Source: Streptomyces venezuelae
Lineage (GTDB): Bacteria; Actinomycetota; Actinomycetes; Streptomycetales; Streptomycetaceae
Assembly: GCF_008642315.1 (NCBI RefSeq)
Contig: NZ_CP029192.1
Location: 8,878,079-8,942,078 of the forward strand
Length of the DNA stretch: 64,000 bases
Direction: 5' to 3'
A program made the translations under genes and the position numbers. Below, piece by piece: positions 1 to 64,000 of this stretch. Below the pieces are notes generated by a model. That model did not search any database, was not told the DNA's origin, and worked only from the letters and a program-made list of their open reading frames with translations. Position 1 is the first letter of the stretch, and the number at the start of each line of letters is the position of its first letter.

Positions 1-204
1 GCGAGCGAGAGCGACGTCGCGGTCCGGCTGAGCGGCGGATCGGTCATCTGGCCGGTCCAGCGAGTGGTCAAGCGGTTCCAGAACGGGCCCGAGGACAGCC
101 TCGTCGTGTACGGGGTATCCCTCGGCTTGGATCTGCGACCGCACGCGGCGCCGCCGGGTGATGCGAAGCCACGCATGGGCTTGTTCCGACGCCGCGGAGA
201 CTGA
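1..204 (+). CDS. C-terminal fragment of an unidentified protein
   Basis: The forward frame is open from the first base and ends in TGA at 202-204, giving 67 residues of a gene that begins outside the window. The peptide contains a hydrophobic stretch (SVIWPVQRVVKRF) and ends in a basic, Gly/Arg-rich tail (GLFRRRGD). No motif was recognised, so no function is proposed. It runs toward the convergent oxidoreductase gene with a 39-base gap. The frame choice rests on typical high-GC third positions and on the clean stop; the true N-terminus cannot be seen. Confidence 0.5.
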   Translation, partial: ASESDVAVRLSGGSVIWPVQRVVKRFQNGPEDSLVVYGVSLGLDLRPHAAPPGDAKPRMGLFRRRGD

Positions 205-243
205 AGCAGGGCCCGCCCGGCCGGGACGGATCCCCGCGTCAAC

Positions 244-1119
244 TCACGGTTGACCGTGGCCCTCGTGGTTTCCGCTGCCGGCGTCGAACGCTGCGATGTT
301 GCGGGCGACCCAGCTCTCGAAGGAGTGCGGGGCGCGGCCGAGGACTCGTTCGACGTCCGGGCTGATCCGGAGTTCCGCGGGGTTCGGGGCTGCGATGATG
401 TCCAGGGTGTCGTCGGCGAGTTCCGGCGGCACGAACTGGGTCATCCCCGCCTTGGCCTCCTCGCGGGTGAGTTCGTGGAAGCGCACCGGCGAGCCGAGTG
501 CGGCAGCGATGGCCGCCGTCTGCTCGCGTGGCGTGATCACCTCGGGGCCGGTGAGTTCGTAGATCTCGCCGGTGTGCCGGTCGCCCCGCAGGCAGGCGGC
601 CGCGACCTCGGCGATGTCCGTCGGGTCGACGACCGGAACCCCGACGTCGCCGAAGGGTGCGGCGGCCGTCCCTTGCGTACGGACGGACTCCGCCCAGGCC
701 AGGGCGTTGGAGGCGAAGCCGCCGGGACGCAGGACGGCCCAGTCGAGGCCGGACCGCCGCAGCGCGTCCTCTACCCCTCGCATCGCGATTCGCGTCCGGC
801 CGAGCGGCCTGGTCGCCACGCCTTGCGAAGACAGCAGGACGACCCGGCGTACCCCGTGGGCCGCCGCCAGGTCGATGATGTCGGTCGGCCTGGCGTCCGG
901 GGCGTGCAGGTCGCCGGACAGCAGGAGGAAGAGCGCCTTCGCACCGTCCAACGCGGGTACGAGGGTGGACGGTTCGGCCAGGTCGGCCGCCACGTGCGTG
1001 ACTCCGTCCGGCATCACCGCGGCGTGCCGCGAAACCGCCGTCACCCGCTCGCCCGCCTCGGCCAGAGCCCGCGTCAAAGGCCGACCCACGTTCCCGGTAG
1101 CTCCGGTCACCACGATCAT
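244..1119 (-). CDS. NmrA-like NAD(P)-binding oxidoreductase (atypical SDR)
   Basis: This 291-residue protein opens with a Rossmann nucleotide-binding loop (VTGATGNVGRPL, residues 4-15), the GxxGxxG form typical of atypical short-chain dehydrogenases of the NmrA/NAD(P)H-binding family. It has family-typical segments such as LLSSQGVATRP and WAVLRPGGFASNAL. Relatives act as NAD(P)-dependent quinone or flavonoid reductases or as redox sensors; the substrate here is unknown. The ATG start has a purine-rich site (AGGAGCAG) just upstream. It is transcribed away from the HxlR regulator at 1212, the usual arrangement for such regulator/oxidoreductase pairs, so control by that regulator is likely. Length and fold are normal for the family. 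Confidence 0.85.
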   Translation of the reverse strand: MIVVTGATGNVGRPLTRALAEAGERVTAVSRHAAVMPDGVTHVAADLAEPSTLVPALDGAKALFLLLSGDLHAPDARPTDIIDLAAAHGVRRVVLLSSQGVATRPLGRTRIAMRGVEDALRRSGLDWAVLRPGGFASNALAWAESVRTQGTAAAPFGDVGVPVVDPTDIAEVAAACLRGDRHTGEIYELTGPEVITPREQTAAIAAALGSPVRFHELTREEAKAGMTQFVPPELADDTLDIIAAPNPAELRISPDVERVLGRAPHSFESWVARNIAAFDAGSGNHEGHGQP

Positions 1120-1170
1120 TTTCTGCTCCTGGTTCGTTGTGCGCTGAGGCAGTTGACGCTAGGAGCAGGA

Positions 1171-1185
1171 CTTACTTTTCGTAAG
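1171..1185. promoter_or_regulatory. Candidate HxlR operator in divergent promoter region
   Basis: CTTAC and GTAAG arms flank a five-base spacer in the 92-base gap between the oxidoreductase and the HxlR gene. A TTGACG hexamer at 1153-1158 could be a -35 element. Position and symmetry suit an autoregulatory HxlR site, but the arms are short, so this is tentative. Confidence 0.4.
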
Positions 1186-1211
1186 GACATACCCAGAGGT
1201 AAGCTCCGGAC

Positions 1212-1583
1212 ATGAGTGAAGGCGTGCAGCTGACACAGGCCGAGACAGGCACTCGGTATGAGGTGTTTCACACTGACTGCCCCGCGCGAGACGTGGTCGA
1301 CCACGTGACCAGCAAATGGGGTGTCTGGGTGCTGATCGCTCTACGCAACAACGAACTTCGGTTCTACGAGCTGCGCGACAGCATCCGCGGCATCAGCGAG
1401 AAGATGCTCGCCCAGGCCCTGCGCGCGCTGGTCCAGGACGGCCTGGTCTGGCGCAGGGTGGAGCCGACTACACCGCCCCAAGTGACGTACGGGCTGACAG
1501 AGTTCGGTCAGGATGTCGGTGAGCCGCTGACGGACTTGTTGGACCGGATCACAGAGCGGCTGCCGACGCGCGGCGAGGAGTAG
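1212..1583 (+). CDS. HxlR-family winged-helix transcriptional regulator
   Basis: The 123-residue product has the compact HxlR layout: an N-terminal Cys-containing lead (HTDCPARDVVDHV), then the family signature helix (SKWGVWVLIAL), the recognition region (RFYELRDSIRGISEKML) and the wing (VWRRVEPTTPPQVTYGLT). HxlR proteins are dimeric DNA-binding repressors or activators that often sense quinones, aldehydes or redox state through a cysteine, and usually control a divergent oxidoreductase. That is exactly the arrangement with the NmrA-like gene at 244-1119. The ATG at 1212 was chosen because it starts the conserved N-terminus. A second HxlR protein lies at 38026 beside another oxidoreductase. 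Confidence 0.92.
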   Translation: MSEGVQLTQAETGTRYEVFHTDCPARDVVDHVTSKWGVWVLIALRNNELRFYELRDSIRGISEKMLAQALRALVQDGLVWRRVEPTTPPQVTYGLTEFGQDVGEPLTDLLDRITERLPTRGEE

Positions 1584-1694
1584 TGCGGCAGAGGGATGGT
1601 GCGGTAGCGGACGGACCAGTCCGACGGCTCTGGCGAGGGGCTCCGGAGGATGTCCGTCCGGCGCCTCGCGGTGGTCGTGCCCGCGCCGCATCCT

Positions 1695-2171
1695 CTACGA
1701 CGCCGCGTAGGAGCGCCGGGAGCTCGGTTCCTGGGAGTGCGAGCACGGTTGGCCGGTCCGGCTCTGAGGTAGGCGCATGCGATGAGCCAGATCCCGCGTC
1801 ATGCGCTGCGCCAGGCAGCTGCGCCATTCGATGTCGGGGTAGCAGGTGCGCAAGTGCGATACGGCGCGGGTTCCCAGGCCACTGTCCTGCAGAGCCGCGT
1901 CGACGTGGATCTCGTCGATGACGCCGCTCGCGCACCGTTTGCACACGCGGTAGGTCAGATGGCCCACGATGCGGCGGCTGTGGACCAGCAGCAGGCTGTC
2001 CGCGCGGGCCTCAAGAGCGGGGGAGTGGAGGATCTCGATGTGTCGGTAGGCGAGGAGGCGGCGGCGGAGCCTGCCGCGGCGGCGGTTCGAGCGGGCGTGC
2101 CGGGCTGTCTTGCGCCGCTGGATCATGCGTGCGGCCGAGTCCGGAACCATCCGTGTGGGTGTCTCGGGCAT
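1695..2171 (-). CDS. GNAT-like N-acetyltransferase, small and basic
   Basis: Read from the ATG at 2171, the protein has 158 residues. A very basic N-terminal half (many Arg, residues 18-40) is followed by a segment resembling the acetyl-CoA binding core of GNAT enzymes: strand DEIHVDAAL, then QDSGLG at residues 95-100, matching the (R/Q)xxGxG pyrophosphate loop. The upstream in-frame start at 2333 would add 54 low-complexity residues and is not preferred. Neighbours are an HxlR gene and degraded DNA, which say nothing about substrate. The fold assignment is a motif-based inference, the protein is shorter than many GNATs, and it could be a decayed copy. Confidence 0.5.
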   Translation of the reverse strand: MPETPTRMVPDSAARMIQRRKTARHARSNRRRGRLRRRLLAYRHIEILHSPALEARADSLLLVHSRRIVGHLTYRVCKRCASGVIDEIHVDAALQDSGLGTRAVSHLRTCYPDIEWRSCLAQRMTRDLAHRMRLPQSRTGQPCSHSQEPSSRRSYAAS

Positions 2172-2546
2172 GCATGACCGGTTACCCCTGCCGTGCGGAG
2201 TCAATCGGTCGTGCTGCCCGAGACGTGTGTGCACGTGCGGGACGGACAGGGTGGGGCGCCGCGACGCGATGCGCCGGTGGTGGTACGTCGGTGCCAGGGT
2301 GGTGCCGACGCCCCCCGGCGCATACCGGGCCACAGCGCTTGACTGCCTCAGTGCTTGACGGGCCTCGGCGCTCGATCGGACATCAGCGGCGCGGCTCGAT
2401 CTTCAGGTCGCCGCTGTTCATCGTGCGACCTCTGTCGGCGGCGAGGAAGTCGTGCGGGAAGCTGAGACCGATGGCGCTGGCCTCTTCGACGATCCGGTGG
2501 TGCGGCCGGACGGCCTGGTGGTGCGAGTGGACGGCCCGGCGGTGCG
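2172..2546. other. Intergenic stretch without a convincing gene
   Basis: About 375 bases between the small acetyltransferase-like gene and the ANTAR relic. Open frames here are short and their codon use is not gene-like. It probably holds the upstream region of the minus-strand gene and the lost 5' part of the ANTAR gene. No terminator or operator was recognised. Confidence 0.5.
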
Positions 2547-2850
2547 GCCGCTCCCTCGGCGGCCGAGGTGGAAGCGGAAGCGCTGCGACGGGAGAACGCG
2601 CAGCTGCGGCAGGCTCTGGTCTGCCGGCCGGTGATCGATCAGGCGCGGCGTGCTGATGGCGGCCGGGGGGTGCAGCGCCGAAGAGGCCTGGGAGGTGTTG
2701 GTGGAGATCTCCCAGCGCTCGAACACCAAGTTGCGGCAAGTCGCGGAGATGGTGGTGGCCAGTACGTCCGGCGATCACCTGCCCGATTCCGTGGCCCTAC
2801 AGCTCCCGGGGCTTCGGCGGTTCGGCATCGGTCGGGCCGCCGAACGGTGA
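2547..2850 (+). pseudogene. Frameshifted ANTAR-domain protein remnant
   Basis: Two frames together read as the C-terminal ANTAR (RNA-binding antiterminator) module of Streptomyces GAF/ANTAR proteins. The first frame gives AEVEAEALRRENAQLRQAL and RPVIDQAR. After a one-base loss near 2645 the second gives VLMAAGGCSAEEAWEVL, then VEISQRSNTKLRQVAEMVV. Intact family members read continuously through an IDQARGVLMA motif, which is where the break falls. Upstream sequence does not give a recognisable PAS or GAF domain, so the gene is also 5'-truncated. It is probably a relic of a stress-signalling gene; an intact relative is at 35517-36809. Confidence 0.65.
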
Positions 2851-2931
2851 GGCGGTCGGCGCGGCGCTGACAGTCTCCGCTGGCGGGTGCCCCGGCGTGC
2901 GTGGGGCCCGTCGGCGGGTGAGGCTGGCCGT

Positions 2932-3174
2932 ATGGCTGAACCGCTGCCCGTCGTCGTCTCTCCGCCCTCACCGACCGGCGGGCGTCGCGTCCGCGTGGAC
3001 GGCGAGATCCTGGGACTGGCCCACGGCGTCAACGACGTCGTGGAGTTCCTGCGTCGGGCCGGCATCGAGGAGGCCGACGCCCACATGGTGGAGACGTCGA
3101 TGTTCATCGACTGGAAGGGCGGTGGCCCCGAGGTGTGGTCACGCACCCCGGACGGCGGCCCCGACCCCGCCTGA
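2932..3174 (+). CDS. Small conserved-type hypothetical protein (80 aa)
   Basis: An 80-residue acidic protein starting at the ATG at 2932, beginning MAEPLPVVVSPPSP. Its middle (RRVRVDGEILGLAHGVNDV) and a helix (EFLRRAGIEEADAHMV) look like a folded small domain rather than random translation, and codon third positions are GC-biased. I do not recognise the family. An upstream in-frame start at 2887 would add 15 residues but has no better ribosome site. It stands alone between an ANTAR relic and a short secreted-peptide frame, so context gives no function. Confidence 0.6.
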   Translation: MAEPLPVVVSPPSPTGGRRVRVDGEILGLAHGVNDVVEFLRRAGIEEADAHMVETSMFIDWKGGGPEVWSRTPDGGPDPA

Positions 3175-3371
3175 CCAGTGCGGCCCTGGACTCCTCGGGT
3201 GCGGGTTTCGGGCCCGGTGCTCGACGGTCGCGCGCCGTTCTCATCGGCTTCTCATCCTCAGGGGGCGATGTGAACACGGACGAAAGGTCCGAGGTGTGAG
3301 GATCGAAGGGCGGGGTGGCACGGCCGGCCCGGAGCAGCACCTCGACCTCGACCCATGCCTCGGAGACGCCC

Positions 3372-3539
3372 ATGCAGAAGCCCATAGCCTTCGCCGTCTT
3401 CGCGCTGATCACTCTCGCCACCCTCGGTACGACCACCGCCGTCGCGAACGCGTCGACCTCCGTGAGCGAGGGGCGCGGCCACACCGTCGAACGCCTGGCA
3501 GACAGGACCGCTGACGGGTGCACGATGGGCAGCACGTGA
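3372..3539 (+). CDS. Short secreted peptide, possibly a truncated exported protein
   Basis: From the ATG at 3372 the 55-residue product has a clear Sec-type signal: MQKP, a hydrophobic core (IAFAVFALITLATLGTTT) and a small-residue site (AVANAS). The mature part would be only about 28 residues (SVSEGRGHTVERLADRTADG). The downstream DNA lacks a coherent frame, so this could be the 5' end of a decayed exported protein or a genuine small secreted peptide. No family is recognised. The evidence is mainly the signal peptide and codon bias. Confidence 0.4.
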   Translation: MQKPIAFAVFALITLATLGTTTAVANASTSVSEGRGHTVERLADRTADGCTMGST

Positions 3540-3928
3540 CGGTGGTCGCCGTCGGCCGTCTTCTCGGTCGCCAAGGGCAGGTCGCGGCCCTGCTCCAGTG
3601 AGACGAGCCGCGTTGGTGAAGTAGGCCTGCTCCTCGTCGAGCCCCGCTTCGCCGAGCGCGGAGCAGCCGCGGCAGTCTCGGCCAGCGGCCAGCGGCCAGC
3701 GGCGAGCGGCGAGCGGCGGGCGGACGCGGGCAGGGCCGGCACGCCGTGGCCGTCAAACCCCGGCAAAACCGGACGATCACTTGTTTCCTCCCCCGTTCGG
3801 GCGGTTACCCGGCTCTCGGAGCGATCGCGGAAGCGATGGCGGACCGGCAGCCCGACCCCGGCCGGTCACCGGGCGCCGCCATCACCCGCTCTCTGAGGTT
3901 CCGGTTGTCGGAGGACGTGACAGAGGAG

Positions 3929-3940
3929 TGAATGCATTCA
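3929..3940. promoter_or_regulatory. Perfect 12-bp palindrome TGAATGCATTCA
   Basis: A self-complementary, AT-rich dodecamer standing out in GC-rich DNA, about 137 bases upstream of the GTG start of the TPP enzyme. It could be a repressor or activator site for that gene; no known consensus was matched. Confidence 0.35.
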
Positions 3941-4018
3941 TGGGCCGAGTGCCCCGAAGAGCTCACTCCCCGGGTCGGCGCGGCGACGACCACCGGCGTC
4001 CTGGCACGCACTGACCTG

Positions 4019-4062
4019 GTAACCCGCACGCCCGACGGAACCTCGTAACCCGCACGCCCGAC
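4019..4062 (+). repeat. Two copies of an 18-mer just upstream of the TPP enzyme
   Basis: GTAACCCGCACGCCCGAC occurs at 4019-4036 and again at 4045-4062, a period of 26 bases, ending 14 bases before the GTG start. The duplication lies in the probable 5' leader and could be a binding site pair or a simple tandem duplication. Confidence 0.6.
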
Positions 4063-4076
4063 AGAAAGGCCACCCC

Positions 4077-5906
4077 GTGTCCACCAAGGTCTCCGATTAC
4101 ATCCTTCAGCGGCTGCGCGAGTGGGATGTCGAGCGAGTCTTCGCCTACGCCGGGGACGGCATCAACGGTCTCCTCGCCGCCTGGGGACGAGCGGACAACA
4201 AGCCCCAGTTCATCCAGTCCCGGCACGAGGAGATGTCCGCCTTCGAGGCAGTCGGCTACGCCAAGTTCTCCGGCAAGGTCGGCGTGTGCGCGGCCACCTC
4301 CGGTCCGGGCGCCATCCACCTTCTGAACGGCCTCTACGACGCCAAGCTCGACCACGTCCCCGTCGTCGCGATCGTCGGCCAGACGAACCGCAGCGCCATG
4401 GGCGGCTCCTACCAGCAGGAAGTCGACCTCCTGAGCCTCTACAAGGACGTCGCCTCGGACTTCTGCGAGATGGTGACCGTCCCCGAACAGCTCCCCAACG
4501 TCATCGACCGGGCCATGCGCACCGCCTACGCCCGCCGCACGGTGACCGCGATCATCGTCCCCGCGGACGTGCAGGAACTCGACTACACCCCACCCACCCA
4601 CGCCTTCAAGATGGTGCCCTCCAGCATCGGCATGGCCCAGTACGCGCCCGTGCCGACCGCCGACGATCTCACCCGGGCGGCCGAGGTGCTGAACGCGGGG
4701 GAGAAGGTCGCCGTCCTCATCGGCCAGGGCGCCCGCTCCGCGCGCGCCGAGGTGGAGCAGATCGCCGACGTCTTGGGCGCCGGCGTCGCGAAGGCGCTGC
4801 TCGGCAAGGACGCGCTGCCCGACGACCTGCCGTACGTGACCGGATCCATCGGGCTCCTCGGCACCCGGCCCTCGTACGAGCTGATGCAGGAGTGCGACAC
4901 GCTGCTCGTGATCGGCTCCAGCTTCCCGTACGCCCAGTTCCTGCCGGATTTCGACCAGGCGCGGGCGGTGCAGATCGACATCGATCCGCACATGATCGGC
5001 CTCCGGTACCCGTTTGAGGTCAACCTGGTCGGTGACGCCAAGGAGACGCTCAAGGCGCTGCTGCCGCAGCTGAAGAAAAAGAAGCACGGCTCCTGGCGGA
5101 AGAAGATCGAGAAGGACACGGCCCGCTGGTGGGAGGTGATGCAACGACGTGCGGCGGTGGAGGCGGATCCCATCAACCCCGAGTACGTCGTGCACGCCCT
5201 GGACGCGCTGCTGCCCCACGACGCGATCATCGCCGCGGACTCCGGCTCCGCGGCCAACTGGTACGCCCGGCACCTTCGCATGCGCGGCACCATGCGCGGT
5301 TCCCTGTCCGGGACCCTCGCCACCATGGGGCCCGGCGTGCCGTACGTGATCGGCGCCAAGTTCGCCCACCCCGAGCGCCCCGCCATCGCCCTCGTGGGCG
5401 ACGGCGCCATGCAGATGAACGGGCTCGGCGAACTGATCACGGTCGCCAAGTACTGGCAGGAGTGGCAGGACCCGCGGCTCGTGGTGGCCGTGCTCAACAA
5501 CCAGGACCTCAACCAGGTCACCTGGGAGATGCGGGCCATGTCCGGCGCCCCGCAGTTCCTGCCCTCGCAGGCGCTGCCCGACGTGCCCTACGCCGACTTC
5601 GCCCGGTCCATCGGACTGGACGGCGTACGGGTGGAGAAGCCGGCCGACGTGGCATCGGCCTGGCATCGCGCGCTCGGCTCCGACCGGCCCTTCGTCATCG
5701 ACTTCCGCACGGACCCCGACGTACCGCCGATCCCGCCGCACGCCGACCTCGACCAGATCGAAGCCGCCGCGTCGGCCGTCCTCAAGGGCGACAGCGACCG
5801 GGTCGGCATCATCAAGCAGGGCCTCAAGGCCAAGGTGCAGGAGATGCTGCCGGGCCGCGGTTCGGGCGGCGGCTCCGGAGCGCCGAAGGGCACAGACGGC
5901 AAGTGA
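4077..5906 (+). CDS. Thiamine pyrophosphate-dependent enzyme (pyruvate oxidase/dehydrogenase-like)
   Basis: A 609-residue TPP enzyme of the acetolactate synthase/PoxB superfamily. The N-terminal PYR domain carries the activating glutamate region (QSRHEEMSAFEAVGYA, near residue 50) and ATSGPGAIHLLNGLYDA. The central domain spans about residues 190-340. The C-terminal PP domain has the GDG...N TPP/Mg motif (GDGAMQMNG near residue 440, with LNNQDLN some 30 residues later). Relatives decarboxylate pyruvate, passing electrons to quinone or flavin and yielding acetate. A Lys-rich linker (LKKKKHGSWRKK) and a Gly-rich C-terminus are visible. The GTG start at 4077 follows a GAAAGG site. It appears monocistronic; the exact reaction is inferred. 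Confidence 0.88.
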   Translation: MSTKVSDYILQRLREWDVERVFAYAGDGINGLLAAWGRADNKPQFIQSRHEEMSAFEAVGYAKFSGKVGVCAATSGPGAIHLLNGLYDAKLDHVPVVAIVGQTNRSAMGGSYQQEVDLLSLYKDVASDFCEMVTVPEQLPNVIDRAMRTAYARRTVTAIIVPADVQELDYTPPTHAFKMVPSSIGMAQYAPVPTADDLTRAAEVLNAGEKVAVLIGQGARSARAEVEQIADVLGAGVAKALLGKDALPDDLPYVTGSIGLLGTRPSYELMQECDTLLVIGSSFPYAQFLPDFDQARAVQIDIDPHMIGLRYPFEVNLVGDAKETLKALLPQLKKKKHGSWRKKIEKDTARWWEVMQRRAAVEADPINPEYVVHALDALLPHDAIIAADSGSAANWYARHLRMRGTMRGSLSGTLATMGPGVPYVIGAKFAHPERPAIALVGDGAMQMNGLGELITVAKYWQEWQDPRLVVAVLNNQDLNQVTWEMRAMSGAPQFLPSQALPDVPYADFARSIGLDGVRVEKPADVASAWHRALGSDRPFVIDFRTDPDVPPIPPHADLDQIEAAASAVLKGDSDRVGIIKQGLKAKVQEMLPGRGSGGGSGAPKGTDGK

Positions 5907-5956
5907 ACCCCGCAGTGTGCCCGCCCCGACGCGGGCCTGCTCACGGATAGGGGCTG

Positions 5957-7357
5957 TCACCAGCCGGTGAACAGCAGATGGTTGATGAGCAAGGCGAGGG
6001 CGGCCTGGGCCGTGAGCCAGGCGCGGGGGTGGGTGAGGAACGCGCCGGCCGGCAGCAGCCACAGGGCGAACGGCAGCCAGATGCGTTCCGTTTCCGCCTT
6101 GCTCATCCCGGAGAGGTCCGCGACGAGCAGCGCCGACAGGGCGGCGAGGACGAGCAGGGCAAGGCGCTGGGCGGCGGCGTGGTCCGGGCCGTCGCTGGGC
6201 TCGTCGGCTCGGGGCAGGACGTGTGCGCGTCCCCGGAAGAGGGTCACCACGGCCCGGCGCAGGCCCGCCACCGTGGCGAGACCCACGACGAGCACGGTGC
6301 AGGCGAGGTTGGCCCAGACCCAGTAGCCGTAGGGGCGGATGCCGCCCGCGCCTTGGTAGTAGCGCTCGACGAGCAGTCGGTACGCCTCCCACCAGTTGAA
6401 CCCCGCGAACGTGAAGAGGAGCGGGACGACGGCGAAGCCGGCCAGGAACAGGGAAGGGGCGAGTGTCGTCCGCAGGCGGGTGCGTGGGCCGCTGCGCGAT
6501 GACCGGCGCCGGGCGCCCAGCACCAGCACGGCTGCCGCGACGAGCGCGAACAGCGTGAGGCCGTACGACAGGTAGCAGGTGAGGCCGAACAGCAGGCCCG
6601 AGGCGGGCGCGGTGAGACGCGGTCGGCGACCCGTCACCGCCAGGGCGAGCAGGGCCACGGCCCAGCCCGCGACCGCCGCGAAGTAGCCGTCCGCCGAAGT
6701 GCCCATCCACACCGCCGCGGGGGACAGGACCAGGAACGGCGCGGCCCGTCGCGCCAGGCCCTCCCCGGCCAGCGCCCGCACCGTCACCAGGACGGCCGCG
6801 CACGCCGTGGCGCCCACGGCGATGCACCACGCTCCCGCCCAGGCACCGCCGCCCAGACCCGCCCGGTCGAGCAGGACGAATGTGAGCGTCGAGGCCGGCG
6901 GATGCCCGGCGACGTGCGCCGGCCAGGGGTCGGGGGAGTCGATCAGGATGTGCCGGGTGAAGTCCCGCAGCGTGCCGGGGATGTCGCCGAAGCGGTCGAT
7001 GACCTGCAGATACTCGTACTTCGTGGTCAGGCGCTCGGTGATGCCGCGCTGCCGGCCGTCGATCAGCGCGAGCGAACACGTCCAGGCGGCCGCGGCGCCC
7101 CAGGCCGCGCCCAGCAGCGTGCGCCATCCCAAGCGGGCGGCGAGCCGCGGGCCGTACCCGACGACGGCGAGCGCGACGAGCAGCGCGGCGGGCGTTCCGG
7201 GGCCGAGGTGCGGTTCCCAACGGGCGTACAGAGGAGGCCAGTTGACGTGCAGGGTGCCGTCGGAGTTCTCGATGGCGGTGCCGAGCACTACGGCCGCCAC
7301 GACGAGCAGAGCGGCGGCCAGGGCGGCACCCAGGTCGCGCAGAAGGTCACGGTTCAC
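5957..7357 (-). CDS. Polytopic membrane protein, probable GT-C-type glycosyltransferase
   Basis: A 466-residue integral membrane protein with roughly ten hydrophobic helices, beginning with a membrane segment near residues 10-28 (LAAALLVVAAVVLG). Acidic residues in the first extracytoplasmic loop region (KYEYLQVIDRFGD, HILIDSPDPWPAH) and the multi-pass architecture suit GT-C enzymes that use polyprenyl-phosphate sugars. The family call is inferred from architecture and context, not from a decisive motif. Neighbours include a DUF2064 glycosyltransferase, a GT2 enzyme and a sugar epimerase, which supports envelope sugar transfer. It is divergent from the molybdopterin oxidoreductase at 7471, separated by 113 bases that probably hold both promoters. 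Confidence 0.7.
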   Translation of the reverse strand: MNRDLLRDLGAALAAALLVVAAVVLGTAIENSDGTLHVNWPPLYARWEPHLGPGTPAALLVALAVVGYGPRLAARLGWRTLLGAAWGAAAAWTCSLALIDGRQRGITERLTTKYEYLQVIDRFGDIPGTLRDFTRHILIDSPDPWPAHVAGHPPASTLTFVLLDRAGLGGGAWAGAWCIAVGATACAAVLVTVRALAGEGLARRAAPFLVLSPAAVWMGTSADGYFAAVAGWAVALLALAVTGRRPRLTAPASGLLFGLTCYLSYGLTLFALVAAAVLVLGARRRSSRSGPRTRLRTTLAPSLFLAGFAVVPLLFTFAGFNWWEAYRLLVERYYQGAGGIRPYGYWVWANLACTVLVVGLATVAGLRRAVVTLFRGRAHVLPRADEPSDGPDHAAAQRLALLVLAALSALLVADLSGMSKAETERIWLPFALWLLPAGAFLTHPRAWLTAQAALALLINHLLFTGW

Positions 7358-7470
7358 ACCGGAACGCTAGGCCGGAGCCGCACGAACAGTGCCGATCACG
7401 GCCGTGACGTCAGCGTTTCGTCATGAGTCCTACCCGCTCTCAAGGGGTGGTCCCGGCCTACCGTCGGGGC

Positions 7471-8754
7471 ATGCGCGACCAACCGCTCCCCTCGTCCCCC
7501 GGCTTCTGGCGCAGTCCCGTGCGCGGCCCCCGGTTCACCGCCGTGCTCGGCCTGGTTCTGCTCGGCGGCATCACCGTGCTGTTCGTGACGGGGCTGCTCT
7601 CGTACGCCGCTTACAACCCGGACCTCGCCGCGGTGAACGACAAGACCCCGGACAAGGGGCTGCTCGGCTTCTACCTCTTCTCCTGGCCGACCGACCCGCC
7701 CTGGCTCTACCGGCTCACCCAAGGCGTCCACGTCACGCTCGGGATCACCCTGATCCCCGTCCTGCTCGCGAAGCTCTGGTCGGTCGTGCCGAAACTGTTC
7801 GCACTGCCGCCCGCACGGTCCGTCGCCCACGCACTCGAACGCCTCTCGCTGCTCCTGCTGGTGGGCGGCGCGCTCTTCGAGTTCGTGACCGGCGTCCTGA
7901 ACGTTCAGCTCGACTACCTCTTCCCCGGCTCCTTCTACCCGCTGCACTTCTACGGGGCGTGGGTGTTCTTCGCTGCCTTCGTCACGCACGTGGTGCTGCG
8001 TCTGCCCGAGGCCATGCGCCAGTTGCGTGCGCTCCGTGCGCAACGCGCGGTGCGTGCGGGGCGAGCGGGTGGTGGTGAAGCCCCGGAAGCACCGGCTGAA
8101 GAAGGGGTGTTGGTGTCGCCGGACCCCGCCGCACCCACGGTTTCCCGGCGCGGCGCCTTCGGGCTCGTCGGCGGCGGCTCGCTGCTCCTGCTCGCGACGA
8201 CGGTCGGCCGCAGCTTCGACGGGCCGTTGCGCGAGACCGCCGTACTCGCGCCGCACGGCGGCAAGGACCCCGGCTCCGGACCCGGCGCGTTCCAGATCAA
8301 CAAGACCGCCGCGTACGCGGGCATCCGCGAGCGCGACACGAGTGCGGAAGCCTGGCAGCTCGTCCTGGTCGGCCGCCGGGGCACGGTCCGGCTCAGCCGC
8401 ACCCAGCTCCTGCGGCGCCCCCAGCACGGCTCCGCACTGCCCATCGCCTGCGTGGAAGGGTGGTCGACGTCGGACCAGTGGTGGCAGGGCGTGCGGCTGC
8501 GGGACCTCGCGGCGCTGGTCGGCCACGACGATCCGCCGGACGTACTCGTGGAGTCCCTGCAGCAGCGCGGCGCCTTCCGCCGTGCCGCGCTGCGCGCCAA
8601 CCAGGTCGGCGACGCGCGCTCCCTGCTCGCCCTGGCCGTCAACGGCGTCGACCTGACCCCCGACCACGGCTACCCGGCGCGGATCATCGTGCCCGCCGCG
8701 CCCGGTGTGCTCAACACCAAGTGGGTGGCCCGCATGACGTTCGGAGACCTGTGA
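7471..8754 (+). CDS. Membrane-anchored molybdopterin-dependent oxidoreductase
   Basis: A 427-residue two-part protein. The N-terminal half (about residues 1-190) has four or five membrane helices with spaced histidines resembling a cytochrome b561/ferric-reductase-like anchor. Next comes an Arg-pair segment (SRRGAFGLVGGGSLLLLATT), then a C-terminal sulfite-oxidase/YedY-like molybdopterin domain containing CVEGWSTSDQWWQGVRL, where Cys near residue 326 is the expected Mo ligand. The catalytic domain should face the cell exterior; the substrate is unknown. The start is taken at the ATG at 7471 because upstream residues look non-coding. Its TGA overlaps the next ATG at 8754, indicating translational coupling with the small membrane protein. 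Confidence 0.85.
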   Translation: MRDQPLPSSPGFWRSPVRGPRFTAVLGLVLLGGITVLFVTGLLSYAAYNPDLAAVNDKTPDKGLLGFYLFSWPTDPPWLYRLTQGVHVTLGITLIPVLLAKLWSVVPKLFALPPARSVAHALERLSLLLLVGGALFEFVTGVLNVQLDYLFPGSFYPLHFYGAWVFFAAFVTHVVLRLPEAMRQLRALRAQRAVRAGRAGGGEAPEAPAEEGVLVSPDPAAPTVSRRGAFGLVGGGSLLLLATTVGRSFDGPLRETAVLAPHGGKDPGSGPGAFQINKTAAYAGIRERDTSAEAWQLVLVGRRGTVRLSRTQLLRRPQHGSALPIACVEGWSTSDQWWQGVRLRDLAALVGHDDPPDVLVESLQQRGAFRRAALRANQVGDARSLLALAVNGVDLTPDHGYPARIIVPAAPGVLNTKWVARMTFGDL

Positions 8755-9251
8755 TGAGCCGTCGCCCCACCCAGACAATTCCGTCAGCGGTACGTGGACG
8801 CCTGTGCCGCCCGCCGCTCGGGAGTCCGCTCCAACTCCTGCTCCTTGCAAGCTCGTTCGCGCTGGCCGGCTACGCGGGGGTGCGGCTCCTCGCCGACGAC
8901 TGGCTCGGCGTGACGCTCTGGTTCGTCGGGGCGGCCCTCGTGCACGATCTGGTGCTGGTGCCCGTGTACGCGGCTCTCGACCGCGCCCTCGTGCGGGCGG
9001 CGGGCAGGCGCCGGGAGCGCGTCGTGTACGTACGCGTACCCGCCGCGCTCTCCGGGCTGCTGCTGCTCGTCTGGTTCCCGCTGATCAGCGGGTCCGCGTC
9101 CGAGCGCTACGCGTCCGCGACCGGCGTGTCCGGCGACGGCTTCCTGACCCGGTGGCTGCTGATCACCGCCGTGCTGTTCGCCAGCTCGGGGCTGCTCCTC
9201 GTACTGCGGCTGCGCAGCGCGACGAAGGAACGACCGTCCGCCGTCCACTGA
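8754..9251 (+). CDS. Small membrane protein coupled to the molybdopterin oxidoreductase
   Basis: A 165-residue protein whose ATG overlaps the stop of the oxidoreductase gene. Four hydrophobic segments are visible (LQLLLLASSFALAGYAGV, WFVGAALVHDLVLVPVYAA, LSGLLLLVWFPLI, LLITAVLFASSGLLLVL), with Arg-rich cytosolic loops giving a plausible positive-inside topology. No catalytic motif is seen. The tight coupling suggests an accessory or electron-transfer partner of the oxidoreductase, but that is inference. Its last 145 bases overlap the 3' end of the convergent methyltransferase gene at 9107-9937. Confidence 0.75.
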   Translation: MSRRPTQTIPSAVRGRLCRPPLGSPLQLLLLASSFALAGYAGVRLLADDWLGVTLWFVGAALVHDLVLVPVYAALDRALVRAAGRRRERVVYVRVPAALSGLLLLVWFPLISGSASERYASATGVSGDGFLTRWLLITAVLFASSGLLLVLRLRSATKERPSAVH

Positions 9252-9937
9252 CCGCTGACACGCCAGCCCGCCCGCCCGGCGCGCCGCAGCAATGCGGGTG
9301 TGCCGAGGCGGGCCCACGGGAACGGCCGCTCGTACGCGGTCTCGTCCACGCCCTCGCGCGCGCCGTGGGGGCCGACGGCCGGGACCAGACGTACGTCGAC
9401 GCGCTCGTCGATGTCGACGGACGCCGTCTCGGTGATCAACAGGCCACCGGGCGTGAGGAGTTCCGCGGCGCGTTCGAGCAGCGCGGACGGGTCACCGCCG
9501 ATGCCGATGTTGCCGTCGAGGAGCAGAGCGGTCCCCCAGCGGCCCTCGCCGGGCAGCGGCTCGAAGACGGATCGGTGCAGCGCCTGGCCGCCGAGCCCCG
9601 TGGTGTGCGCGACGGCGGCCCGGCTGACGTCGATGCCCAGGGCGTGCCGGCCCCGGGCGGCCAGCGCGGCGACCAGCCGTCCTGGCCCGCACCCGATGTC
9701 GAGCACGGCCCCCTCGCAGCGCTCCAGTACGTCGAGATCCGTCGCGTCGGCGTGCGCGCACCAGCGCTCCACGTCCAACGGCAGCAGCCAACCGTCGGCG
9801 CGGCGCAGGAAGAGCGGGCCGCGCCCGGCTCGCAGCGCGTCGGCGTAGGGGTCGTCGCCCCAGGAAGGCGCGCAGACGTCGAGGAGATGACGGCCGGGTC
9901 CGGTGGAGGCTCGTACCGCCTCGTGCGCGGTGCTCAT
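9107..9937 (-). CDS. SAM-dependent methyltransferase (class I)
   Basis: A 276-residue class I methyltransferase with motif I (VLDIGCGPGRLVAALA, near residues 78-93), an acidic end of strand 2 (ALGIDVSRAAV), motif IV-like TALLLDGNIGIGGDP and post-motif LLTPGGLLITET. Its start overlaps the stop of the DUF2064 gene by four bases (ATGA), so the two are translated together with the GT2 gene upstream. In such islands the enzyme may methylate a sugar or lipid intermediate; the substrate is unknown. The C-terminal roughly 48 residues are encoded antisense to the small membrane gene and look low-complexity (SRSTRSSPELANSTAV), so the functional fold may end earlier. Confidence 0.82.
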   Translation of the reverse strand: MSTAHEAVRASTGPGRHLLDVCAPSWGDDPYADALRAGRGPLFLRRADGWLLPLDVERWCAHADATDLDVLERCEGAVLDIGCGPGRLVAALAARGRHALGIDVSRAAVAHTTGLGGQALHRSVFEPLPGEGRWGTALLLDGNIGIGGDPSALLERAAELLTPGGLLITETASVDIDERVDVRLVPAVGPHGAREGVDETAYERPFPWARLGTPALLRRAGRAGWRVSGQWTADGRSFVALRSRSTRSSPELANSTAVISSHRVRKPSPDTPVADA

Positions 9938-10551
9938 CGTCCGATGACCGTCCCGAGCCGCGCCAGCTCGGCCGCGAACCGGCCGTGCGGTGCGGCGTCG
10001 GCGACCGCGACCGCGTCGGCCGCCGTGTCCACGTCCCGCAGCCGCGGCAGATCGCGTACGCGCAGCCCGGCGGAGACGAGCCGCGCACGCTGTACGGCGC
10101 CCGTCGTGGACGTCGACATCGGTACGCCCCGCAGCAGTTCGGGATCCGGGTCGGCGAGCCCGAGCGCCCAGAACCCGCCGTCGTCCGCCGGCCCGAACCA
10201 GGCGTCACAGTCCGCGAAGTCCACGGTGAGCAGCTCCGGGCTGACCTGCGGGGTGTCCATGCCGATGAGGAGAGCGGGCCCCCAACAGCCGGCGAAAGCC
10301 GCGGCCAAGCGCTCGTCCAGGCCACCCGCGCACTGGGGCACGACCTCGAAGCCGGACGGCAGCCAGGGGCCGGGCGTCCCGTCGAGGACCAGGACGCGGC
10401 GCCGAGCGGGCGTTGCCGCCACGGCACGCAGGCTGTCCACGAGGGCGGCCTCGGCGAGGCGGGCGGCCTCGTGCGGGGAAAAGGGCGGGGTGAGCCGGGT
10501 CTTCACCCGCCCCGGCAGCGGCGCCTTGGCGATGACGAGGAGCGTGGTCAC
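9934..10551 (-). CDS. DUF2064 / TIGR04282-type glycosyltransferase
   Basis: A 205-residue protein that starts MTTLLVIAKAPLPGRVKTRL, the hallmark N-terminus of the DUF2064 (TIGR04282, CofC-like nucleotidyl/glycosyltransferase) family. Further family blocks are LLIGMDTPQVSPELL and ADDGGFWALGL. Members have a GT-A-like nucleotide-binding fold and are often annotated as arsenosugar-type glycosyltransferases, though most are uncharacterised. The GTG start at 10551 has a strong GGGAGGA site. It lies between the GT2 enzyme (73-base gap) and the methyltransferase (4-base overlap), forming a three-gene minus-strand operon that suggests glycosylation of a small molecule or lipid. Confidence 0.88.
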   Translation of the reverse strand: MTTLLVIAKAPLPGRVKTRLTPPFSPHEAARLAEAALVDSLRAVAATPARRRVLVLDGTPGPWLPSGFEVVPQCAGGLDERLAAAFAGCWGPALLIGMDTPQVSPELLTVDFADCDAWFGPADDGGFWALGLADPDPELLRGVPMSTSTTGAVQRARLVSAGLRVRDLPRLRDVDTAADAVAVADAAPHGRFAAELARLGTVIGR

Positions 10552-10624
10552 GGGGATTCCTCCCGGAGGAACTGGAAGAAGAGGGCAGGGGAGAGGAGGG
10601 GGGTGAGCTGAGCGCCGCGGCGCA

Positions 10625-12082
10625 TCAGTCGCGCGGTGTCGGCGGGGTGGGCGGTGCCGTGGGGCGCCCGGCCGGTGTCGTCGGACTGCCCGGTGCCGTG
10701 GAGCCTGCCTGGGTCACTGGACCGGCCGGTGCTGTCGGGCCTGCGGGTGTCGACGGGGCGCCCGGCGCGGAGGGATCGGCCGAGGATGCGGTCGACTCTG
10801 CTTGCGGCGAGGGGCCAGCCGAAGTCGGCGGATCACCCGGTGCCGGCGGGCCGCCCGGCGCGGACGGATTGGCCGGTGATGCCGTCGGGTCTGCCTGCGC
10901 CGAGGGGTCAGCTGAAGCCGGCGGTTCACCCGGTGCCGACGGATCGGCCGAGGATGCGGCCGGCTCTGCCCGCGCCGAGGGACCAGCCGAAGCCGACTGG
11001 TCGCCTGGTGCCGACGCGCCGACCGGCGTCGACGGATGGGCCGATGGCGCCGTCGGATCTGCCTGAGCCGAGGGACCCGCTGAAGCCGACGGTTCGCCCG
11101 GTGTCGGCGGGCCGTCCGGCGCGGTCGGGTCGGCCGAGGACGCGGTCGGTTCTGCCTGCGCCGAGGGGCCAACCGATACCAACGGGCCTGCCGTTGCCGA
11201 CGGGTCGCCCGGCGCCGACGGATGGGCCGAGGATGCGGTCGGCTCTGCCTGCGGCGAGGGGCCAGCCGAAGTCGGCGGATCACCCGGTGCCGGCGGGCCG
11301 CCCGCCGGGGACGGATCACCCGGTGTAGACGCGCCGCCCGCCGGGGACGGATCACCCGCCCCCGTCCCAGGCCGCTCCGCCAAGACCTGGCTCATGTCGC
11401 GTACCGCCTGCCACGTGCCGCGCCACGTGCCCGTCACCTTCGACGCGCCGGTGCGCGGCAGATACGGGACGTCGTGCTCGGTCACCCGCCAGCCCGCGTC
11501 CGACGCACGGACCACCATCTGGAGCGGGTAGCCGCTGCGCCGGTCGGTGAGGCCCAGGGACAGAAGCGGCTCGCGGCGGGCGGCGCGCAGCGGGCCGAGG
11601 TCGTGCAGGCGCAGTCCGGTCCGGCGGCGGAGCATACGGGCGAGGGCGAGGTTGCCCGCGCGGGCGTGCGGGGGCCATGCGCCGCGGGTCTGCGGACGGC
11701 GGCGGCCGAGTACCAGGTCGGCCTCGCCGGCGCGCACCTCGCGTACGAAGGGGACGAGCAGGGACGGATCGAGGGAGGCGTCGCAGTCGCAGAAGCACAC
11801 GATGTCGGCGGTGGCGGCGGTCAGGCCGGCGTGGCACGCGGCCCCGAAGCCGCGGCGCGCCTCGTGGACCACCGTGGCGCCGAGACCGCGGGCGATCTCC
11901 GCGGAACCGTCGGTGGAGCCGTTGTCCACGACGAGGGCGCGCCAGCCGCGCGGGATGCGGGCCAGCACCCAAGGCAGGGCGTCCGCCTCGTCGAGACAGG
12001 GCAGCACCACGTCGACGTCAGGTCGCAGCGGCTCCGCCTCGGGGCGTGCGGGATCCGTCGGATCCGGGGGAGAGGTCTTCAC
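10625..12082 (-). CDS. GT2 glycosyltransferase with long Pro/Ala/Ser-rich repeat tail
   Basis: The first roughly 245 residues are a GT2 (GT-A fold) domain: VDVVLPCLDEADALPWVL, the nucleotide-binding VVDNGSTDGSAEIA and the DxD-like FCDCDASLDP. The enzyme should transfer a sugar, possibly to polyprenyl phosphate. After VLAERPGTGAG the remaining roughly 235 residues are disordered and repetitive, built from 25-37-residue units of the type GDPxxSAGPSxQAEPTASSADPSAP. Ordinary homologues end near the catalytic domain, so the tail is unusual. GTG at 12082 was chosen because TAGGGTGAAGC lies at good distance; GTG at 12091 is too close to it. Transcribed away from the response regulator and toward the DUF2064 gene. 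Confidence 0.82.
   Translation of the reverse strand: MKTSPPDPTDPARPEAEPLRPDVDVVLPCLDEADALPWVLARIPRGWRALVVDNGSTDGSAEIARGLGATVVHEARRGFGAACHAGLTAATADIVCFCDCDASLDPSLLVPFVREVRAGEADLVLGRRRPQTRGAWPPHARAGNLALARMLRRRTGLRLHDLGPLRAARREPLLSLGLTDRRSGYPLQMVVRASDAGWRVTEHDVPYLPRTGASKVTGTWRGTWQAVRDMSQVLAERPGTGAGDPSPAGGASTPGDPSPAGGPPAPGDPPTSAGPSPQAEPTASSAHPSAPGDPSATAGPLVSVGPSAQAEPTASSADPTAPDGPPTPGEPSASAGPSAQADPTAPSAHPSTPVGASAPGDQSASAGPSARAEPAASSADPSAPGEPPASADPSAQADPTASPANPSAPGGPPAPGDPPTSAGPSPQAESTASSADPSAPGAPSTPAGPTAPAGPVTQAGSTAPGSPTTPAGRPTAPPTPPTPRD
10630..11365 (-). repeat. Degenerate tandem repeats encoding the GT2 disordered tail
   Basis: The DNA is a series of imperfect copies, roughly 75-110 bases each, encoding GDP-x(2)-SAGPS-x-QAEPTASSADPSAP-type units. 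Copies differ by silent and conservative changes and keep the reading frame, so expansion and contraction appear selected to stay in phase. This stretch is a likely site of length variation between strains. Confidence 0.75.
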
Positions 12083-12205
12083 GCGCTTCACCCTACGAGC
12101 GAGAATCGGGCATATCGGACTTCGGTTCCTTACGAAACGCGGACGTCGACGGCCCTGAGCGCCCCGAAGGCGCCGACGGCGTCCGCGCGGTGCGACGCTT
12201 GCCGC

Positions 12206-12991
12206 ATGGAGCAACAGCCGCATGACCCGACACCGGGCGCACCCGCACGGCCCGGGACTGCCGGAGCCGGACGGATCCTGGTCGTCGACGACGACCCGAC
12301 CGTCGCCGAGGTCGTCTCCGGATACCTCGACCGTGCCGGATACGCCGTGGACCGTGCGGGCGACGGGCCGACGGCCCTGGCCCGGGCGGCCGAGCGCCGA
12401 CCCGACCTCGTGGTCCTGGACCTGATGCTGCCGGGCATGGACGGCCTCGAGGTCTGCGGCCGACTGCGCGCCCAGAGGCCCGTACCGGTCATCATGCTGA
12501 CCGCGCGCGGGGACGAGGACGACCGCATCCTCGGCCTGGAGGTCGGCGCGGACGACTACGTCACCAAGCCGTTCAGCCCCCGCGAACTCGTCCTGCGGGT
12601 TGAGTCGGTCCTGCGCCGGGCCCGGCCCCGCAGCGACGCGCGCCGCCTGGTCGCGGCCGGTCTCACCGCCGATCCGGCGGCCCGTCGCGCCACCAAACAC
12701 GGATCCGAACTCGCCCTCACCCTCCGGGAGTTCGACCTGCTGGCCTTCTTCCTCGCCCACCCCGGCCACGCCTACAGCCGCGAGGATCTGATGCGCGAGG
12801 TCTGGGGATGGGACTTCGGCGATCTGTCGACCGTCACCGTCCACGTGCGGCGGCTGCGCGGCAAGATCGAGGACGACCCGGCCCGGCCCCGCCTGATCCA
12901 GACCGTCTGGGGCGTCGGCTACCGCTTCGAGCCCGCGGGCGAGGCGGCCCCGGAGACCCTAGACGCCGCACCCACCCCCGCGGAGATGTGA
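12206..12991 (+). CDS. OmpR/PhoB-type response regulator
   Basis: A 261-residue response regulator. The receiver domain has the acidic pair (RILVVDDDPTVAEVV), the phospho-accepting Asp in VVLDLMLPGMDG (about residue 72), the conserved Thr (IMLTARGDEDD) and the Lys (DDYVTKPFSPRELVLR). The C-terminal winged-helix domain shows LTLREFDLLAFFLAHPG and TVTVHVRRLRGKIEDD. The ATG at 12206 gives a short proline-rich lead; longer frames upstream are antisense to the GT2 gene. Its stop overlaps the GTG start of the histidine kinase (GTGA), so both are made as a pair. It probably regulates the adjacent glycosyltransferase/oxidoreductase island. Confidence 0.93.
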   Translation: MEQQPHDPTPGAPARPGTAGAGRILVVDDDPTVAEVVSGYLDRAGYAVDRAGDGPTALARAAERRPDLVVLDLMLPGMDGLEVCGRLRAQRPVPVIMLTARGDEDDRILGLEVGADDYVTKPFSPRELVLRVESVLRRARPRSDARRLVAAGLTADPAARRATKHGSELALTLREFDLLAFFLAHPGHAYSREDLMREVWGWDFGDLSTVTVHVRRLRGKIEDDPARPRLIQTVWGVGYRFEPAGEAAPETLDAAPTPAEM

Positions 12992-14106
12992 CCGTGCGCG
13001 ACATCCTCCTCATCGCCCTGTTCGCCTTCCTCGGCGCCGCGGCGGCCGGGGCGCTCGGCGCCCTCGCGCTGTGCCTGCTGCGCCGGCGTTCGCTCACCGC
13101 GTCCCTGGCCGTCGTCGCCTCCGTGGCCGTGGGCGCGATGCTCGCCGGAACGCTCGCCGTCGCCCAGGCGATGTTCCTGTCCTCGCACGACCTGACCGTG
13201 GTGACCACGGTCGTGGCCATGGCGGCCGTCGTCTCGCTGGCCACCGCGCTGCTGCTCGGCCGCTGGGTGGTCGCCCGCAGCCGTGAACTGGCCCTCGCGG
13301 CACGCTCGTTCGGCGACGGAGGAGCCTTCGCCGCGCCGGGCGTCCCGGCCACCGCGGAACTGGAGGAACTGAGCCGCGAGCTGGCCGCCACCAGCGCCCG
13401 GCTCGCCGAGTCGCGCGACCGCGAACGCGCCCTGGAGGCCTCCCGCAGGGAACTCGTCGCCTGGATCTCGCACGACCTGCGCACCCCGCTCGCGGGCCTG
13501 CGCGCGATGTCCGAGGCGCTGGAGGACGGCGTCGCCGCCGACCCCGACCGCTATCTGCGTCAGATCCGCAGCGAGGTCGAGCGCCTCAACCACATGGTCG
13601 GCGACCTGTTCGAACTCTCCCGCATCCACGTCGGCGCGCTCGTCCTGACGCCCTCCCGGATGTCGCTGTACGACCTGGTCGGCGGCGCGCTCGCCGGCGC
13701 GGACCCGCTCGCCCGCGAGCACGGTGTCCGGCTCGTCGGCGACCGGGTCGAGCCGGTGCCGGTGGAGGTGGACGGCAAGGAGATGAGCCGGGTCCTGGGC
13801 AATCTCCTGGTCAACGCGATCCGCCGGGCCCCGGCAGACGGGACGGTCGCCGTCGCGGCCACCCGCTCCGCCGAAGGCGTGGTCCTGTCCGTCACCGACG
13901 GCTGCGGCGGCATCCCCGAGGAGGATCTGCCGCGCGTCTTCGACACCGGCTGGCGCGGCACCCACGCCCGTACACCCCCCGCGGGCGCCGGCCTCGGACT
14001 TGCCATCGTCCGCGGCATCGTGGAGGCGCATCACGGCCGCGCCGCCGTACGCAACATCCCGGGCGGCTGCCGCTTCGAGGTCACCCTCCCCGCAGCCGGG
14101 ACGTAA
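12988..14106 (+). CDS. Sensor histidine kinase
   Basis: A 372-residue membrane sensor kinase. Two N-terminal transmembrane helices (about residues 5-30 and 45-80) are followed by a HAMP-like linker, the HisKA dimerisation domain with the phospho-accepting His in WISHDLRTPLAGLRAM (near residue 162), and a HATPase_c domain with N-box GNLLVNAIRRAP, G1 SVTDGCGGIPEEDL and G2 AGAGLGLAIVRGIV. There is little extracytoplasmic sequence, so the signal is probably sensed in or near the membrane. Translation is coupled to the response regulator through a GTGA overlap. The pair faces the convergent epimerase across a 310-base spacer with a strong hairpin. Confidence 0.93.
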   Translation: MTVRDILLIALFAFLGAAAAGALGALALCLLRRRSLTASLAVVASVAVGAMLAGTLAVAQAMFLSSHDLTVVTTVVAMAAVVSLATALLLGRWVVARSRELALAARSFGDGGAFAAPGVPATAELEELSRELAATSARLAESRDRERALEASRRELVAWISHDLRTPLAGLRAMSEALEDGVAADPDRYLRQIRSEVERLNHMVGDLFELSRIHVGALVLTPSRMSLYDLVGGALAGADPLAREHGVRLVGDRVEPVPVEVDGKEMSRVLGNLLVNAIRRAPADGTVAVAATRSAEGVVLSVTDGCGGIPEEDLPRVFDTGWRGTHARTPPAGAGLGLAIVRGIVEAHHGRAAVRNIPGGCRFEVTLPAAGT

Positions 14107-14416
14107 GAGCCTGTCGTTGCACGCCCGGCTGTGCCGACTGTGCCCCGACGCCCGGCACGCGACCCCAAGCTTTCGGCTGCGCAAGAGCGAGGGGGACCCT
14201 ATGCCGCACGGCGTCCCAGGACAGGCGACTCGGCTCGGCCACGTGCCCTGGGACGCCGCATGCCGATCGCTCGCACCGATCGCTCGCGCTGATCCCTCTC
14301 ACCGTTCGCGCGGAGCGCCGACGCCGCTGCGCCCGCGCCCCGCGCCCCGCGAGAACGACAGGGGTCCGGAGAGGACAGGCTCCAAGCTCCGGCCGGACCC
14401 GCCCCCTCCCGAGCCT
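14107..14416. other. Spacer between convergent kinase and epimerase genes
   Basis: A 310-base non-coding spacer between two converging genes. It holds the 12-bp-armed hairpin listed separately and a repeated motif (cgatcgctcgc twice near 14265-14290). Open frames here are short and unconvincing. Confidence 0.55.
14209..14258. terminator. Probable bidirectional terminator hairpin
   Basis: Perfect 12-bp arms CGGCGTCCCAGG (14209-14220) and CCTGGGACGCCG (14247-14258) with a 26-base loop, placed between the converging histidine kinase and epimerase genes. There is no U tract, as is common in Streptomyces. Confidence 0.6.
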
Positions 14417-15421
14417 CTACCCCTCCTCCCGCAGCGCCGCCACCGCGAACTCCGCCATCCCCTCCTGGAAACCGACCTCGGGCTTGCAGCCCAGGTCGGA
14501 GCGGAGCCGGGACGAGTCCGCCGTGATGTGGCGGACGTCGCCGAGCCGGTACTCCCCGGTGACCACCGGGGAAGGGCCTCCGTACGCGGCGGCCAGGGCC
14601 CGCGCCATCTCGCCGACGGTGTGCGGCTCCCCGCTGCCGGTGTTGTAGACCCGCAGCGCACCGCCCGCCGAAGTGGCCTCCAGCGCCGCCACGTTGGCCG
14701 CCGCCACATCCCGTACGTGGACGAAGTCCCGTCGCTGCGCGCCGTCCTCGAAGACACGCGGGGCCTCTCCGCGGGCGAGCGCCGAGCGGAAGAAGGACGC
14801 GACGCCCGCGTACGGGGTGTCGCGGGGCATTCTGGGCCCGTACACGTTGTGGTAGCGCAGCGAAATCGCCGAGCCGTCCGTCGAGCGGGCCCAGGCGGCG
14901 GCCAGATGTTCCTGGGCCAGCTTGGTCGTCGCGTACACGTTGCGGGGGTCGACCGGGGCGTCCTCGGTGACGAGTCCGGACGTCAGGGCGGCGCCGCAGG
15001 CCGGGCAGGTGGGCTCGAAGCGTCCCGCCGCCAGGTCGTCGACGGCGCGGGGACCCGGCCGCACGACGCCGTGCCGAGCGCACGCGTACCGCCCCTCCCC
15101 GTACACGACCATCGACCCGGCGAGCACCAGCCGGCGCACCCCCGCCTCCGCCATCGCACCGAGCAGGACGGCCGTGCCGAGGTCGTTGCGCGAGACGTAC
15201 TCCGCCGCGTCGGTGAAACCGTTGCCGAGCCCGACCATCGCCGCTTGATGGCAGACCGCGTCCACGCCGGACAGTGCGCCGCGCACCGCATCGGCGTCCC
15301 GCACGTCCGCTCCCGCGTCCTCGCGCACGTCGAACACGAAAGGCTCGTGCCCGCGCGCCGCGAGCGCCTCGACGACATGGGACCCGATGAACCCGGCACC
15401 GCCGGTGACCAGTACACGCAT
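14417..15421 (-). CDS. NAD-dependent sugar epimerase/dehydratase with Cys-rich insertion
   Basis: A 334-residue extended SDR. It has the NAD loop VTGGAGFIGSHVVEAL (residues 5-20), an altered catalytic region (LAGSMVVYGEG), the catalytic YxxxK in YATTKLAQEHLAA, and RYHNVYGPRMP. Between the serine region and the active-site helix is an insertion with paired cysteines (YACARHGVV ... PTCPACGAAL), which could hold a zinc ion or be structural; classic GalE proteins lack it. It probably interconverts or dehydrates a nucleotide sugar for the nearby glycosyltransferases. The start at 15421 begins the Rossmann motif directly; the longer frame upstream is rejected. Confidence 0.87.
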   Translation of the reverse strand: MRVLVTGGAGFIGSHVVEALAARGHEPFVFDVREDAGADVRDADAVRGALSGVDAVCHQAAMVGLGNGFTDAAEYVSRNDLGTAVLLGAMAEAGVRRLVLAGSMVVYGEGRYACARHGVVRPGPRAVDDLAAGRFEPTCPACGAALTSGLVTEDAPVDPRNVYATTKLAQEHLAAAWARSTDGSAISLRYHNVYGPRMPRDTPYAGVASFFRSALARGEAPRVFEDGAQRRDFVHVRDVAAANVAALEATSAGGALRVYNTGSGEPHTVGEMARALAAAYGGPSPVVTGEYRLGDVRHITADSSRLRSDLGCKPEVGFQEGMAEFAVAALREEG

Positions 15422-15644
15422 GACTCGCACGCTAGGCCCCGCCTCCCGGCCGGACCAGCACCGCGCCGCGCACGTCATCCTTCGGTAAGGAGTGGAGGCG
15501 CACGGGGCGTGAGAGTGCGTGGGAGTCGTGAAGAAATCGCGCACGAATCTGCGGATTCGGTCACAGGAGCGGAAAACTCGGAGGGATCACTCGGCGCTTC
15601 GAACAGGTCGGGCGCCGAACCGCGTGATGGGAGACCGATCAACG

Positions 15645-16643
15645 ATGTTCACTCCGGCACGGAGCAAGGCAGCGAGCACGGCAGAGGGCTCGGCACGGAG
15701 CAAGTCACGGAGCACGGCAGGGAGCAGAGTGCGGACCGTCGCGCTCGCGCTCTCGGCAGTCGCCGCCCTCACCCTCGGCACGACCGCCCTGACCACCACG
15801 ACCGACGCGGCAGCGGCCCCCGCGCCTGCCCCGGCGGTCAAGAAGCAGGGGCCGACCTCGGTGGCGTACGTCGAGGTGAACAACAACAGCATGCTGAACG
15901 TCGGCAAGTACAAGCTCGCCAACGGCGGTGGCAACGCCTTCGACGTCGCCGTGATCTTCGCGGCGAACATCAACTACGACACGACCAAGAAGGCCGCGTA
16001 CCTGCACTTCAACGAGAACGTGCAGCGCGTTCTCGACAACGCCGCCACGGAGATACGCCCTCTCCAGGAGAAGGGCATCAAGGTCGTCCTCTCGGTGCTC
16101 GGCAACCACCAGGGTGCCGGGTTCGCCAACTTCCCTTCCAAGCAGGCGGCGTCGACGTTCGCGAAGCAGCTGTCGGACACCGTGAGCAAGTACCGCCTCG
16201 ACGGCATCGACTTCGACGACGAGTACGCCGAGTACGGCAACAACGGCACCGGCCAGCCCAACGCGAGCTCGTTCGTGCACCTGGTGACGGCACTGCGCGC
16301 GAACATGCCGGACAAGATCATCAGCCTCTACAACATCGGCCCTGCCGCGTCGCGCCTCTCCTACGGCGGCGTCGACATCTCGTCCAAGTTCAACTACGCC
16401 TGGAACCCGTACTACGGAACCTGGCAGGTCCCCGGCATCTCCCTGCCCAAGTCCAAGCTGTCGCCGGCGGCCGTCGAGATCGGCGGGACCTCGCGGAGCA
16501 CGGTCGCCGGCCTCGCCCGCCGCACCGTGAGCGAGGGGTACGGCGTCTATCTGACGTACAACCTCGATGGCAACGACCGCAGCGCCGACGTCTCCGCGTT
16601 CACGAAGGAGCTGTACGGCAGTGACGCCGTCTACACGCGGTAG
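15645..16643 (+). CDS. Secreted endo-beta-N-acetylglucosaminidase, Endo H-like (GH18)
   Basis: A 332-residue secreted protein closely resembling Streptomyces Endo H, which cleaves the chitobiose core of high-mannose N-glycans. Matching blocks include SVAYVEVNNNSMLNVGKY, FDVAVIFAANINYD, the catalytic DGIDFDDEYAEYG (DxxDxDxE, near residues 186-198) and YNIGPAASRLSYGG. A signal segment (VRTVALALSAVAALTLGTTA) is preceded by an unusually long n-region made of two near copies of an Ala/Ser/Lys stretch (DNA about 15659-15720). The ATG at 15645 is preferred because GGGAGA lies 10 bases upstream; the ATG at 15627 would be without it. It is likely exported and followed by a strong hairpin. Confidence 0.92.
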   Translation: MFTPARSKAASTAEGSARSKSRSTAGSRVRTVALALSAVAALTLGTTALTTTTDAAAAPAPAPAVKKQGPTSVAYVEVNNNSMLNVGKYKLANGGGNAFDVAVIFAANINYDTTKKAAYLHFNENVQRVLDNAATEIRPLQEKGIKVVLSVLGNHQGAGFANFPSKQAASTFAKQLSDTVSKYRLDGIDFDDEYAEYGNNGTGQPNASSFVHLVTALRANMPDKIISLYNIGPAASRLSYGGVDISSKFNYAWNPYYGTWQVPGISLPKSKLSPAAVEIGGTSRSTVAGLARRTVSEGYGVYLTYNLDGNDRSADVSAFTKELYGSDAVYTR

Positions 16644-16671
16644 AGCACCCTCAGTGGGCTGAGCCCGCGTG

Positions 16672-16711
16672 CGAGCCGCGCTTCCGACAACGATGTCAGA
16701 GGCGCGGCTCG
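16672..16711. terminator. Terminator hairpin between Endo H-like and acyl-CoA oxidase genes
   Basis: CGAGCCGCGC (16672-16681) pairs with GCGCGGCTCG (16702-16711) across a 20-base loop. It lies 29 bases after the Endo H-like stop and just beyond the stop of the convergent acyl-CoA oxidase, so it probably serves both. Confidence 0.65.
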
Positions 16712-16770
16712 TCCGTGACCTGGACTGCGGTCACGCCACGGGCCCGGGCGCGCTCACCCCACGAGGTGGC

Positions 16771-18741
16771 TCACCCCACGAGGTCGGGGGAGCGGAGCAT
16801 CTCCGGCGGGATGTTCCAGGCGTCGACGAGGTCGCCCGCGATCGGCCGGACCTTCCGGCACAGGTCGTTCACCTCGCGGTGGACAGCCTTGGAGCGCTGG
16901 ACCGTCAGCCGGCCGTGCTCCATGAACCAGGCGCGGTCCGCCTCGATGGTGGAGAGGGCGAAGAGGTCGCACAGCAGGGCCATCGCGGCCTTGTTCTCCC
17001 CATCACCGTTTCCGTCGGGCATCTGCCGCACCTTCTCGACGAACGCTTCGAGCACCAGCCGCTCGACGTGTGCGTGCGCCACCGCGATGACGTGGTCCTG
17101 CACCTGCGAGAAGACGACGCCCGGATGCTTCTCCTGCTCCATTCCGCGCTTGAGCCGGCGCGCCAGACCGGCGAGCATGTGCTCCTCGCGGAAGCGGAGC
17201 ATGGCGAGCTGGTACTCCGAGTCGAAGAGGCCCGCCTCCTGGTCCCACTCGTCGCCGCCGGGCAACAGGTCGCGTACCCGTTCCAGCAGCTTGTGGGCGG
17301 ACGTCTTCTCGATGACCGTGTCGACGGCGAGCCCCGTGACGTACCGGACCATGCCGAGCTGGTCCATGTTCTCGAACTCGCTCGCGTAGTGCGTCAGCAG
17401 CCCCTTCGCGACCATCTGCAGCAGCACGTGGTTGTCGCCCTCGAACGTCGCGAAGACGTCGCTGTCGGCCTTCAGGGCGGCGAACCGGTTGACCGCGAGA
17501 TATCCGGCGCCTCCGCACGCCTCGCGGCACTCCTGGATCGTGCGCGTGGCGTGCCAGGTGGCCAGGGCCTTGGTGCCCGCGGCCCGCGCCTCCAGTTCGC
17601 GCCGGGCGCGCTCGTCGTCGGCGATGCCCGAGAACACCTCGTGCAGCTGCGTGCGCACGACGTCCTGGGCGAAGTGCAGCGCGTACGTGCGGGCGACGAG
17701 CGGCAGCAGGCGGCGCTGATGCATTCCGTAGTCGAGGAGCACCTGCTCCTCGCCGTCCGCGGCCGCCTCGAACTGGCGGCGCCGATCGCCGTACTTGGTG
17801 GCGATCGCAAGCGCGACCTTGGCGGCGTTGATGGCGCCGCCCGCGACGCTGACCCGCCCTTGCACCAGCGTGCCGAGCATGGTGAAGAAGCGGCGGTCGG
17901 GGTTGTCGATCGGGCTCTCGTAGACGCCCTCCGCGGTCACGTCGGCGAACCGGTTGAGCAGTGCCTCGCGGGGCACGCGCACGCCGTCGAACCAGATCCG
18001 TCCGTTGTCGACGCCGTTGAGACCCATCTTGCGGCCGTCGTCCTCGATCCGGACGCCGGGAGCCACCGCACCGTCCACGCGGACCGGCACGACGAAAGCG
18101 TGCACGCCCTTGTGCTCCCCGCCCACCTCCAGCTGCGCGAAGACGACGGCGAGCTCCGCGTGACGGGCCGCGTTCCCGATGTAGTCCTTGCGCGCCGCGT
18201 CGCCGTCGGTGGTGATGACGAACTCCCGGCTGTCGGCGTCGTACCGCGCCACGGTGCCGAGAGCCTGGACGTTGGAGCCGTGCCCCGTCTCGGTCATCGC
18301 GAAGCAGCCCATCAGCTCCCCGGTGATCAGACGCGGCAGGTACGCTTCGTGGTGGCGCTCCGTGCCGAGCTGCAGGATCGCGCCGCCGAAGAGCCCGAAC
18401 TGCACGCCGACCTTCACGAGTACCGAGAGATCGCCGAAGGCGAGCGTCTCGAACGCGGCGATCGACGCACCGATGTCACCGCCCCCGCCGTACTTCTTCG
18501 GGAAGCCCATGCCGGTCTGCCCCGTCGCCGCCATCTCGACGACGACTTCACGCACACGCTCCCGGAACGCGTCAAAGCCGAGCTCTTCCGCTTCGTCCAG
18601 CACGCCCGCGTACGTCGCCAAATTCGCCCGGACCAGAGTGCGGACCTCGGAGTACTCGCCGTCCAGCAGCTCCGCGAGAGCCGGGACGTCGACGGTGGGG
18701 GGCACGTAGCCCCCCGGGGAAACGGCGCTGTCGGTGACCAT
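16771..18741 (-). CDS. Acyl-CoA oxidase / dehydrogenase family protein
   Basis: A 656-residue flavoprotein of the acyl-CoA oxidase type, longer than the roughly 380-residue dehydrogenases. The N-terminal helical part is followed by the FAD/substrate middle domain (MGCFAMTETGHGSNVQALGT), the flavin-contacting segment QGRVSVAGGAINAAKVALAI and the C-terminal oxidase domain with CREACGGAGYLAVNRF and FEGDNHVLLQMVAKGLL. Such enzymes introduce the alpha,beta double bond in acyl-CoA, using oxygen and releasing peroxide, in fatty-acid or branched-acid breakdown. Two upstream GTG/ATG options exist; the ATG at 18741 gives a normal N-terminus. It appears to be a single-gene unit ending at the shared hairpin. 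Confidence 0.9.
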   Translation of the reverse strand: MVTDSAVSPGGYVPPTVDVPALAELLDGEYSEVRTLVRANLATYAGVLDEAEELGFDAFRERVREVVVEMAATGQTGMGFPKKYGGGGDIGASIAAFETLAFGDLSVLVKVGVQFGLFGGAILQLGTERHHEAYLPRLITGELMGCFAMTETGHGSNVQALGTVARYDADSREFVITTDGDAARKDYIGNAARHAELAVVFAQLEVGGEHKGVHAFVVPVRVDGAVAPGVRIEDDGRKMGLNGVDNGRIWFDGVRVPREALLNRFADVTAEGVYESPIDNPDRRFFTMLGTLVQGRVSVAGGAINAAKVALAIATKYGDRRRQFEAAADGEEQVLLDYGMHQRRLLPLVARTYALHFAQDVVRTQLHEVFSGIADDERARRELEARAAGTKALATWHATRTIQECREACGGAGYLAVNRFAALKADSDVFATFEGDNHVLLQMVAKGLLTHYASEFENMDQLGMVRYVTGLAVDTVIEKTSAHKLLERVRDLLPGGDEWDQEAGLFDSEYQLAMLRFREEHMLAGLARRLKRGMEQEKHPGVVFSQVQDHVIAVAHAHVERLVLEAFVEKVRQMPDGNGDGENKAAMALLCDLFALSTIEADRAWFMEHGRLTVQRSKAVHREVNDLCRKVRPIAGDLVDAWNIPPEMLRSPDLVG

Positions 18742-18833
18742 GACGCCCTGCTACCCGACCCTGCGGTGATCAAATCGGTCAGCTGGTCCGTTCGGGGGCG
18801 ATCAGTCGGTGCCGCGGGCGCCCAGGCCGGCGG

Positions 18834-19478
18834 TCAGGTCGTGCGTGTGCTTGCCCAGAGGTACAGGCTGTTGCCGGGGTTCGGGCGGCCGGGCGAGGGG
18901 GGTTCCGCGTGGACGTCGACGCGTTCGATGTCCAGGCCGGCCAGCTCCGCGTACCGGCGGACGTCCTCGCTGAGGCAGCGTTGGGGCTGGTAGGTCCAGT
19001 CGACGAACCGCACCTCCTCCTCCGTGCCCTCGAATTCCGGCACCGCGACGAGCAGGATGCCGCCCGGCCGGACGCGGCCCGCGAGCCGCCGCAGGCCGTC
19101 CACGAAGCGGGCTTCGGAGAGGTTGACGAGGCAGTACAGGCACACCGCGGCGTCGTACACACCGAGGCCGGTGGTGTCGCCGAAGAGGTCGGCCAGGACG
19201 AAACGTCCGGCGGGCACCTGGCGCCGGGCGTGGGCCAGCATGACTCGGGACACGTCGATGCCGGTGACGTCCATGCCGTTGGCGCACAGTTGCTCGCTGG
19301 TGGGGCGGCCGGAGGCGCATCCCACGTCCAGGACGCGGGAGCCGCGCGCCAGACGGTTCGACAGTTCGTCGACGGCGTCGATCTGGTTCTGTCTCTGGTC
19401 GGCGAAAGCCTGCTCGTACTTCAGGCCGAGGCTGTCGAAACTCCGGCCGATGTAGGCGCCTTCCGGTGTCATCACCAT
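18834..19478 (-). CDS. SAM-dependent methyltransferase of the cyclodipeptide operon
   Basis: A class I methyltransferase of about 214 residues. Motif I is VLDVGCASGRPTSEQL (near residues 49-64), followed by VTGIDVSRVMLAHA, a strand 4 region DAAVCLYCLVNLS and RPGGILLVAVPEFEG. Its first ATG (19478) lies inside the end of the P450 gene and a second ATG (19472) overlaps the P450 TGA, so translation is coupled. As the last gene of the synthase-P450-methyltransferase operon it probably N- or O-methylates the oxidised cyclodipeptide. Related clusters in actinobacteria use such enzymes for late tailoring. The substrate is inferred. Confidence 0.87.
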   Translation of the reverse strand: MVMTPEGAYIGRSFDSLGLKYEQAFADQRQNQIDAVDELSNRLARGSRVLDVGCASGRPTSEQLCANGMDVTGIDVSRVMLAHARRQVPAGRFVLADLFGDTTGLGVYDAAVCLYCLVNLSEARFVDGLRRLAGRVRPGGILLVAVPEFEGTEEEVRFVDWTYQPQRCLSEDVRRYAELAGLDIERVDVHAEPPSPGRPNPGNSLYLWASTRTT

Positions 19479-20743
19479 AGGACCGGCAGCCTTTCCGGGA
19501 CTCGCTTGATGTTGCCCGTACGCCACACCAGTTGGTCGGCGGGAAGTGCGAGACGCAGCCGCGGGAGGCGTTCGACGAGGACGGCGAGAGCCTCCGCCGC
19601 GTGGACGCGGGAGATCGTCGAGGCGGGGCAGAAGTGCGAACCCGCGCCGAACGACAGGTGGTTGTTGGGTGAGCGGTCGAGGTCGAACCGTTCGGGGTCG
19701 GGGAACTGTGCGGGGTCGTGGTTCGCGCCCTCGACGCACACCAGGACCAGTTCGCCCGCGCGTACCAGGACCTCGCCGACCTGTACGTCCGCCCGCGCGA
19801 TCCGGGGCAGACCGTCGCCGATCGACAGGGTGCTGCGCATCAGCTCCTCCACCGCGCGCGGCATCGCCTCGGGCTCCTTGCGCAGGCGGTCCATCACCTC
19901 CGGGTGCCGGACGAGCATCAGCACGGCGTGCAGCAGGAACACGTACGTGCTCATGGCGCCGGCCCCGAAGAGGGAGGTGACCGTGGCGGCGAGCATCTCG
20001 TCGGTGAGGTCGCCGCCGTCCCGCTCCGGGTCGTCGCGCAGCTCGCACAGCCGCCGGATGAGACCGCGCTGACTGTCTCGGTCGGCCCGTACGAGACGGA
20101 GAACGAAGGCGAAGTCCTTGTCCCAGTTGGCGGTGCACTCGTCGTAGGCGACAGGGCTGGTGACGAAGCCGAGGTCCAGGCCCGCCATGATCCGCAACCC
20201 GTCGGCGTAGGGCACGCCGAGCACTTTGCACAGCAGAGCGGCGGAGTACGGTTCGGCGAACCGCGACCGCAGGTCGAGCGGTGGGCCCTCGTCGACCATG
20301 GCGTCGACCAGTTCGTGGGCCCGCGCGGACAGCCACCGCGCCGACGCGGGCCCGGAGCGGGGCCCGAAGGCCCGCATCACCTCCTGGTGGAGCCCCGCGC
20401 TGTTGACGTTGCCCATGGTGCTGACGATCTCCGGGGGGATCGTCAGCGCGTACTGTCGTGGGACGTCGGGAGCCGCCGTGTCGTGCAGGCTGAAGCGTTC
20501 GTCCTCCAGTACCTGCTGGGCCAGCGCGTGACTGGTGACCAGCCACGCGTCATCGCCGGTGAGGGTGCGGATGCGGGCGACGGGGCTCTTCTGGCGCAGC
20601 CGGGCGCATTCGGGGGGCACGATGTCCCCGCGCCGGGACAGGGGCCACACGACATCGGCGTACGCGGGCGGGGTGGAGGTGGAGGTGGAGTTGGAGGCAG
20701 GAGTGGAGGCCGCGTCGGGGCCGGAAGTGGAGGGGGCGGTCAT
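19472..20743 (-). CDS. Cytochrome P450, CYP121-like, cyclodipeptide-modifying
   Basis: A 423-residue P450. The I-helix oxygen-binding region reads SLFGAGAMSTYVF, the K-helix ExxR lies in AVEELMRSTL, and the heme loop is FGAGSHFCPAS with the Cys ligand. The C-terminal end (DQLVWRTGNIKRVPERLPVLW region) closely resembles mycobacterial CYP121, which couples the two rings of cyclo(Tyr-Tyr). A low-complexity Ser/Thr/Pro lead occupies the first 25 residues. It follows the cyclodipeptide synthase after a 31-base gap and overlaps the methyltransferase start, so its substrate is almost certainly the cyclodipeptide. The reaction (C-C coupling, hydroxylation or nucleobase coupling) cannot be read from sequence. 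Confidence 0.93.
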   Translation of the reverse strand: MTAPSTSGPDAASTPASNSTSTSTPPAYADVVWPLSRRGDIVPPECARLRQKSPVARIRTLTGDDAWLVTSHALAQQVLEDERFSLHDTAAPDVPRQYALTIPPEIVSTMGNVNSAGLHQEVMRAFGPRSGPASARWLSARAHELVDAMVDEGPPLDLRSRFAEPYSAALLCKVLGVPYADGLRIMAGLDLGFVTSPVAYDECTANWDKDFAFVLRLVRADRDSQRGLIRRLCELRDDPERDGGDLTDEMLAATVTSLFGAGAMSTYVFLLHAVLMLVRHPEVMDRLRKEPEAMPRAVEELMRSTLSIGDGLPRIARADVQVGEVLVRAGELVLVCVEGANHDPAQFPDPERFDLDRSPNNHLSFGAGSHFCPASTISRVHAAEALAVLVERLPRLRLALPADQLVWRTGNIKRVPERLPVLW

Positions 20744-20774
20744 GAGGCTCTGCTTTCTTCCGCGGTCCGGACGA

Positions 20775-21485
20775 TCAGTCGCGGCATTCGACGATGGCGT
20801 AGCCCTGGTTGTCGGCCGGTTTGAGTCCCCTCGGACGGTCGCCGAACAGCAGGCGCCCCAGGGGGAGGATGGAGTGGTAACAGTGGACGGATGAGGCGAC
20901 GCCGAGAATGCGCGGTGTGTCGATCACGAACGGCAACTCGGCTTCCACGTAGGCCAATGCCGCCCCGACCTGGGCGGGGGCGGGCATTTCTGCCGGTCCC
21001 AACCGGGTGCTGAGGAACTGGTACGCCGTGGCGTCCTGTGCCGCCCGCAGCCCCACGTCGGTTCGCAGCGCCGTCTGTGTCCGTGCCCGAACCTCCTGGT
21101 AGCCGGGGTCAGCGAGGAAGCCGGACAGGGGTCGGGCCCGTACCTTCTCCGCCGCCGCGCCGATGTCGTCGCACGCGCCCCTGATGCGGCGCCGCGTGCC
21201 GCTCAGCTGCTTGGCCACACTTTTGCGTGCGGCGGATCGCTCATAACCGAAGGCTTCGAGCATGGCTTCCAGTGCGACGTCCGCGTACACGATGTCGACC
21301 GCCGCGAAGCGCGCCGTCGCCCACGTCAATACATCGGTCAGATGGCGACGGCTGAAATAGCTGTTTCCTGCGCTGACGCCGAAAAGCGCGTGATTTCCGT
21401 CGTGAATGGCACCCTCGCTGTTCGGTCCGAGAGTAGAGAATTTCACGCGGTCGTCAACTACGGTACGGGGTTCGCTGCAAGCCAT
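20775..21485 (-). CDS. Cyclodipeptide synthase (NYH subfamily)
   Basis: A 236-residue tRNA-dependent cyclodipeptide synthase. The catalytic set aligns with AlbC shifted by one residue: Ser38 and Asn41 in FGVSAGNSYFS, Tyr179 and Glu183 in YVEAELPFVIDTP, and Tyr203-His204 in VHCYHSILPLG. Asn41 with Tyr203/His204 places it in the NYH subfamily. The enzyme uses two aminoacyl-tRNAs to make a diketopiperazine by a ping-pong route through a seryl enzyme. The ATG start has a GAGGAG site eight bases upstream. It heads an operon with a CYP121-like P450 and a methyltransferase. Product identity is unknown; the bulky His201 and Phe186 near the first pocket may mark an aromatic residue. Confidence 0.95.
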   Translation of the reverse strand: MACSEPRTVVDDRVKFSTLGPNSEGAIHDGNHALFGVSAGNSYFSRRHLTDVLTWATARFAAVDIVYADVALEAMLEAFGYERSAARKSVAKQLSGTRRRIRGACDDIGAAAEKVRARPLSGFLADPGYQEVRARTQTALRTDVGLRAAQDATAYQFLSTRLGPAEMPAPAQVGAALAYVEAELPFVIDTPRILGVASSVHCYHSILPLGRLLFGDRPRGLKPADNQGYAIVECRD

Positions 21486-21858
21486 ACTTGACTCCTCGCC
21501 TGCCGGTACGTGAAGAAGCGCGCACCATGTAAAGCTCTCACAGAAAGGCGATCGGAGTTCCGTAAACCCCCCGAAAGGGCCGTTGTAGCGTAATTACTAC
21601 CGGAATTGCACGCCCTTTTTTCTTGAGATGTGTTCCGGGCGTGCGCCCCGCGCGGAAAGCTCTCGCAGAGGTGCCGGGTGGGATTCTTGGAGAATGGGAA
21701 AGATTCCAGAGAGGCGTGCCTTTGGAAAAACGAATCTCCTCAGGCCGGTCCGACCCTGCCGGTGAGGGCCTCGTCGGGTCCGCTGAGTACAGTGATCGAA
21801 TATTCGGCGGCCGCATTCGACGACCGCCGGCCGACGTAACCACACCTCTGGAGAACCC
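21486..21858. other. Divergent promoter region of the cyclodipeptide operon
   Basis: A 373-base spacer, AT-richer than its surroundings, between the divergent cyclodipeptide operon and a secreted-protein gene. A perfect GTAATTAC octamer lies at 21590-21597, and a T-rich run (ccctttttt) near 21612-21621. It should contain both promoters; no specific regulator gene is adjacent. Confidence 0.5.
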
Positions 21859-22593
21859 GTGACACCGCACCAGCCCCTCGACCCCGCCGCGGCCCGCGCC
21901 GCCACGGCGACAGGCCGGCGGACGCGGAGGGGCACCGCGGTGTGTGCCGTGGTCCTGCCGACGGCGCTGCTGGCCCTGCAACTGGGCCTCGGAACCGCGG
22001 CCCGGGCCCAGACCCAGGAGCAACCTCCGAGCGGGACCCGGGCACCGGCCGGGTCGGGACCGCGCGTGGCGAGCCCGTCGGCGGTCCCCGACCGGGCGAT
22101 GATCACGGAAGGCCAGGTCAAGGAGGTGGCGCGGGGCGGTGAGATCACGTATCCCAGCGTCACGAGCTGCCTCACGGTGACCGTGCGCCTGGAGGGCGGC
22201 GGCCTCGTCGGGGCGCACGCCAGCCTGTTCCAAGTACCGGGTGAACTGCGTTCGGACCGGATCCTGGCCGCGCTCAAGGACCGCGTCGGCGACCGCGGTG
22301 TGACCGCGGTCGAGGTCAGAGGGGCAGTGGGCGCCTGGCACCCCGGCTACTTCGTCAAGGCGATCGAGAGCTACGACGGCACCGAACAGCCGCCCGTCCC
22401 GACCGGTCAGGACCTGGACGGGATCGCCCGGGTGGTGTCGCAGGGACTGGGCCTGCCCCTCGCCGCGGTCACGGTCGAGGATGTACCGGACGGAGACCAG
22501 ACCGTTTCGGATCGGGCTCCCCTGGCTCGGGCTGCCCTGCATCGGGCTCCCGTGTATCAGGCTCCCGTGTATCGGATTCCCCTGCACCGGTGA
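21859..22593 (+). CDS. Secreted or membrane-anchored hypothetical protein
   Basis: A 244-residue protein from the GTG at 21859. After a basic lead (ATGRRTRRG) comes one hydrophobic segment (TAVCAVVLPTALLALQLGLG) that could be a signal peptide or anchor, then a Pro-rich linker and a folded-looking part with one cysteine (TYPSVTSCLTVTVRLEGGG, DRGVTAVEVRGAVGAWHPGYF). No family is recognised. The last 25 residues are repetitive (RAP, Y/H) and come from five 15-base repeats that are antisense to the 3' end of the 2H phosphoesterase gene. The true functional domain probably ends near residue 215. Confidence 0.6.
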   Translation: MTPHQPLDPAAARAATATGRRTRRGTAVCAVVLPTALLALQLGLGTAARAQTQEQPPSGTRAPAGSGPRVASPSAVPDRAMITEGQVKEVARGGEITYPSVTSCLTVTVRLEGGGLVGAHASLFQVPGELRSDRILAALKDRVGDRGVTAVEVRGAVGAWHPGYFVKAIESYDGTEQPPVPTGQDLDGIARVVSQGLGLPLAAVTVEDVPDGDQTVSDRAPLARAALHRAPVYQAPVYRIPLHR

Positions 22594-23164
22594 CCAGGGT
22601 CCATGCGTCGATGTCCCGATAGCGCCGGGGGCCTGGATGCCCGCTTGTCGTGCTGCCGACCAGGTGGAGGCGGTCGGTCTGCCAAGGGCGTCCGGTGAAG
22701 CCGTCGAGGCAGGCGGCCGCCGCCGTCACGGACGCGTCGTCGTAGCGACGGGCGCGGGCCAGGGTGAGGTGGGGGCGCAGCAGACGTTCGGGGAAGACGA
22801 CGCCGCAGTCCCTGACCCGCGCCCGTACCGCTTCGGCCAGTTCGTGCAGTCCTTCGAGATCGCCCTCGATGCCGCTCCACAGCACCCGCTCGTCGAAGTG
22901 GCCGCCCCCGCGCAGCGACAGTTCCAGAGAGGGGCGGGCGGCCGCCAGGTCGGCGAGGGGCGACCGAAGCCGCTGCACGGTCTGGACCGGCAGCTCGCCC
23001 AGGAAGGCCAGCGTGATGTGCCAGTCCTCGATGCGGTTCCAACGCAGGTCGGGGTAGGCGGTGTAGGCCCGGCCCAGCGTGTGCGCCAGCTCGTTCTTCG
23101 CGTCGTCGGGCGGTGCGAGGGCGATGAACGCGTGCTGGGTGGCGGGCTGGGGCGGTTCGGTCAC
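22469..23164 (-). CDS. thpR: 2H phosphoesterase, RNA 2',3'-cyclic phosphodiesterase (2'-5' RNA ligase family)
   Basis: A 231-residue protein with the two HxT motifs that define the 2H superfamily: WHITLAFLG (near residue 49) and RPHLTLARA (near residue 130). Bacterial ThpR enzymes hydrolyse 2',3'-cyclic phosphates on RNA ends and can ligate tRNA halves in vitro. The start at 23164 fits the conserved FIALAPP strand shortly after. The C-terminal 40 residues (DTREPDTREPDAGQP and on) are extra relative to the usual roughly 190-residue family and derive from 15-base repeats shared antisense with the convergent gene. It appears to be transcribed alone. Confidence 0.87.
   Translation of the reverse strand: MTEPPQPATQHAFIALAPPDDAKNELAHTLGRAYTAYPDLRWNRIEDWHITLAFLGELPVQTVQRLRSPLADLAAARPSLELSLRGGGHFDERVLWSGIEGDLEGLHELAEAVRARVRDCGVVFPERLLRPHLTLARARRYDDASVTAAAACLDGFTGRPWQTDRLHLVGSTTSGHPGPRRYRDIDAWTLVTGAGESDTREPDTREPDAGQPEPGEPDPKRSGLRPVHPRP
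22513..22587. repeat. Five 15-bp tandem repeats in a convergent overlap
   Basis: Units of the type cgggctcccgtgtat start at 22513, 22528, 22543, 22558 and 22573. They code for repeats in both genes at once: RAPVY-type on the plus strand and DTREP-type on the minus strand. Because 15 is divisible by three, copy-number change keeps both frames. Confidence 0.75.
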
Positions 23165-23254
23165 GGAAGCCTTCTTACCTCATGCCATCCGCGGGGCCGA
23201 ATCATGACGGTGCCCGTGCTGGACGGGGTGGCGGTCCCCTGCTGCGTACACCCT

Positions 23255-25603
23255 TCAGGACACCGAGAAGCGGAAGAGCTTGCCGGACCAGGTGGCGTAG
23301 AGGTCGTCGCCGACGGTCTCGGCCGACCAGGTCCCGGACCCGCCGGTGGCCCGGTGGTGCCAGACCTGCTCGCCGGTCCCGGCGTGGAAGGCGTACAGCC
23401 CCTTCGTACCCGCGGCGAGGAAGAGCCCGCGCAGGACGCCCAGGAACGCGAGGTCGCCCAGGCCTGCCCCTGCCGTCCAGCGCCGCGCGCCGGTCCCGGC
23501 GTCGACGCCGTACAGGACCTTCTTGTCCAGGTAGCAGACGGTGTCACCGGAGCGTGCGAAACCACGGTTGCCGCGGGCGGTCGTCTGCACCGTCCAGAGC
23601 GTCTTGCCCGACGCCGGGTCGAAGGCGACGAGCAGGCCGCGCCGTGAGCCGCTGAAACCGGTGCTCGGGTAGCAGAACAGGGTGCCTTCCAACAGGCTCA
23701 GGGACCCCGCGAAACCGAGGATCTCGCTGTTGGTGCGCGGGAGTTCGGTGGACCTGCTCCAGCGTGTGCGGCCGTCGTCGGGGTCGAGGGCGAGCAGTTT
23801 CATGTCGGCGTCGATGCCGTAGAGGACCTTGCTCTTCTCCGGCGGGTACAGGGTGACGAGGTCCTTCGCCCATATGCGCTCGCCCGTCTTGCGGCCGAGG
23901 GCGAAGTAGCCGCGGAGCATCGCGGCCGGATCGGTCTTCGACGGGCCGCCCCAGACGAGCAGGGCGCCCGCGGGGGTGGCGCCGACGGTCATGCTGACGT
24001 CCTTCACGTCCTGCGCGGTCCATCGCACCTCGCCGCTCGACGCCTCCAGTGCGCGGGCGGTTCCGCGGCTCTTGACCATGACCACATCGCCGTCCGCGAA
24101 GTCCAGTTCGGGTGCGCTGTCCCCGGCCGGGGGCGCCTCCCACAGCTTCTTGCCGGACCGGCCGTCGAAGGCGTGCACCTTGCCGTCGGTGCGCACGGTG
24201 TAGACGCGCTTGTCGTCGGGCAGCGCATCGGTGTTCTGTCCGTCGAGGTCCTTCCACAGGAGCTTGCCGGTACCCCGGTCGAAGCAGGCGCCGGAGGCCT
24301 TCTCGGTGCACAGCAGGGTGGACCGGGTCAGCGCGCGCAGAGACATTCCGGCCTGCGGAAGCTCCTTGGTCCAGGCGAGTTCGGGGACCGCGGCCGAGTC
24401 CCCGCCGCCCTTGCCGCGTGAGCGCAGGAACCACGTCGTGCCGCCTGCCGCCGCGGCCACGGCGAACGCGGCGCCGCCCGTCAGCAACCTTCGGCGGCCG
24501 AGCAGCGGGCCGCGCAGCGCGTCCTCCAGTGTGCGCTGGTCCTCGGTCACCCGGAGCTCGACCGCGCCCAGCCATCCGGCGGTGGTCTCCGGGCGCAGCC
24601 AGGCCTGCAGTTGCTCGACGGTGGGGCGGCGCGCCGGGTCCTTGTCGAGGCACGCGGCGACGATGCCGAGCAGGCCGTGGGGGACGCCGGTCAGCTCCGG
24701 CTCTTCGTAGGCGGCGCGGTAGAGCAGGGCGTGCACCGCGCCGGTGCCGAAGGGCGGCACCCCGGTCGCGGCGAAGGCGAGCACGGCCCCGAGGGCGAAC
24801 ACGTCGCTGGCGGGCGTCAGTTCGAGCCCTCTCGACTGTTCGGGCGACATGAAGCCGGGCGAACCCGCGATCTGGCCCTCGGCGGTGAGCACGGTTCCGT
24901 CGACGGCCCGGCTGATGCCGAAGTCGATGACCCGGGGGCCGTCGAGGGTGAGCAGGATGTTGGACGGCTTGAGGTCGCGGTGGATGAGCCCGGCGCGGTG
25001 GATGGCCGCCAGCGCCTCGGCCAGACCCCCGCCGAGTACGCGGACGGTGGACTCGGGCATGGGGCCGTGGGCGGCCAAGGCGTCGGTGAGGGAGGGGCCG
25101 GGGATGTACGCGGTGGCCAGCCACGGCTGCGGCCCTTCGGGATCGGCGTCGACGACCGGCGCGGTGAAGGCTCCGGACACCGCGCGGGCGGCGTCGACCT
25201 CGGCCTTGAAGCGGCGACGGAAGTCGGGATCAACGGCGAGTTCGGGCCGCACGACCTTGACGGCCACCGCACGGCCGCTCCGCGACGCGGCGAGATGGAC
25301 ACGGCCCATGCCGCCCGCACCGAGCTCCCGGATCACCCGGTAGGGGCCGATGTACGAGGCGGGGGAGGTGGCCTGCGGTGGGGGTGGCGAGGAGGAGGGG
25401 ATCTGCGGGGACGGAGAGGGGAAGGCGGTCTGCGGGGACGGCGTGGCCGGTGCGGGGCCGGACGGCGATACAGGTGCCTGTGCGGACGGCGTCATCGGTG
25501 CCTGCGCGGACGGTGTTGCCGGTGCCTGGCCCGACGGCGTCGGTGCGGAGGACGGCGGCACGGGCGGCACGGGTGGCGTGGGCGGTGTGGGCGGCATGGT
25601 CAC
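23255..25603 (-). CDS. AfsK-like Ser/Thr protein kinase with PQQ-type beta-propeller
   Basis: A 782-residue kinase. A Pro-rich lead (about 85 residues, PSAQAP-type repeats) precedes the PknB-type domain: glycine loop LGAGGMGRVHLA, Lys in VAVKVVRPEL, catalytic HRDLKPSNILL and DFGISRAV, then MSPEQ. One membrane helix (LLTGGAAFAVAAAAGGTTWF, about residue 400) leads to an extracytoplasmic propeller of PQQ-like blades (GKLLWKDLDGQ, GKKLWEAPP, GEVRWTAQ). This is the architecture of S. coelicolor AfsK, which phosphorylates AfsR. The GTG at 25603 overlaps the stop of the upstream paralogue (GTGA), so both kinases are co-translated. The ligand sensed is unknown. Confidence 0.92.
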   Translation of the reverse strand: MTMPPTPPTPPVPPVPPSSAPTPSGQAPATPSAQAPMTPSAQAPVSPSGPAPATPSPQTAFPSPSPQIPSSSPPPPQATSPASYIGPYRVIRELGAGGMGRVHLAASRSGRAVAVKVVRPELAVDPDFRRRFKAEVDAARAVSGAFTAPVVDADPEGPQPWLATAYIPGPSLTDALAAHGPMPESTVRVLGGGLAEALAAIHRAGLIHRDLKPSNILLTLDGPRVIDFGISRAVDGTVLTAEGQIAGSPGFMSPEQSRGLELTPASDVFALGAVLAFAATGVPPFGTGAVHALLYRAAYEEPELTGVPHGLLGIVAACLDKDPARRPTVEQLQAWLRPETTAGWLGAVELRVTEDQRTLEDALRGPLLGRRRLLTGGAAFAVAAAAGGTTWFLRSRGKGGGDSAAVPELAWTKELPQAGMSLRALTRSTLLCTEKASGACFDRGTGKLLWKDLDGQNTDALPDDKRVYTVRTDGKVHAFDGRSGKKLWEAPPAGDSAPELDFADGDVVMVKSRGTARALEASSGEVRWTAQDVKDVSMTVGATPAGALLVWGGPSKTDPAAMLRGYFALGRKTGERIWAKDLVTLYPPEKSKVLYGIDADMKLLALDPDDGRTRWSRSTELPRTNSEILGFAGSLSLLEGTLFCYPSTGFSGSRRGLLVAFDPASGKTLWTVQTTARGNRGFARSGDTVCYLDKKVLYGVDAGTGARRWTAGAGLGDLAFLGVLRGLFLAAGTKGLYAFHAGTGEQVWHHRATGGSGTWSAETVGDDLYATWSGKLFRFSVS

Positions 25604-27984
25604 GTCGTGTCGCTCCGGAAGGCGTGGAGGGTGGTCTCGGAGGCGGCGAAGAGAGTGCTGCCGTCGAACTGGAGCAGCCATACGGTCTTTCCGCCGGATG
25701 CGTCCCCGGCCTTGCCGCCGGAAGGCTGGTGGGCCCAGAGCGGCTTGCCGTCACGGGCGCGCAGGACGACGAAGCCCGGGACGTCACCGGTGGCCCAGGT
25801 GGCGACGGCCAGCACGGACGACGAGACGGACGGCCCCTGGTCCTGCGCGCCGCCGGTGGTCGTCAGGCGCACCGGGCTCGCCGTGTGCCACACCTGCTTC
25901 CCGCCACGCATGTCCAGGGCGAACACGGTGCCGGGGCCGTCGTACAGGTAGGCCCGCCCGTCGCGGATCCTGGCCGCGCTGATCGTGGTCGTCTCATTGA
26001 CGGCGGTCCACAGCTTCTTGCCGTCGGCGGCGCGGAAGGCCTGCGCCTTGGTGCTGGTGACGAGCAGGGTCTCGCCGTCGGAGGACAGGTGGGGATAGGC
26101 GCCGGGCTTGATGACGCCCGGGACCTTCCACCGTTCGGAGCCCGAACGCAGGGAGAGGCAACGAAGGGTGCCGTTGTCCTGGAGGAAGCAGCGGCTCCCC
26201 TCGGCGTACGCCTGGAAGTCGCTCCCCTTGACCCTGCGCGACCACAGCACCTCGCCCGAGCCGAGATCGACCGCGAGTACCCCGTACCCCTGGTTGCCAC
26301 CGGTCCCGACGATCGCGACCGAACCGGTGACGGACAGGACGCTCTCGGCGAAGTCGGCGAACCCGCCGTCGGCGCCCTGTTCGGTGACCGTGTGCGCGAA
26401 CTTCTGCTTGCCGCGGCAGTCGACGCCGAACAGATAGCCCTGCTCGCCGCCCCAGGCCGAGGCGAACAGCGTCGATCCGCGCACGCCCAGCCACTTCGGG
26501 TCCCCCGAGACGTCGGAGGGCAGCCGCAGGGACCCCGTCCAGCGTTCCTTCCCGGTGGCGGTGTCGTAGGCGATCGCTCGACGCTGCTCCCAGTGCACCA
26601 ACACATCCCCCAGAAGCTGGAGTCGAGCGCTCTCCAGCTTCGTCAACGGGGCCGACCAACGCGGCCGCGGCCCGGCCGGGACTTTTGCCGCGGGCCGACC
26701 GGTGGTGCCCGAACTGCCCCCGCGTGCGGGGGCCTTGCCGGGCTCCTCACGCCACCCGGCCAGTGCCGCGGCCCCACCGCCCGCCGCGACCGTGGTGCCG
26801 GCGGCGGCAATCCACAGGAACCTGCGGCGGCTCGGCCTCCGGGAGCCGCCGTCGGTGTACGCGTCGTCGGGCGGTGCGAGGGACGCCATGGGCACGGGCG
26901 GCGCGGACACCAGCACGGCGGCATGCGCCTGCCGTCGGGCCAGGTCCTCCCGCAGGCCCTCGATGAGCAGCGCGGCGGGATCGCTGTCCCCCAAGGCGGC
27001 CAGGACGGCGGCGGCGGGCGGCCTGCGGCCGGGATCCTTGTCCAGGCAGGCGCCGACCAGCGGCCCCAACGCCGCTGGTACGCCGTCCAGCAGGGGCGGA
27101 TGGTGGACGGCGCGGTACAGGATCTCGGCCGTCCCTCCCGTGCCGAAGGGGCCCTGCCCGGTGGCCGCGTAGACCAGGACGCAGCCCAGGGAGAAGATGT
27201 CGGCGGCGGGCCCGGCCTCGCGGCTCGACATGATCTGCTCGGGCGCCATGAATCCGGGCGTCCCCATCACGGCGCCGGTCCGGGTCACCTGGGTGGCGTC
27301 CACCGCCCGGCTGATGCCGAAGTCGATGACGCGGGGCCCGTCCTCGGTGATGAGTACGTTGCCGGGCTTGAGGTCGCGGTGGACGATGCCGGCGTCGTGG
27401 ATGGCCGGCAACGCCTCCGCGAGGCCTGCGCCCAGGGCCCGTAGGCCCGCCTCGGGCAGGACACCGAAGGTGCGCACGACGTCGTGCAGCGACGGCGCGG
27501 GAACGTAGGCCGTCGCAAGCCAGGGCTGGGGGGCGTCCGCGTCCGCGTCGAGGACCGGCGGGGTGAAGAAGCCGCTCACGCGGCGCGCGGACTCGGCCTC
27601 GCGCCGGAACCGGCCGCGGAAGTTCGGTGTCTCGGCGTACTCGGGCCGGATCACCTTCAGGGCGACCAGCCGTGACCCCGGCGACCGGGCCAGGAACACC
27701 CGGCCCATGCCGCCCTCGCCGAGGAGCTGGAAGACCTCGTAGGGGCCGATGCGGGCGGGGCCGCCCCGCCCCTGCTGGTGAGCGGCCGGGCCAGGGGGTT
27801 GCGGGACGGCGGTGAACTGCCGGGTCGGTGTGGCGGGTGGGTGCGGCACGGTGGGGTGTGAGGGGTGCGAGGGGTGCCCGGCGGTGCGTGTGGAGTGTGC
27901 GGAGGTGGGCGCGGGGCTGGGTGCGGAGGGGGTGGCGTCGGGGGCGGCCATGGGGTCGCTGTCGCCGTAGGGCTGAGGGTGCAC
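25600..27984 (-). CDS. AfsK-like Ser/Thr protein kinase with PQQ-type beta-propeller (paralogue)
   Basis: A 794-residue kinase with the same layout as the next gene. A roughly 80-residue His/Pro/Thr-rich lead is followed by kinase motifs LGEGGMGRVFLA, VALKVIRPEYA, HRDLKPGNVLI and DFGISRAVDATQ. A twin-Arg-like basic segment and membrane helix (RRRFLWIAAAGTTVAAGG) precede a C-terminal set of PQQ-like blades (GKERWTGSLR, GEVLWSRRV, GSERWKVPG, GKQVWHTASP). The propeller should lie outside the membrane and sense an extracellular cue. The GTG start is 16 bases after the membrane protein gene, and the stop overlaps the second kinase. The pair likely arose by tandem duplication and diverged. Confidence 0.92.
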   Translation of the reverse strand: MHPQPYGDSDPMAAPDATPSAPSPAPTSAHSTRTAGHPSHPSHPTVPHPPATPTRQFTAVPQPPGPAAHQQGRGGPARIGPYEVFQLLGEGGMGRVFLARSPGSRLVALKVIRPEYAETPNFRGRFRREAESARRVSGFFTPPVLDADADAPQPWLATAYVPAPSLHDVVRTFGVLPEAGLRALGAGLAEALPAIHDAGIVHRDLKPGNVLITEDGPRVIDFGISRAVDATQVTRTGAVMGTPGFMAPEQIMSSREAGPAADIFSLGCVLVYAATGQGPFGTGGTAEILYRAVHHPPLLDGVPAALGPLVGACLDKDPGRRPPAAAVLAALGDSDPAALLIEGLREDLARRQAHAAVLVSAPPVPMASLAPPDDAYTDGGSRRPSRRRFLWIAAAGTTVAAGGGAAALAGWREEPGKAPARGGSSGTTGRPAAKVPAGPRPRWSAPLTKLESARLQLLGDVLVHWEQRRAIAYDTATGKERWTGSLRLPSDVSGDPKWLGVRGSTLFASAWGGEQGYLFGVDCRGKQKFAHTVTEQGADGGFADFAESVLSVTGSVAIVGTGGNQGYGVLAVDLGSGEVLWSRRVKGSDFQAYAEGSRCFLQDNGTLRCLSLRSGSERWKVPGVIKPGAYPHLSSDGETLLVTSTKAQAFRAADGKKLWTAVNETTTISAARIRDGRAYLYDGPGTVFALDMRGGKQVWHTASPVRLTTTGGAQDQGPSVSSSVLAVATWATGDVPGFVVLRARDGKPLWAHQPSGGKAGDASGGKTVWLLQFDGSTLFAASETTLHAFRSDTT

Positions 27985-28000
27985 GTCGTCGTCGCGGCGG

Positions 28001-28924
28001 TCAGCTCATCGAGCCGAGCACGTCACGGGCGGCCGTGATGGCGTCGGCCTCGGTCTGCTTCTCCGTACGGTCGGAGGACGTGCTGTAGACGAACTCCGTG
28101 CGGACCAGGGCGTTGCCCTCGCGGACGATCAGTTTCACCCAGACCAGGGAGTCGTCGACGGCGTGGACGACGAAGGCCTTCTCGCCGAGCCCGCTGAGCG
28201 AACGGGATTCGGTCACCTTGTACGTGGGTCCCATGTCCTTCATGGCCACCTTCTTGTGCATGTCGTACATGCTCGCGGCCGACGGGCCGACCGTGACGTT
28301 CGCGTCGAGACTCTGATAGTCGCTGCCGGGGTTCGGTGCCTCCCACCGCGGCATTCTGGTGATCATCGAGGCCAGGTCCTTGTCGTCCATCAAGCCGGGC
28401 GTGCACTCGGCGCCCGGTGCGATCTTCTCGATGGTGGATGCCTTGATGAGCTGGCAGCCCTTGGGCACCTTGCTGAACGTCTTGCCCTCCGAAGGCGCCT
28501 CCGGCGCTTCCGGTTTGGCGGCGCTTCCCGGTACGCCGGGGGGCTTGCCCGACGCGTCGCTCTTGCCGTCGTCGTCCCCCGAGGTGGCGACGAGCACGCC
28601 GGCGACGACGGCCGCGACGAGCGCCGCGGCGCCGCCGATCAGCCAGAGGCGGGAGCGGTCGCGGCGGGGGCCGCGGCTGCCCGGGCCGCCGTGTCCGCCG
28701 GGACCGCCGGGCGGCACCGGTTGTGACCAGGCCGAAGGCGCGGCCGGCGCCTGCGGTGGGGCGGGTGCCTGGGGTTGCGCCTGTGCCTGCGGTGGGGCGG
28801 GCTGTGGGGCCTGGCCGGGCATCGGGGGAGGCGCTTGGCCGGGCATCGGGGGAGGTGCTTGGCCGGGGCCCTGGTACGCCTCGCCGAAGCCCTGCCGGGG
28901 ATCCACCTGCGGGTTCTCACTCAC
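28001..28924 (-). CDS. Membrane-anchored extracytoplasmic protein with Pro/Gln-rich cytosolic arm
   Basis: A 307-residue protein. The N-terminal roughly 85 residues are Pro/Gln/Gly-rich with PPPMPGQA repeats. A basic stretch (RGPRRDRSR) and one membrane helix (LWLIGGAAALVAAVVAGVLV) follow, then an outside domain with two cysteines (KGCQLIKAST, PGAECTPGLM) resembling DUF3558-type domains. GTG at 28924 is preferred over 28936 because AGGAAG lies 11 bases upstream of it. It is the first gene of the operon with the two PQQ kinases and could be a kinase substrate or co-sensor; this is inference. It is divergent from the AfsR-like regulator, sharing a 234-base promoter region. Confidence 0.72.
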   Translation of the reverse strand: MSENPQVDPRQGFGEAYQGPGQAPPPMPGQAPPPMPGQAPQPAPPQAQAQPQAPAPPQAPAAPSAWSQPVPPGGPGGHGGPGSRGPRRDRSRLWLIGGAAALVAAVVAGVLVATSGDDDGKSDASGKPPGVPGSAAKPEAPEAPSEGKTFSKVPKGCQLIKASTIEKIAPGAECTPGLMDDKDLASMITRMPRWEAPNPGSDYQSLDANVTVGPSAASMYDMHKKVAMKDMGPTYKVTESRSLSGLGEKAFVVHAVDDSLVWVKLIVREGNALVRTEFVYSTSSDRTEKQTEADAITAARDVLGSMS

Positions 28925-29158
28925 GGGACAGCTCACTTCCTACGGTTCACACCCTCGGGACCGACAGGAACCCGTCCCTGGGCAGGCCGGAACGGGGATC
29001 GACCGGGACCGGACACGACGCGCCGAACCCTCTCGCGAGACACTGCAATGCCGATGAAATTGTGGTGAAGCAGCGGATGCTGCTGCCGTGGGGACGACGA
29101 AGGACCGCGGGGAGCTGCGGGAAAGCGCGGCAACGCGCGCTGAATACGGGGGAGTTCG

Positions 29159-32100
29159 ATGGGGGAGTTCGGAGTGGGCGCGGGTGCGGATGGGCCCGGG
29201 GCCCGGGACGTGGGTCGGGTGGACGTGGCGGGCGGGGTGCGGCCGGTGGATGCTGCGGGCGTGACCGGCGTGACCGGCGTGACCGGCGTGACCGGCGTGA
29301 CCGGCGTGACCGGCGTGTCCGGCGTGTCCGGCGTGGCGGATGAGGCGGGGCTGGCGGGTCCGGCTGGGGCGGGGACGGCGGGCGCGGTAGGCCGCGGGGG
29401 TGGCGCGGGCCGCCTCCATCTCGCCCTGCTCGGTCCGGTCACCGCACACCGGGACGGGATGCCGCTCGACCTCGGGCCCGTACGGCGGCAGGCCGTACTC
29501 ACGGCACTCATCCTGCGCGCCGGGACACTCGTCACCCACCAACAACTGCTCGACGACGTATGGGGACTTGAGCCACCGGGTACGGGCCGCCGGGTCCTTC
29601 CCAGCTACGTCTACCCCCTGCGCAAGGCGCTGGATACGCCAGGCGCCGGCCCCACTGTGTCCGTGATTCGAGGCGAGCGCGGCGGCTACCGGTTCGCACT
29701 CGGCGAAGCCCGCCTGGACCTACGGGAGGTGACCGGACTGAGTGCCGCGGTACGCGCTGCGAAAACGGCGGGTGACCTCTCCGTCGCCCTCGACAGCTGT
29801 ACGCGAGCGCTGGACCTGTTCCGCGGGGAGCCGCTGCCCGGCCTGCCCGGCCCGCTCGCCGACGCCGAGCGGCAACGCCTCGTTCAGCAGTGGCGCACGC
29901 TCCACCAGGAGCGGGCGGAGTGCCTGGTGCTCCTGGGCCGGTACACGGAGGCGTTGGACGAGCTGCTCGCCGCGCCCATGGCGCAACCGCACGACGAGCC
30001 GCTCGCCGCCCTGCGCATGCGCGCGCTCTACGGCAGCGGTCGGCAGGCCGAGGCGCTCGCCGCTTACGAAGAGACCGGCGGCCGGCTCCGTGCTGAGCTG
30101 GGTGTGGAACCCGGCGATGAGCTGCGCAGGGTGCACCAAGGCGTGCTGCGCCGGGACGACCGGATGCTGCTCGGTGCGGCGGCACCCGCACTCAAGTCGG
30201 CACCCGCTCACCCGTCCGTACCCGCTCACCCGTCCGTACCCGCGGACCCGTCCGAGTCGGCGCAACCGTCTGTGCCGACGCACCCCTCCGTACCCACGGA
30301 TCCGTCCGCAACGGCTCACCCGTCCGCACCCGCACCCCCCTCCGAACCCCCGCACCCGCCCGCGCCCGCAAACCCCTCCACATCCGCCCACCTCCCCGTA
30401 CCCGCTCAACAGCCGACGTCCGAGCACCACCCGACCCCGGCCCCGACCTCACCCCTCCCGCCCTCATCCGCCTCGCCCCCCGCGCGTCCCCGCCGCAACG
30501 AACTCCCCGGCGACACGGCCTGGATCGTCGGCCGGGAGGCGGAACTGGCGCTGCTCACCGCGCCGGTGCCCGCCGGTTCAGTGTCCGTGGCCGCCGTGGA
30601 CGGTACAGCGGGCGTCGGCAAGACCGCGCTGCTGGTTCGCGCGGCCTGGACACTGCAGGACCAGTACCCGGACGGCTGCCTGTTCGTCGACCTGCACACC
30701 CACGGTGCCCCGCACGAGAGCCTGCGTCCGCAGCGGGCCCTGCACCAGCTGCTCCGTGCCGTCAACGGCGTCGACGACGAACTGCCGGACGAACTGCCCG
30801 AGTTGACGACCGCATGGCGCGCGGCCACCAGCTCCCTGCGGCTGCTGCTCGTCGTGGACGACGCGCGCAGCGCGGAACAGGTGCGTCCCCTGTTGCCCGC
30901 GGGCCCGGGCAGCCGAGTCCTCGTGGCGGGCCGCCAGCGCCTGCCGGGCCTGGACGTCGACCGGCGGCTCACCGTGGAACCGCTGGACACGGATGAGGCG
31001 GTCACCCTGCTCACGCGCCTCCTCGGCGAGACGCGTGCCGGGCAGGAACCCGAGGCCGCGCAAGAACTCGCCCGCCGCTGCGGCGGCCTTCCGCTGGCGC
31101 TGCGGATCGCCGGGGCCCGTCTGCAGAACCGTCCGTCCTGGACGGTGGCCCACCTGGTCGGCCGCATGTCGGGCGACGAACGCAGGCTGGTCGAGCTCCG
31201 GGCGGAGGACCGTAGCGTGGAAGCCGCGTTCCGCATGTCCTACGACCTGCTCGCGCCCGAACTGCGCCGCAGCTTCCGGGCGTTGGGGCAGGCGCCGACC
31301 GCCGAGTTCGACGGGCTCACCCCCGCCGTCATGCTGGGCCGCCCGCTCCAGGACACCGAAGACCTCTTGGAGGGGCTGGTCGACGCGAGTCTGCTGCAGC
31401 AGCCGCGGACCGGCCGCTACCGCCTGCACGATCTCGTACGCGACCACACGCGCCGCCTGGCCGCCGCCGAGCCAGAGGAGGCGGCAGCGGACCGCGCCGC
31501 CGTGCTGCACCTCTACACGGCCGCCGGACGCATCGCCAGCGACTGGGGCCCTGAGGGCTACCCGACAGGACCCGACGTCTCCGACGCGCCCTTCTCGGAC
31601 TGGCGGGAAGCCGACGCGTGGCTGGAGGCGGCGGGTGGTCAACTGCTCGACGTGGTCGCTTTCGCGGCGGCCACCGGACAGTGTGACCACGCCTGCTGGA
31701 TCGCCGAGTCCCTGGTCGACCCGCTGGTCCGCCAGGGCCGCTTCCACGAGTGCCGGTCCGCCCTGGAGCTCGCGCTGCCCGGCGCCGACCTGGCCGACGA
31801 CCGGCGGATGCCCTCCTCCCTGCGCAACTGCCTGGCCATCGCGGACATCTACCAGGGTCGCTTCGAGCAGGCGCACGCCTGGTGCGCCGACGCGCTGCAC
31901 CTCGCCCGCCGCCGGGGAGACCTGCGCGAGCAGGCCAGGGCGGTCGCCGTCATGGGGGCCGCGGAGCGTGCTCTGGGCCGGCTCCCGGAAGCGGCCGCGC
32001 ACCTGAGCGAGGTGATGGGGATGGCGGCGCGGCTCGACGACGACTGGCTGGCCGGGATGTCGAGCTGCCAGCTGGGCGCCCTCCACGACCAGCAGGGCCG

Positions 32101-32518
32101 GCACGAGAAGGCACTCACGTTCTACGCCACCTCTCTCGGGTACGCCGAGAAGATCGGCCGCCCCAGAATGATCAGCAAGACCCTGTGCTTCACCGCCGAG
32201 TCGCACCTGGCGCTCGGCCGACACGCCGAGGTCAAAGGCCTGGCGCGGCGGGCGGCGGAGCTGGCCCAGGAGGTCGGTGACCTGCAGTTGCGCGCGACGA
32301 GCCTGTCGCTGCTCGGGGCGGCGGAACACGGCCTCGGAGACCTGCCGTTGGCCATCACCCTCCAGCGGGAGGCCCTGTCCACGCTCACCGAGCACACCAG
32401 CAGACCCCTGGAAATGGAGGTCCGCCGCCGACTCGGCCGCACCTACGAGGCGGCCGGCCACCCGGCCGAGGCAGAGCGACAGTTCCACATCGCCCGCTCC
32501 TTGACCGCCTCGGGGTAG
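29159..32518 (+). CDS. AfsR-like SARP / NB-ARC / TPR transcriptional regulator
   Basis: An 1119-residue regulator with AfsR architecture: winged-helix plus BTAD SARP region (LHLALLGPVTAHRDG to about residue 335), a Pro-rich linker of HPSVPA-type repeats (about 345-440), an NB-ARC STAND ATPase with P-loop GTAGVGKTALLV (about 482) and LLVVDDARSAEQV, then C-terminal TPRs (about 800-1110). AfsR-type proteins are phosphorylated by AfsK and activate secondary metabolism. The neighbouring AfsK-like kinases make that partnership plausible. The ATG start at 29159 lies in a duplicated gggggagttcg, whose first copy serves as ribosome site. The N-terminus has eight GVT/GVS repeats from a 9-base tandem. 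Confidence 0.92.
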   Translation: MGEFGVGAGADGPGARDVGRVDVAGGVRPVDAAGVTGVTGVTGVTGVTGVTGVSGVSGVADEAGLAGPAGAGTAGAVGRGGGAGRLHLALLGPVTAHRDGMPLDLGPVRRQAVLTALILRAGTLVTHQQLLDDVWGLEPPGTGRRVLPSYVYPLRKALDTPGAGPTVSVIRGERGGYRFALGEARLDLREVTGLSAAVRAAKTAGDLSVALDSCTRALDLFRGEPLPGLPGPLADAERQRLVQQWRTLHQERAECLVLLGRYTEALDELLAAPMAQPHDEPLAALRMRALYGSGRQAEALAAYEETGGRLRAELGVEPGDELRRVHQGVLRRDDRMLLGAAAPALKSAPAHPSVPAHPSVPADPSESAQPSVPTHPSVPTDPSATAHPSAPAPPSEPPHPPAPANPSTSAHLPVPAQQPTSEHHPTPAPTSPLPPSSASPPARPRRNELPGDTAWIVGREAELALLTAPVPAGSVSVAAVDGTAGVGKTALLVRAAWTLQDQYPDGCLFVDLHTHGAPHESLRPQRALHQLLRAVNGVDDELPDELPELTTAWRAATSSLRLLLVVDDARSAEQVRPLLPAGPGSRVLVAGRQRLPGLDVDRRLTVEPLDTDEAVTLLTRLLGETRAGQEPEAAQELARRCGGLPLALRIAGARLQNRPSWTVAHLVGRMSGDERRLVELRAEDRSVEAAFRMSYDLLAPELRRSFRALGQAPTAEFDGLTPAVMLGRPLQDTEDLLEGLVDASLLQQPRTGRYRLHDLVRDHTRRLAAAEPEEAAADRAAVLHLYTAAGRIASDWGPEGYPTGPDVSDAPFSDWREADAWLEAAGGQLLDVVAFAAATGQCDHACWIAESLVDPLVRQGRFHECRSALELALPGADLADDRRMPSSLRNCLAIADIYQGRFEQAHAWCADALHLARRRGDLREQARAVAVMGAAERALGRLPEAAAHLSEVMGMAARLDDDWLAGMSSCQLGALHDQQGRHEKALTFYATSLGYAEKIGRPRMISKTLCFTAESHLALGRHAEVKGLARRAAELAQEVGDLQLRATSLSLLGAAEHGLGDLPLAITLQREALSTLTEHTSRPLEMEVRRRLGRTYEAAGHPAEAERQFHIARSLTASG
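29261..29332 (+). repeat. Eight tandem 9-bp repeats (gtgaccggc) in the AfsR-like gene
   Basis: Six gtgaccggc and two gtgtccggc units encode GVTGVT... near residues 35-58, before the DNA-binding domain. Each GTG is in frame, so each unit also offers an alternative start codon, though without a good ribosome site. Confidence 0.85.
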
Positions 32519-32751
32519 GCCAACTGTTTGGCTGCGCTTGACGCCCACCTCGCTGACAGCCCAGGACCTCAGCTACGCCGTGGCCCCTTCCTGAAGCACG
32601 TGTCATCGACTGAGGGAGCTGCTCCCCGCCCGGTTCCCGATTCGTCCTGAAAAGACGCGCCGAGGCGTCCTTCGTGGAGATTGTCGGGCAGGGCGCGATA
32701 CGTTCCGAACGGACGGCACACCCGTATTAAGAGCGTCTGTTGAGGATCGAT

Positions 32752-33276
32752 ATGCAGTGGTTGACGGTCATTCAGTACGGCGTCGTGTACGGGCTGGTGC
32801 TGAGCGTCCTCTTCACTGTGGCGGTGTTCGCGGGGGCCGCGGTCAGTCGGGACTTCCTCCTGAACGACTACCCACCGGCGGTCCAGGAGCGGTACGGCAG
32901 ACCGAAGAGCGCACGAGGGAAGCGGGTCGCCGTGCTCGTGGCTGTGTTCGTGTGGGGGGTGTGCGGCATCCCTCTGATGACGTCGGCGATGGTGGGGCTG
33001 AGCGGTGCGCTCAGCGGCGGCCTGGCCTTTCTGCCGGCTGCCGTCTGCGCGGCACTCGTTTTCGCCACATTGAGCGTCTACGACCTGATCGTCCTCGACT
33101 GGATCATCCTCGTCGGCCTGCGCCCCCGCCTGCTGATCCTGCCCGGCACCGAAGGCATGCCCGAGTACGGGGACATGGGCTTCCATCTCGGCGCCGCGCT
33201 CAAGGGGAGCCCGCTGATCATTGTGGTCGGCCTCGTCACCGGGGGCCTCACCACCCTCTTCGCCGAGGTGTTGTGA
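32752..33276 (+). CDS. Four-helix membrane protein of unknown function
   Basis: A 174-residue integral membrane protein. Helices are visible at about residues 9-30 (VVYGLVLSVLFTVAVFAGAA), 63-80 (VLVAVFVWGVCGIPLMT), 85-120 and at the C-terminus (LIIVVGLVTGGLTTLF). A conserved-looking loop LPGTEGMPEYGDMGFH lies before the last helix. The ATG at 32752 follows a TGAGGA site; the TTG at 32740 is rejected. No family is recognised. It stands after the AfsR-like gene but with a 233-base gap, and converges with the SUMF1-like gene, leaving 27 bases between stops. Confidence 0.72.
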   Translation: MQWLTVIQYGVVYGLVLSVLFTVAVFAGAAVSRDFLLNDYPPAVQERYGRPKSARGKRVAVLVAVFVWGVCGIPLMTSAMVGLSGALSGGLAFLPAAVCAALVFATLSVYDLIVLDWIILVGLRPRLLILPGTEGMPEYGDMGFHLGAALKGSPLIIVVGLVTGGLTTLFAEVL

Positions 33277-33303
33277 CGCGGCGGTGTGGTGAAACGGAGA
33301 CTT

Positions 33304-34047
33304 TCACTGCCGCACGGCCGACGTCGCCAGGCGGAACCCCACACCGATCGCTTCGAGATCCTGCTCGTAGGCGCCGTGTCGGCGGGCGCATCGAGCCAGG
33401 TCCCGGTCATGACGGAACGAACCGCCGCGGGTGACGTGCCGGTCGAAGGCCCAGTCCTCGGTGCGGGGCACCTCGGCGGGCGCGCCGGGGTAGGGGGCGT
33501 AGACCGTGGAGGTCCACTCGTCGGCGTTGCCGGCCATGTCCAGTACGCCGAAAGGGCCGGCGCCCCGGGGGAACGAGCCGACCGGCGTCGTGGTGCCGAG
33601 GCCGAGGTCCACCAAGTTGGCCAGGCCGGAGCGGTACTCGTCGCCCCAGGGGAACTCCCGGCCGTCGTCGCCCCGCGCGGCCCGCTCCCACTCGTCCTCC
33701 GTGGGCAGCCGGACCTCGAGGCCGCCGAGCTGTACCCCGAGCCACTCGCAATAGGCCGTCGCCGCATCCCAGGTGACACCGATGACCGGGTGCTCCGCCG
33801 GTGCCCGGGGGACCGGCCGGCCGACGACCGCCGCGAAGTGACTCCACTGGCGCACGGTGACCGGGGTGCGGGCGATCCGGAAGGCGGGGATGTGGATCTG
33901 GGTTTGTGGACTTTCCTTCATGTACCACGCCGTCGGCACGCCGGTGTCCGCATAGCGCCGGGCCACGGCCGCCACCTCTTCGGCCGGCGTGCCCCGACGC
34001 AGCACTCCGGCCGGGACCTCGACCCAGTCCACCTGCTCGACCCGCAT
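33304..34047 (-). CDS. SUMF1/FGE-sulfatase-domain protein lacking the canonical Cys pair
   Basis: A 247-residue formylglycine-generating-enzyme-like domain. Family blocks include [65 protein letters not shown] and [14 protein letters not shown], ending [21 protein letters not shown] and GVGFRLA. True FGE uses two cysteines after GGS (GGSxxCHxxYC) to bind copper. Here the first position is His and the second Cys is displaced, so sulfatase maturation is unlikely; other SUMF1 proteins bind ligands or act in EgtB-like chemistry, but no DinB domain is present. It starts at the ATG at 34047 with a GAGGAGGGG site. No sulfatase gene is nearby. Confidence 0.85.
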
Positions 34048-34335
34048 GAACCCCTCCTCGACTTCCCCGACTTGAGCGGACAGCCTTCATGATCACCTCC
34101 GTGACCGGGGCGGGCATCGGTCGCTGGACTCATCCGCACGGCGACCTTGGACCCAGGTCCAGGAGCTGACGGGCACGCTCGCTGCCGACGAGATCGACCC
34201 GCGCGCCGCACGCGCCAGAAAACAGACCATATGTGCGGGCACGTCCGCGGCACCCGTGAGGCCAGGATTCGGGCAGGCCACTCACACGGGTGGGCGGACT
34301 TGTCTCTGCGTGGCGTGACCCCGTAAATTCCGCGC

Positions 34336-35496
34336 GTGACGGAAGCGGCGCCCAGCGCGAGCCCGATGGCCACGATTTTGATCGTCGACGACCACGAGCC
34401 GAACCGCCTGGCCGTCGGCAGCGTGCTACGCCGCGCCGGCTACCACGTACTGGAAGCCGGTTCGAGCCCCGAGGCTCTGGCTGTTCTGCATGCCGCCGAT
34501 CCGGTGCCCGAGTTGGCCATCGTGGACGTACGACTTCCTGGAGTGAGCGGGTTCGAACTCGCCCGGCTGATGGCCGCCGAACCCACGTTCCCGCGCATCC
34601 CGATCGTGCACGTCTCGGCGGAAGCCAACGATCCGGGCGACCGCATCCGAGGGCTCGAAGGGGGCGCCAGCGCCTACCTCGCCTCGCCCGTCGCCCCGGA
34701 GGAACTGCTGGCCACGGTCGACACGGTGCTGCTCGCGGAGCGCGAGGCAAGCATCGTCCGGGACGAACGCAGCTTCGCGTTCGACCTGCAACACGCCTTC
34801 CTGCCCCGCGCGGAGAAACTGGCGGCGCTGCAGGGCATGGAGTGCGTCGACCTCGCTGTCGGCTACGTACCGGCCATGGAGCGCGCGCAACTCGGCGGGG
34901 ACTTCTACGCCGCCTTCGCCGTCGAGCGCCGGGTGTTGCTGGCCGTGGGCGACGTGGCCGGGCACTCCCTGGCCGCGGCCACGGTCATGGTCGAGCTGCG
35001 TCACGTCCTGCGCGCATACGCCCTGGAGGGCCACGAGCCCCACCGCATCCTGCAGTTGATGGACCGCCTTCTCGTGCACTTCCACTTCGAGGTGACGGCG
35101 ACCATGTGCCTGGTCGTACTCGATGTGCACTCCGGTGCCATGGAGGTCGCCAACGCGGGGCATTTACCACCGCTCGTCGTCTCGCCGGACGGACAGGCGC
35201 GCTACCTCCCCGTCCACGGCCCGCTGTTGGGTGTGAACCTGCACCACAAAGCCGCCACGACGGCTCGTCTGGAGCACGACCAGGTCCTGCTGATGGTCAC
35301 CGACGGCCTGATCGAGCGGCCCCGGATCGACCTGGCCGTCTCCCTGGAAGAACTCCGCCGACGCGTGGCACGCACCCCCTGCGCCCCGCACGCCCTGAGG
35401 GACGCCCTGTTGCAGCACTACAGCAGGGAGACCGAGGACGACATCGCTCTGCTCGCCGCGCGCCGACTGCATACACCGTCGGGCCGGGTCCCGTGA
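34336..35496 (+). CDS. Response-regulator-linked PP2C (SpoIIE/RsbU-type) phosphatase
   Basis: A 386-residue protein from the GTG at 34336. Residues 12-130 form a receiver domain (ILIVDDHEPNRLAVG, Asp in LAIVDVRLPGVSG, and Ser/Ala where Thr and Lys usually lie: VHVSAEAND, YLASPVAPEE), so the switch residues are partly altered. Residues 150-380 form a PP2C/SpoIIE phosphatase with metal-binding ERAQLGGDFYAAF, LLAVGDVAGHSLAAA, VANAGHLPPLVV, VTDGLIERP and the final EDDIALLAA. Such proteins dephosphorylate anti-anti-sigma factors in stress-sigma pathways. Downstream and convergent is a PAS-GAF-ANTAR gene, another signalling protein. No cognate kinase is adjacent. Confidence 0.92.
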   Translation: MTEAAPSASPMATILIVDDHEPNRLAVGSVLRRAGYHVLEAGSSPEALAVLHAADPVPELAIVDVRLPGVSGFELARLMAAEPTFPRIPIVHVSAEANDPGDRIRGLEGGASAYLASPVAPEELLATVDTVLLAEREASIVRDERSFAFDLQHAFLPRAEKLAALQGMECVDLAVGYVPAMERAQLGGDFYAAFAVERRVLLAVGDVAGHSLAAATVMVELRHVLRAYALEGHEPHRILQLMDRLLVHFHFEVTATMCLVVLDVHSGAMEVANAGHLPPLVVSPDGQARYLPVHGPLLGVNLHHKAATTARLEHDQVLLMVTDGLIERPRIDLAVSLEELRRRVARTPCAPHALRDALLQHYSRETEDDIALLAARRLHTPSGRVP

Positions 35497-35516
35497 GCGT
35501 GTCCTCGAAGCCGCCG

Positions 35517-36809
35517 CTAAGAGGGCATCTCGGGTGGGCGTCGGGCGAGCACCTCGCGGGCGAAGTCGGCCAGGGGCATCGACTTGTTCCGGGCCATGGT
35601 GCGCAGCCAGGCGAGCGCGTCGTTCGTGCTGATCTGCTGGGTGGCGGCGAGGACGCCGATGGCGGTGTTGATGTCGCCCCGGTCGGCCGTTGCCCTGGCC
35701 CGCGCGGTGATGTCGCCCTCCAGGTCGGCCAGCAGCACAGCGGCGGCGATCTGGGCGAACACCTCCGCGTCGGCGGGTGGCTTCGCGAGCCCTCTGCCCC
35801 GGTGGTAGAGGGTGAGCGTGCCCACGGTGGTGGAGGCGGTGGACAGGGGGTAGGCGAAGGCGGCACCTACGCCGATACGGCACGCGGCGTCCGTGAACAA
35901 GGGCCAGCGGGTACTGGGCTGGTCCAGCTGCGGCACCAGGACAGGCTCACCGGTGACAAAGGCGGTCAGCGACGGGCCGCAGCCGGTGATCCACTGCAGT
36001 TCCTCGACCCGCTGCCCCCACTGGGACGTGGTAGCGAGCTGGACGCTCTGTGCCCCGTCGCCTTGCAAGGTGATCACGGCGGCGTCGGCTCCGGGCAGTT
36101 CCCGTACCGCACAGTCGCACACCGCGGCGAGGCAACCCCGGCCGGGCGGGCCCTGGCGGGTGGCGTGGGCGATCCCGTGCCACAGCGCGTCCCGCCGGGC
36201 CAGGCCGGCCGCCGACGTGCCATTCGTGCCCGCACCCGCACCCGCACCCGCCCCCGACAGGCCGACCGGAGCGGCCGGTCCGGTCAGTCGCGCGGCGCGC
36301 TGGTGAAAGGCGAGAGCCAGCATCACGTCGCGCAGCAGCGCGGTCGGCTGCCCCGCGCCGTCCGCGGTGCCGCTCCCGTCGGCATGGCGCAGTGACTCGT
36401 ACACCGTCGTGATGTCCTCGACGTGGTGCAGGACGCCCACGACGCGGCCGTCGCCGGCGGTCAGCGGGGAGTTGACGGGGCTCCAGGCCTTGACGCGGAA
36501 GCCGCCCGGGGCCCGGGATTCGGGGATGTCGTAACGCTGGATCCCCATGTCGTGAGGGGTGCCGTGGCGCAGCACCCGCTCCAGCGACGTGGTGAGGTTG
36601 TGGACACCGGTCGAGTCCGTGTCCTCGGGGTTGTCCGGGAAGGCGTCGAAAAGGAACGCGCCGGTCAATTCCTCGCGCGAGCGTCCGGTGGCCCGTAGGT
36701 AGGCCGGGTTGACCCCGCGGATGTGCAGGCCCGTATCCAGGAGCAGATACGGCGCCGTGGTCACCTTGAAGAGCGGACTGTCGGATGTGGCCCGTAGCGC
36801 GTCGTGCAC
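35517..36809 (-). CDS. PAS-GAF-ANTAR signalling protein
   Basis: From the GTG at 36809 (GGGAGG nine bases upstream) the product has 430 residues. An N-terminal PAS domain (SPLFKVTTAPYLLLDTGL to VVGVLHHVEDITTVYES, about 1-135), a Gly/Ala linker, a GAF domain (GCLAAVCDCAVRELPGADAA to TVGTLTLYHRGRG, about 215-355) and a C-terminal ANTAR domain (RGDINTAIGVLAATQQIST, NDALAWLRTMARNKSMPLAD) are visible. ANTAR domains bind paired RNA hairpins and prevent termination. PAS and GAF should bind a small ligand or sense redox. The DCDC-like cysteines in the GAF start are notable. The longer frame from 37010 is rejected. Confidence 0.88.
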   Translation of the reverse strand: MHDALRATSDSPLFKVTTAPYLLLDTGLHIRGVNPAYLRATGRSREELTGAFLFDAFPDNPEDTDSTGVHNLTTSLERVLRHGTPHDMGIQRYDIPESRAPGGFRVKAWSPVNSPLTAGDGRVVGVLHHVEDITTVYESLRHADGSGTADGAGQPTALLRDVMLALAFHQRAARLTGPAAPVGLSGAGAGAGAGTNGTSAAGLARRDALWHGIAHATRQGPPGRGCLAAVCDCAVRELPGADAAVITLQGDGAQSVQLATTSQWGQRVEELQWITGCGPSLTAFVTGEPVLVPQLDQPSTRWPLFTDAACRIGVGAAFAYPLSTASTTVGTLTLYHRGRGLAKPPADAEVFAQIAAAVLLADLEGDITARARATADRGDINTAIGVLAATQQISTNDALAWLRTMARNKSMPLADFAREVLARRPPEMPS

Positions 36810-37019
36810 CGGCGCACACCTCCCGGCATCGGCTGAGGACGGCCGCGTGCATAGCGTAGCCACTCGAGGCGGACAGCAGCAGTCGTATGCCGCACCGGGC
36901 ACTTGTCCGTACGCCGCCTTCGTCGTCCGGTGGGGCCGGATCGGCTGGTGGGGCCGGTTGGGCTCGTTGGGCGAGCCTGTTGTGTGTGGCCTGGCCCGTG
37001 GAGCGCTCATAGGGACTGA

Positions 37020-37904
37020 TCAAGCTTCGGCAGCCGGCCGTTTGATGCTCTCGATGATGCGGGCGAATCCCTCCTCGCCGTGACCTGCCTCGACCTGACG
37101 TCGGATGAGCCGCTGGACCATGTCGACCACTTCGGTGCTGATGCCCTGCCCGGACGTGGCCGCCAGGAGGTCACCGAGGTCGGAGAACAGCAGGCTCTGC
37201 TGTCCCGCGACGGTGTAGTCCCCGCCGTCGACGACATCGGCGAACCCCTTGAAGGCGCCGGTCATGGCGGTCAGCCACGGGGTGGCCCTGGCGGCGAAGT
37301 CGCCGGCCGTGACCCCGGCAGGGGCCACCATGGCGGCGCCGTGCAGGAACCCGGCGAACATGACGTACATGCCGGCGAGCAGGGCGAGGTCGTACAGCGA
37401 CGCCAGCCCGGCATCCTCTCCGAAGTAATCACTGCCGGCCCACAGGTCGAGCAGCGGCTTGTACTGTTCGAAGACTTCTGCCGACCCGCTGTACAGGATC
37501 GATGCCCCGGCCTGGCCGATCATGTGCGGTACGGCCATGATCCCGCCGTCCAGGTACGCGATCCCCGCCTCGGCGGCCCAGGCGGCCAACTCCCGTGACT
37601 GGTCCGGCGTCGTCGTGGTCACGTTGATCAAAGTCCGTCCGGCCAGCTCACCGGCGAGCGGATCGAGCACCTCCCGTACCGACGCATGGTCCAGCAGGCA
37701 TGCGATCACCACTTCACCCGCCCGAACCGCGTCACTCGCGGTGGCGGCGGCCTGCGCACCCTGCGCGACGAGATCGTCCGTCCTGCCGGGCGAGCGGTTC
37801 CAGACGGTGGTGGCGTACCCGCCCTTCACCAAGGCGCCGGCGAGCGCGCTCCCCATCGCCCCCAGGCCGAGAACGCTCACCTGGACATCACTGTTCATGG
37901 TCAT
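37020..37904 (-). CDS. Imine-reductase-like NAD(P)-dependent oxidoreductase (beta-hydroxyacid dehydrogenase family)
   Basis: A 294-residue protein with the NADP-binding start VSVLGLGAMGSALAGALVKG and NRSP after strand 2, the 6-phosphogluconate/beta-hydroxyacid dehydrogenase N-terminal fold. The helical C-terminal half (ASLYDLALLAGMYVMFAGFLHG, and LIRRQVEAGHGEEGFARIIE) resembles imine reductases of Streptomyces, which reduce cyclic imines with NADPH. The Asp in LYDLALL aligns with the catalytic position of many imine reductases. The ATG start has a GAGGGGAAG site. Divergent from the HxlR regulator at 38026 with a strong palindrome between them, so it is probably induced by that regulator's ligand. 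The substrate is unknown. Confidence 0.88.
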   Translation of the reverse strand: MTMNSDVQVSVLGLGAMGSALAGALVKGGYATTVWNRSPGRTDDLVAQGAQAAATASDAVRAGEVVIACLLDHASVREVLDPLAGELAGRTLINVTTTTPDQSRELAAWAAEAGIAYLDGGIMAVPHMIGQAGASILYSGSAEVFEQYKPLLDLWAGSDYFGEDAGLASLYDLALLAGMYVMFAGFLHGAAMVAPAGVTAGDFAARATPWLTAMTGAFKGFADVVDGGDYTVAGQQSLLFSDLGDLLAATSGQGISTEVVDMVQRLIRRQVEAGHGEEGFARIIESIKRPAAEA

Positions 37905-37975
37905 TTCCGTACTTCCCCTCGTGTTCTTCGGTACGGATCAATCCTTGGCGACAGCAGTAGAGTTGACCAGTACGG

Positions 37976-38010
37976 ACTAATTAGTGGGGTACTCACCTAT
38001 AGGTAAGTAC
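37976..38010. promoter_or_regulatory. Palindromes in the reductase/HxlR divergent promoter
   Basis: GTACTCACCTATAGGTAAGTAC (37989-38010) is a 22-mer symmetric at 20 of 22 positions. ACTAATTAGT (37976-37985) is a perfect 10-bp palindrome, and GTACGGA occurs nearby twice. The 22-mer ends 16 bases before the HxlR start and suits a dimeric winged-helix repressor. Confidence 0.7.
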
Positions 38011-38025
38011 GCCGTGGAGCACACG

Positions 38026-38439
38026 ATGAAAGGGGCGGAGGGGCGAGTGACGAAAACAGCGCGGAGCGGTCCCTACTTCTGCGGGATCGACGCGGCGATG
38101 GACGTCGTGTCCGGCAAGTGGAAATCGCTGATCCTCTGGGAGCTGCACCACCACGGGACCCGTCGCTTCGCCGAACTGCGGCGTGGTCTGCCGGGCGTCA
38201 GCGAGAAGATGCTCATCCAGCACCTGCGGGAGATGGAGGCAGACGGGCTCGTACTCCGCGTGGTGTACCGGGAGGTCCCGCCGAAGGTCGAGTACTCGCT
38301 CACCGAACACGGCACCTCGCTCAACCAGGCCCTGGCCGCGCTGGGGGAGTGGGGCACCGCACGCATACAGCGGATCGGAGCGGAAAAGGTGCTTTCCCAC
38401 GATGGGGCGCCGCACGCGCGCTCTGCACAGGACTCGTAG
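38026..38439 (+). CDS. HxlR-family transcriptional regulator
   Basis: A 137-residue regulator with the HxlR core: YFCGIDAAMDVVSGKWKSLI (an N-terminal Cys just before the first helix), FAELRRGLPGVSEKMLIQHL and the wing VLRVVYREVPPKVEYSLTEHG. The N-terminal cysteine is the residue that senses oxidants or electrophiles in several homologues. ATG at 38026 is called, but GTG at 38047 (GGAGGGG six bases upstream) would also give a complete domain. It faces the imine-reductase-like gene across a promoter with a 22-bp near-palindrome, the expected autoregulatory arrangement. Confidence 0.93.
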   Translation: MKGAEGRVTKTARSGPYFCGIDAAMDVVSGKWKSLILWELHHHGTRRFAELRRGLPGVSEKMLIQHLREMEADGLVLRVVYREVPPKVEYSLTEHGTSLNQALAALGEWGTARIQRIGAEKVLSHDGAPHARSAQDS

Positions 38440-38588
38440 CCGTGCCCCGGACAGCTGTCCCGACCCGACGGTAAATCTTCCTCTGTTACACACCTGTGCC
38501 GATTCGCCCTACAACGAACCACGCAGGCGCGTCGTCTAGCTGATGGGAACCAACCCGCAGATGGACGACGAACAAGGAGTGGGCGGCA

Positions 38589-39284
38589 ATGGGGGACATA
38601 CGCAGACGAGGAGTCGCGGTTCTGGGGATCACCATGCTGGTGGCCCCGCTCACGGTGGCGCTCGGCACCGGCAGCGCCCAGGCGGCGTCGTGCTCGACGC
38701 AGACCGGCCCGTATCAGAAGCAGGTCGAGAAGTTCCTGGGCCGCCCGGTGGACGGCAGGCAGTCGACGGCCGACTGCAAGGCGATCAAGGCCTTCCAGAC
38801 CAAGCACCAGATCACCCCGAACGCCGGGTACGCGGGCAGCGTCACCTGGGGCGTCATGAACCTCATGAACAAGCAGAAGGCGGTCGGGAACAACCCCAAC
38901 AAGGCCGGCAAGTGCCCGACCAACAAGGGACGCATCGCCTGCGTCGATCTGACGCTCCAGCTCAGCTGGATCCAGGACGGCAAGAACCTCAAGTACGGCC
39001 CGGTCCCGGTGCGCACCGGCCGCAACGGCCACGAGACCCGCACGGGTCTGAAGAAGATCTACTGGCGCCACATCGACCACGTGTCGAGCATCTACCACGT
39101 GCCGATGCCGTACAGCCAGTTCTTCGACGGCGGCCAGGCGTTCCACTCGGTCGGCATCAGCGTCTGGGCCCCGCCCGGCTCCCACGGATGCGTCAACATG
39201 ACGAAGAAGGACGCCGTGAAGTACTGGGGCATGCTGCGCAAGGGAGACGACGTCTTCGTCTACGGCCGCAAGCCGGGCACGTGA
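38589..39284 (+). CDS. Secreted L,D-transpeptidase (YkuD-type)
   Basis: A 231-residue exported protein. The signal peptide (RRRGVAVLGITMLVAPLTVALG, cut after AQA) is followed by a small peptidoglycan-binding-like domain with paired cysteines (SCSTQTGPYQ, STADCKAIKAFQTKHQ), then the catalytic domain with HSVGISVWAPPG and SHGCVNM: His near residue 186 and nucleophile Cys near 201. L,D-transpeptidases make 3-3 cross-links in peptidoglycan or attach proteins to it, and are relevant to beta-lactam tolerance. A very good AAGGAG site precedes the ATG. It stands alone between signalling genes and a DUF6082 gene. Confidence 0.93.
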   Translation: MGDIRRRGVAVLGITMLVAPLTVALGTGSAQAASCSTQTGPYQKQVEKFLGRPVDGRQSTADCKAIKAFQTKHQITPNAGYAGSVTWGVMNLMNKQKAVGNNPNKAGKCPTNKGRIACVDLTLQLSWIQDGKNLKYGPVPVRTGRNGHETRTGLKKIYWRHIDHVSSIYHVPMPYSQFFDGGQAFHSVGISVWAPPGSHGCVNMTKKDAVKYWGMLRKGDDVFVYGRKPGT

Positions 39285-39384
39285 TGCGCGGCAACCGCCC
39301 GCGGCGGCGGTAGCAGGGACTAGCCGGAGCCGGGACCAGCCGTGGCCGGGACTATGGGGGACCCGGGTCGGGCAACGTCAACGC

Positions 39385-39837
39385 ATGGCTCTGATATCGC
39401 TGATCATCTCGGCTGCCGCCCTGGCCGGCGTACTGGTCTCGTTGGTCTACCAGTCCCGGCAGACGCGGATATCTCAGGAAGCAAGCATCCGTGAGACGCA
39501 TCGCGAACTGTTGATGCTGAGCCTCAACGATCCGGTTCTGCGCGCCTGTTGGGGCAGCCCGAGCAATGAGCTCCCCAACGACCAGGCGCGCCAGGTCATG
39601 TTCGCCAACCTCATCGTCAACTGGTGGCAGACCCAGTACGTACTCAAAGAAGTCAGTGAAGCCGAACTTGCGATCAGCCTCACGACCTTTTTCCGGGGGG
39701 AGATCGGCCGCACCTACTGGAACAGGGTGCGCCCGAGCTGGGGCCGTGTGGCGGAGGCCGCGCATTCCAAGCGCAAGAAGCGCTTCGTGGCGATAGTCGA
39801 CGAGCAATACAGGTTGGCGGTCAGCGGGAGCGGATGA
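39385..39837 (+). CDS. DUF6082-type protein with N-terminal membrane helix
   Basis: A 150-residue protein. One N-terminal hydrophobic helix (LISLIISAAALAGVLVSLVY) is followed by a charged helical domain with SRQTRISQEASIRETHRELL, DPVLRACWG, FANLIVNWWQTQYVL and FFRGEIGRTYWNRVRPSWG. These segments match the pattern of DUF6082 proteins common in Streptomyces, often small membrane-anchored proteins of unknown role. The ATG at 39385 is the first start of the frame and directly begins the helix. It is apparently monocistronic, and the C-terminus is basic (SKRKKRF). Confidence 0.75.
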   Translation: MALISLIISAAALAGVLVSLVYQSRQTRISQEASIRETHRELLMLSLNDPVLRACWGSPSNELPNDQARQVMFANLIVNWWQTQYVLKEVSEAELAISLTTFFRGEIGRTYWNRVRPSWGRVAEAAHSKRKKRFVAIVDEQYRLAVSGSG

Positions 39838-39888
39838 GGCTCGTCTCGCAAACCCTACGCGCGGATGGCCGCCGCGCAGGCCAGGGTT

Positions 39889-40386
39889 TCACGCCCCTGA
39901 CCGCGGACCACTCGTATCTGCTCGTGGCGCCGACCTGGCCCGGTACTCGTCCAAGAATCCCACCGCGATGAGCGCCAGCACCGCTGCGAGGGCGAAGGCG
40001 GCGGCCGCGGTGTTCAGCGAGGTGTAGGGGCCGTTTGCCGCGACGACGCTTCCGTCGTCCAGCAGACAGTCGAAACCCAGCGGAACGTATGACGGTTCAT
40101 GCCCGGCGAGCCGGTCGAGGGCGTCGGGCGGGAGCGAGCGGCAGGGGACGGCGGGCGACGACCCCGCGCCGGATTCGGCCTCGTCCGCGTCCCACTGGAC
40201 CGTACCGAGCCCGATCGCGTACGTGATCACGGCGCCGACCGCCGCCATGCCCGCGCTCCAGCGCAGCAGGTCCCGGCCCCAGTCCGGCCGGCGCCCCGGC
40301 AGGGCCACCGACGCCAGCTTCACCACCACCGCGACGGCCCAGAGGGGTGCGGCCAGCAGGGCACCGTACATGAGCAGGACGAACAC
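39889..40386 (-). CDS. Small membrane protein with extracytoplasmic loop
   Basis: A 165-residue protein from a GTG start. There are three hydrophobic segments: the N-terminus (LLMYGALLAAPLWAVAVVVKLA), the middle (AVGAVITYAIGLGTV) and near the C-terminus (NTAAAAFALAAVLALIAVGFL). A roughly 55-residue loop between the last two contains two cysteines (VPCRSLPPDA, FDCLLDDGS) that could form a disulfide outside the cell. No family is recognised. It is divergent from the DUF3500 gene at 40588 across 201 bases. Confidence 0.65.
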   Translation of the reverse strand: MFVLLMYGALLAAPLWAVAVVVKLASVALPGRRPDWGRDLLRWSAGMAAVGAVITYAIGLGTVQWDADEAESGAGSSPAVPCRSLPPDALDRLAGHEPSYVPLGFDCLLDDGSVVAANGPYTSLNTAAAAFALAAVLALIAVGFLDEYRARSAPRADTSGPRSGA

Positions 40387-40587
40387 ACCGGCCGCCTCTC
40401 GGACGTTCCTCGACCGAGGCGACGGATCGCCGCCCTGTGCCGGACATCATGCCCGGCCCGCCGATTCCCACGGGAGCGGGGCCCGCCGCCCGGGAACCGA
40501 GCCCCCGGCCGCCGGATGACGCACCATGGGTCACAGGGGCGACACCGCCCCGCGTACGCGCACGTCGGGCGAGGCGGAGGAGACACG

Positions 40588-41595
40588 GTGGACGGGGCAT
40601 CCTGGGAGGCGTCGGGGTCGAGAAGGTCGGGGGCGGTGGGCGCGACGACGGCTGCGGACATGCGGGAGGCGGCGCACGCGCTCCTGTCCGTCCTGGATCC
40701 GGAGCAGGTACGTGAGTTGTGTACGGGCCCCGCTCGGCCGGACGCGCCCGAACTGCGCGAGTGGACGTATCTGCCGGGTTCACGTCCCGGGCTGTGCACC
40801 GAGGGACTCGACGACAGCCAGCGAGCCGCGGTGGACCGCCTGCTCGCCGCGGCGCACAGCGCGACGGGAGCGGAGCTGGCGCGCGGCGCCATCGAGGTGG
40901 AGCGGCACCGCCGCGCCACCGCCGGCGCCGCAGGAGCCCCCGACCGCTACTGGCTGCGGCTCCTCGGCGACCCTGGCGGCGACGCCCCCTGGGCGTGGCG
41001 GATGAACGGCCACCACCTCGCCGTACACGTACTGATCACGGCCGATGGCGTCCGCGTGACGCCCCACTTCATCGGTGCGGAACCGGCGCGCATCACCCAG
41101 GGCCCGCAGGCGGGCCGCCGGCTGCTGGGGCTGGAAGAGGACCTGGCCAGGGAACTGGTCACGGGCCTCGACCTGGACCGACGTGCGGTCGCGGTCTTCG
41201 ACACCGTGCCGCCGGACGACATCCTGACCCGCGACGACCCGTTCGCCGACCCGGGCAGGCTCCCGGCAGGACTCACCCACGACGACATGACGCCCAGCCA
41301 ACGCCGACTGCTGGAACGCCTGGTGCGCCGCTACCTCGACCGCGCGCCGACGGCCTACGCGCGGCAGTGCTGGGACGAGACCGTGGCTCAGGGTCTGGGC
41401 GCCCTCACCTTCGCCTGGGGCGGCGGTCGCGCGCCGGGGGACCGGCACTACTACTGCGTACAAGCGCCCGACTTCCTCATCGAGTACGACAACACCCAGG
41501 ACGACGGCAACCACGCCCACTCGGTCTGGCGCCACCTGCGCCACGACTGGGGCATCGACCTGCTCCGAGCGCACTACACGGAGCAGCACGGTTAA
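40588..41595 (+). CDS. DUF3500-domain protein
   Basis: A 335-residue protein from a GTG with GGCGGAGGAG directly upstream. It carries the DUF3500 pattern: YWLRLLGDPGGDAPWAWRMNGHHLAVHVL, here split by motif (GDPGGDAPWAWR; NGHHLAVHV), then TPHFIGAEPARI, GRRLLGLEEDLARELV and YYCVQAPDFLIEYDNTQDD. The HH and final His-rich part (NHAHSVWRHLRHDWG) suggest metal binding, but the family has no assigned reaction. Sequence before residue 25 is low-complexity. Downstream is a 248-base AT-rich spacer with striking repeats. Confidence 0.85.
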   Translation: MDGASWEASGSRRSGAVGATTAADMREAAHALLSVLDPEQVRELCTGPARPDAPELREWTYLPGSRPGLCTEGLDDSQRAAVDRLLAAAHSATGAELARGAIEVERHRRATAGAAGAPDRYWLRLLGDPGGDAPWAWRMNGHHLAVHVLITADGVRVTPHFIGAEPARITQGPQAGRRLLGLEEDLARELVTGLDLDRRAVAVFDTVPPDDILTRDDPFADPGRLPAGLTHDDMTPSQRRLLERLVRRYLDRAPTAYARQCWDETVAQGLGALTFAWGGGRAPGDRHYYCVQAPDFLIEYDNTQDDGNHAHSVWRHLRHDWGIDLLRAHYTEQHG

Positions 41596-41630
41596 GGACC
41601 CGCTCAGCAGCGCGCGGTGTCTCCTATGCG

Positions 41631-41740
41631 CCTTACGTATACGTCTTACGTATCTGTCACCATTGCATGTCCTACGTATAGGTCACACATGTTCACAGTG
41701 CAGTCTTTTGTTGCCAAAAGTGAAGAACGAGCACTTTTGG
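41631..41740. promoter_or_regulatory. AT-rich repeats and perfect hairpin upstream of the EF-hand gene
   Basis: Three TACGTAT-containing repeats (about 41634, 41647 and 41672) are followed by CCAAAAGTG (41714-41722) and CACTTTTGG (41732-41740), perfect 9-bp arms around a 9-base loop. In GC-rich DNA this looks like an operator cluster for the EF-hand gene at 41844 or a terminator for the DUF3500 gene. Confidence 0.5.
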
Positions 41741-41843
41741 TTGCCTGTGTCGGTTTCATGGGTCGGAGCAGCCGCACGCGCCGCGTCGGGTGGCTGCGCC
41801 CATCGGGACGGGCCCGCGATCGTCGGGTCACAGAGGACAGGGG

Positions 41844-42386
41844 ATGCACATGCGAACTGAGGCCGCCAAGAGGGTCGAGCTGGTCTTCTCGCTCTTCGAC
41901 GCCAACGGCAACGGAGTCATCGAATCCGACGACTTCGACCTGATGACGGGCCGGGTCCTGGCGGCGGCGTCCGCTTCGGACGACGGTGCCAAGGAAGCCA
42001 TTCGGGCCGCGTTCCGCCGCTACTGGACGACGTTGGCCGCCGAACTGGACGCCAATGGGGACGGTGTGATCACGGTGGACGAGTTCAGGCCGTTCGTGCT
42101 CGATTCGCGGCGTTTCGGACCCACGATCGCCGAGTTCGCCGAAGCCCTCTCCGCACTCGGTGACCCCGACGGGGACGGCCTGATCGAGCGCCCCCTCTTC
42201 GTCTCGCTGATGAGGGCGATCGGCTTCGAGGAGGCGAACATCCACGCCCTCTTCGACGCCTTCGGTCCGGACGCCGAGGACCGCATCACCGTGTCCACGT
42301 GGGCCACCGGCATCGTGGAGTACTACGCGCCGGACATGGCGGGGATCCCGGGCGACGAACTGGTGGCCCCGCGCGCCGTCGCCTGA
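41844..42386 (+). CDS. EF-hand calcium-binding protein (calmodulin-like)
   Basis: A 180-residue protein with EF-hand loops. DANGNGVIESDD (residues 19-30) and DANGDGVITVDE are canonical 12-residue calcium loops, and DPDGDGLIERPL is a third with a non-acidic last position; a fourth (DAFGPDAEDRITVS) is degenerate. The pattern is that of Streptomyces calerythrin/CabC-like proteins, which buffer or sense calcium, including during aerial growth. The ATG at 41844 has AGAGGA six bases upstream; ATG at 41850 is an alternative. No partner gene is adjacent. The upstream AT-rich repeat region suggests regulated expression. Confidence 0.92.
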   Translation: MHMRTEAAKRVELVFSLFDANGNGVIESDDFDLMTGRVLAAASASDDGAKEAIRAAFRRYWTTLAAELDANGDGVITVDEFRPFVLDSRRFGPTIAEFAEALSALGDPDGDGLIERPLFVSLMRAIGFEEANIHALFDAFGPDAEDRITVSTWATGIVEYYAPDMAGIPGDELVAPRAVA

Positions 42387-42438
42387 CGCGACGCGACGCG
42401 CTCACGCCGACGTGGTGCAAGCCGTTGCCCTGTGGACG

Positions 42439-43470
42439 TCAAGGCCGCGGCTTGTGGGCGAAGACCCATCGGTTCCCCTCCAACGCGTCGTTCGGCTCGG
42501 GGAGGGGGCCGCGCCCGTGCCGCAGGGTGAAGTCGAACGGCGTGTGCATCGAGGCCGACCAGCCGCCGGCCGTCAGATCGCCCACGGAGTCCGGCCGTGG
42601 CCCCTTGTCGAAGAGGTGGAGCAGGTCGATGCCGATCTGCTCCCGCGTCGACGCATAGATGGGGCTGTCGCGGTAGGCAAGCAGGTCCTTCTCCAACTTC
42701 GCCTCGAAGGCCAGCGCGCTGCCTTCGGCGGCGAGCCTGGCCACGCTGTCGATGAGGTACGTCTCGACGGGACCCGGCAGGTAGAAGAGGAGCCCCTCGG
42801 CCAGCCACACGCTCGGCGCGGCGGGGTCGAATCCGGCGGTCTTCAGCGCACCGACCCAGTCCGCGCGCAGGTCGACGGGTACGGGGATGCGCTTCACCCT
42901 CGGCACGGCCGACAGACCCGACAGCACCCGTTGCTTGAAGTCCAGCACGCCCGCCCTGTCCAACTCGTGCACGACACAGTCGGACGGCAGGTCGAGCCGG
43001 AACGCCCGGGTGTCCAACCCGGCGCCCAGCAACACCACTTGGCGGGCGCCCGCGGTGACCGAGTGCAGCAGGAAGTCGTCGAGGACCCTCGTCCGCAGAC
43101 CGAAGTAGCGGGCGAACCGTCCCCACAGCGGGTCGTCGTCGCCCGCCGGGACCTGCTCGATACGCACCGGCCAGTCGGCGCAGGCAGGGGCCGCGCGTAC
43201 GAAGTGTTCCGCGTAGACGTCCCGGGCCAGGCTGTCGTGGCGGCGGGTCTCGATCGCCCGTGCCGCGGCGACCAGGAGGGCGGTCAGGCCCACGCCTCCG
43301 TCGACGCCGTCCACGTCAGTGTGCTGAAGCGTAGTTCCGGCCATGCGTCCTCCGTCGGCGGGTGCGGTGGGTGTGGTGAGCGTGATGGGTGCGGTGAGTG
43401 TCGGGTGTATGGCATGTATGGGGAGCGCGGTGTGTGTGAGCGGTGGGGCTGGTACGGGGTGATCGCTCAT
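42439..43470 (-). CDS. LCM-type SAM-dependent methyltransferase (TIGR00027 family)
   Basis: A 343-residue protein of the PPM/leucine-carboxyl-methyltransferase-like family common in actinobacteria. It shows ARDVYAEHFVRA, FGLRTRVLDDFLL, QVVLLGAGLDTRAFRL (SAM motif I), the acidic HELDRAGVLDFKQRVL and VWLAEGLLFYLPG. Members methylate carboxylates or hydroxyls. The ATG at 43470 overlaps the stop of the alcohol dehydrogenase (ATGA), so the two are coupled. A roughly 40-residue Thr/Pro/His-rich lead (THTALPIHAIHPTLTAP) precedes the fold, so translation might alternatively start at MAGTTLQHTD. It probably modifies the product of the MfnB/dehydrogenase pathway. Confidence 0.87.
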   Translation of the reverse strand: MSDHPVPAPPLTHTALPIHAIHPTLTAPITLTTPTAPADGGRMAGTTLQHTDVDGVDGGVGLTALLVAAARAIETRRHDSLARDVYAEHFVRAAPACADWPVRIEQVPAGDDDPLWGRFARYFGLRTRVLDDFLLHSVTAGARQVVLLGAGLDTRAFRLDLPSDCVVHELDRAGVLDFKQRVLSGLSAVPRVKRIPVPVDLRADWVGALKTAGFDPAAPSVWLAEGLLFYLPGPVETYLIDSVARLAAEGSALAFEAKLEKDLLAYRDSPIYASTREQIGIDLLHLFDKGPRPDSVGDLTAGGWSASMHTPFDFTLRHGRGPLPEPNDALEGNRWVFAHKPRP

Positions 43471-44579
43471 CGGCCGGTCCTCTCCGGGAGCAGGACCGGC
43501 TTGACCACACGGCCCGCTGCGCAGTCGCGTTCGGCCTCGTTGACGCCGGCCAGCGGGTAGGGGCGGATCAGCTGGTCGAAGGGGAAGCACCCGGCCTGCC
43601 ACAGCGCGATCAGCCGGGGGATCAGCACACCGGGCACGGCGTCCCCCTCGCAGATGTGGCGGATGCCGCGGCCCCGGTCGAGCGTGCCCGGTTCGAGGGA
43701 CAGCGGGGCGCGGAGGCGTGCCACCAGGCCGAGGGTGCCCATGGGGCGCAGGGCGTGCAGCGCGTTGTTGATGAGCGGCGGCGCAGCCGTCGTGTCGAGC
43801 GCGTACCGTGCCCCGCCGTCGGTCAGGGAGCGGATTCGTCCGTGCAGATCAGGGGAGGCGGCGTGCAGCGGTGTGGCGCCGAACCGCTCGGCCAGGGTGA
43901 GCCGTTCAGGGTGCCGGTCGACGGCGAGGACCGCCGCGCCGACCGCCGTGGCCGCCATCACCGCGGCCAGGCCGACGGCCCCCGCGCCGAGGACGACGAG
44001 CGTGTCGCCGGGCCCCGCACCGAAGGTGTTCAGGACGGCTCCGGCGCCGGTGAGGAAACCGCAGCCGAGTGGCCCGAGCAGTTCGAGCGGCAGTGCGGGG
44101 TCGACTCGTACGGCGTTACGGACCGGAACGAGTGCGTACTCGGCGAACGAGGACTGCCCGAACCACCGGGGCGCCAGCGCCTCGCCGGCCGCGTCGGTGA
44201 GCCGCGGCGGTTGCTCCTCGCGGCCGCCGAAGAGGTTGAGGGAAGCGAAGGAGTCGCAGTAGGCGGGGGCGGCGCCACGACAGTTCGGACAGTGTCCGCA
44301 GGAGTCGAAGCTCAGCACGACGTGGTCACCCACGTCGATCGCGGCGGCCGGACCGCCCGACGCCTGGACGACGACGCCGGCGCCCTCGTGGCCGAGGACG
44401 GCCGGCAGCGGGCTTCGCCCACCGGATCCGCGTACCGCGAGATCGGTCCCGCACATCCCGGTGCCCGCGATCTCGACCAGGATCTCGCCCTCGGCGGGCT
44501 CGGTCCGCAGAACCACTTCCTCGACCGTGAACGGACTATCGTACGAGCGCAGCACGGCCGCCTGGAACTTCACTGTCAT
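43467..44579 (-). CDS. Zinc-dependent alcohol dehydrogenase (MDR family)
   Basis: A 370-residue medium-chain dehydrogenase. The catalytic zinc site is in GTGMCGTDLAVRG and VLGHEGAGVVV, the structural zinc lobe is CGHCPNCRGAAPAYC, and the NAD(P) loop is VVLGAGAVGLAAVMAA with DRHPERL after strand 2. The arrangement resembles aryl-alcohol dehydrogenases. It lies 160 bases downstream of the MfnB-like gene and overlaps the methyltransferase gene, so a role in interconverting a furan aldehyde and alcohol is attractive, though unproven. Zinc ligands appear complete, so it should be active. Confidence 0.92.
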   Translation of the reverse strand: MTVKFQAAVLRSYDSPFTVEEVVLRTEPAEGEILVEIAGTGMCGTDLAVRGSGGRSPLPAVLGHEGAGVVVQASGGPAAAIDVGDHVVLSFDSCGHCPNCRGAAPAYCDSFASLNLFGGREEQPPRLTDAAGEALAPRWFGQSSFAEYALVPVRNAVRVDPALPLELLGPLGCGFLTGAGAVLNTFGAGPGDTLVVLGAGAVGLAAVMAATAVGAAVLAVDRHPERLTLAERFGATPLHAASPDLHGRIRSLTDGGARYALDTTAAPPLINNALHALRPMGTLGLVARLRAPLSLEPGTLDRGRGIRHICEGDAVPGVLIPRLIALWQAGCFPFDQLIRPYPLAGVNEAERDCAAGRVVKPVLLPERTGR

Positions 44580-44606
44580 GCCTCCCGCGGGTCGGTGAAC
44601 GACGAA

Positions 44607-44670
44607 GGGCCGATGGGCGAATGGGCCGATGGACCGATGGACCGACGGGGGATGGGCGGATGGGCCGGGG
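44607..44670. repeat. Octamer-like minisatellite between mfnB-like and dehydrogenase genes
   Basis: Imperfect copies of gggccgat / ggaccgat / gggcgaat fill the 160-base spacer before the dehydrogenase start. It lies in the leader of the dehydrogenase and may affect coupling of the two genes. Confidence 0.55.
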
Positions 44671-44739
44671 TAAAGGGGCTGCAACCCAGTCCCTGCGGTG
44701 TGGCGGGCCGCGGCACACGGACGAGGCCCGCGGCGGCGG

Positions 44740-45498
44740 TCAGCGCGCGGAGGGGACGCCGACGGTGTACTCCTGCGCGTGCTGGTCCATCTCCGCACGG
44801 AAGGCGGCCACGAGATGGGGACGAATCCTTCCTGCATTGCGGTCGCCGCCCTCGCAGACCGCGCCCCGCACGCCCACGATGTCCGTGCCGATGCGGGTCA
44901 ACGGGCCGAGGTCGGCCCGCGTGACACTGCCCGCGAGGGCCGCGCGCAGCCCGGACGCGTGGGCCAGCCGGACGAACTCGGCGCAGATGTCCGGTGGAAC
45001 ATGGTCGAACAACCGCGACCCGTCCTTGACGGCGGTGTCGAGCATGGCCGCGTCGGCGCCCGATCGGGCGGCGATGTCGGGCACGGCGAGCGGATTGACA
45101 CAGCCGATCCTGTGGGCATCCGCGTAGCCCGAGGCGACGACGAGCGCGTCCGGCCGGTAGTCCTTCACGGCCCGGACGACGGCGCGCATGACCTCGACAC
45201 CCTGGGCGGGCGTCGTACATCCATAGAGGCCGACCTTGATGTACGTGGCCCCCGAGACGACGGCGCCGAGCGCCGCCTGGGCCACCGTGCCAGGCTTGTA
45301 CGGGACATCTCCCACGGTCGCGGACACCGGTTTGTCCGCCGGGACGGCGTCGCGGATCTCCCGGATGACCCAGGGAAAGTTCGCGCCGAGCGAGCCCTCG
45401 TCGGGCTTCTTCACGTCGACGATGTCGAGATGCTCCGCCGCCTTCGTGCATTCGAGAGCTTCCTCGACACTGTCCGGGGAGATGAGAAGTAACACCAT
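44740..45498 (-). CDS. mfnB: (5-formylfuran-3-yl)methyl phosphate synthase (MfnB-like)
   Basis: A 252-residue TIM-barrel protein matching MfnB, which condenses two glyceraldehyde-3-phosphate molecules to 4-(hydroxymethyl)-2-furaldehyde phosphate, the furan precursor of methanofuran. Key residues align with the archaeal enzyme shifted by three: Asp28 and Lys30 in [18 protein letters not shown] and the Schiff-base Lys158 in [16 protein letters not shown]. Other blocks are [13 protein letters not shown] and YIKVGLYG. Streptomyces do not make methanofuran, so this probably feeds a furan secondary metabolite. The ATG start at 45498 is clear. It heads a probable operon with a zinc dehydrogenase and an LCM-type methyltransferase. 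Confidence 0.93.
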
Positions 45499-45868
45499 GA
45501 CCTCCTTGAGCCGCCCGTTGTCGGCGCGGCTCCTGGTTCGGTTGCGGTGCGTTCATCATTCACGTCACCCCGGGAGACGGGGAGGCGCACAAAGTACCCA
45601 TTGGGTGCTTGAGGCTACGTTCGGTGCGCCGTGCACACCGGTGCGACTGGCCCCATCGGCAACGTGCGACCCGCCCGGACGGGGCGCGGCGCGGCGAGCT
45701 CCGTCCGGGGGGCGGGGGGCACACACGCCGAGCGGGGCGCGCGCGCTGAACACGCCACCCGGGTTCACCCCTAAGCGCCCCCTGCAGCAATGAAACCGAC
45801 CAACCGCCAGGGGCTTCCTTCTTGAAACGCTCGGTTCTACGCGAGACGAGGGATTCGGAGGGGGCGAC
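45499..45868. other. Divergent promoter region, mfnB-like operon and NACHT gene
   Basis: A 370-base non-coding stretch. A small palindrome ACCCATTGGGT lies at 45596-45606, and the DNA around 45590-45625 is AT-richer, a plausible promoter for the mfnB-like operon. GGAGGGGG just before 45869 is the ribosome site of the NACHT gene. Confidence 0.5.
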
Positions 45869-48800
45869 ATGCGGGGGCGGGAGGTCTGGACGCGGCGCAG
45901 GCTGTGGGTCGGCGTCGGCTGTGCCGCGCTGATCGTGCTGGCCGTCACGCTCCGCCGGGTCGTGGGGGAGCAGGGTGAACAAGCGCAGTACGACGGCCCC
46001 GCGTTCCTCGTGTCCGTGGTGGGCGTCATGGTGTCCGTCGCGGCACTGCTCGTCGACATCCTGCGTCGGCCCGACACGGCCCCGGAACCCGGTGTCCTGC
46101 TGCGGCAGACCGCTGACGCGCTCGCCGAGGCGGTACGGGTCCAATGGGCGCAGGAAGCGCGGCTGCGGCGGTTGCAGGATCCGACACCGCTCAACGTCCG
46201 CTGGAGGTGGGCCGACCGGCTGCTCGCGGACGACACACGGAACATCCGGCGCGGTCGCCCGGCGCCGGATCCCCGGCCGGCCGACAACTGTCTGGCATCG
46301 ATCGCCACCGCCTTCGAGGAGGTGCCGTCCAGGCGCATGGTCGTGCTCGGAAGCCCCGGTTCGGGCAAGAGCGTGCTTGCGGTGTGCTGCACGCTCGACC
46401 TTCTGAGGGAGCGTACGTCCGGCACGGCGGTACCCGTGATCTTCCCTCTGGCGGCCTGGGGTCCGGGCACCACCTCGCTGCGTGCCTGGCTCATCGAGTG
46501 GCTCGTGGCGGAGTACCGGCCGCTGGCGGCCACCACCGACGGCACGGTACTGGCCGAGGCGCTGCTCGACGCCGGGCTGATCGCGCCTGTCCTCGACGGT
46601 TTCGACGAACTGCCCCCGGCGTTGTACGGCACCGCGATGCGCAGGCTCAACGCCGAGTTGGACGACGGCATGCCGGTGCTCGTCACCTCGCGGACCACCG
46701 CCTGGCGCTCCGCGGTCGCGTGCAGCGACGTGCTCACCGGCGCGGAAGTCCTTGAGCTGCTGCCGCTGGAGTTCGCCGAGGCGAAGTCGTATCTGGAGCG
46801 CACCGCACGTCCGTTGCGGGGGCCCGACGGTCGCCGTACGACGGTGTGGACCCCGGTCCTCGACTCCCTGGGGGAGGACTCGCGCAGCCCGGCACTGGAC
46901 GCCTCTCAGCGGGGTTCGCGGACCTCGGGTCTTGACTCGCCGCAGCAGGGCTCGCGCACCTCGGCAGGCGGTGCGCTCCTGCAGATCCTCAGCAACCCGC
47001 TCATGGTGACCCTGGCGCGCACGGTGTACGGCGATGCGTCCCGCGACCCTCAAGAGCTCCTCGACGACCCCCGTTTCGCGACGACGGCCGAGATCGAGGA
47101 GCACCTCCTGGACGTGTTCGTACCGGTCGCGTTCGGCGACGGGGCTGTTGATTCACGGTGCGATCCGCGGTGCGATTCACGGTGGCGTGCCGCGGACGCC
47201 GGACGCTGGCTTGCGTGGCTGGCGCGCGAGTTGGAGCGGCGGGACTCCAAGCGGCTCGCCTGGTGGGAGCTGTATCTCTGCGTGCCGCGAGTGCTGCGCC
47301 TTGTGGCGCCCGCCCTGCTCGCGCAGGCGCTCACGTTCGTGCTGGCCGTCCCCATCCTGCTCTCCAGTGTCGGAGGCGACGTCTTCGTCTTCGACGACAA
47401 GCCGTCGCTGGCAGCCAATCTGGTCGGCAACCTGGTCGGATTCGCCGGTGGCCTTGCTTTGCTCCTGCCTGTGTCGGTGGCGGGGCGCGGTGGTGGCCCT
47501 GCCCTTCCCCGGCGCGTGTCGGTGGCGCGGCGCGAAGGGCGTACGGCCCTGAACCGGCAGCTCACGGTCTGCATGGCGACGGCCGCCGCGGCCACCCTCG
47601 GGTACGGACTCACCGGAGGCTCCGTGCAGTTCGGGTTGCAGTTCGGCACGGTCACGGACGGCTGGGCGGCCGAGCTGTTCGGGGGCGCGGTCTTCGGCGT
47701 ACTCATCGCCTTGTATTTCGGGGTCGCGGGGCTGGCCCGCCATGCGGTGCCGCTCGGGCTGCCCTGGGCGGGCAGCCCGAGCGGCCGGCTCGCGGCACGG
47801 GCCGGGAGTGGCCTCCTAGCCTTGGCCGGGCTCGTCATGGTCGAACCGTGGCTGCTCGGGCGCGGCCTCGGTACGTGGCCGACGGTGGCCGGGGCCCTGT
47901 GCTTCGCGGCGGCCCTGTGCCTGTGGGTGGCGGCGGGTCGCACCGGGGCGCGTACGGGCGTTTCCCACGCTCACACCAGTGAGGGTCGCATCGCCCGGCG
48001 TTTCGTGACCGGGCTCGTGCACGGCTGGGCTGTGTGCCTGCTTGTCGGAGTGGCTGCGGGCGGAACGGTGGGTGCCGTCGCCTGCGCGTTCTCCGCGGTG
48101 GAGACATCGAGGGCGCCCGATCTGGACGGCGAGCGGCTCGGGGAGTGGGCGCACCGGGAGACACCGGACGGCGTCCGTACCGTCGAGTCCTCGACGGAGA
48201 TCGCGGTCATCCTGGTGTACCCGCACGGGGGCGCCCGGCCGACGGCCTATCCGCACGGCAGCCGTCCGCCGAGTTGCGGCCGGAAGTGCGCATCGTTCGA
48301 CACACCGGTGACCTTCCGCGTCGCCCAGGGCGACCTGCGCGTACTCGTCGACGGCAGTACCGCGGCCAACGCGGTGAACATGCTGCCGGAGCTCCCCGAG
48401 CAGTCCCGGATCTGGCTCGCCCAGAGTGCCGCCAGGCACCCGCTCGACCGGTTCCTGCTGCCCGGTGCCATGGGCGGAGTCCTGATCGCGCTGATCGGCG
48501 GCCCGGCGTCGGGCCTCTACCGTGCGCTGAGCACCCCCTCCGACCTGATCCGGGCAGCCAACCCGCAAGTCACCCTGCGAACGGACCGCATGGCGTCGCT
48601 GTCCCGTTCCGGAGTCGTGGCGGTCATGACGGGCGGGGTGTGTGTCGTCCTGGCCTGGGCGTTCGCGTCGCGGGGCGGGCTCGACCACGTCGCGGCGCAG
48701 ATGTGGGTCCCGATGGGTACCGCCGCACTCGCGCTCACCGCGTGGGGACAACTGGCCGTTGCCCGTGCCTGGTTGGCGCTGACGGGGCGGCTGCCCTGGC

Positions 48801-48955
48801 GGATCATGACGTTCCTCGACGAGGCGCATCGCAGAGGGGTGCTGCGGCAGTCCGGCGCCCATTACGAGTTCCGTCACTTGCGTATGCAGCAGCGACTTGC
48901 TTCGTCCGCCGAGGAGTCGCGGGACGGGGATCGGGTTGCGGTGCCGATTGATTGA
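45869..48955 (+). CDS. NACHT-type STAND ATPase with N- and C-terminal membrane helices
   Basis: A 1028-residue protein. Two N-terminal helices (LWVGVGCAALIVLAVTL, FLVSVVGVMVSVAALLVDI) are followed by a NACHT NTPase: Walker A VVLGSPGSGKSVLAV (about 158-172), Walker B VLDGFDELPPAL (about 241) and the sensor-like VLVTSRTTAWRS. A repeat-like insert (SQRGSRTSGLDSPQQGSRTS, about 350) precedes the helical part. Roughly eight more membrane helices occupy residues 475-780 and 840-960. NACHT proteins oligomerise on ligand binding; some bacterial ones are anti-phage sensors, others are uncharacterised Streptomyces membrane proteins like this. It is alone, without an obvious effector domain other than the membrane part. 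Confidence 0.88.
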   Translation: MRGREVWTRRRLWVGVGCAALIVLAVTLRRVVGEQGEQAQYDGPAFLVSVVGVMVSVAALLVDILRRPDTAPEPGVLLRQTADALAEAVRVQWAQEARLRRLQDPTPLNVRWRWADRLLADDTRNIRRGRPAPDPRPADNCLASIATAFEEVPSRRMVVLGSPGSGKSVLAVCCTLDLLRERTSGTAVPVIFPLAAWGPGTTSLRAWLIEWLVAEYRPLAATTDGTVLAEALLDAGLIAPVLDGFDELPPALYGTAMRRLNAELDDGMPVLVTSRTTAWRSAVACSDVLTGAEVLELLPLEFAEAKSYLERTARPLRGPDGRRTTVWTPVLDSLGEDSRSPALDASQRGSRTSGLDSPQQGSRTSAGGALLQILSNPLMVTLARTVYGDASRDPQELLDDPRFATTAEIEEHLLDVFVPVAFGDGAVDSRCDPRCDSRWRAADAGRWLAWLARELERRDSKRLAWWELYLCVPRVLRLVAPALLAQALTFVLAVPILLSSVGGDVFVFDDKPSLAANLVGNLVGFAGGLALLLPVSVAGRGGGPALPRRVSVARREGRTALNRQLTVCMATAAAATLGYGLTGGSVQFGLQFGTVTDGWAAELFGGAVFGVLIALYFGVAGLARHAVPLGLPWAGSPSGRLAARAGSGLLALAGLVMVEPWLLGRGLGTWPTVAGALCFAAALCLWVAAGRTGARTGVSHAHTSEGRIARRFVTGLVHGWAVCLLVGVAAGGTVGAVACAFSAVETSRAPDLDGERLGEWAHRETPDGVRTVESSTEIAVILVYPHGGARPTAYPHGSRPPSCGRKCASFDTPVTFRVAQGDLRVLVDGSTAANAVNMLPELPEQSRIWLAQSAARHPLDRFLLPGAMGGVLIALIGGPASGLYRALSTPSDLIRAANPQVTLRTDRMASLSRSGVVAVMTGGVCVVLAWAFASRGGLDHVAAQMWVPMGTAALALTAWGQLAVARAWLALTGRLPWRIMTFLDEAHRRGVLRQSGAHYEFRHLRMQQRLASSAEESRDGDRVAVPID

Positions 48956-48993
48956 CGGCTCGGGTCGAGTGTGGTGGGTTGGCTTGGATTAGT

Positions 48994-49025
48994 GGGGCTA
49001 GTGGGGCTGGCGCGGGTTGGTGGGG
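48994..49025 (+). other. G-quadruplex-type motif upstream of the MOSC gene
   Basis: Four G runs (gggg at 48994, gggg at 49003, ggg at 49014, gggg at 49022) with loops of 5, 7 and 5 bases, in a G/T-rich 130-base spacer. It matches the G3+N1-7 pattern on the coding strand, about 130 bases before the MOSC start. Confidence 0.5.
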
Positions 49026-49157
49026 ACGGTTTGGCCTGGTGGGGGTGGTCTGATCTGGTCCGACCGGGGTGGCGTGGTCTGGTTCGGCCGGGGGTGAGAC
49101 GTCACCTCATTACGGCGTACGTTCTACTGTGGTCGCGGACCGAAGGGGGACGGAAGC

Positions 49158-50057
49158 ATGGCCAACGTCACGGATCTGATCTGCTATCCCGTCAAGGGGT
49201 GTGCCGGAACGTCGATGAGCGATGCGCTCCTGACACCGGCGGGCCTTGCGCACGACCGTAGTTTCATGGTCATCAGCGAGGACGGAATCTTCCGCACACA
49301 GCGCCGGGATCCTCGCCTCGCCCTGATCCGGCCTGCCGTCAGTACCGACGGCACTCGGCTCACGCTCGACTCGGCCGACGGCACGGGCAGCTTCGGCACG
49401 CTGTGCGTCGACGTGACGACATCCGCGCCGCGCCGTGACGTCGATCTGTTCGGCGCCGCCTTCCAGGGGATCGACCAGGGTGACGAAGCGGCGGCTTGGC
49501 TGTCGGAGGTGCTCGGCACCCCCAGCCGTCTGGTCCGCGTGCCGCCGGAGCACGACCGGGTCACCGACGGGTGGATCCCTGGCCGGTCCGGCTATGCCGA
49601 CAGCGGTGCCGTGCACCTGCTGTCTCGTGCCTCCCTCACCCTCCTCAACCAGCGGATGGCCGAGCGCGGTGCGCCGACCCTGTCGATGAACCGCTTCCGC
49701 CCGAACATCGTCGTCGACGGGCACGACGGTCATGGGGGCCAGGGGGAGGGGCATGAGGTCCGTGATCGCGACAGTGGCGGCGACTGGGCGGCCCTGCCGA
49801 ACGCCGAGGATCGTGCACGCCGCGTCACCATAGGCGATGCCGAGTTGGGCTTTGCCAAGCTCGCGGTGCGCTGTGCCGTCACGCTGGTCGAGCAGGAGGC
49901 CGGAGAGAGGCGGGGGCCGGAGCCACTGCGCACACTCGCGAGTTACCGGCGGGCGGCGAGCGGCGGCGTGGTGTTCGGCGCGAAGTTCTCCGTGATCACG
50001 CCGGGGAAGCTCTCGGTCGGCGACGAGGTGGTCGTCCAGGAGTGGGGCGACGCCTGA
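49158..50057 (+). CDS. MOSC-domain protein with MOSC N-terminal beta-barrel
   Basis: A 299-residue protein. The N-terminal barrel begins VTDLICYPVKGCAGTSMSDA with HDRSFMVISEDG and TQRRDPRLALI; the C-terminal MOSC domain contains SMNRFRPNIVVDG and the Cys of KLAVRCAVTLVEQE (about residue 238), the likely molybdenum-cofactor sulfur ligand. Relatives resemble mARC/YcbX proteins that reduce N-hydroxylated compounds using Mo cofactor and an electron-transfer partner; no ferredoxin domain is fused here. A hydrophilic insertion (HDGHGGQGEGHEVRDRD) interrupts the MOSC fold. The ATG follows GGGGGACGGAAGC. Confidence 0.9.
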   Translation: MANVTDLICYPVKGCAGTSMSDALLTPAGLAHDRSFMVISEDGIFRTQRRDPRLALIRPAVSTDGTRLTLDSADGTGSFGTLCVDVTTSAPRRDVDLFGAAFQGIDQGDEAAAWLSEVLGTPSRLVRVPPEHDRVTDGWIPGRSGYADSGAVHLLSRASLTLLNQRMAERGAPTLSMNRFRPNIVVDGHDGHGGQGEGHEVRDRDSGGDWAALPNAEDRARRVTIGDAELGFAKLAVRCAVTLVEQEAGERRGPEPLRTLASYRRAASGGVVFGAKFSVITPGKLSVGDEVVVQEWGDA

Positions 50058-50117
50058 CGGATTCCCCATTGCGGCCCGTTTTCGCGTAGGCGTCCGTCTC
50101 GCTAGACCGCTTGCGCG

Positions 50118-51056
50118 TCAGTCCGATAGTTCCGCTGGCCCCGGGAGTTCCGGTAGCCCCGATAGCCAGCCCAATTCGTGGGCCAGGGCATTGGCGACGG
50201 CGCGGACGCGGCGGTGCAGTGGGGACTGCTCGCGGGGGAGGACCAGGTGGATCGTCAGGCTGGGCGCGCCTCGCAGGGGTCGCCAGCGGAGACCGGCCGA
50301 CAGCGCTGCGGCTGCGGCTTCTCCGGCCGGGGCGAGGGTGACGCCGTCGCGCAGATCGCGCTGAGACATGTCGTAAGAGACGGCGGGTGTGTGAAATCGG
50401 GGGCGTGGCCGGGTGTCCCGGAACAGTGCGGACAGCTGATCGTGGATCACGGGGTTGGCTGCACGGTCCGGGAGTCGCAGCGGGTACGCGGCCGCGTCGG
50501 CGATCTCGATCTCCAAGTGCTCGACCAGCGGATGGTGCTGCGCCAGCTGGACCCCGATGCGTGCACGCCGCAGCAGGAACCGGCGCACGCCACGGCCCGG
50601 CTGTTCACCGCGGGTGATCCCGGCATCGATGCGGCCGTCGGCGACCGCGGGGGAGATTTCCGGTGTGGCCATCGGGACCGCGCCGACGTCGAGTCCGCTG
50701 TTGTCGCGAATCAGCCTGTCCACCAGGGCCGGTGCCGTCTCGGCCCCGGCGCTGAGGCTGTATCCGATGCGGAGCGTGCCCAGTTCACCGGCCGCCGCGC
50801 CCCGGGCGGTGTCCCACGCCCTGTCCAGCGCCGCCAGCGCGGACGGCGCGGACTCCGCCAAAGCCGCACCGGCCGTGGTCAATACGACGCTACGCGTGTT
50901 GCGGACGAGTAAGGCCGTACCGAGTTCCGTCTCCAATCGACGCATGCGGGCGCTGAGGGCGGGCTGTGCGATACCGATGCGAGCGGCCGCGCGGGTGAAG
51001 TTCAACTCCTGCGCCAGCACGAGGAAGTAACACAGGCTCACGGTATCCGGTGCCAC
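50118..51056 (-). CDS. LysR-family transcriptional regulator
   Basis: A 312-residue LysR regulator from a GTG start. The winged helix-turn-helix is LCYFLVLAQELNFTRAAARI with GIAQPALSARMRRLE, followed by the dimer helix and a periplasmic-binding-like effector domain (GTLRIGYSLSAGAETAP, DAGITRGEQ). It is divergent from the DUF1330 gene at 51216, with 159 bases between, the classical LysR arrangement for a target gene. The effector pocket ligand is unknown. The C-terminus ends with Pro/Leu-rich residues (LPELPGPAEL). Confidence 0.92.
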   Translation of the reverse strand: MAPDTVSLCYFLVLAQELNFTRAAARIGIAQPALSARMRRLETELGTALLVRNTRSVVLTTAGAALAESAPSALAALDRAWDTARGAAAGELGTLRIGYSLSAGAETAPALVDRLIRDNSGLDVGAVPMATPEISPAVADGRIDAGITRGEQPGRGVRRFLLRRARIGVQLAQHHPLVEHLEIEIADAAAYPLRLPDRAANPVIHDQLSALFRDTRPRPRFHTPAVSYDMSQRDLRDGVTLAPAGEAAAAALSAGLRWRPLRGAPSLTIHLVLPREQSPLHRRVRAVANALAHELGWLSGLPELPGPAELSD

Positions 51057-51154
51057 GATTCCCTCCCTGCCGATTGATAACGATCCGTTCTGAGGCTATC
51101 CCGAACCGGTCTTTCCCTCGACTGCACCTCAAGTCCTAGCCTGCGCATGCCGGG

Positions 51155-51176
51155 ATTGATCGATCTGAATATCAAT
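51155..51176. promoter_or_regulatory. Inverted repeat ATTGAT-N10-ATCAAT in LysR/DUF1330 promoter
   Basis: Perfect 6-bp arms with a 10-base spacer in the divergent promoter, 40 bases before the DUF1330 start. It resembles the T-N11-A style of LysR boxes. Confidence 0.6.
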
Positions 51177-51215
51177 TCGAAGTCGGACGCGTCCGGCTGA
51201 GCACAGGAGGTTTCC

Positions 51216-51539
51216 ATGGCCAAGGGCTACTGGGTCAGTGTCTACCCCGCGATTTCCGACCCGGAGAGGCTGACTGCCTACGACGAGTTGGCCGGTCCGG
51301 CTGTCCGCGCCGGGGGTGGGCGCCTTCTGTCCCGCGGTGATCGAGTCGTCGCCCACGAGGCCGGAATCACGCAACGCGTCGTGCTGATCGAGTTCGACAA
51401 CTTCGAACAGGCCGTCGCGGCGTACGAGAGCGAGGAATACCAGAAGGCGCTGATGGCCCTCCCCGCCGGCGTCGAGCGTGACTTCCGCATCATCGAGGAA
51501 TCGAGGCACGGACTGACCGGCGGGGTCGGCGATCGCTGA
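51216..51539 (+). CDS. DUF1330-domain protein
   Basis: A 107-residue protein of the DUF1330 (ferredoxin-like, dimeric alpha/beta barrel) family. It starts MAKGYWVSVYPAISDPERL and has AGGGRLLSRGDRVVAHEAG, RVVLIEFDNFEQAVAAYES and VERDFRIIEE, the standard strand-helix pattern. These small proteins are related to dimeric monooxygenase-like folds, but no activity is assigned. An AGGAGG site precedes the ATG. It is likely controlled by the divergent LysR regulator. Confidence 0.92.
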   Translation: MAKGYWVSVYPAISDPERLTAYDELAGPAVRAGGGRLLSRGDRVVAHEAGITQRVVLIEFDNFEQAVAAYESEEYQKALMALPAGVERDFRIIEESRHGLTGGVGDR

Positions 51540-51883
51540 GCACCACCCGTAAGTCCGACAGGTCGCTGCGGGAGAGAGCCCGTACGACTGGTTAGCCCAT
51601 AGCGAGAGGGCTGAGTCCGGGCCGGTGGTGCCGGTGGCCGTGCTGGTGGCTGGTGCCGTTGTGTCCTGTTTGGTGTGGGTATATGGCTGTTTGGGTTCTT
51701 GAGGTGTGCTTGAGGGTGGGTGGGGGTGGGTGGGGGGTGTGGTTGAGGGTGGGTGGAAACCAGCTGCGCGGTTTTGTATTGACAGGGGTGGGGGGACCGG
51801 TTTGAATCTGGGTGCGGTTTCGGGGTTCGGCTGGGGGCGTGGTAGGTGCGTTCCGGGGGCCGGTGGTGGTGTGGGGGGGCGTT
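51540..51883 (+). other. G/T-rich leader of the first SARP gene with strong G-quadruplex motif
   Basis: A 344-base spacer that becomes strongly G/T-rich from about 51660. At 51714-51737 the coding strand has five G runs (3,3,5,3,6) separated by single T bases, an exceptionally compact quadruplex pattern, and another partial set follows to 51756. The motif ends about 147 bases before the GTG start of the SARP gene. Confidence 0.6.
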
Positions 51884-53389
51884 GTGGAGATTGAGGTGTT
51901 GGGCGCGCTGGCGGTGCGGGTGGGTGGGTGTTCGGTGGTGCCGTCGGCTCCTAAGCCGCGGCAGGTGTTGGCGTTGTTGGCGTTGCATGTGGACCGGATG
52001 GTGCCGGTGTCGGTGTTGGCGCGGGAGTTGTGGGGGGTGGCTCCGCCGCGGAGTGCGCGGACGACGTTGCAGACGTATGTGTTGCAGTTGCGGGAGTTGA
52101 TCGGGGCGGCGTTGGAGCGGGGGGGTGTGGGGGGTGGGCGTCGGGGTGCCAAGGAGGTGTTGGTGACGATGCCGGGTGGGTATCGGTTGTGTGGTGGTGG
52201 GGGTGGTAGTGATGTGCGGGTTTTTGAGGAGTTGGCGGGGGCTGGTTATCGGGCGATGGATGTAGGGGATTGTGCGGGGGCGGCGGAGCGGCTGGGTCGG
52301 GCGCTGGCGTTGTGGTCGGGTACGGCTTTTGCGGATGTGCAGGCGGGTCCGCAGTTGCAGATGGAGATCAAGCGGCTGGATGAGAGCCGGTTGTGTGCGT
52401 TGGACCGGCGGATCGAGGCGGATCTGCGGCTGGGTCGTCATCGGGAGTTGCTGGCGGAGTTGACGGTGCTGGTCAATGGTTATCGTGCGCATGAGAGTCT
52501 GCATGCGCAGTACATGCTTGCGTTGCATCGTTCGGGCCGGCGGGGGGAGGCGTTGGATGCCTATCAGCGGTTGCGGGCCACGCTGGTGGGGGAGTTGGGT
52601 CTGGAGCCCTCGGCGCGGTTGCGGCGTCTGCAGCGTTTGATCCTGACCGCGGGCCACGACCTTGCCGCTCCCGTCCCCGTCCCGCCTGTTGCCGCTGCCG
52701 GCGGCCCTGCCCCTGCCCCCGTTCCGCCCGCCGCCGCTCCGCCTGGTGTTCCCGCCGGCGCCCCTGCTTCTGTCCCGCCCGCTGCCTCCGTGCCGTCTGG
52801 TGTTCCCGTGGGTGCGGCCGCTTCCGGTGTGCGGGGGGTGTCTGCTGCTCCTTCCCCCTCTGCCGCTCCGGTGGCCCCCGCGGCGCCCGCGGCTGAGGCG
52901 GCGTCTGCCGCTGCGGCGGTTCCCGCGGCGTCTGCTGCTGCGGGGGTTTCCGCGGTGTCTGCTGTCGCGGGGGTTTCTGTGGTGTCGGCTGCTGCGGCCG
53001 TTTCCGTGGTGGCTGCTGCTGAGGCTGTGTCTGCTGCCCCGTCGGGTCTCGTGGTGGCTGGCGCTCCTGCCGCGTCTGCTGCTCCGGCCGCTTCCGTGGT
53101 GGCTGCTGCTGAGGTTGCGTCTGCTGCTCCGGCCGCTTCCGCGGTGTCGGCCGCTGCGGGGGTTCCGGCGGTTTCCGCGGTGCCTGCGGCTGCGGTCGTG
53201 TCGGCTGTTCCGGCCGCCGTTTCGGCGGCTTGTGCTGCTTCGGCCGTTGCCGTTCCGGCGGTGTCTGCTGCTGCGGTGGCTCCGGTTGTGCCGGTGGCGT
53301 CGGCTGTTTGTGGTGTTCCTGGTGTTCCGGCTGTTCCGGCTGTTTGTGGTGTTCCGGTTGTTCCGGTGCGGTGGGTGTCCACCGGCTAG
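51884..53389 (+). CDS. SARP-family activator with very long Ala/Val/Pro-rich tail
   Basis: A 501-residue protein from the GTG at 51884. Residues 1-255 are a complete SARP: winged helix (VEIEVLGALAVRVGG, KPRQVLALLALHVDRM, TTLQTYVLQLRELIG) and BTAD domain (FEELAGAGYRAMDVGDC to ARLRRLQRL). SARPs bind heptameric direct repeats and activate antibiotic genes. After about residue 262 the frame continues for roughly 240 residues of almost pure Ala, Val, Pro and Ser (VSAVSAVAGVSVVSAAAAVS type), unlike any SARP known to me. Codon third positions stay G/T- and C-rich. A related SARP follows at 54085. The tail could be read-through of repeat DNA. Confidence 0.85.
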   Translation: MEIEVLGALAVRVGGCSVVPSAPKPRQVLALLALHVDRMVPVSVLARELWGVAPPRSARTTLQTYVLQLRELIGAALERGGVGGGRRGAKEVLVTMPGGYRLCGGGGGSDVRVFEELAGAGYRAMDVGDCAGAAERLGRALALWSGTAFADVQAGPQLQMEIKRLDESRLCALDRRIEADLRLGRHRELLAELTVLVNGYRAHESLHAQYMLALHRSGRRGEALDAYQRLRATLVGELGLEPSARLRRLQRLILTAGHDLAAPVPVPPVAAAGGPAPAPVPPAAAPPGVPAGAPASVPPAASVPSGVPVGAAASGVRGVSAAPSPSAAPVAPAAPAAEAASAAAAVPAASAAAGVSAVSAVAGVSVVSAAAAVSVVAAAEAVSAAPSGLVVAGAPAASAAPAASVVAAAEVASAAPAASAVSAAAGVPAVSAVPAAAVVSAVPAAVSAACAASAVAVPAVSAAAVAPVVPVASAVCGVPGVPAVPAVCGVPVVPVRWVSTG

Positions 53390-54084
53390 TGTCCCGCCCG
53401 GTGGGCGGGCTGGGCCTCCGGTGTGGCCCGGGGGTGTTGTCCGGGCCGGGGTCCGGGGTGGGGTTTCGGTGTCTGTTTCTGTTTCTCCTTCCGTGTACTT
53501 GCCCGTCTGCTGTGAGTTCCGTGAAGGGGCGGGCGGGGTGTGCCGGTGGAGGCGTGTGCCGCCCCCGGGCCGGCCGCGCCGTGCTCGAGTGCACCACTTC
53601 GTATCACCGCGTCGTACGACCGCGTACTACTACGTACCACCGCTTCGTACTGCTACGTACCACTGCTTCGTACTTCTACGTACCACCGTGTACTGCTATG
53701 TACCACTGTGTGCTGCTAGGTGTCGTCTGTGTGTGAGTGTCGGCCGGTGTGTCCCACCGTCGTGGTCGTGTACCGCAGTTGGGCACTGTTTTGGACGTGT
53801 GGATCCAAGGGAGCGTGAGGGGGGGCTGTGGGGGTGTGCGGCAACGTTTCCTTGCCGGCCGTGCGGATTTCATCCCGGGCCAGGTGTTCCTGGCCGGTGC
53901 CGCCTACCGTGCAACACGCCTCTGTGCAGTTGTCTTTGACGTCGTGTCAGCCCGGTGCGGGTGCGGGTTCGTGTGTGGGGGGTTTGTTGCGGCGAGAGGA
54001 GGGTGCGCTGGGTTGGTGAGGGAGGACGTCCGCGGCGACGGAATGCAGTCAAGACAAGAACTCGACGAAGTACGGAGATAACCC
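53390..54084. other. Spacer between the two SARP genes
   Basis: A 695-base region without a convincing gene; open frames here have poor coding character. It contains the tacgtaccac repeat array at 53631-53716 and continues the unusual G/T-rich composition up to about 53560. The last 70 bases hold the leader of the second SARP gene, with a weak gagat site before its ATG. Confidence 0.55.
53631..53716 (+). repeat. Tandem tacgtaccac repeats upstream of the second SARP gene
   Basis: Four units begin at 53631, 53654, 53677 and 53697, with spacings of 23, 23 and 20 bases. Each has tacgtaccac (tatgtaccac in the last) plus ctgc/cttc tails. Spacing near two helical turns invites a role as a regulator array. 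Confidence 0.65.
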
Positions 54085-54906
54085 ATGAAGATTCAGGTTC
54101 TGGGTCCGTTGAGCGCCGAGGTCAACGGGGGATCGATTGTTCCGACGGCACGCAAGCCGCGGCAGATCTTGTCCCTTTTTGCCCTCTATCCCGGGCAGGT
54201 CATGTCCGTGCCCACGCTCATGGAGGAGCTGTGGGGCACTGAACCGCCTCAGAGTGCGCTGACCACCCTGCAGACCTACATTCTCCAGTTGCGCCGGCAT
54301 CTGGGTACTGCGCTGGGGCCGGACAGGCCCGGCACGGCTAAGGAGGTCCTGGCCACCCGGCACGGCGGGTATCTGATGCAGATACCGGCCGAGGGGGTGG
54401 ACGTGCATGAGTACGACCGGCTGGCGGCCGAGGGCCGTGCGGCTTTCGAGGACGGTGATGACGGCCGGGCCGCTGATCACTTCCGCCGGGCGCTGGCGCT
54501 GTGGCGCGGGCCGGCGCTGGTGGATGTGCGGGTGGGTCCCATCCTGGAGATCGAGGTCATGCGTCTGGAGGAGTCGCGGCTGGGCACGGTGGAGCGGCGT
54601 ATCGATGCCGACCTGCGGCTGGGCCGGCACTCCGGGCTGATTGCCGAGCTCACCGAGCTGACCGCCCGTTATCCCCAGCATGAGGGGCTGCACTCGCAGG
54701 CGATGGTGGCGCTCTACCGGTCCGGGCGGCAGGCCTCGGCGCTGGAGATCTACCGCAAGCTGCGGATCCGCATGATCGAGGGACTGGGGGTGGAGCCCTC
54801 TCCGCAGGTGCAGCGGCTGCATCAGGCGATGCTGGCCGTCGATCCGCAGCTGGATGTCACCGCCGGGCCCCGGCGCACCTCCACCTTCGATCTCTACGCC
54901 GCCTGA
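54085..54906 (+). CDS. SARP-family pathway-specific activator
   Basis: A 273-residue SARP of normal length. The winged helix (MKIQVLGPLSAEVNGGS, KPRQILSLFALYPGQV, TTLQTYILQLRRHLG) is followed by the BTAD domain (DVHEYDRLAAEGRAAFEDG to PSPQVQRLHQAMLAVDPQ). SARPs such as ActII-ORF4 and DnrI switch on aromatic polyketide and other antibiotic clusters. It is a paralogue of the SARP at 51884 but without the tail, and it is followed at once by a perfect 19-bp hairpin. Likely targets are the aromatase/cyclase, rppA and downstream genes. Confidence 0.94.
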   Translation: MKIQVLGPLSAEVNGGSIVPTARKPRQILSLFALYPGQVMSVPTLMEELWGTEPPQSALTTLQTYILQLRRHLGTALGPDRPGTAKEVLATRHGGYLMQIPAEGVDVHEYDRLAAEGRAAFEDGDDGRAADHFRRALALWRGPALVDVRVGPILEIEVMRLEESRLGTVERRIDADLRLGRHSGLIAELTELTARYPQHEGLHSQAMVALYRSGRQASALEIYRKLRIRMIEGLGVEPSPQVQRLHQAMLAVDPQLDVTAGPRRTSTFDLYAA

Positions 54907-54912
54907 CCCACC

Positions 54913-54959
54913 CCCTGCCCCGCCCCCGCACGGCAGTGTCGTGCGGGGGCGGGGCAGGG
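54913..54959 (+). terminator. Strong intrinsic terminator hairpin after the second SARP gene
   Basis: CCCTGCCCCGCCCCCGCAC (54913-54931) pairs perfectly with GTGCGGGGGCGGGGCAGGG (54941-54959) across a 9-base loop, beginning 7 bases after the stop. The 19-bp GC stem should be extremely stable. Confidence 0.85.
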
Positions 54960-55210
54960 CAGGGGCGGTGCGGGGCGGGGGAGCGGCGGCAACCGCACTG
55001 CACCGCACTGGGCCGCACTGCACCGCACTGCACTGGGCCGCACTGCACTGGGCCGCTCTGCGCTGTGGTGCGAACGGGGCGGGGGCGGTGCACGTATCCG
55101 TCCCCGCCCCCGGCCGGCTTGTGCCCCGGCTCGGTCTGCTCCGGAGCGGCCCGGCCCGCCCGGTGCGGCCTGTTCCGGGGCCGCCGGTCCTGCCCGGTGC
55201 GGGTCGCTCC

Positions 55211-55327
55211 GGTGTTGTGGGACCGGTCCTGCCTGGTGCGGCCTGCTCCGGTGTTGTGGGACCGGTCCTGCCTGGTGCGGCCTGCTCCGGTGTTGTGGGA
55301 CCGGTCCTGCCTGGTGCGGTCTGCTTT
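55211..55327. repeat. Three tandem 39-bp units
   Basis: Units starting at 55211, 55250 and 55289 begin ggtgttgtgggaccgg and end ctgctcc (ctgcttt in the last). The first two are identical over 39 bases and the third diverges only near its end, implying recent tandem duplication. Confidence 0.85.
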
Positions 55328-56395
55328 GGTGCTGCCCATCCGACCCGGGCCCGGCCAGTTTTGGCGCGCCCTGTTCCGGGGCGGCCGGTCCTGCCCGGTG
55401 CGGGTTGCTCCGGCGTGGCTGGTCCTGCCCGGTGCGGGTTGCTCCGGCGTGGCTGGTCCTGCTTGGTGTGGCCTGCTCCCGTGTTGGCTGGTCCGGCTTG
55501 GTGCGGTCGGGCCGGGGTGGGCTCGGTCTCGTTCCTGGTGTGGGCGGTTCTGCCTGGGCGCGGCCGGTCGCTCTGGTGCGGTCTGCGTCGGGACGGCCAA
55601 ACCTGCCTGATGGGGCCTGCTTCGGGGTGCCGGTGCGGCCGGTCGCTCCGGTGCGGGTTGCTCCGGTGTGGCTGGTCCTGCCTGGTGTGGTCTGCTCCCG
55701 TGTCGGCCGGTCCGGCTTGGTGCGGTCGGGCCGGGGTGGGCCCGGTCTCGTTCCTGGTGGTCAGTTCTGCGGGGGCACGGCCGGTCCTCCGGTGCGGTCT
55801 GTGTCGGGGCGGCCGCTCTTGCGTGATGCGTGCTGGTCCGGGGCTGCTCGGTGCGGTCTGTGTCGGGGCGGCCGGTCGTGTGTGATGCGTGCTGGTCCGG
55901 GGCGGCCGGCACCTGCGGTGTGGTCTGTGCCGGGAGGAGCGGGCCTGCCTGATGCGGGTTGTTCCGGTGCCCCATCCCATCCCATCCCGTCCCGTCCCGT
56001 CCCGTCCCGTTTCGGCGTGCCGGTCCGGCTCCGTCCCCGGCGTGTTTTGGTGTGGCCTGCGCCGGGGCGGCCGGCTTGTTTGGTGGTCTGCTCCGGTTGG
56101 GTCGGTGCTGCCCGGGGCGGGCCGGGCCGGGGCGGGTCCGGCCTGCTTCGGTGCGGTCAGTGCCCCTCTGCCCTGGCCGGTTCTGCTGCGCACGCCCGGT
56201 CCCGGCTGCTCTTGTCCCGGCGTGGCCCGGCCTGGTCCGGCTCGGCGCGGGCGCTCTGGTCCGGTCCGGTGCCGCGTGGTGCGTGATGGTCCCCGGGGGT
56301 GTGGTGCAGTGCGGGGCGGTTCCGGGTGGTGCGGTGCGGTGTCGGGTGGTGCGGGGCGGGGTGGTGCCGCGTGGTGCGGGGCGGTGGCGGGTGTC

Positions 56396-56441
56396 GGGTG
56401 GGTGGGGGGGTGTGGTTTCGCGGGGTGTGGGGTGGGGGTGG
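56396..56441 (+). other. G-quadruplex-type motifs upstream of the aromatase/cyclase
   Basis: G3-T-G3-T-G7 at 56396-56410, followed by g4-tgt-g4-t-g5 from about 56422, on the coding strand, ending about 155 bases before the GTG of the cyclase gene. The pattern echoes that before the first SARP gene. Confidence 0.55.
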
Positions 56442-56596
56442 TGGGCCGAGGTGGACTCGAGCCGGGTGCGGGCGGGTGTCGAGCGGGCCGGGGCAGTGTG
56501 GAGTGGACCGCCACCGGCCGTATGCCGGGACCGCTGTCCCGCGCCGAACACGTGTGGGGCCGGGGGAGTCCGCGCGGGAGGAGACAGGGGACCGCG

Positions 56597-57553
56597 GTGA
56601 CCGGGGAGCGCATCCAGCAGCTGGCGCACGCGGTCGAGGTGGCCGCGCCCGCGCACGTCGTCTACGCGTTGATCGCCGATCCGGAACGGTGGCCGCTGTT
56701 TTTGCCGCGGATCCTGCACGCCCAGCGTCTGGACTTCGACGGTGTCCGTGAACGGCTGCGGATGTGGGCGCTGGCCGAGGGGCAGGTCACCGCTTGGACC
56801 TGCGTACGGGTGCAGGACCTGTCCCGCCGGCGGATCGCCTTCCGTCAGGACCAGCCGATGGAGGCGGCCGCCTCGATGGCCGGGGTGTGGCAGGTGGAGG
56901 AACGGGCGCCGGGCCGCTGCCGGCTGACCCTCACCCACGAGTTCAGCGCCGCGCGCGGACGGCTCCAGGACGAGGCCTGGCTGGGCGAAGTCGTCACCGC
57001 CAACAGCCACTCCGCGCTGCGCAGCCTGCGGTTGCTGGCCGAACAGGGGCCCCGCCTGGACCGGCTGGCGCTCTCCTTCGCCGAGTCCATCCGCCTCAAA
57101 GGGCCCGCCGAACTCGTCTACCACTTCCTCTACGACGTCTGCGCCTGGCCCGGCCGGCTCGCCCATGTGCGCCGGGCCGTGCTGGAAGAGCCCCGCCCGG
57201 GCATCCAGAAGGTCGCCCTGGACCTGGCCGCGGCCGACGGCAGCACTCCCACCGTGGCCGGTTTCCGTATCTGTTTCCCGCACGCCGGACGCATCGTGCA
57301 CAAGGCGACCGTGCCCCGCCCGTTGCTCGCCGCGCACTGCGGCGAGTGGTCGGTGCTGCCCGATGAGAGCGGCGTCACCGTGCTGTGCCAGCACCACGCC
57401 CTGTTGCGCGAGGACACCATCGAGCAGGTCCTGGGCCCCGGCGCGGACCTGGCCCGGGCCCACCGCGAGGTCCGCGCCGCCCTCACCCGCGAAACCCGCC
57501 AGATCCTGCGCCTGGCCCGCCACCACGCCGAATCCTCCATCCGCACCCTGTAA
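56597..57553 (+). CDS. Didomain polyketide aromatase/cyclase (SRPBCC)
   Basis: A 318-residue protein with two START-like (SRPBCC) halves. The first has VEVAAPAHVVYALIADPERWP and RERLRMWALAEGQVTAW; the second has IRLKGPAELVYHFLYDVCAWPG and GIQKVALDLAAADGS. This is the didomain aromatase/cyclase layout (ActVII-like) of type II polyketide clusters, where it closes and aromatises the first ring. The GTG at 56597 was chosen because the first domain begins right after; upstream frame is repeat DNA. No type II ketosynthase is in the window. Its nearness to a type III synthase (rppA) raises the possibility of another naphthalene-modifying role. Confidence 0.9.
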   Translation: MTGERIQQLAHAVEVAAPAHVVYALIADPERWPLFLPRILHAQRLDFDGVRERLRMWALAEGQVTAWTCVRVQDLSRRRIAFRQDQPMEAAASMAGVWQVEERAPGRCRLTLTHEFSAARGRLQDEAWLGEVVTANSHSALRSLRLLAEQGPRLDRLALSFAESIRLKGPAELVYHFLYDVCAWPGRLAHVRRAVLEEPRPGIQKVALDLAAADGSTPTVAGFRICFPHAGRIVHKATVPRPLLAAHCGEWSVLPDESGVTVLCQHHALLREDTIEQVLGPGADLARAHREVRAALTRETRQILRLARHHAESSIRTL

Positions 57554-58651
57554 CCCCCCGGCAGGCGGGACAGGCCCCCGACAGCTCACGCCACCCCCCC
57601 CGGGGGGGGGCAGGCCCGCCCGGACCCGGCCCGCCCCCCACGCACGCCGCTGCGGCCCCCAGCCACCGCAAAGAACACACCCCCACCGCCTCCCCACCGG
57701 TACCCGGCCCGGGCGACAACCTCTCCCCGTTACGCCTGCGCCCGGGAGCGGGGGAGCCGCCCGCGGGCCAGGGGGCAGCCACCCGCCCGGAAACGGCACC
57801 ACACCCCACGACGGCAGGGGCTGAGGCCCGGGCGGGCGGGTGAGGACGGCGACAGCCCGCCCCCCCCCGGGACAAGACCGGTTGCCTCCCCGGCCGCCAG
57901 CCCCCCCGGCCGGAGCGGGGGCGGGCGAGACCCACCGGGCCCGGGCGGAGTTCCTCTCCGAGGGCGACAGGACCGGGGCCGTCTCCCGGGGGGGGCAGCC
58001 GCCCCTGCGGGGCAGGAGTGCCCGCACGGCGCGGGAGGAGGAAGGAGTGCGGGCGGGATGCTCCACTGCCGGGCAGGCCGAAGACCACTGTCTGCCTGCC
58101 GGGCAAGGACGCGGCGCCCGAACCGCATGGGTGCACCCGAACCCGGTCCCCGAACCGCACCCGGCCCCGAACCGCACGGGTGCACGCCAACGGCCCCCGG
58201 CCCGCAGCCAGGACCACGCCCCCCACACACACACACGCACCCGAAGGCCCCACGTGGGCAACGCCCCTTGCCCGTAACGCCGCCGGCTCCTTGCTGCCAA
58301 CGCCTCATGCCGGGTGCGGACTTGTGCCGGCAACGCCCTGTTCCGGCACCGCCTGCTGCCCGTAACGCCTCGCATCGGCGCCCGCTCCACGCCGGGCCCC
58401 GTGTCGCCGACGCGCCATGCCGGGTACTGCCTCGCGTCGGCCCTACGGCGTGCCGGCGCTGCCCCACGCCGGTACGCCCCCTGCCCGTCGCACCTCCCGC
58501 CGGCAGTGCCCCGCCCTCGTGCCGGGGACTGCGCGGGCCGGCCGTCGCCTGCACCCGGGGCGGGTGGCCGTAGCGCGCGGCCGGGAGCAGGGGCCGCGCG
58601 ATCCGGGTTGCGGACGCCGCCCGGGCGGGCCGGGCGCGGCCTTCGCCCGGA

Positions 58652-58735
58652 GCGGCCGGGGACGCGGCCGGGGACGCGGCCGGGGGCGCGGCCGGGGATG
58701 CGGCCGGGGGCGCGGCCGGGGATGCGGCCGGGGGA
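58652..58735 (+). repeat. Seven tandem 12-bp units (gcggccggggac type)
   Basis: Starts at 58652, 58664, 58676, 58688, 58700, 58712 and 58724; the last two bases alternate ac, ac, gc, at, gc, at, ga. The array lies in non-coding DNA. Confidence 0.85.
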
Positions 58736-58926
58736 GGGGGTGGCGGGCCGCATGTCCCCTGCGGTGCGGGCCAGTTGGGCGGGCGTGGGTGTGCCGCCCC
58801 GCGCGGCCGCCCGGCCCCCTCGGGCGCCTTCCGGTGCCCGCTCCGGGCCGGTGTATCCGGCCTGCGGATTCACATCCGGGCCCTGCGCGGCGTGCCCGCC
58901 GCCCGGGAGCCCCCGCCACCGGCGCC

Positions 58927-58940
58927 GTGACCTACGTCAC
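58927..58940. promoter_or_regulatory. Inverted repeat GTGACCTACGTCAC
   Basis: GTGAC and GTCAC arms around a 4-base centre mark the start of the AT-richer 190-base zone about 1 kb before rppA. It may be an operator for a TetR- or GntR-type regulator; none is encoded nearby. Confidence 0.5.
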
Positions 58941-59468
58941 TTTCAGGGGCTCTTGGTGCGGGGACGGAATCCGTGTCACTATTTCCGCACGACTTCCCTG
59001 CCCAAATCCGTTACCACGGCGGCAGGTTGAGCATCACATCCCGCCACCCCTCCAGGGGCTAAGCCGATTTCACGTCTTTGCGGCTCGCCTTTTTCCCACG
59101 GTAATTTCCGCGCCCGCAGGCGGTGATGTCGGCGGCCCGGCAGGCCACGCCGGGGGCATTTTTCCCGGCGCCGGCGCTCGGTGCACCCCCTGTCCACGGC
59201 AACTGAGTGGACAAGGTGCCGTCGGCCCTGGCCCAGCGCACGCCAGGGGCGGGGTGCGCGGTCGGGTGCGGGAGCCGTCGGGGCCGGTCGGTTTGCGGGC
59301 GGGCGGCGTGCGCCGGCCGGGGGAGGGGCCCAGGCGTGAGCGGCCCCACCGCGTCCACGCGCCCGGCGAGTTGCCCGCGACGCGCCCGCCCGCACGGCGG
59401 TGCGGCGCGGTGCGGCGTCGTGCGCCCGCACGGCCGCCACCCTGCTCTGATTCCTCCGGCGCGTCTGT

Positions 59469-59582
59469 GCCCGCCACTGTTTCCGCGTCCGCTTGCCCCC
59501 CCTTGCGCCCGCCACTGTTTCCGCATCCGCTTGCCCCCCCTTGCGCCCGCCACTGTTTCCGCGTCCGCTTGCCCTCCTTGCG
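59469..59582. repeat. Three tandem 38-bp units upstream of rppA
   Basis: Units gcccgccactgtttccgc... start at 59469, 59507 and 59545, nearly identical apart from single changes (gcgtcc/gcatcc) and shortening of the C run in the third. They lie about 340 bases before the rppA start. Confidence 0.85.
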
Positions 59583-59919
59583 CCCGTCCTCCGCCCTCGC
59601 CCATCCGCCCGGTCAGTCCGGGCCGGCCGCTTGCCGGCCGACCTCATCCGGGCCGGGCCGGGCCGGGCGTGCAGGCAGTTGGGCGGGAGGGCCAAGGAGG
59701 AGGCGGGGGGCCCGCCGTTCATTTCGTGCCGCCTTCCCCGGCGCCCGCACCCCCTGGTTCCGCGCCCCGGCGCGGACCCGGCGCGGGCCCGGCGAAGGCG
59801 GCACGGCAGGCGATGTCACCGCTGTTCTTGCCGCCGCCCGCCCGGGCGGCGCCGCCGGGAGTGCGCGAGCGCTTCAGTCACGTGCAGAAGGCAGACTCTA
59901 GAGAAAGTGGATTCCCGAT

Positions 59920-61106
59920 ATGCCCAGGCTATGCAAGCCGTCGGTGCGTGTGCCGGAGAACGTCATCACGGCCGAAGAGACGCTGGAATTCGCCGAGCGG
60001 GTCCACGCCGGGAAGCCGCAGCTTCCCCTGGCCCTGCGGCTGATCCGCAACACGGGGGTGCTGAAGCGGCATATCGTCCAGCCCATCGAGCAGACCCTCA
60101 AACACCCGGGCCTGACCGAACGCAACCGCATCTACGAGGCCGAGTCGAAAAAGCGCACCCCCGAGGTCGTCGAGGAAGCCCTGGCCAACGCCGAGGTCGA
60201 CGCCCGCGACATCGACGCGATCATCTACGTGTCGTGCACCGGGTTCCTCATGCCCTCGTGACGGCCTGGCTCATCAACAAGATGGGCTTTCGCTCCGACA
60301 CCCGCCAGATCCCCATCGCCCAGCTGGGCTGCGCGGCCGGCGGCGCCGCCATCAACCGGGCCCACGACTTCTGCCTGGCCCACCCCGGCAGCAACGTCCT
60401 GATCGTCTCCTGCGAGCTGTGCTCGCTGTGCTACCAGCCCGACATGGACGACATCGGCTCCCTGCTGTCCGACGGACTGTTCGGCGACGCGGTCGCGGCC
60501 GCCGTGGTCCGCGGCCGCGGCGGCACCGGCATCGAACTGGAGAGCAACTCCTCCTACCTCATCCCCCACACCGAGGACTGGATCTCCTACTCGGTGCGCG
60601 ACACCGGCTTCCACTTCCAGCTGGACCGCCGGGTGCCGGGCACCATGGAGCCGCTCGCCCCGGTGCTGCGCGAGTTCGCCGCCGGCCACCGGTGGGACGC
60701 CTCCAACCTCGACTTCTACATCATCCACGCCGGCGGCCCGCGCATCCTCAACGACCTGGCCAAGTTCCTGGACGTGGACCGCAAGGTCTTCCGCCACAGC
60801 TGGTCGACGCTGACCGAGTACGGCAACATCGCCAGCGCCGTCGTCCTGGACGCCGCCCTGCGCCTGTTCGAAGAGGACACCCCGATGCCGGACGCCACCG
60901 GCCTGATCGCCGGCTTCGGCCCCGGCATCACCGCCGAGATGGCCCTGGGCCGCTGGAACAGCGACAGCCCGCCGCCGGCTGACCCGCCCGCCGCACCCGC
61001 CTGCCGGCCGATCCGTCACCGCCGGCGGCTGCCCCAGGGGCCTGCCTTCCGGCCCGCCACCGCGCCTGACGGCCGGCCGTCACCGCGCCCGGGCCGGGTC
61101 GCCTGA
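59920..61106 (+). pseudogene. rppA: RppA-type 1,3,6,8-tetrahydroxynaphthalene synthase (type III PKS), frameshifted as given
   Basis: The two frames together give a full RppA, a chalcone-synthase-fold enzyme making tetrahydroxynaphthalene from five malonyl-CoA. Frame one starts MPRLCKPSVRVPENVI and ends DAIIYVSCTGFLMPS. A one-base loss near 60258 (expected tcgctgacg, seen tcgtgacg) shifts to AWLINKMGFRSDTRQIPIAQ. The catalytic triad is intact: Cys in QLGCAAGGAAINRAHDFC, His in YIIHAGGPRILNDL, Asn in LTEYGNIASAVVLDA. Because everything else is conserved, the break may be a sequence error. The C-terminus is Pro-rich. It is followed by a MomA-like cupin, the classical partner that oxidises the product to flaviolin. 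Confidence 0.9.
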
Positions 61107-61319
61107 CGGCCGACCGGTCACCACGTCCGGGCCGGGCACCACCACGCCCGGCGTGTCCGGGCCGGGCATCCCCGCGCCACCTTCCGGCACCACGCCCCGG
61201 GCACCACCGCACCCGGCACCACCGCACCCCGGCACCACCACACCCCCGCACCCCGCGCCCCCGCACCGTTCCGGGCCGCGCACGCGAGAGGTCCCGTCCG
61301 AAAGAAGGAAACCCGACAC
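61107..61319 (+). other. C-rich repeat spacer before the cupin gene
   Basis: A 213-base spacer filled with imperfect ccgggcaccaccgcacc-type repeats (mainly 61130-61262). The AAGGAAA ribosome site of the cupin gene lies at its end. No gene is present. Confidence 0.6.
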
Positions 61320-61858
61320 ATGACTGCCCTGATCCTCCCGCCCGGTGGGGGACGCAAGCTGATCACACCGGCGCAGGAAGTGACCTTCAAGGCGACCCAG
61401 GCGCAGGGCTCGGCCATCTCCATCTTCGAGGTGGTCGTGCCGCCCGGCTTCGATGTCGGCGCCCACGTCCACCACGAGTCCCAGGAGTTCTTCTACGTCC
61501 TGGAGGGCGAGCTGGACCTGCTGTGCTTCGAGCCCACCGAACGCACCGGGGACACCTGGCACCACTGGCAGTCCGCCACCGGCGAACGCGTCATCCGCGC
61601 CGCCGAGGGCGGCTGCATGTTCGTGCCGCCCGGCACCCCGCACGCCTTCCGCAACGCCACCGACAAACCGGTGCGGATGCTCTTCCAGAGCTATCCCTCG
61701 CCCGACCACGAGCACTACTTCGAAGAGATCGCCGAGATCTGGGCACGCCGGCACCACCGTCGATGCGGCCGCCGTCGAAGACATGCGCAAGCGCTACGAC
61801 GTCCAGGAATCACCCCTTGCGCTACCAGCCGCCCGCCACCGCGGACAACGGGAAGTGA
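61320..61858 (+). pseudogene. MomA-like cupin (quinone-forming monooxygenase), C-terminus frameshifted as given
   Basis: The main frame reads about 142 residues of a single cupin domain: QGSAISIFEVVVPPGFDVG, metal-ligand motif HVHHESQEFFYVLEGELDLL, then CMFVPPGTPHAFRN. After EIWA two single-base losses near 61748 and 61810 divert the frame; joined frames continue GTTVDAAAVEDMRKRYDV and RYQPPATADNGK, stopping at 61858, giving about 178 residues. The cupin MomA, encoded beside RppA in several Streptomyces, oxidises tetrahydroxynaphthalene to flaviolin without a cofactor. The order rppA-cupin here supports that role. The frame breaks may be sequence errors. Confidence 0.82.
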
Positions 61859-61862
61859 GCAC

Positions 61863-63016
61863 ATGACCACCCCCACCCCATCCCCTGGTCCACGCCAGCC
61901 TGGGCGAGCAGGAACTGGCCGCCGTCGCCGAGGTGTTCGCCTCCGGCTGGCCCGCCGGCCAGGGCCCCAAGGGCAAAGCCCTGGAAGCCCAGCTCTCCCG
62001 GCGCTACGACGCCCACGCCGTCGCGGTCAGCAACTGCGGCGCCGCCCTGCACCTGGCCTGCTCGCCCTCGGCGTCCGGCCGGCGACGAAGTCATCGTCGC
62101 CGACTACACCTTCCCGCCCCCGCCACGCGGTGCGCTACCTCGACGCGGTGCCCGTCTTCGCGACGTACGCCCCGACACCACACCATCGACCCCCAGGCGG
62201 CCGCCGACCTGATCGGCCCCAAGACGTCGGCATCATCGCCGTGGACACCGTGGGCCTGCCCGCCGACTACCGCGAACTGCAGGCCCTGGCCGACCGGCAC
62301 GGCCTCTTCCTCATCGAGGACGCCGCCTGCGCGGTCGGCGCCACCTACCAGGGCCGCCAGGCCGGCGCCCTGGCCGAGGTCGCCTGCTGTCCTTCCACGG
62401 CCGCAAGGGCGCCACCAGCGGCGAGGGCGGCGCCCTGGTGGCCACCGATGCCGCCGTGGCCGCCGACGCCCGGCTGCGCTCCTCCTTCGGCATCGGCAGC
62501 ATCTTCGACCAGTCCAAGGTCGTGGGCCTGCCCGTCCCGAATTCACCGAGGTCGGCTACAACTTCAAACTCTCCGACATCGCCGCCGCGATCCTGCAGGT
62601 GCAGATCGGCCGGATCGAGGAACTCCTGGCCCGCCGCGCCGCGGTCGCCGCCCACTACCAGCGCTCCTGGCCGACGAGGACCTGCTGACCCTGCCCAGGT
62701 CCCCGACGACCGCACCACGCCTGGCAGTCCTACCTGGTCCGCCTGGACGACCGCATCGACCGCGCGCCCTCGCCGCCGACCTGCGCGGCCAGGGCATCGG
62801 CTGCGGCCACGGCACCTGGGCCACCACTGCAGCCGGTCTTCGAGACCAAGCAGACCTGCCCCGTCTCCGCCGACCTCTTCCACCGCCACCTGGCCATCCC
62901 ATGCACGCCGAACTCACCACCGGCCAGGTCGAACGCGTCGTGGCCGCCCTGCGCACCGCCTGCGCACCCACCGACCACCACCGCATGAACGCCCGGCCGC
63001 CCACCCGCAGCCCTGA
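61863..63016 (+). pseudogene. DegT/DnrJ/EryC1-family PLP aminotransferase, multiply frameshifted as given
   Basis: Joining frames recovers nearly the whole family: VHASLGEQELAAVAEVFASG, RRYDAHAVAVSNCGAALHLA, LALGVRPGDEVIVADYTFP, VRYLDAVPVFA, IIAVDTVGLPADYRELQAL, FLIEDAACAVGATYQGR, the PLP-lysine segment SFHGRKGATSGEGGALVATD, VGYNFKLSDIAAAILQVQIG and HAELTTGQVERVVAALRTA. About ten frame changes separate them, yet residues at motifs are intact. In naphthoquinone meroterpenoid clusters such an enzyme aminates flaviolin-type quinones to amino-flaviolin. The order after rppA and the cupin fits. The exact 3' end is uncertain because the stop depends on the frame. Confidence 0.75.
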
Positions 63017-63128
63017 ACCGCGCCCGCACCACGCCGTGACCCCCGCCCCCCCGCCCCCGGCCCCCGGGCCGTTCCGGGCGGGCCGCCGGGCCGCCCCACC
63101 CACCCCGCACACACGAAGGAACCCAGTC

Positions 63129-63744
63129 ATGACAACCGTGAACGTGGCGATCGTTTATTACAGTGCGATGGGCAATGTGCATGCGTTGGCGCATGCGGCG
63201 GCGGAGGGGGCGGAGAAGGCGGGGGCGGGTGCGGGTGCGGCGGGTGGCCGAGACGGCGCCGGCGGCGGCGGTGGCGGCCAATGCGGCCTGGGAGCGCTAC
63301 CGGGCCGAGCATGCGGAGGTTCCTGAGCCGGTGCATGAGGATCTGGTGTGGGCGGATGCGGTGTTGTGGGGGACGCCGCGCGGTTCGGTAATCCGTCCAG
63401 TCAGTTGCGGGCGTTCATCGAGACGACGGGTCCGTTGTGGGCGCAGGGGAAGTTGGCGGGGAAGGTGTATTCGGCGTTCACGTCGAGCAGTACGCTGCAC
63501 GGGGGTCAGGAGTCGACGATTTTGGCGCTGGCAACACGTTCTATCACTGGGCGGGGTGATCGTGCCGCCCGGCTACACCGATCCGGTGCAGTTCCAGACC
63601 GGCAACCCGTATGGCACCTCGCATGTGGCGGGGGCGCCGGGCAATCAGGTGGCGCCCAGTGAGGTGACGTTGCAGGCCGCCGCCTACCAGGCCCGGCGCG
63701 TGACCGACGTCGCCGCGCCCTCAAACGGGACGCGCCGCGCCTGA
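63129..63744 (+). pseudogene. wrbA: WrbA/flavodoxin-like NAD(P)H:quinone oxidoreductase, frameshifted as given
   Basis: The ATG at 63129 begins NVAIVYYSAMGNVHALAHA, the flavodoxin FMN-binding loop. Later frames give [66 protein letters not shown] and [18 protein letters not shown], all hallmarks of WrbA enzymes, which reduce quinones to hydroquinones by two electrons. At least three single-base frame changes are needed (near 63240, 63385, 63530). It is the last gene of the rppA set in the window and could keep the naphthoquinone intermediate reduced for transamination. Frame breaks resemble those in the preceding genes and may be errors. Confidence 0.78.
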
Positions 63745-64000
63745 CCCCACCAGCCCGCCGGCCCCCGCCGCGCCCCGTCGCACCCTGACCGGGACGCCTC
63801 CGCGTCCCGGCAAAACGCGCCGGCGAAAGCAGGACACACCGCCCGCGTCCACCCGCCCGCCGGGCCGGCCCAACCGGCCCGGCACCAGCCGCGGTTGCCC
63901 TCTCCCACCGGCCCTCGGCTGCCGGGCCGACGGGCCTCGGGCGTCGGCTGGTGGGCGGGTCCGTCCCCGGCAGCACAACGGCCTTCGGGGCATCGTCCCC
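63745..64000. other. Terminal stretch without recognised gene
   Basis: The last 256 bases hold only Pro/Arg/Gly-rich short frames on both strands and no motif. The continuing biosynthetic cluster, if present, begins beyond the window. The frame quality here cannot be judged, given the nearby indels. Confidence 0.45.

What the first reader, a model, noticed from the sequence alone, without database searches (positions are those of the whole stretch)
42439..45498. MfnB-led furan pathway in a non-methanogen
MfnB makes 4-(hydroxymethyl)-2-furaldehyde phosphate for methanofuran, which Streptomyces lacks. Here it is followed by a zinc alcohol dehydrogenase and, coupled to that, an LCM-type methyltransferase. 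The three could convert glyceraldehyde phosphate into a methylated furan alcohol or acid, a plausible undescribed signal or metabolite. MfnC/MfnD-type partners are absent.
Basis: partly seen in the sequence, partly recalled or inferred. Interest (0 to 1): 0.75.

Follow-up and report, generated by a model that had tools for sequence, protein, structure and literature searches.

The report
Streptomyces furan cassette missing one gene
Many Streptomyces carry a compact set of genes that starts from the furan-forming enzyme of methane-making archaea and probably makes a small methylated furan acid; the copy found here has lost one of its genes, and no product of the set is known.

Summary
The three genes are real and lie as described: an MfnB (60% identical to the M. 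jannaschii enzyme, catalytic residues kept), a benzyl-alcohol-type zinc dehydrogenase (ADH) and a TIGR00027/LCM methyltransferase (MT). But the trio is a degraded copy of a larger cassette. Across 142 distinct mfnB loci the usual order is mfnB - aldehyde dehydrogenase (ALDH) - ADH - MT, often with an EF-hand gene nearby; ALDH is intact in 128. Here it is deleted: about 33 nt of its 3' end remain just before ADH. Close ADH homologues occur in 52 of 53 MfnB+ genomes and 0 of 146 others. Flanks vary and copies occur on linear plasmids. Ten loci have lost ALDH (seven changes on a tree) while keeping mfnB, ADH and MT. The genome lacks MfnF and the methanofuran formyltransferase. Most likely route: two glyceraldehyde-3-phosphates to 4-HFC-P (MfnB), oxidation of the aldehyde and hydroxymethyl groups (ALDH, ADH), then carboxyl methylation, giving a methyl ester of a 2,4-substituted furoic acid. 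Everything after MfnB is inferred from family. The literature searches made here found no description of the pathway; S. coelicolor SCO6440 is called mfnB in one paper, so a tractable strain exists.

The parts
44740..45498 (-). mfnB, (5-formylfuran-3-yl)methyl phosphate (4-HFC-P) synthase homologue, 252 aa; relatives start at the GTG one codon later
   Evidence: PF04476, NF002573; 60% identity to MJ1099, active-site residues invariant in 138 of 138 loci
44580..44739 (-). scar of the deleted aldehyde dehydrogenase gene; 44580-44612 matches the ALDH 3' end, 44603-44667 is an 8-nt tandem repeat
   Evidence: 29 of 32 aligned bases identical to the ALDH end of L081 plus one indel, ending at the ADH start in both; tandem repeat; the 11-residue protein match alone is not significant, E=0.81
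43467..44579 (-). zinc-dependent alcohol dehydrogenase, aryl/benzyl-alcohol type, 370 aa
   Evidence: PF08240 and PF00107; nearest solved 5tnx, 1f8f; C43, H64, C94, C97, C100, C108, C173 conserved in 138 of 138 loci (their role as zinc ligands is recalled)
42439..43344 (-). SAM-dependent methyltransferase (LCM / TIGR00027), 301 aa from the likely start at 43344; the open frame extends to 43470 and beyond
   Evidence: PF04072, TIGR00027; GGAGG before the ATG at 43344
41844..42386 (+). EF-hand protein, 180 aa, convergent with the methyltransferase; frequent companion of the cassette
   Evidence: PF13499; beside the cassette in 20 of 53, 47 of 83 and, in the second genus, 7 of 7 loci
45499..45620 (-). 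leader upstream of mfnB, conserved among Streptomyces loci, shortened here; probable promoter or operator
   Evidence: alignment of 141 upstream regions; no RNA fold and no conserved leader peptide

Best explanation
The locus is an ALDH-deleted copy of a conserved small-molecule cassette (mfnB-ALDH-ADH-MT, often with an EF-hand gene). SHOWN by sequence: gene content and order, co-occurrence, catalytic residues, absence of two methanofuran marker families from this genome, recurrent loss of ALDH alone. INFERRED: MfnB condenses two D-glyceraldehyde-3-phosphates into 4-(hydroxymethyl)-2-furancarboxaldehyde phosphate; the C2 aldehyde is oxidised to a carboxylate (by the cassette ALDH; in this strain by another of its ALDHs, or not at all); after removal of the phosphate by an enzyme outside the cassette, the aryl-alcohol-type ADH oxidises the 4-hydroxymethyl group; the methyltransferase esterifies the carboxylate. 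Expected product: a methyl ester of a 2,4-substituted furoic acid, such as methyl 4-hydroxymethyl- or 4-formyl-furan-2-carboxylate, or dimethyl furan-2,4-dicarboxylate. The EF-hand protein is probably an accessory of the methyltransferase, perhaps calcium-dependent.
For: Operon structure: mfnB-ALDH gap 10 nt or less in 35 of 48 loci, ALDH-ADH in 44 of 48. Linkage in 199 genus genomes: full-length MfnB in 53; ADH at E<=1e-100 in 52, all MfnB+; ALDH at E<=1e-150 in 46, all MfnB+; MT at 71% identity or more in the 53 MfnB+ genomes, and only 59-66% best paralogues in 12 MfnB- ones. Same genes and order in a second genus, 7 of 7 loci. MfnB residues invariant in 138 of 138 loci (roles of Lys27 and of two Lys plus two Asp from passages of PMC6604932; Lys155 and R217 from passages of PMC11365854). 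ADH nearest solved chains include benzyl alcohol dehydrogenase; ALDH nearest is 8yen (ALDH family protein), then phenylacetaldehyde dehydrogenase 4o5h; MT is in the leucine-carboxyl-methyltransferase family. No MfnF or formyltransferase in this genome. [quoted passage not shown]
Against: No phosphatase recurs in the flanks, so one step has no gene. Family does not fix the substrates of ADH, ALDH or MT, and the two solved MT relatives are titled only as putative methyltransferases. ALDH is deleted in 10 of 142 distinct loci while the rest is kept, which fits poorly with ALDH being essential to the product unless another ALDH takes over; this genome has 26 ALDH matches, best 48%. In one ALDH-less lineage dN/dS is raised (L169 against L184: ADH 0.61, MT 0.40, at low dS), which hints at decay there. 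The EF-hand-MT pair also exists without mfnB, so MT may not be dedicated to furans. The GC-MS match was made in methanol without a stated standard, and I do not know whether that strain carries the cassette.
Confidence: 0.5

Rival explanations
1. Reductive branch: the ADH reduces the furan aldehyde to 2,4-bis(hydroxymethyl)furan or a related alcohol, and the methyltransferase acts on a hydroxyl or on another substrate. The ALDH is a side branch, which is why it can be lost.
For: ALDH alone is recurrently deleted, so mfnB, ADH and MT may suffice; zinc ADHs work in both directions (general knowledge).
Against: ALDH is intact in 128 of 142 distinct loci and tightly packed between mfnB and ADH; MT is in a carboxyl-methyltransferase family.
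Confidence: 0.2
2. In this strain the cassette is a decaying remnant and makes nothing; the complete cassettes elsewhere are the functional form.
For: ALDH is deleted, the conserved leader is shortened, the locus lies about 18.5 kb from the chromosome end, and a polyketide synthase elsewhere in the window is broken.
Against: mfnB, ADH and MT are open and keep their conserved residues; dN/dS against L081 is 0.10, 0.20 and 0.20, similar to pairs that keep ALDH, though most of that divergence may predate the loss.
Confidence: 0.25
3. Metabolic overflow or detoxification: the cassette drains triose phosphate or disposes of furan aldehydes, with no dedicated end product or signal.
For: ALDH and ADH are typical of aldehyde disposal; PMC6604932 (passages) describes such roles for ALDHs towards furfural and HMF derivatives.
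Against: MfnB makes furan aldehydes rather than removing them, and a methyltransferase is not needed for disposal.
Confidence: 0.12
4. A methanofuran-like cofactor pathway.
For: MfnB is the first committed enzyme of that pathway.
Against: No MfnF (TIGR03123) and no formyltransferase (PF01913) in this genome, with two control methanogens positive in each search; neighbours are oxidation and methylation genes.
Confidence: 0.03

Closest known systems
Archaeal methanofuran biosynthesis (MfnB, C, D, E, F)
   Same: First enzyme: 60% identity to M. jannaschii MfnB, active-site residues kept
   Different: No MfnF and no formyltransferase in this genome; followed by oxidation and methylation genes, not amination
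Proteobacterial methylofuran cluster (Orf22, Orf21, Orf9, fhc genes)
   Same: Contains an MfnB homologue (PMC8141765 passages; Azospirillum L217)
   Different: Its MfnB is about 34-37% identical to this one in the Azospirillum plasmids listed and lies among C1-transfer genes
Methylenomycin furan (AHFCA) signals of Streptomyces coelicolor
   Same: Small furan carboxylic acids in Streptomyces (PMC6604932 passages)
   [quoted passage not shown] alkyl chain at C2; no MfnB
EF-hand - TIGR00027 methyltransferase pair of Streptomyces (seen here; no name found)
   Same: EF-hand and MT 58-68% identical to those of the window in seven loci
   Different: No mfnB, ALDH or ADH of the cassette; in three loci an isocitrate-dehydrogenase-like and an isochorismatase-like gene lie between the two

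Membership tests
MfnB / 4-HFC-P synthase (PF04476, NF002573) | Score above the curated cut-off over the whole length | tested here: met
   Pfam 265.3 bits against 22.4; NF002573 392.1 against 341
MfnB / 4-HFC-P synthase (PF04476, NF002573) | Two lysines and two aspartates of the active site, Lys27 as Schiff base (D25, D151 and K85 numbering recalled) | tested here: met
   identical in 138 of 138 loci at D25, K27, K85, D151, K155, R217; by PMC6604932 these residues are shared with DERA, so they alone do not tell the two apart
MfnB / 4-HFC-P synthase (PF04476, NF002573) | Makes 4-HFC-P from D-glyceraldehyde-3-phosphate | not testable with these tools
   needs an enzyme assay
Methanofuran / methylofuran pathway | MfnF (TIGR03123) in the genome | tested here: not met
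   0 matches in the window's genome; 2 of 14 control genomes, both methanogens, positive
Methanofuran / methylofuran pathway | Formylmethanofuran-H4MPT formyltransferase (PF01913) in the genome | tested here: not met
   0 matches in the window's genome; the same two methanogens positive
Methanofuran / methylofuran pathway | MfnC, MfnD, MfnE | not tested
   not searched for; the families are broad
Streptomyces mfnB-ALDH-ADH-MT cassette (defined here) | mfnB, ADH and MT in this order on one strand | tested here: met
Streptomyces mfnB-ALDH-ADH-MT cassette (defined here) | ALDH between mfnB and ADH | tested here: not met
   absent in the window, 3' remnant only; best ALDH elsewhere in the genome 48%. 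It is a derived, incomplete copy.
Carboxyl O-methyltransferase (LCM) | Family profile | tested here: met
   PF04072 170.5 bits against 22.3; TIGR00027 239.3 against 93.55
Carboxyl O-methyltransferase (LCM) | Acts on a carboxylate | not testable with these tools
   the two solved relatives are titled putative methyltransferases

The most novel reading that the evidence does not exclude
An MfnB taken over from archaea founded a new class of small, possibly volatile 2,4-substituted furan methyl esters made by about a quarter of Streptomyces species and acting as signals or antifungals; repeated loss of the ALDH gene, as in this strain, switches the product from ester/acid to aldehyde/alcohol forms and so diversifies the message.
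Probability: 0.2. Interest if true: 0.85.

Novelty: new variant of a known kind. Interest (0 to 1): 0.62.

Why it matters
A furan-ring-forming enzyme known from methane metabolism heads a compact gene set in 53 of 199 sampled genomes of the genus, and a gene of S. coelicolor bears the name mfnB (PMC7581861 passage). If the inferred chemistry holds, these bacteria make 2,4-substituted furan acids and esters from triose phosphate in a few steps: an unrecognised natural-product class, and a biological route to 2,4-furandicarboxylate-type building blocks. One knockout and one LC-MS comparison would settle it.

Tried and rejected
Methanofuran pathway: disfavoured by absent MfnF and formyltransferase. 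Three-gene unit as the ancestral state: rejected, since ALDH is intact in 128 of 142 distinct loci and a remnant lies in the window. ALDH moved elsewhere in the genome: rejected. Structured leader RNA or leader peptide before mfnB: RNAalifold gave no fold (0.0 kcal/mol on 134 distinct leaders) and the upstream ATGATGA frame is not kept; Rfam gave no match at gathering threshold in the window. EF-hand as an obligatory member: not upheld; near the cassette in 20 of 53 and 47 of 83 loci; anywhere in the genome in 31 of 40 MfnB+ and 7 of 40 MfnB- genomes (my count from its table). A further conserved gene such as a phosphatase: none among the families shared by more than five loci. The ALDH remnant is modest on its own: protein match E=0.81, an ungapped DNA comparison did not single it out, and 16 of 1000 shuffles of the gap reach its score of 23.5 somewhere in the ALDH. 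It counts because it ends exactly at the ADH start, as the ALDH end does in relatives. No structure was predicted and no fold search was run.

Full report
WHAT IS THERE. The window is the last 64 kb of an 8.94-Mb single-contig genome. On the minus strand between 45498 and 42439 lie mfnB, a zinc alcohol dehydrogenase and a SAM methyltransferase. MfnB is identical to M. jannaschii MJ1099 at 138 of 229 aligned residues and passes the NCBIfam equivalog cut-off. Two distant genomes of the phylum have MfnB at 45% identity to it (L223, L224) and Azospirillum plasmids at about 34-37%. The closeness to an archaeal enzyme suggests transfer between domains; I infer this from identities alone, without a tree of archaeal sequences.

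THE CASSETTE. PF04476 was found in 55 of 199 genomes of the genus, 53 of them full-length; the two weak partial hits (G080, G108) were set aside. I fetched regions of up to 20 kb for the 52 full-length loci other than the window and for the two weak hits, 20 further loci from the order search, 7 of them from a second genus, and the 80 best of 247 named matching loci, and read three plasmid loci. The order mfnB - ALDH - ADH - MT recurs while the flanks differ. MT is sometimes inverted or set apart (L033, L060, L075, L131, L216). After merging identical mfnB cores 156 loci became 142. ALDH is intact in 128, broken in 10 and absent in 4. Of these 14, two (L050, L078) are cut by contig ends, two (L037, L057) are split without loss of sequence, perhaps draft errors, and ten are deletions: window, L040, L053, L066, L149, L157, L169, L178, L180, L216. 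ADH is absent only in L050 and L078 and broken in L057 and L180; MT is absent in L050, L057, L078 and L167, all near contig ends, and broken in L135. Three ADH and three MT readings with one stop each were not examined further.

LINKAGE. In the same 199 genomes ADH at E<=1e-100 occurs in 52, all MfnB+; the missing one, G119, is frameshifted at a contig end. ALDH at E<=1e-150 occurs in 46, all MfnB+. MT at 71% identity or more occurs in the 53 MfnB+ genomes; 12 MfnB- genomes have best paralogues at 59-66%. These protein searches scored only the best 8-11 candidates in most genomes. MfnB was found in 64 of 293 genomes of the order, in two of nine genera; in 6 of 394 of the class, all of the own genus; and in 6 of 396 of the phylum, one below the cut-off. 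In the second genus all 7 fetched loci, which are all its hits, show EF-hand > mfnB > ALDH > ADH > MT on one strand. The named loci include Kitasatospora and Actinacidiphila besides Streptomyces. Linear plasmids of S. zaomyceticus and Streptomyces sp. SGAir0924 carry annotated mfnB, ALDH, ADH, MT and EF-hand genes; the pSCAT copy of Streptantibioticus cattleyicolor lacks ALDH and has MT inverted.

THE LOST GENE. In the window 160 nt separate mfnB from ADH. The last 33 nt match the ALDH end of L081 at 29 of 32 positions plus one indel and end at the ADH start; an 8-nt tandem repeat overlaps and precedes them. The closest ALDH elsewhere in the genome is 48% identical. On a FastTree tree of 138 loci (MfnB+ADH+MT) the ten losses need seven changes. 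dN/dS of the window's mfnB, ADH and MT against L081 is 0.10, 0.20 and 0.20; four pairs that keep ALDH give 0.07-0.15, 0.17-0.33 and 0.16-0.32. Against this, the ALDH-less L169 compared with L184 gives 0.18, 0.61 and 0.40, at low dS. So ALDH is the part most often lost; whether another ALDH replaces it, the product changes or the locus decays cannot be told from sequence.

THE BOOKENDS. The EF-hand and MT genes also form a module without mfnB: adjacent in L225, L229, L230 and L231, and with an isocitrate-dehydrogenase-like and an isochorismatase-like gene between them in L226, L227 and L233. L229 comes from G121, which also has the cassette elsewhere. L228 has EF-hand, isochorismatase-like gene and MT by the coordinates; L232 showed no EF-hand. 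Of the 12 regions, nine were chosen for the MT paralogue and three (L234-L236) for the EF-hand alone; these three had no MT in the listing. In the second genus the furan genes sit between EF-hand and MT in the same way, as if they were one of several inserts. This supports the view that the methyltransferase finishes a small acid.

MECHANISM. MfnB chemistry is inferred from identity and residues: that two lysines and two aspartates are essential and Lys27 forms a Schiff base is from passages of PMC6604932; Lys155 and R217 from passages of PMC11365854. ALDH, ADH and MT substrates are inferred from family. A phosphatase must come from elsewhere. [quoted passage not shown] malaysiensis extract handled in methanol (PMC9131080 passages). 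That is weak evidence.

LITERATURE. Ten searches were made. I saw listings with abstract beginnings, and passages of PMC6604932, PMC11365854, PMC9131080, PMC7581861, PMC9088363 and PMC8141765; a term search in PMC5020050 returned no passage. Nothing seen describes this cassette. PMC7581861 calls S. coelicolor SCO6440 mfnB and lists it among up-regulated genes of its RNA-seq (passages). I did not see the genes next to SCO6440. Subscription papers and patents were not searched.

Noticed in passing
L225-L233: EF-hand plus TIGR00027 methyltransferase is a module in Streptomyces without mfnB; in three loci an Iso_dh-like and an isochorismatase-like gene sit between them. They look like bookends around different small-acid pathways.
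   Followed up: partly
window 59920-61106: A type III polyketide synthase is split into two overlapping ORFs (59920-60261 and 60258-61106), apparently by a frameshift; only the second part hits Pfam.
   Followed up: partly
window 51812-57553: Two regulators with BTAD domains (51812-53389, 54085-54906) followed by a polyketide cyclase-like gene (56597-57553) near the chromosome end.
   Followed up: no
window 45869-48955: Divergent from mfnB: a 1028-aa NACHT-domain protein, not shared with the other cassette loci.
   Followed up: no
L223: A distant genome of the phylum (G1051) has MfnB beside ORFs that read by eye like formylmethanofuran dehydrogenase subunits, a formyltransferase and MfnE/MfnF-like proteins, that is, a methanofuran setting; not checked with profiles.
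   Followed up: partly
L044, L045, L056, L127, L130, L132: In six loci the cassette lies just downstream of genes that read by eye like an arabinose-utilisation operon.
   Followed up: no
window 45499-45620: A leader of about 120 nt before mfnB is well conserved among Streptomyces loci (core GGAAATGATGAGC) without RNA fold or leader peptide; function unknown.
   Followed up: partly
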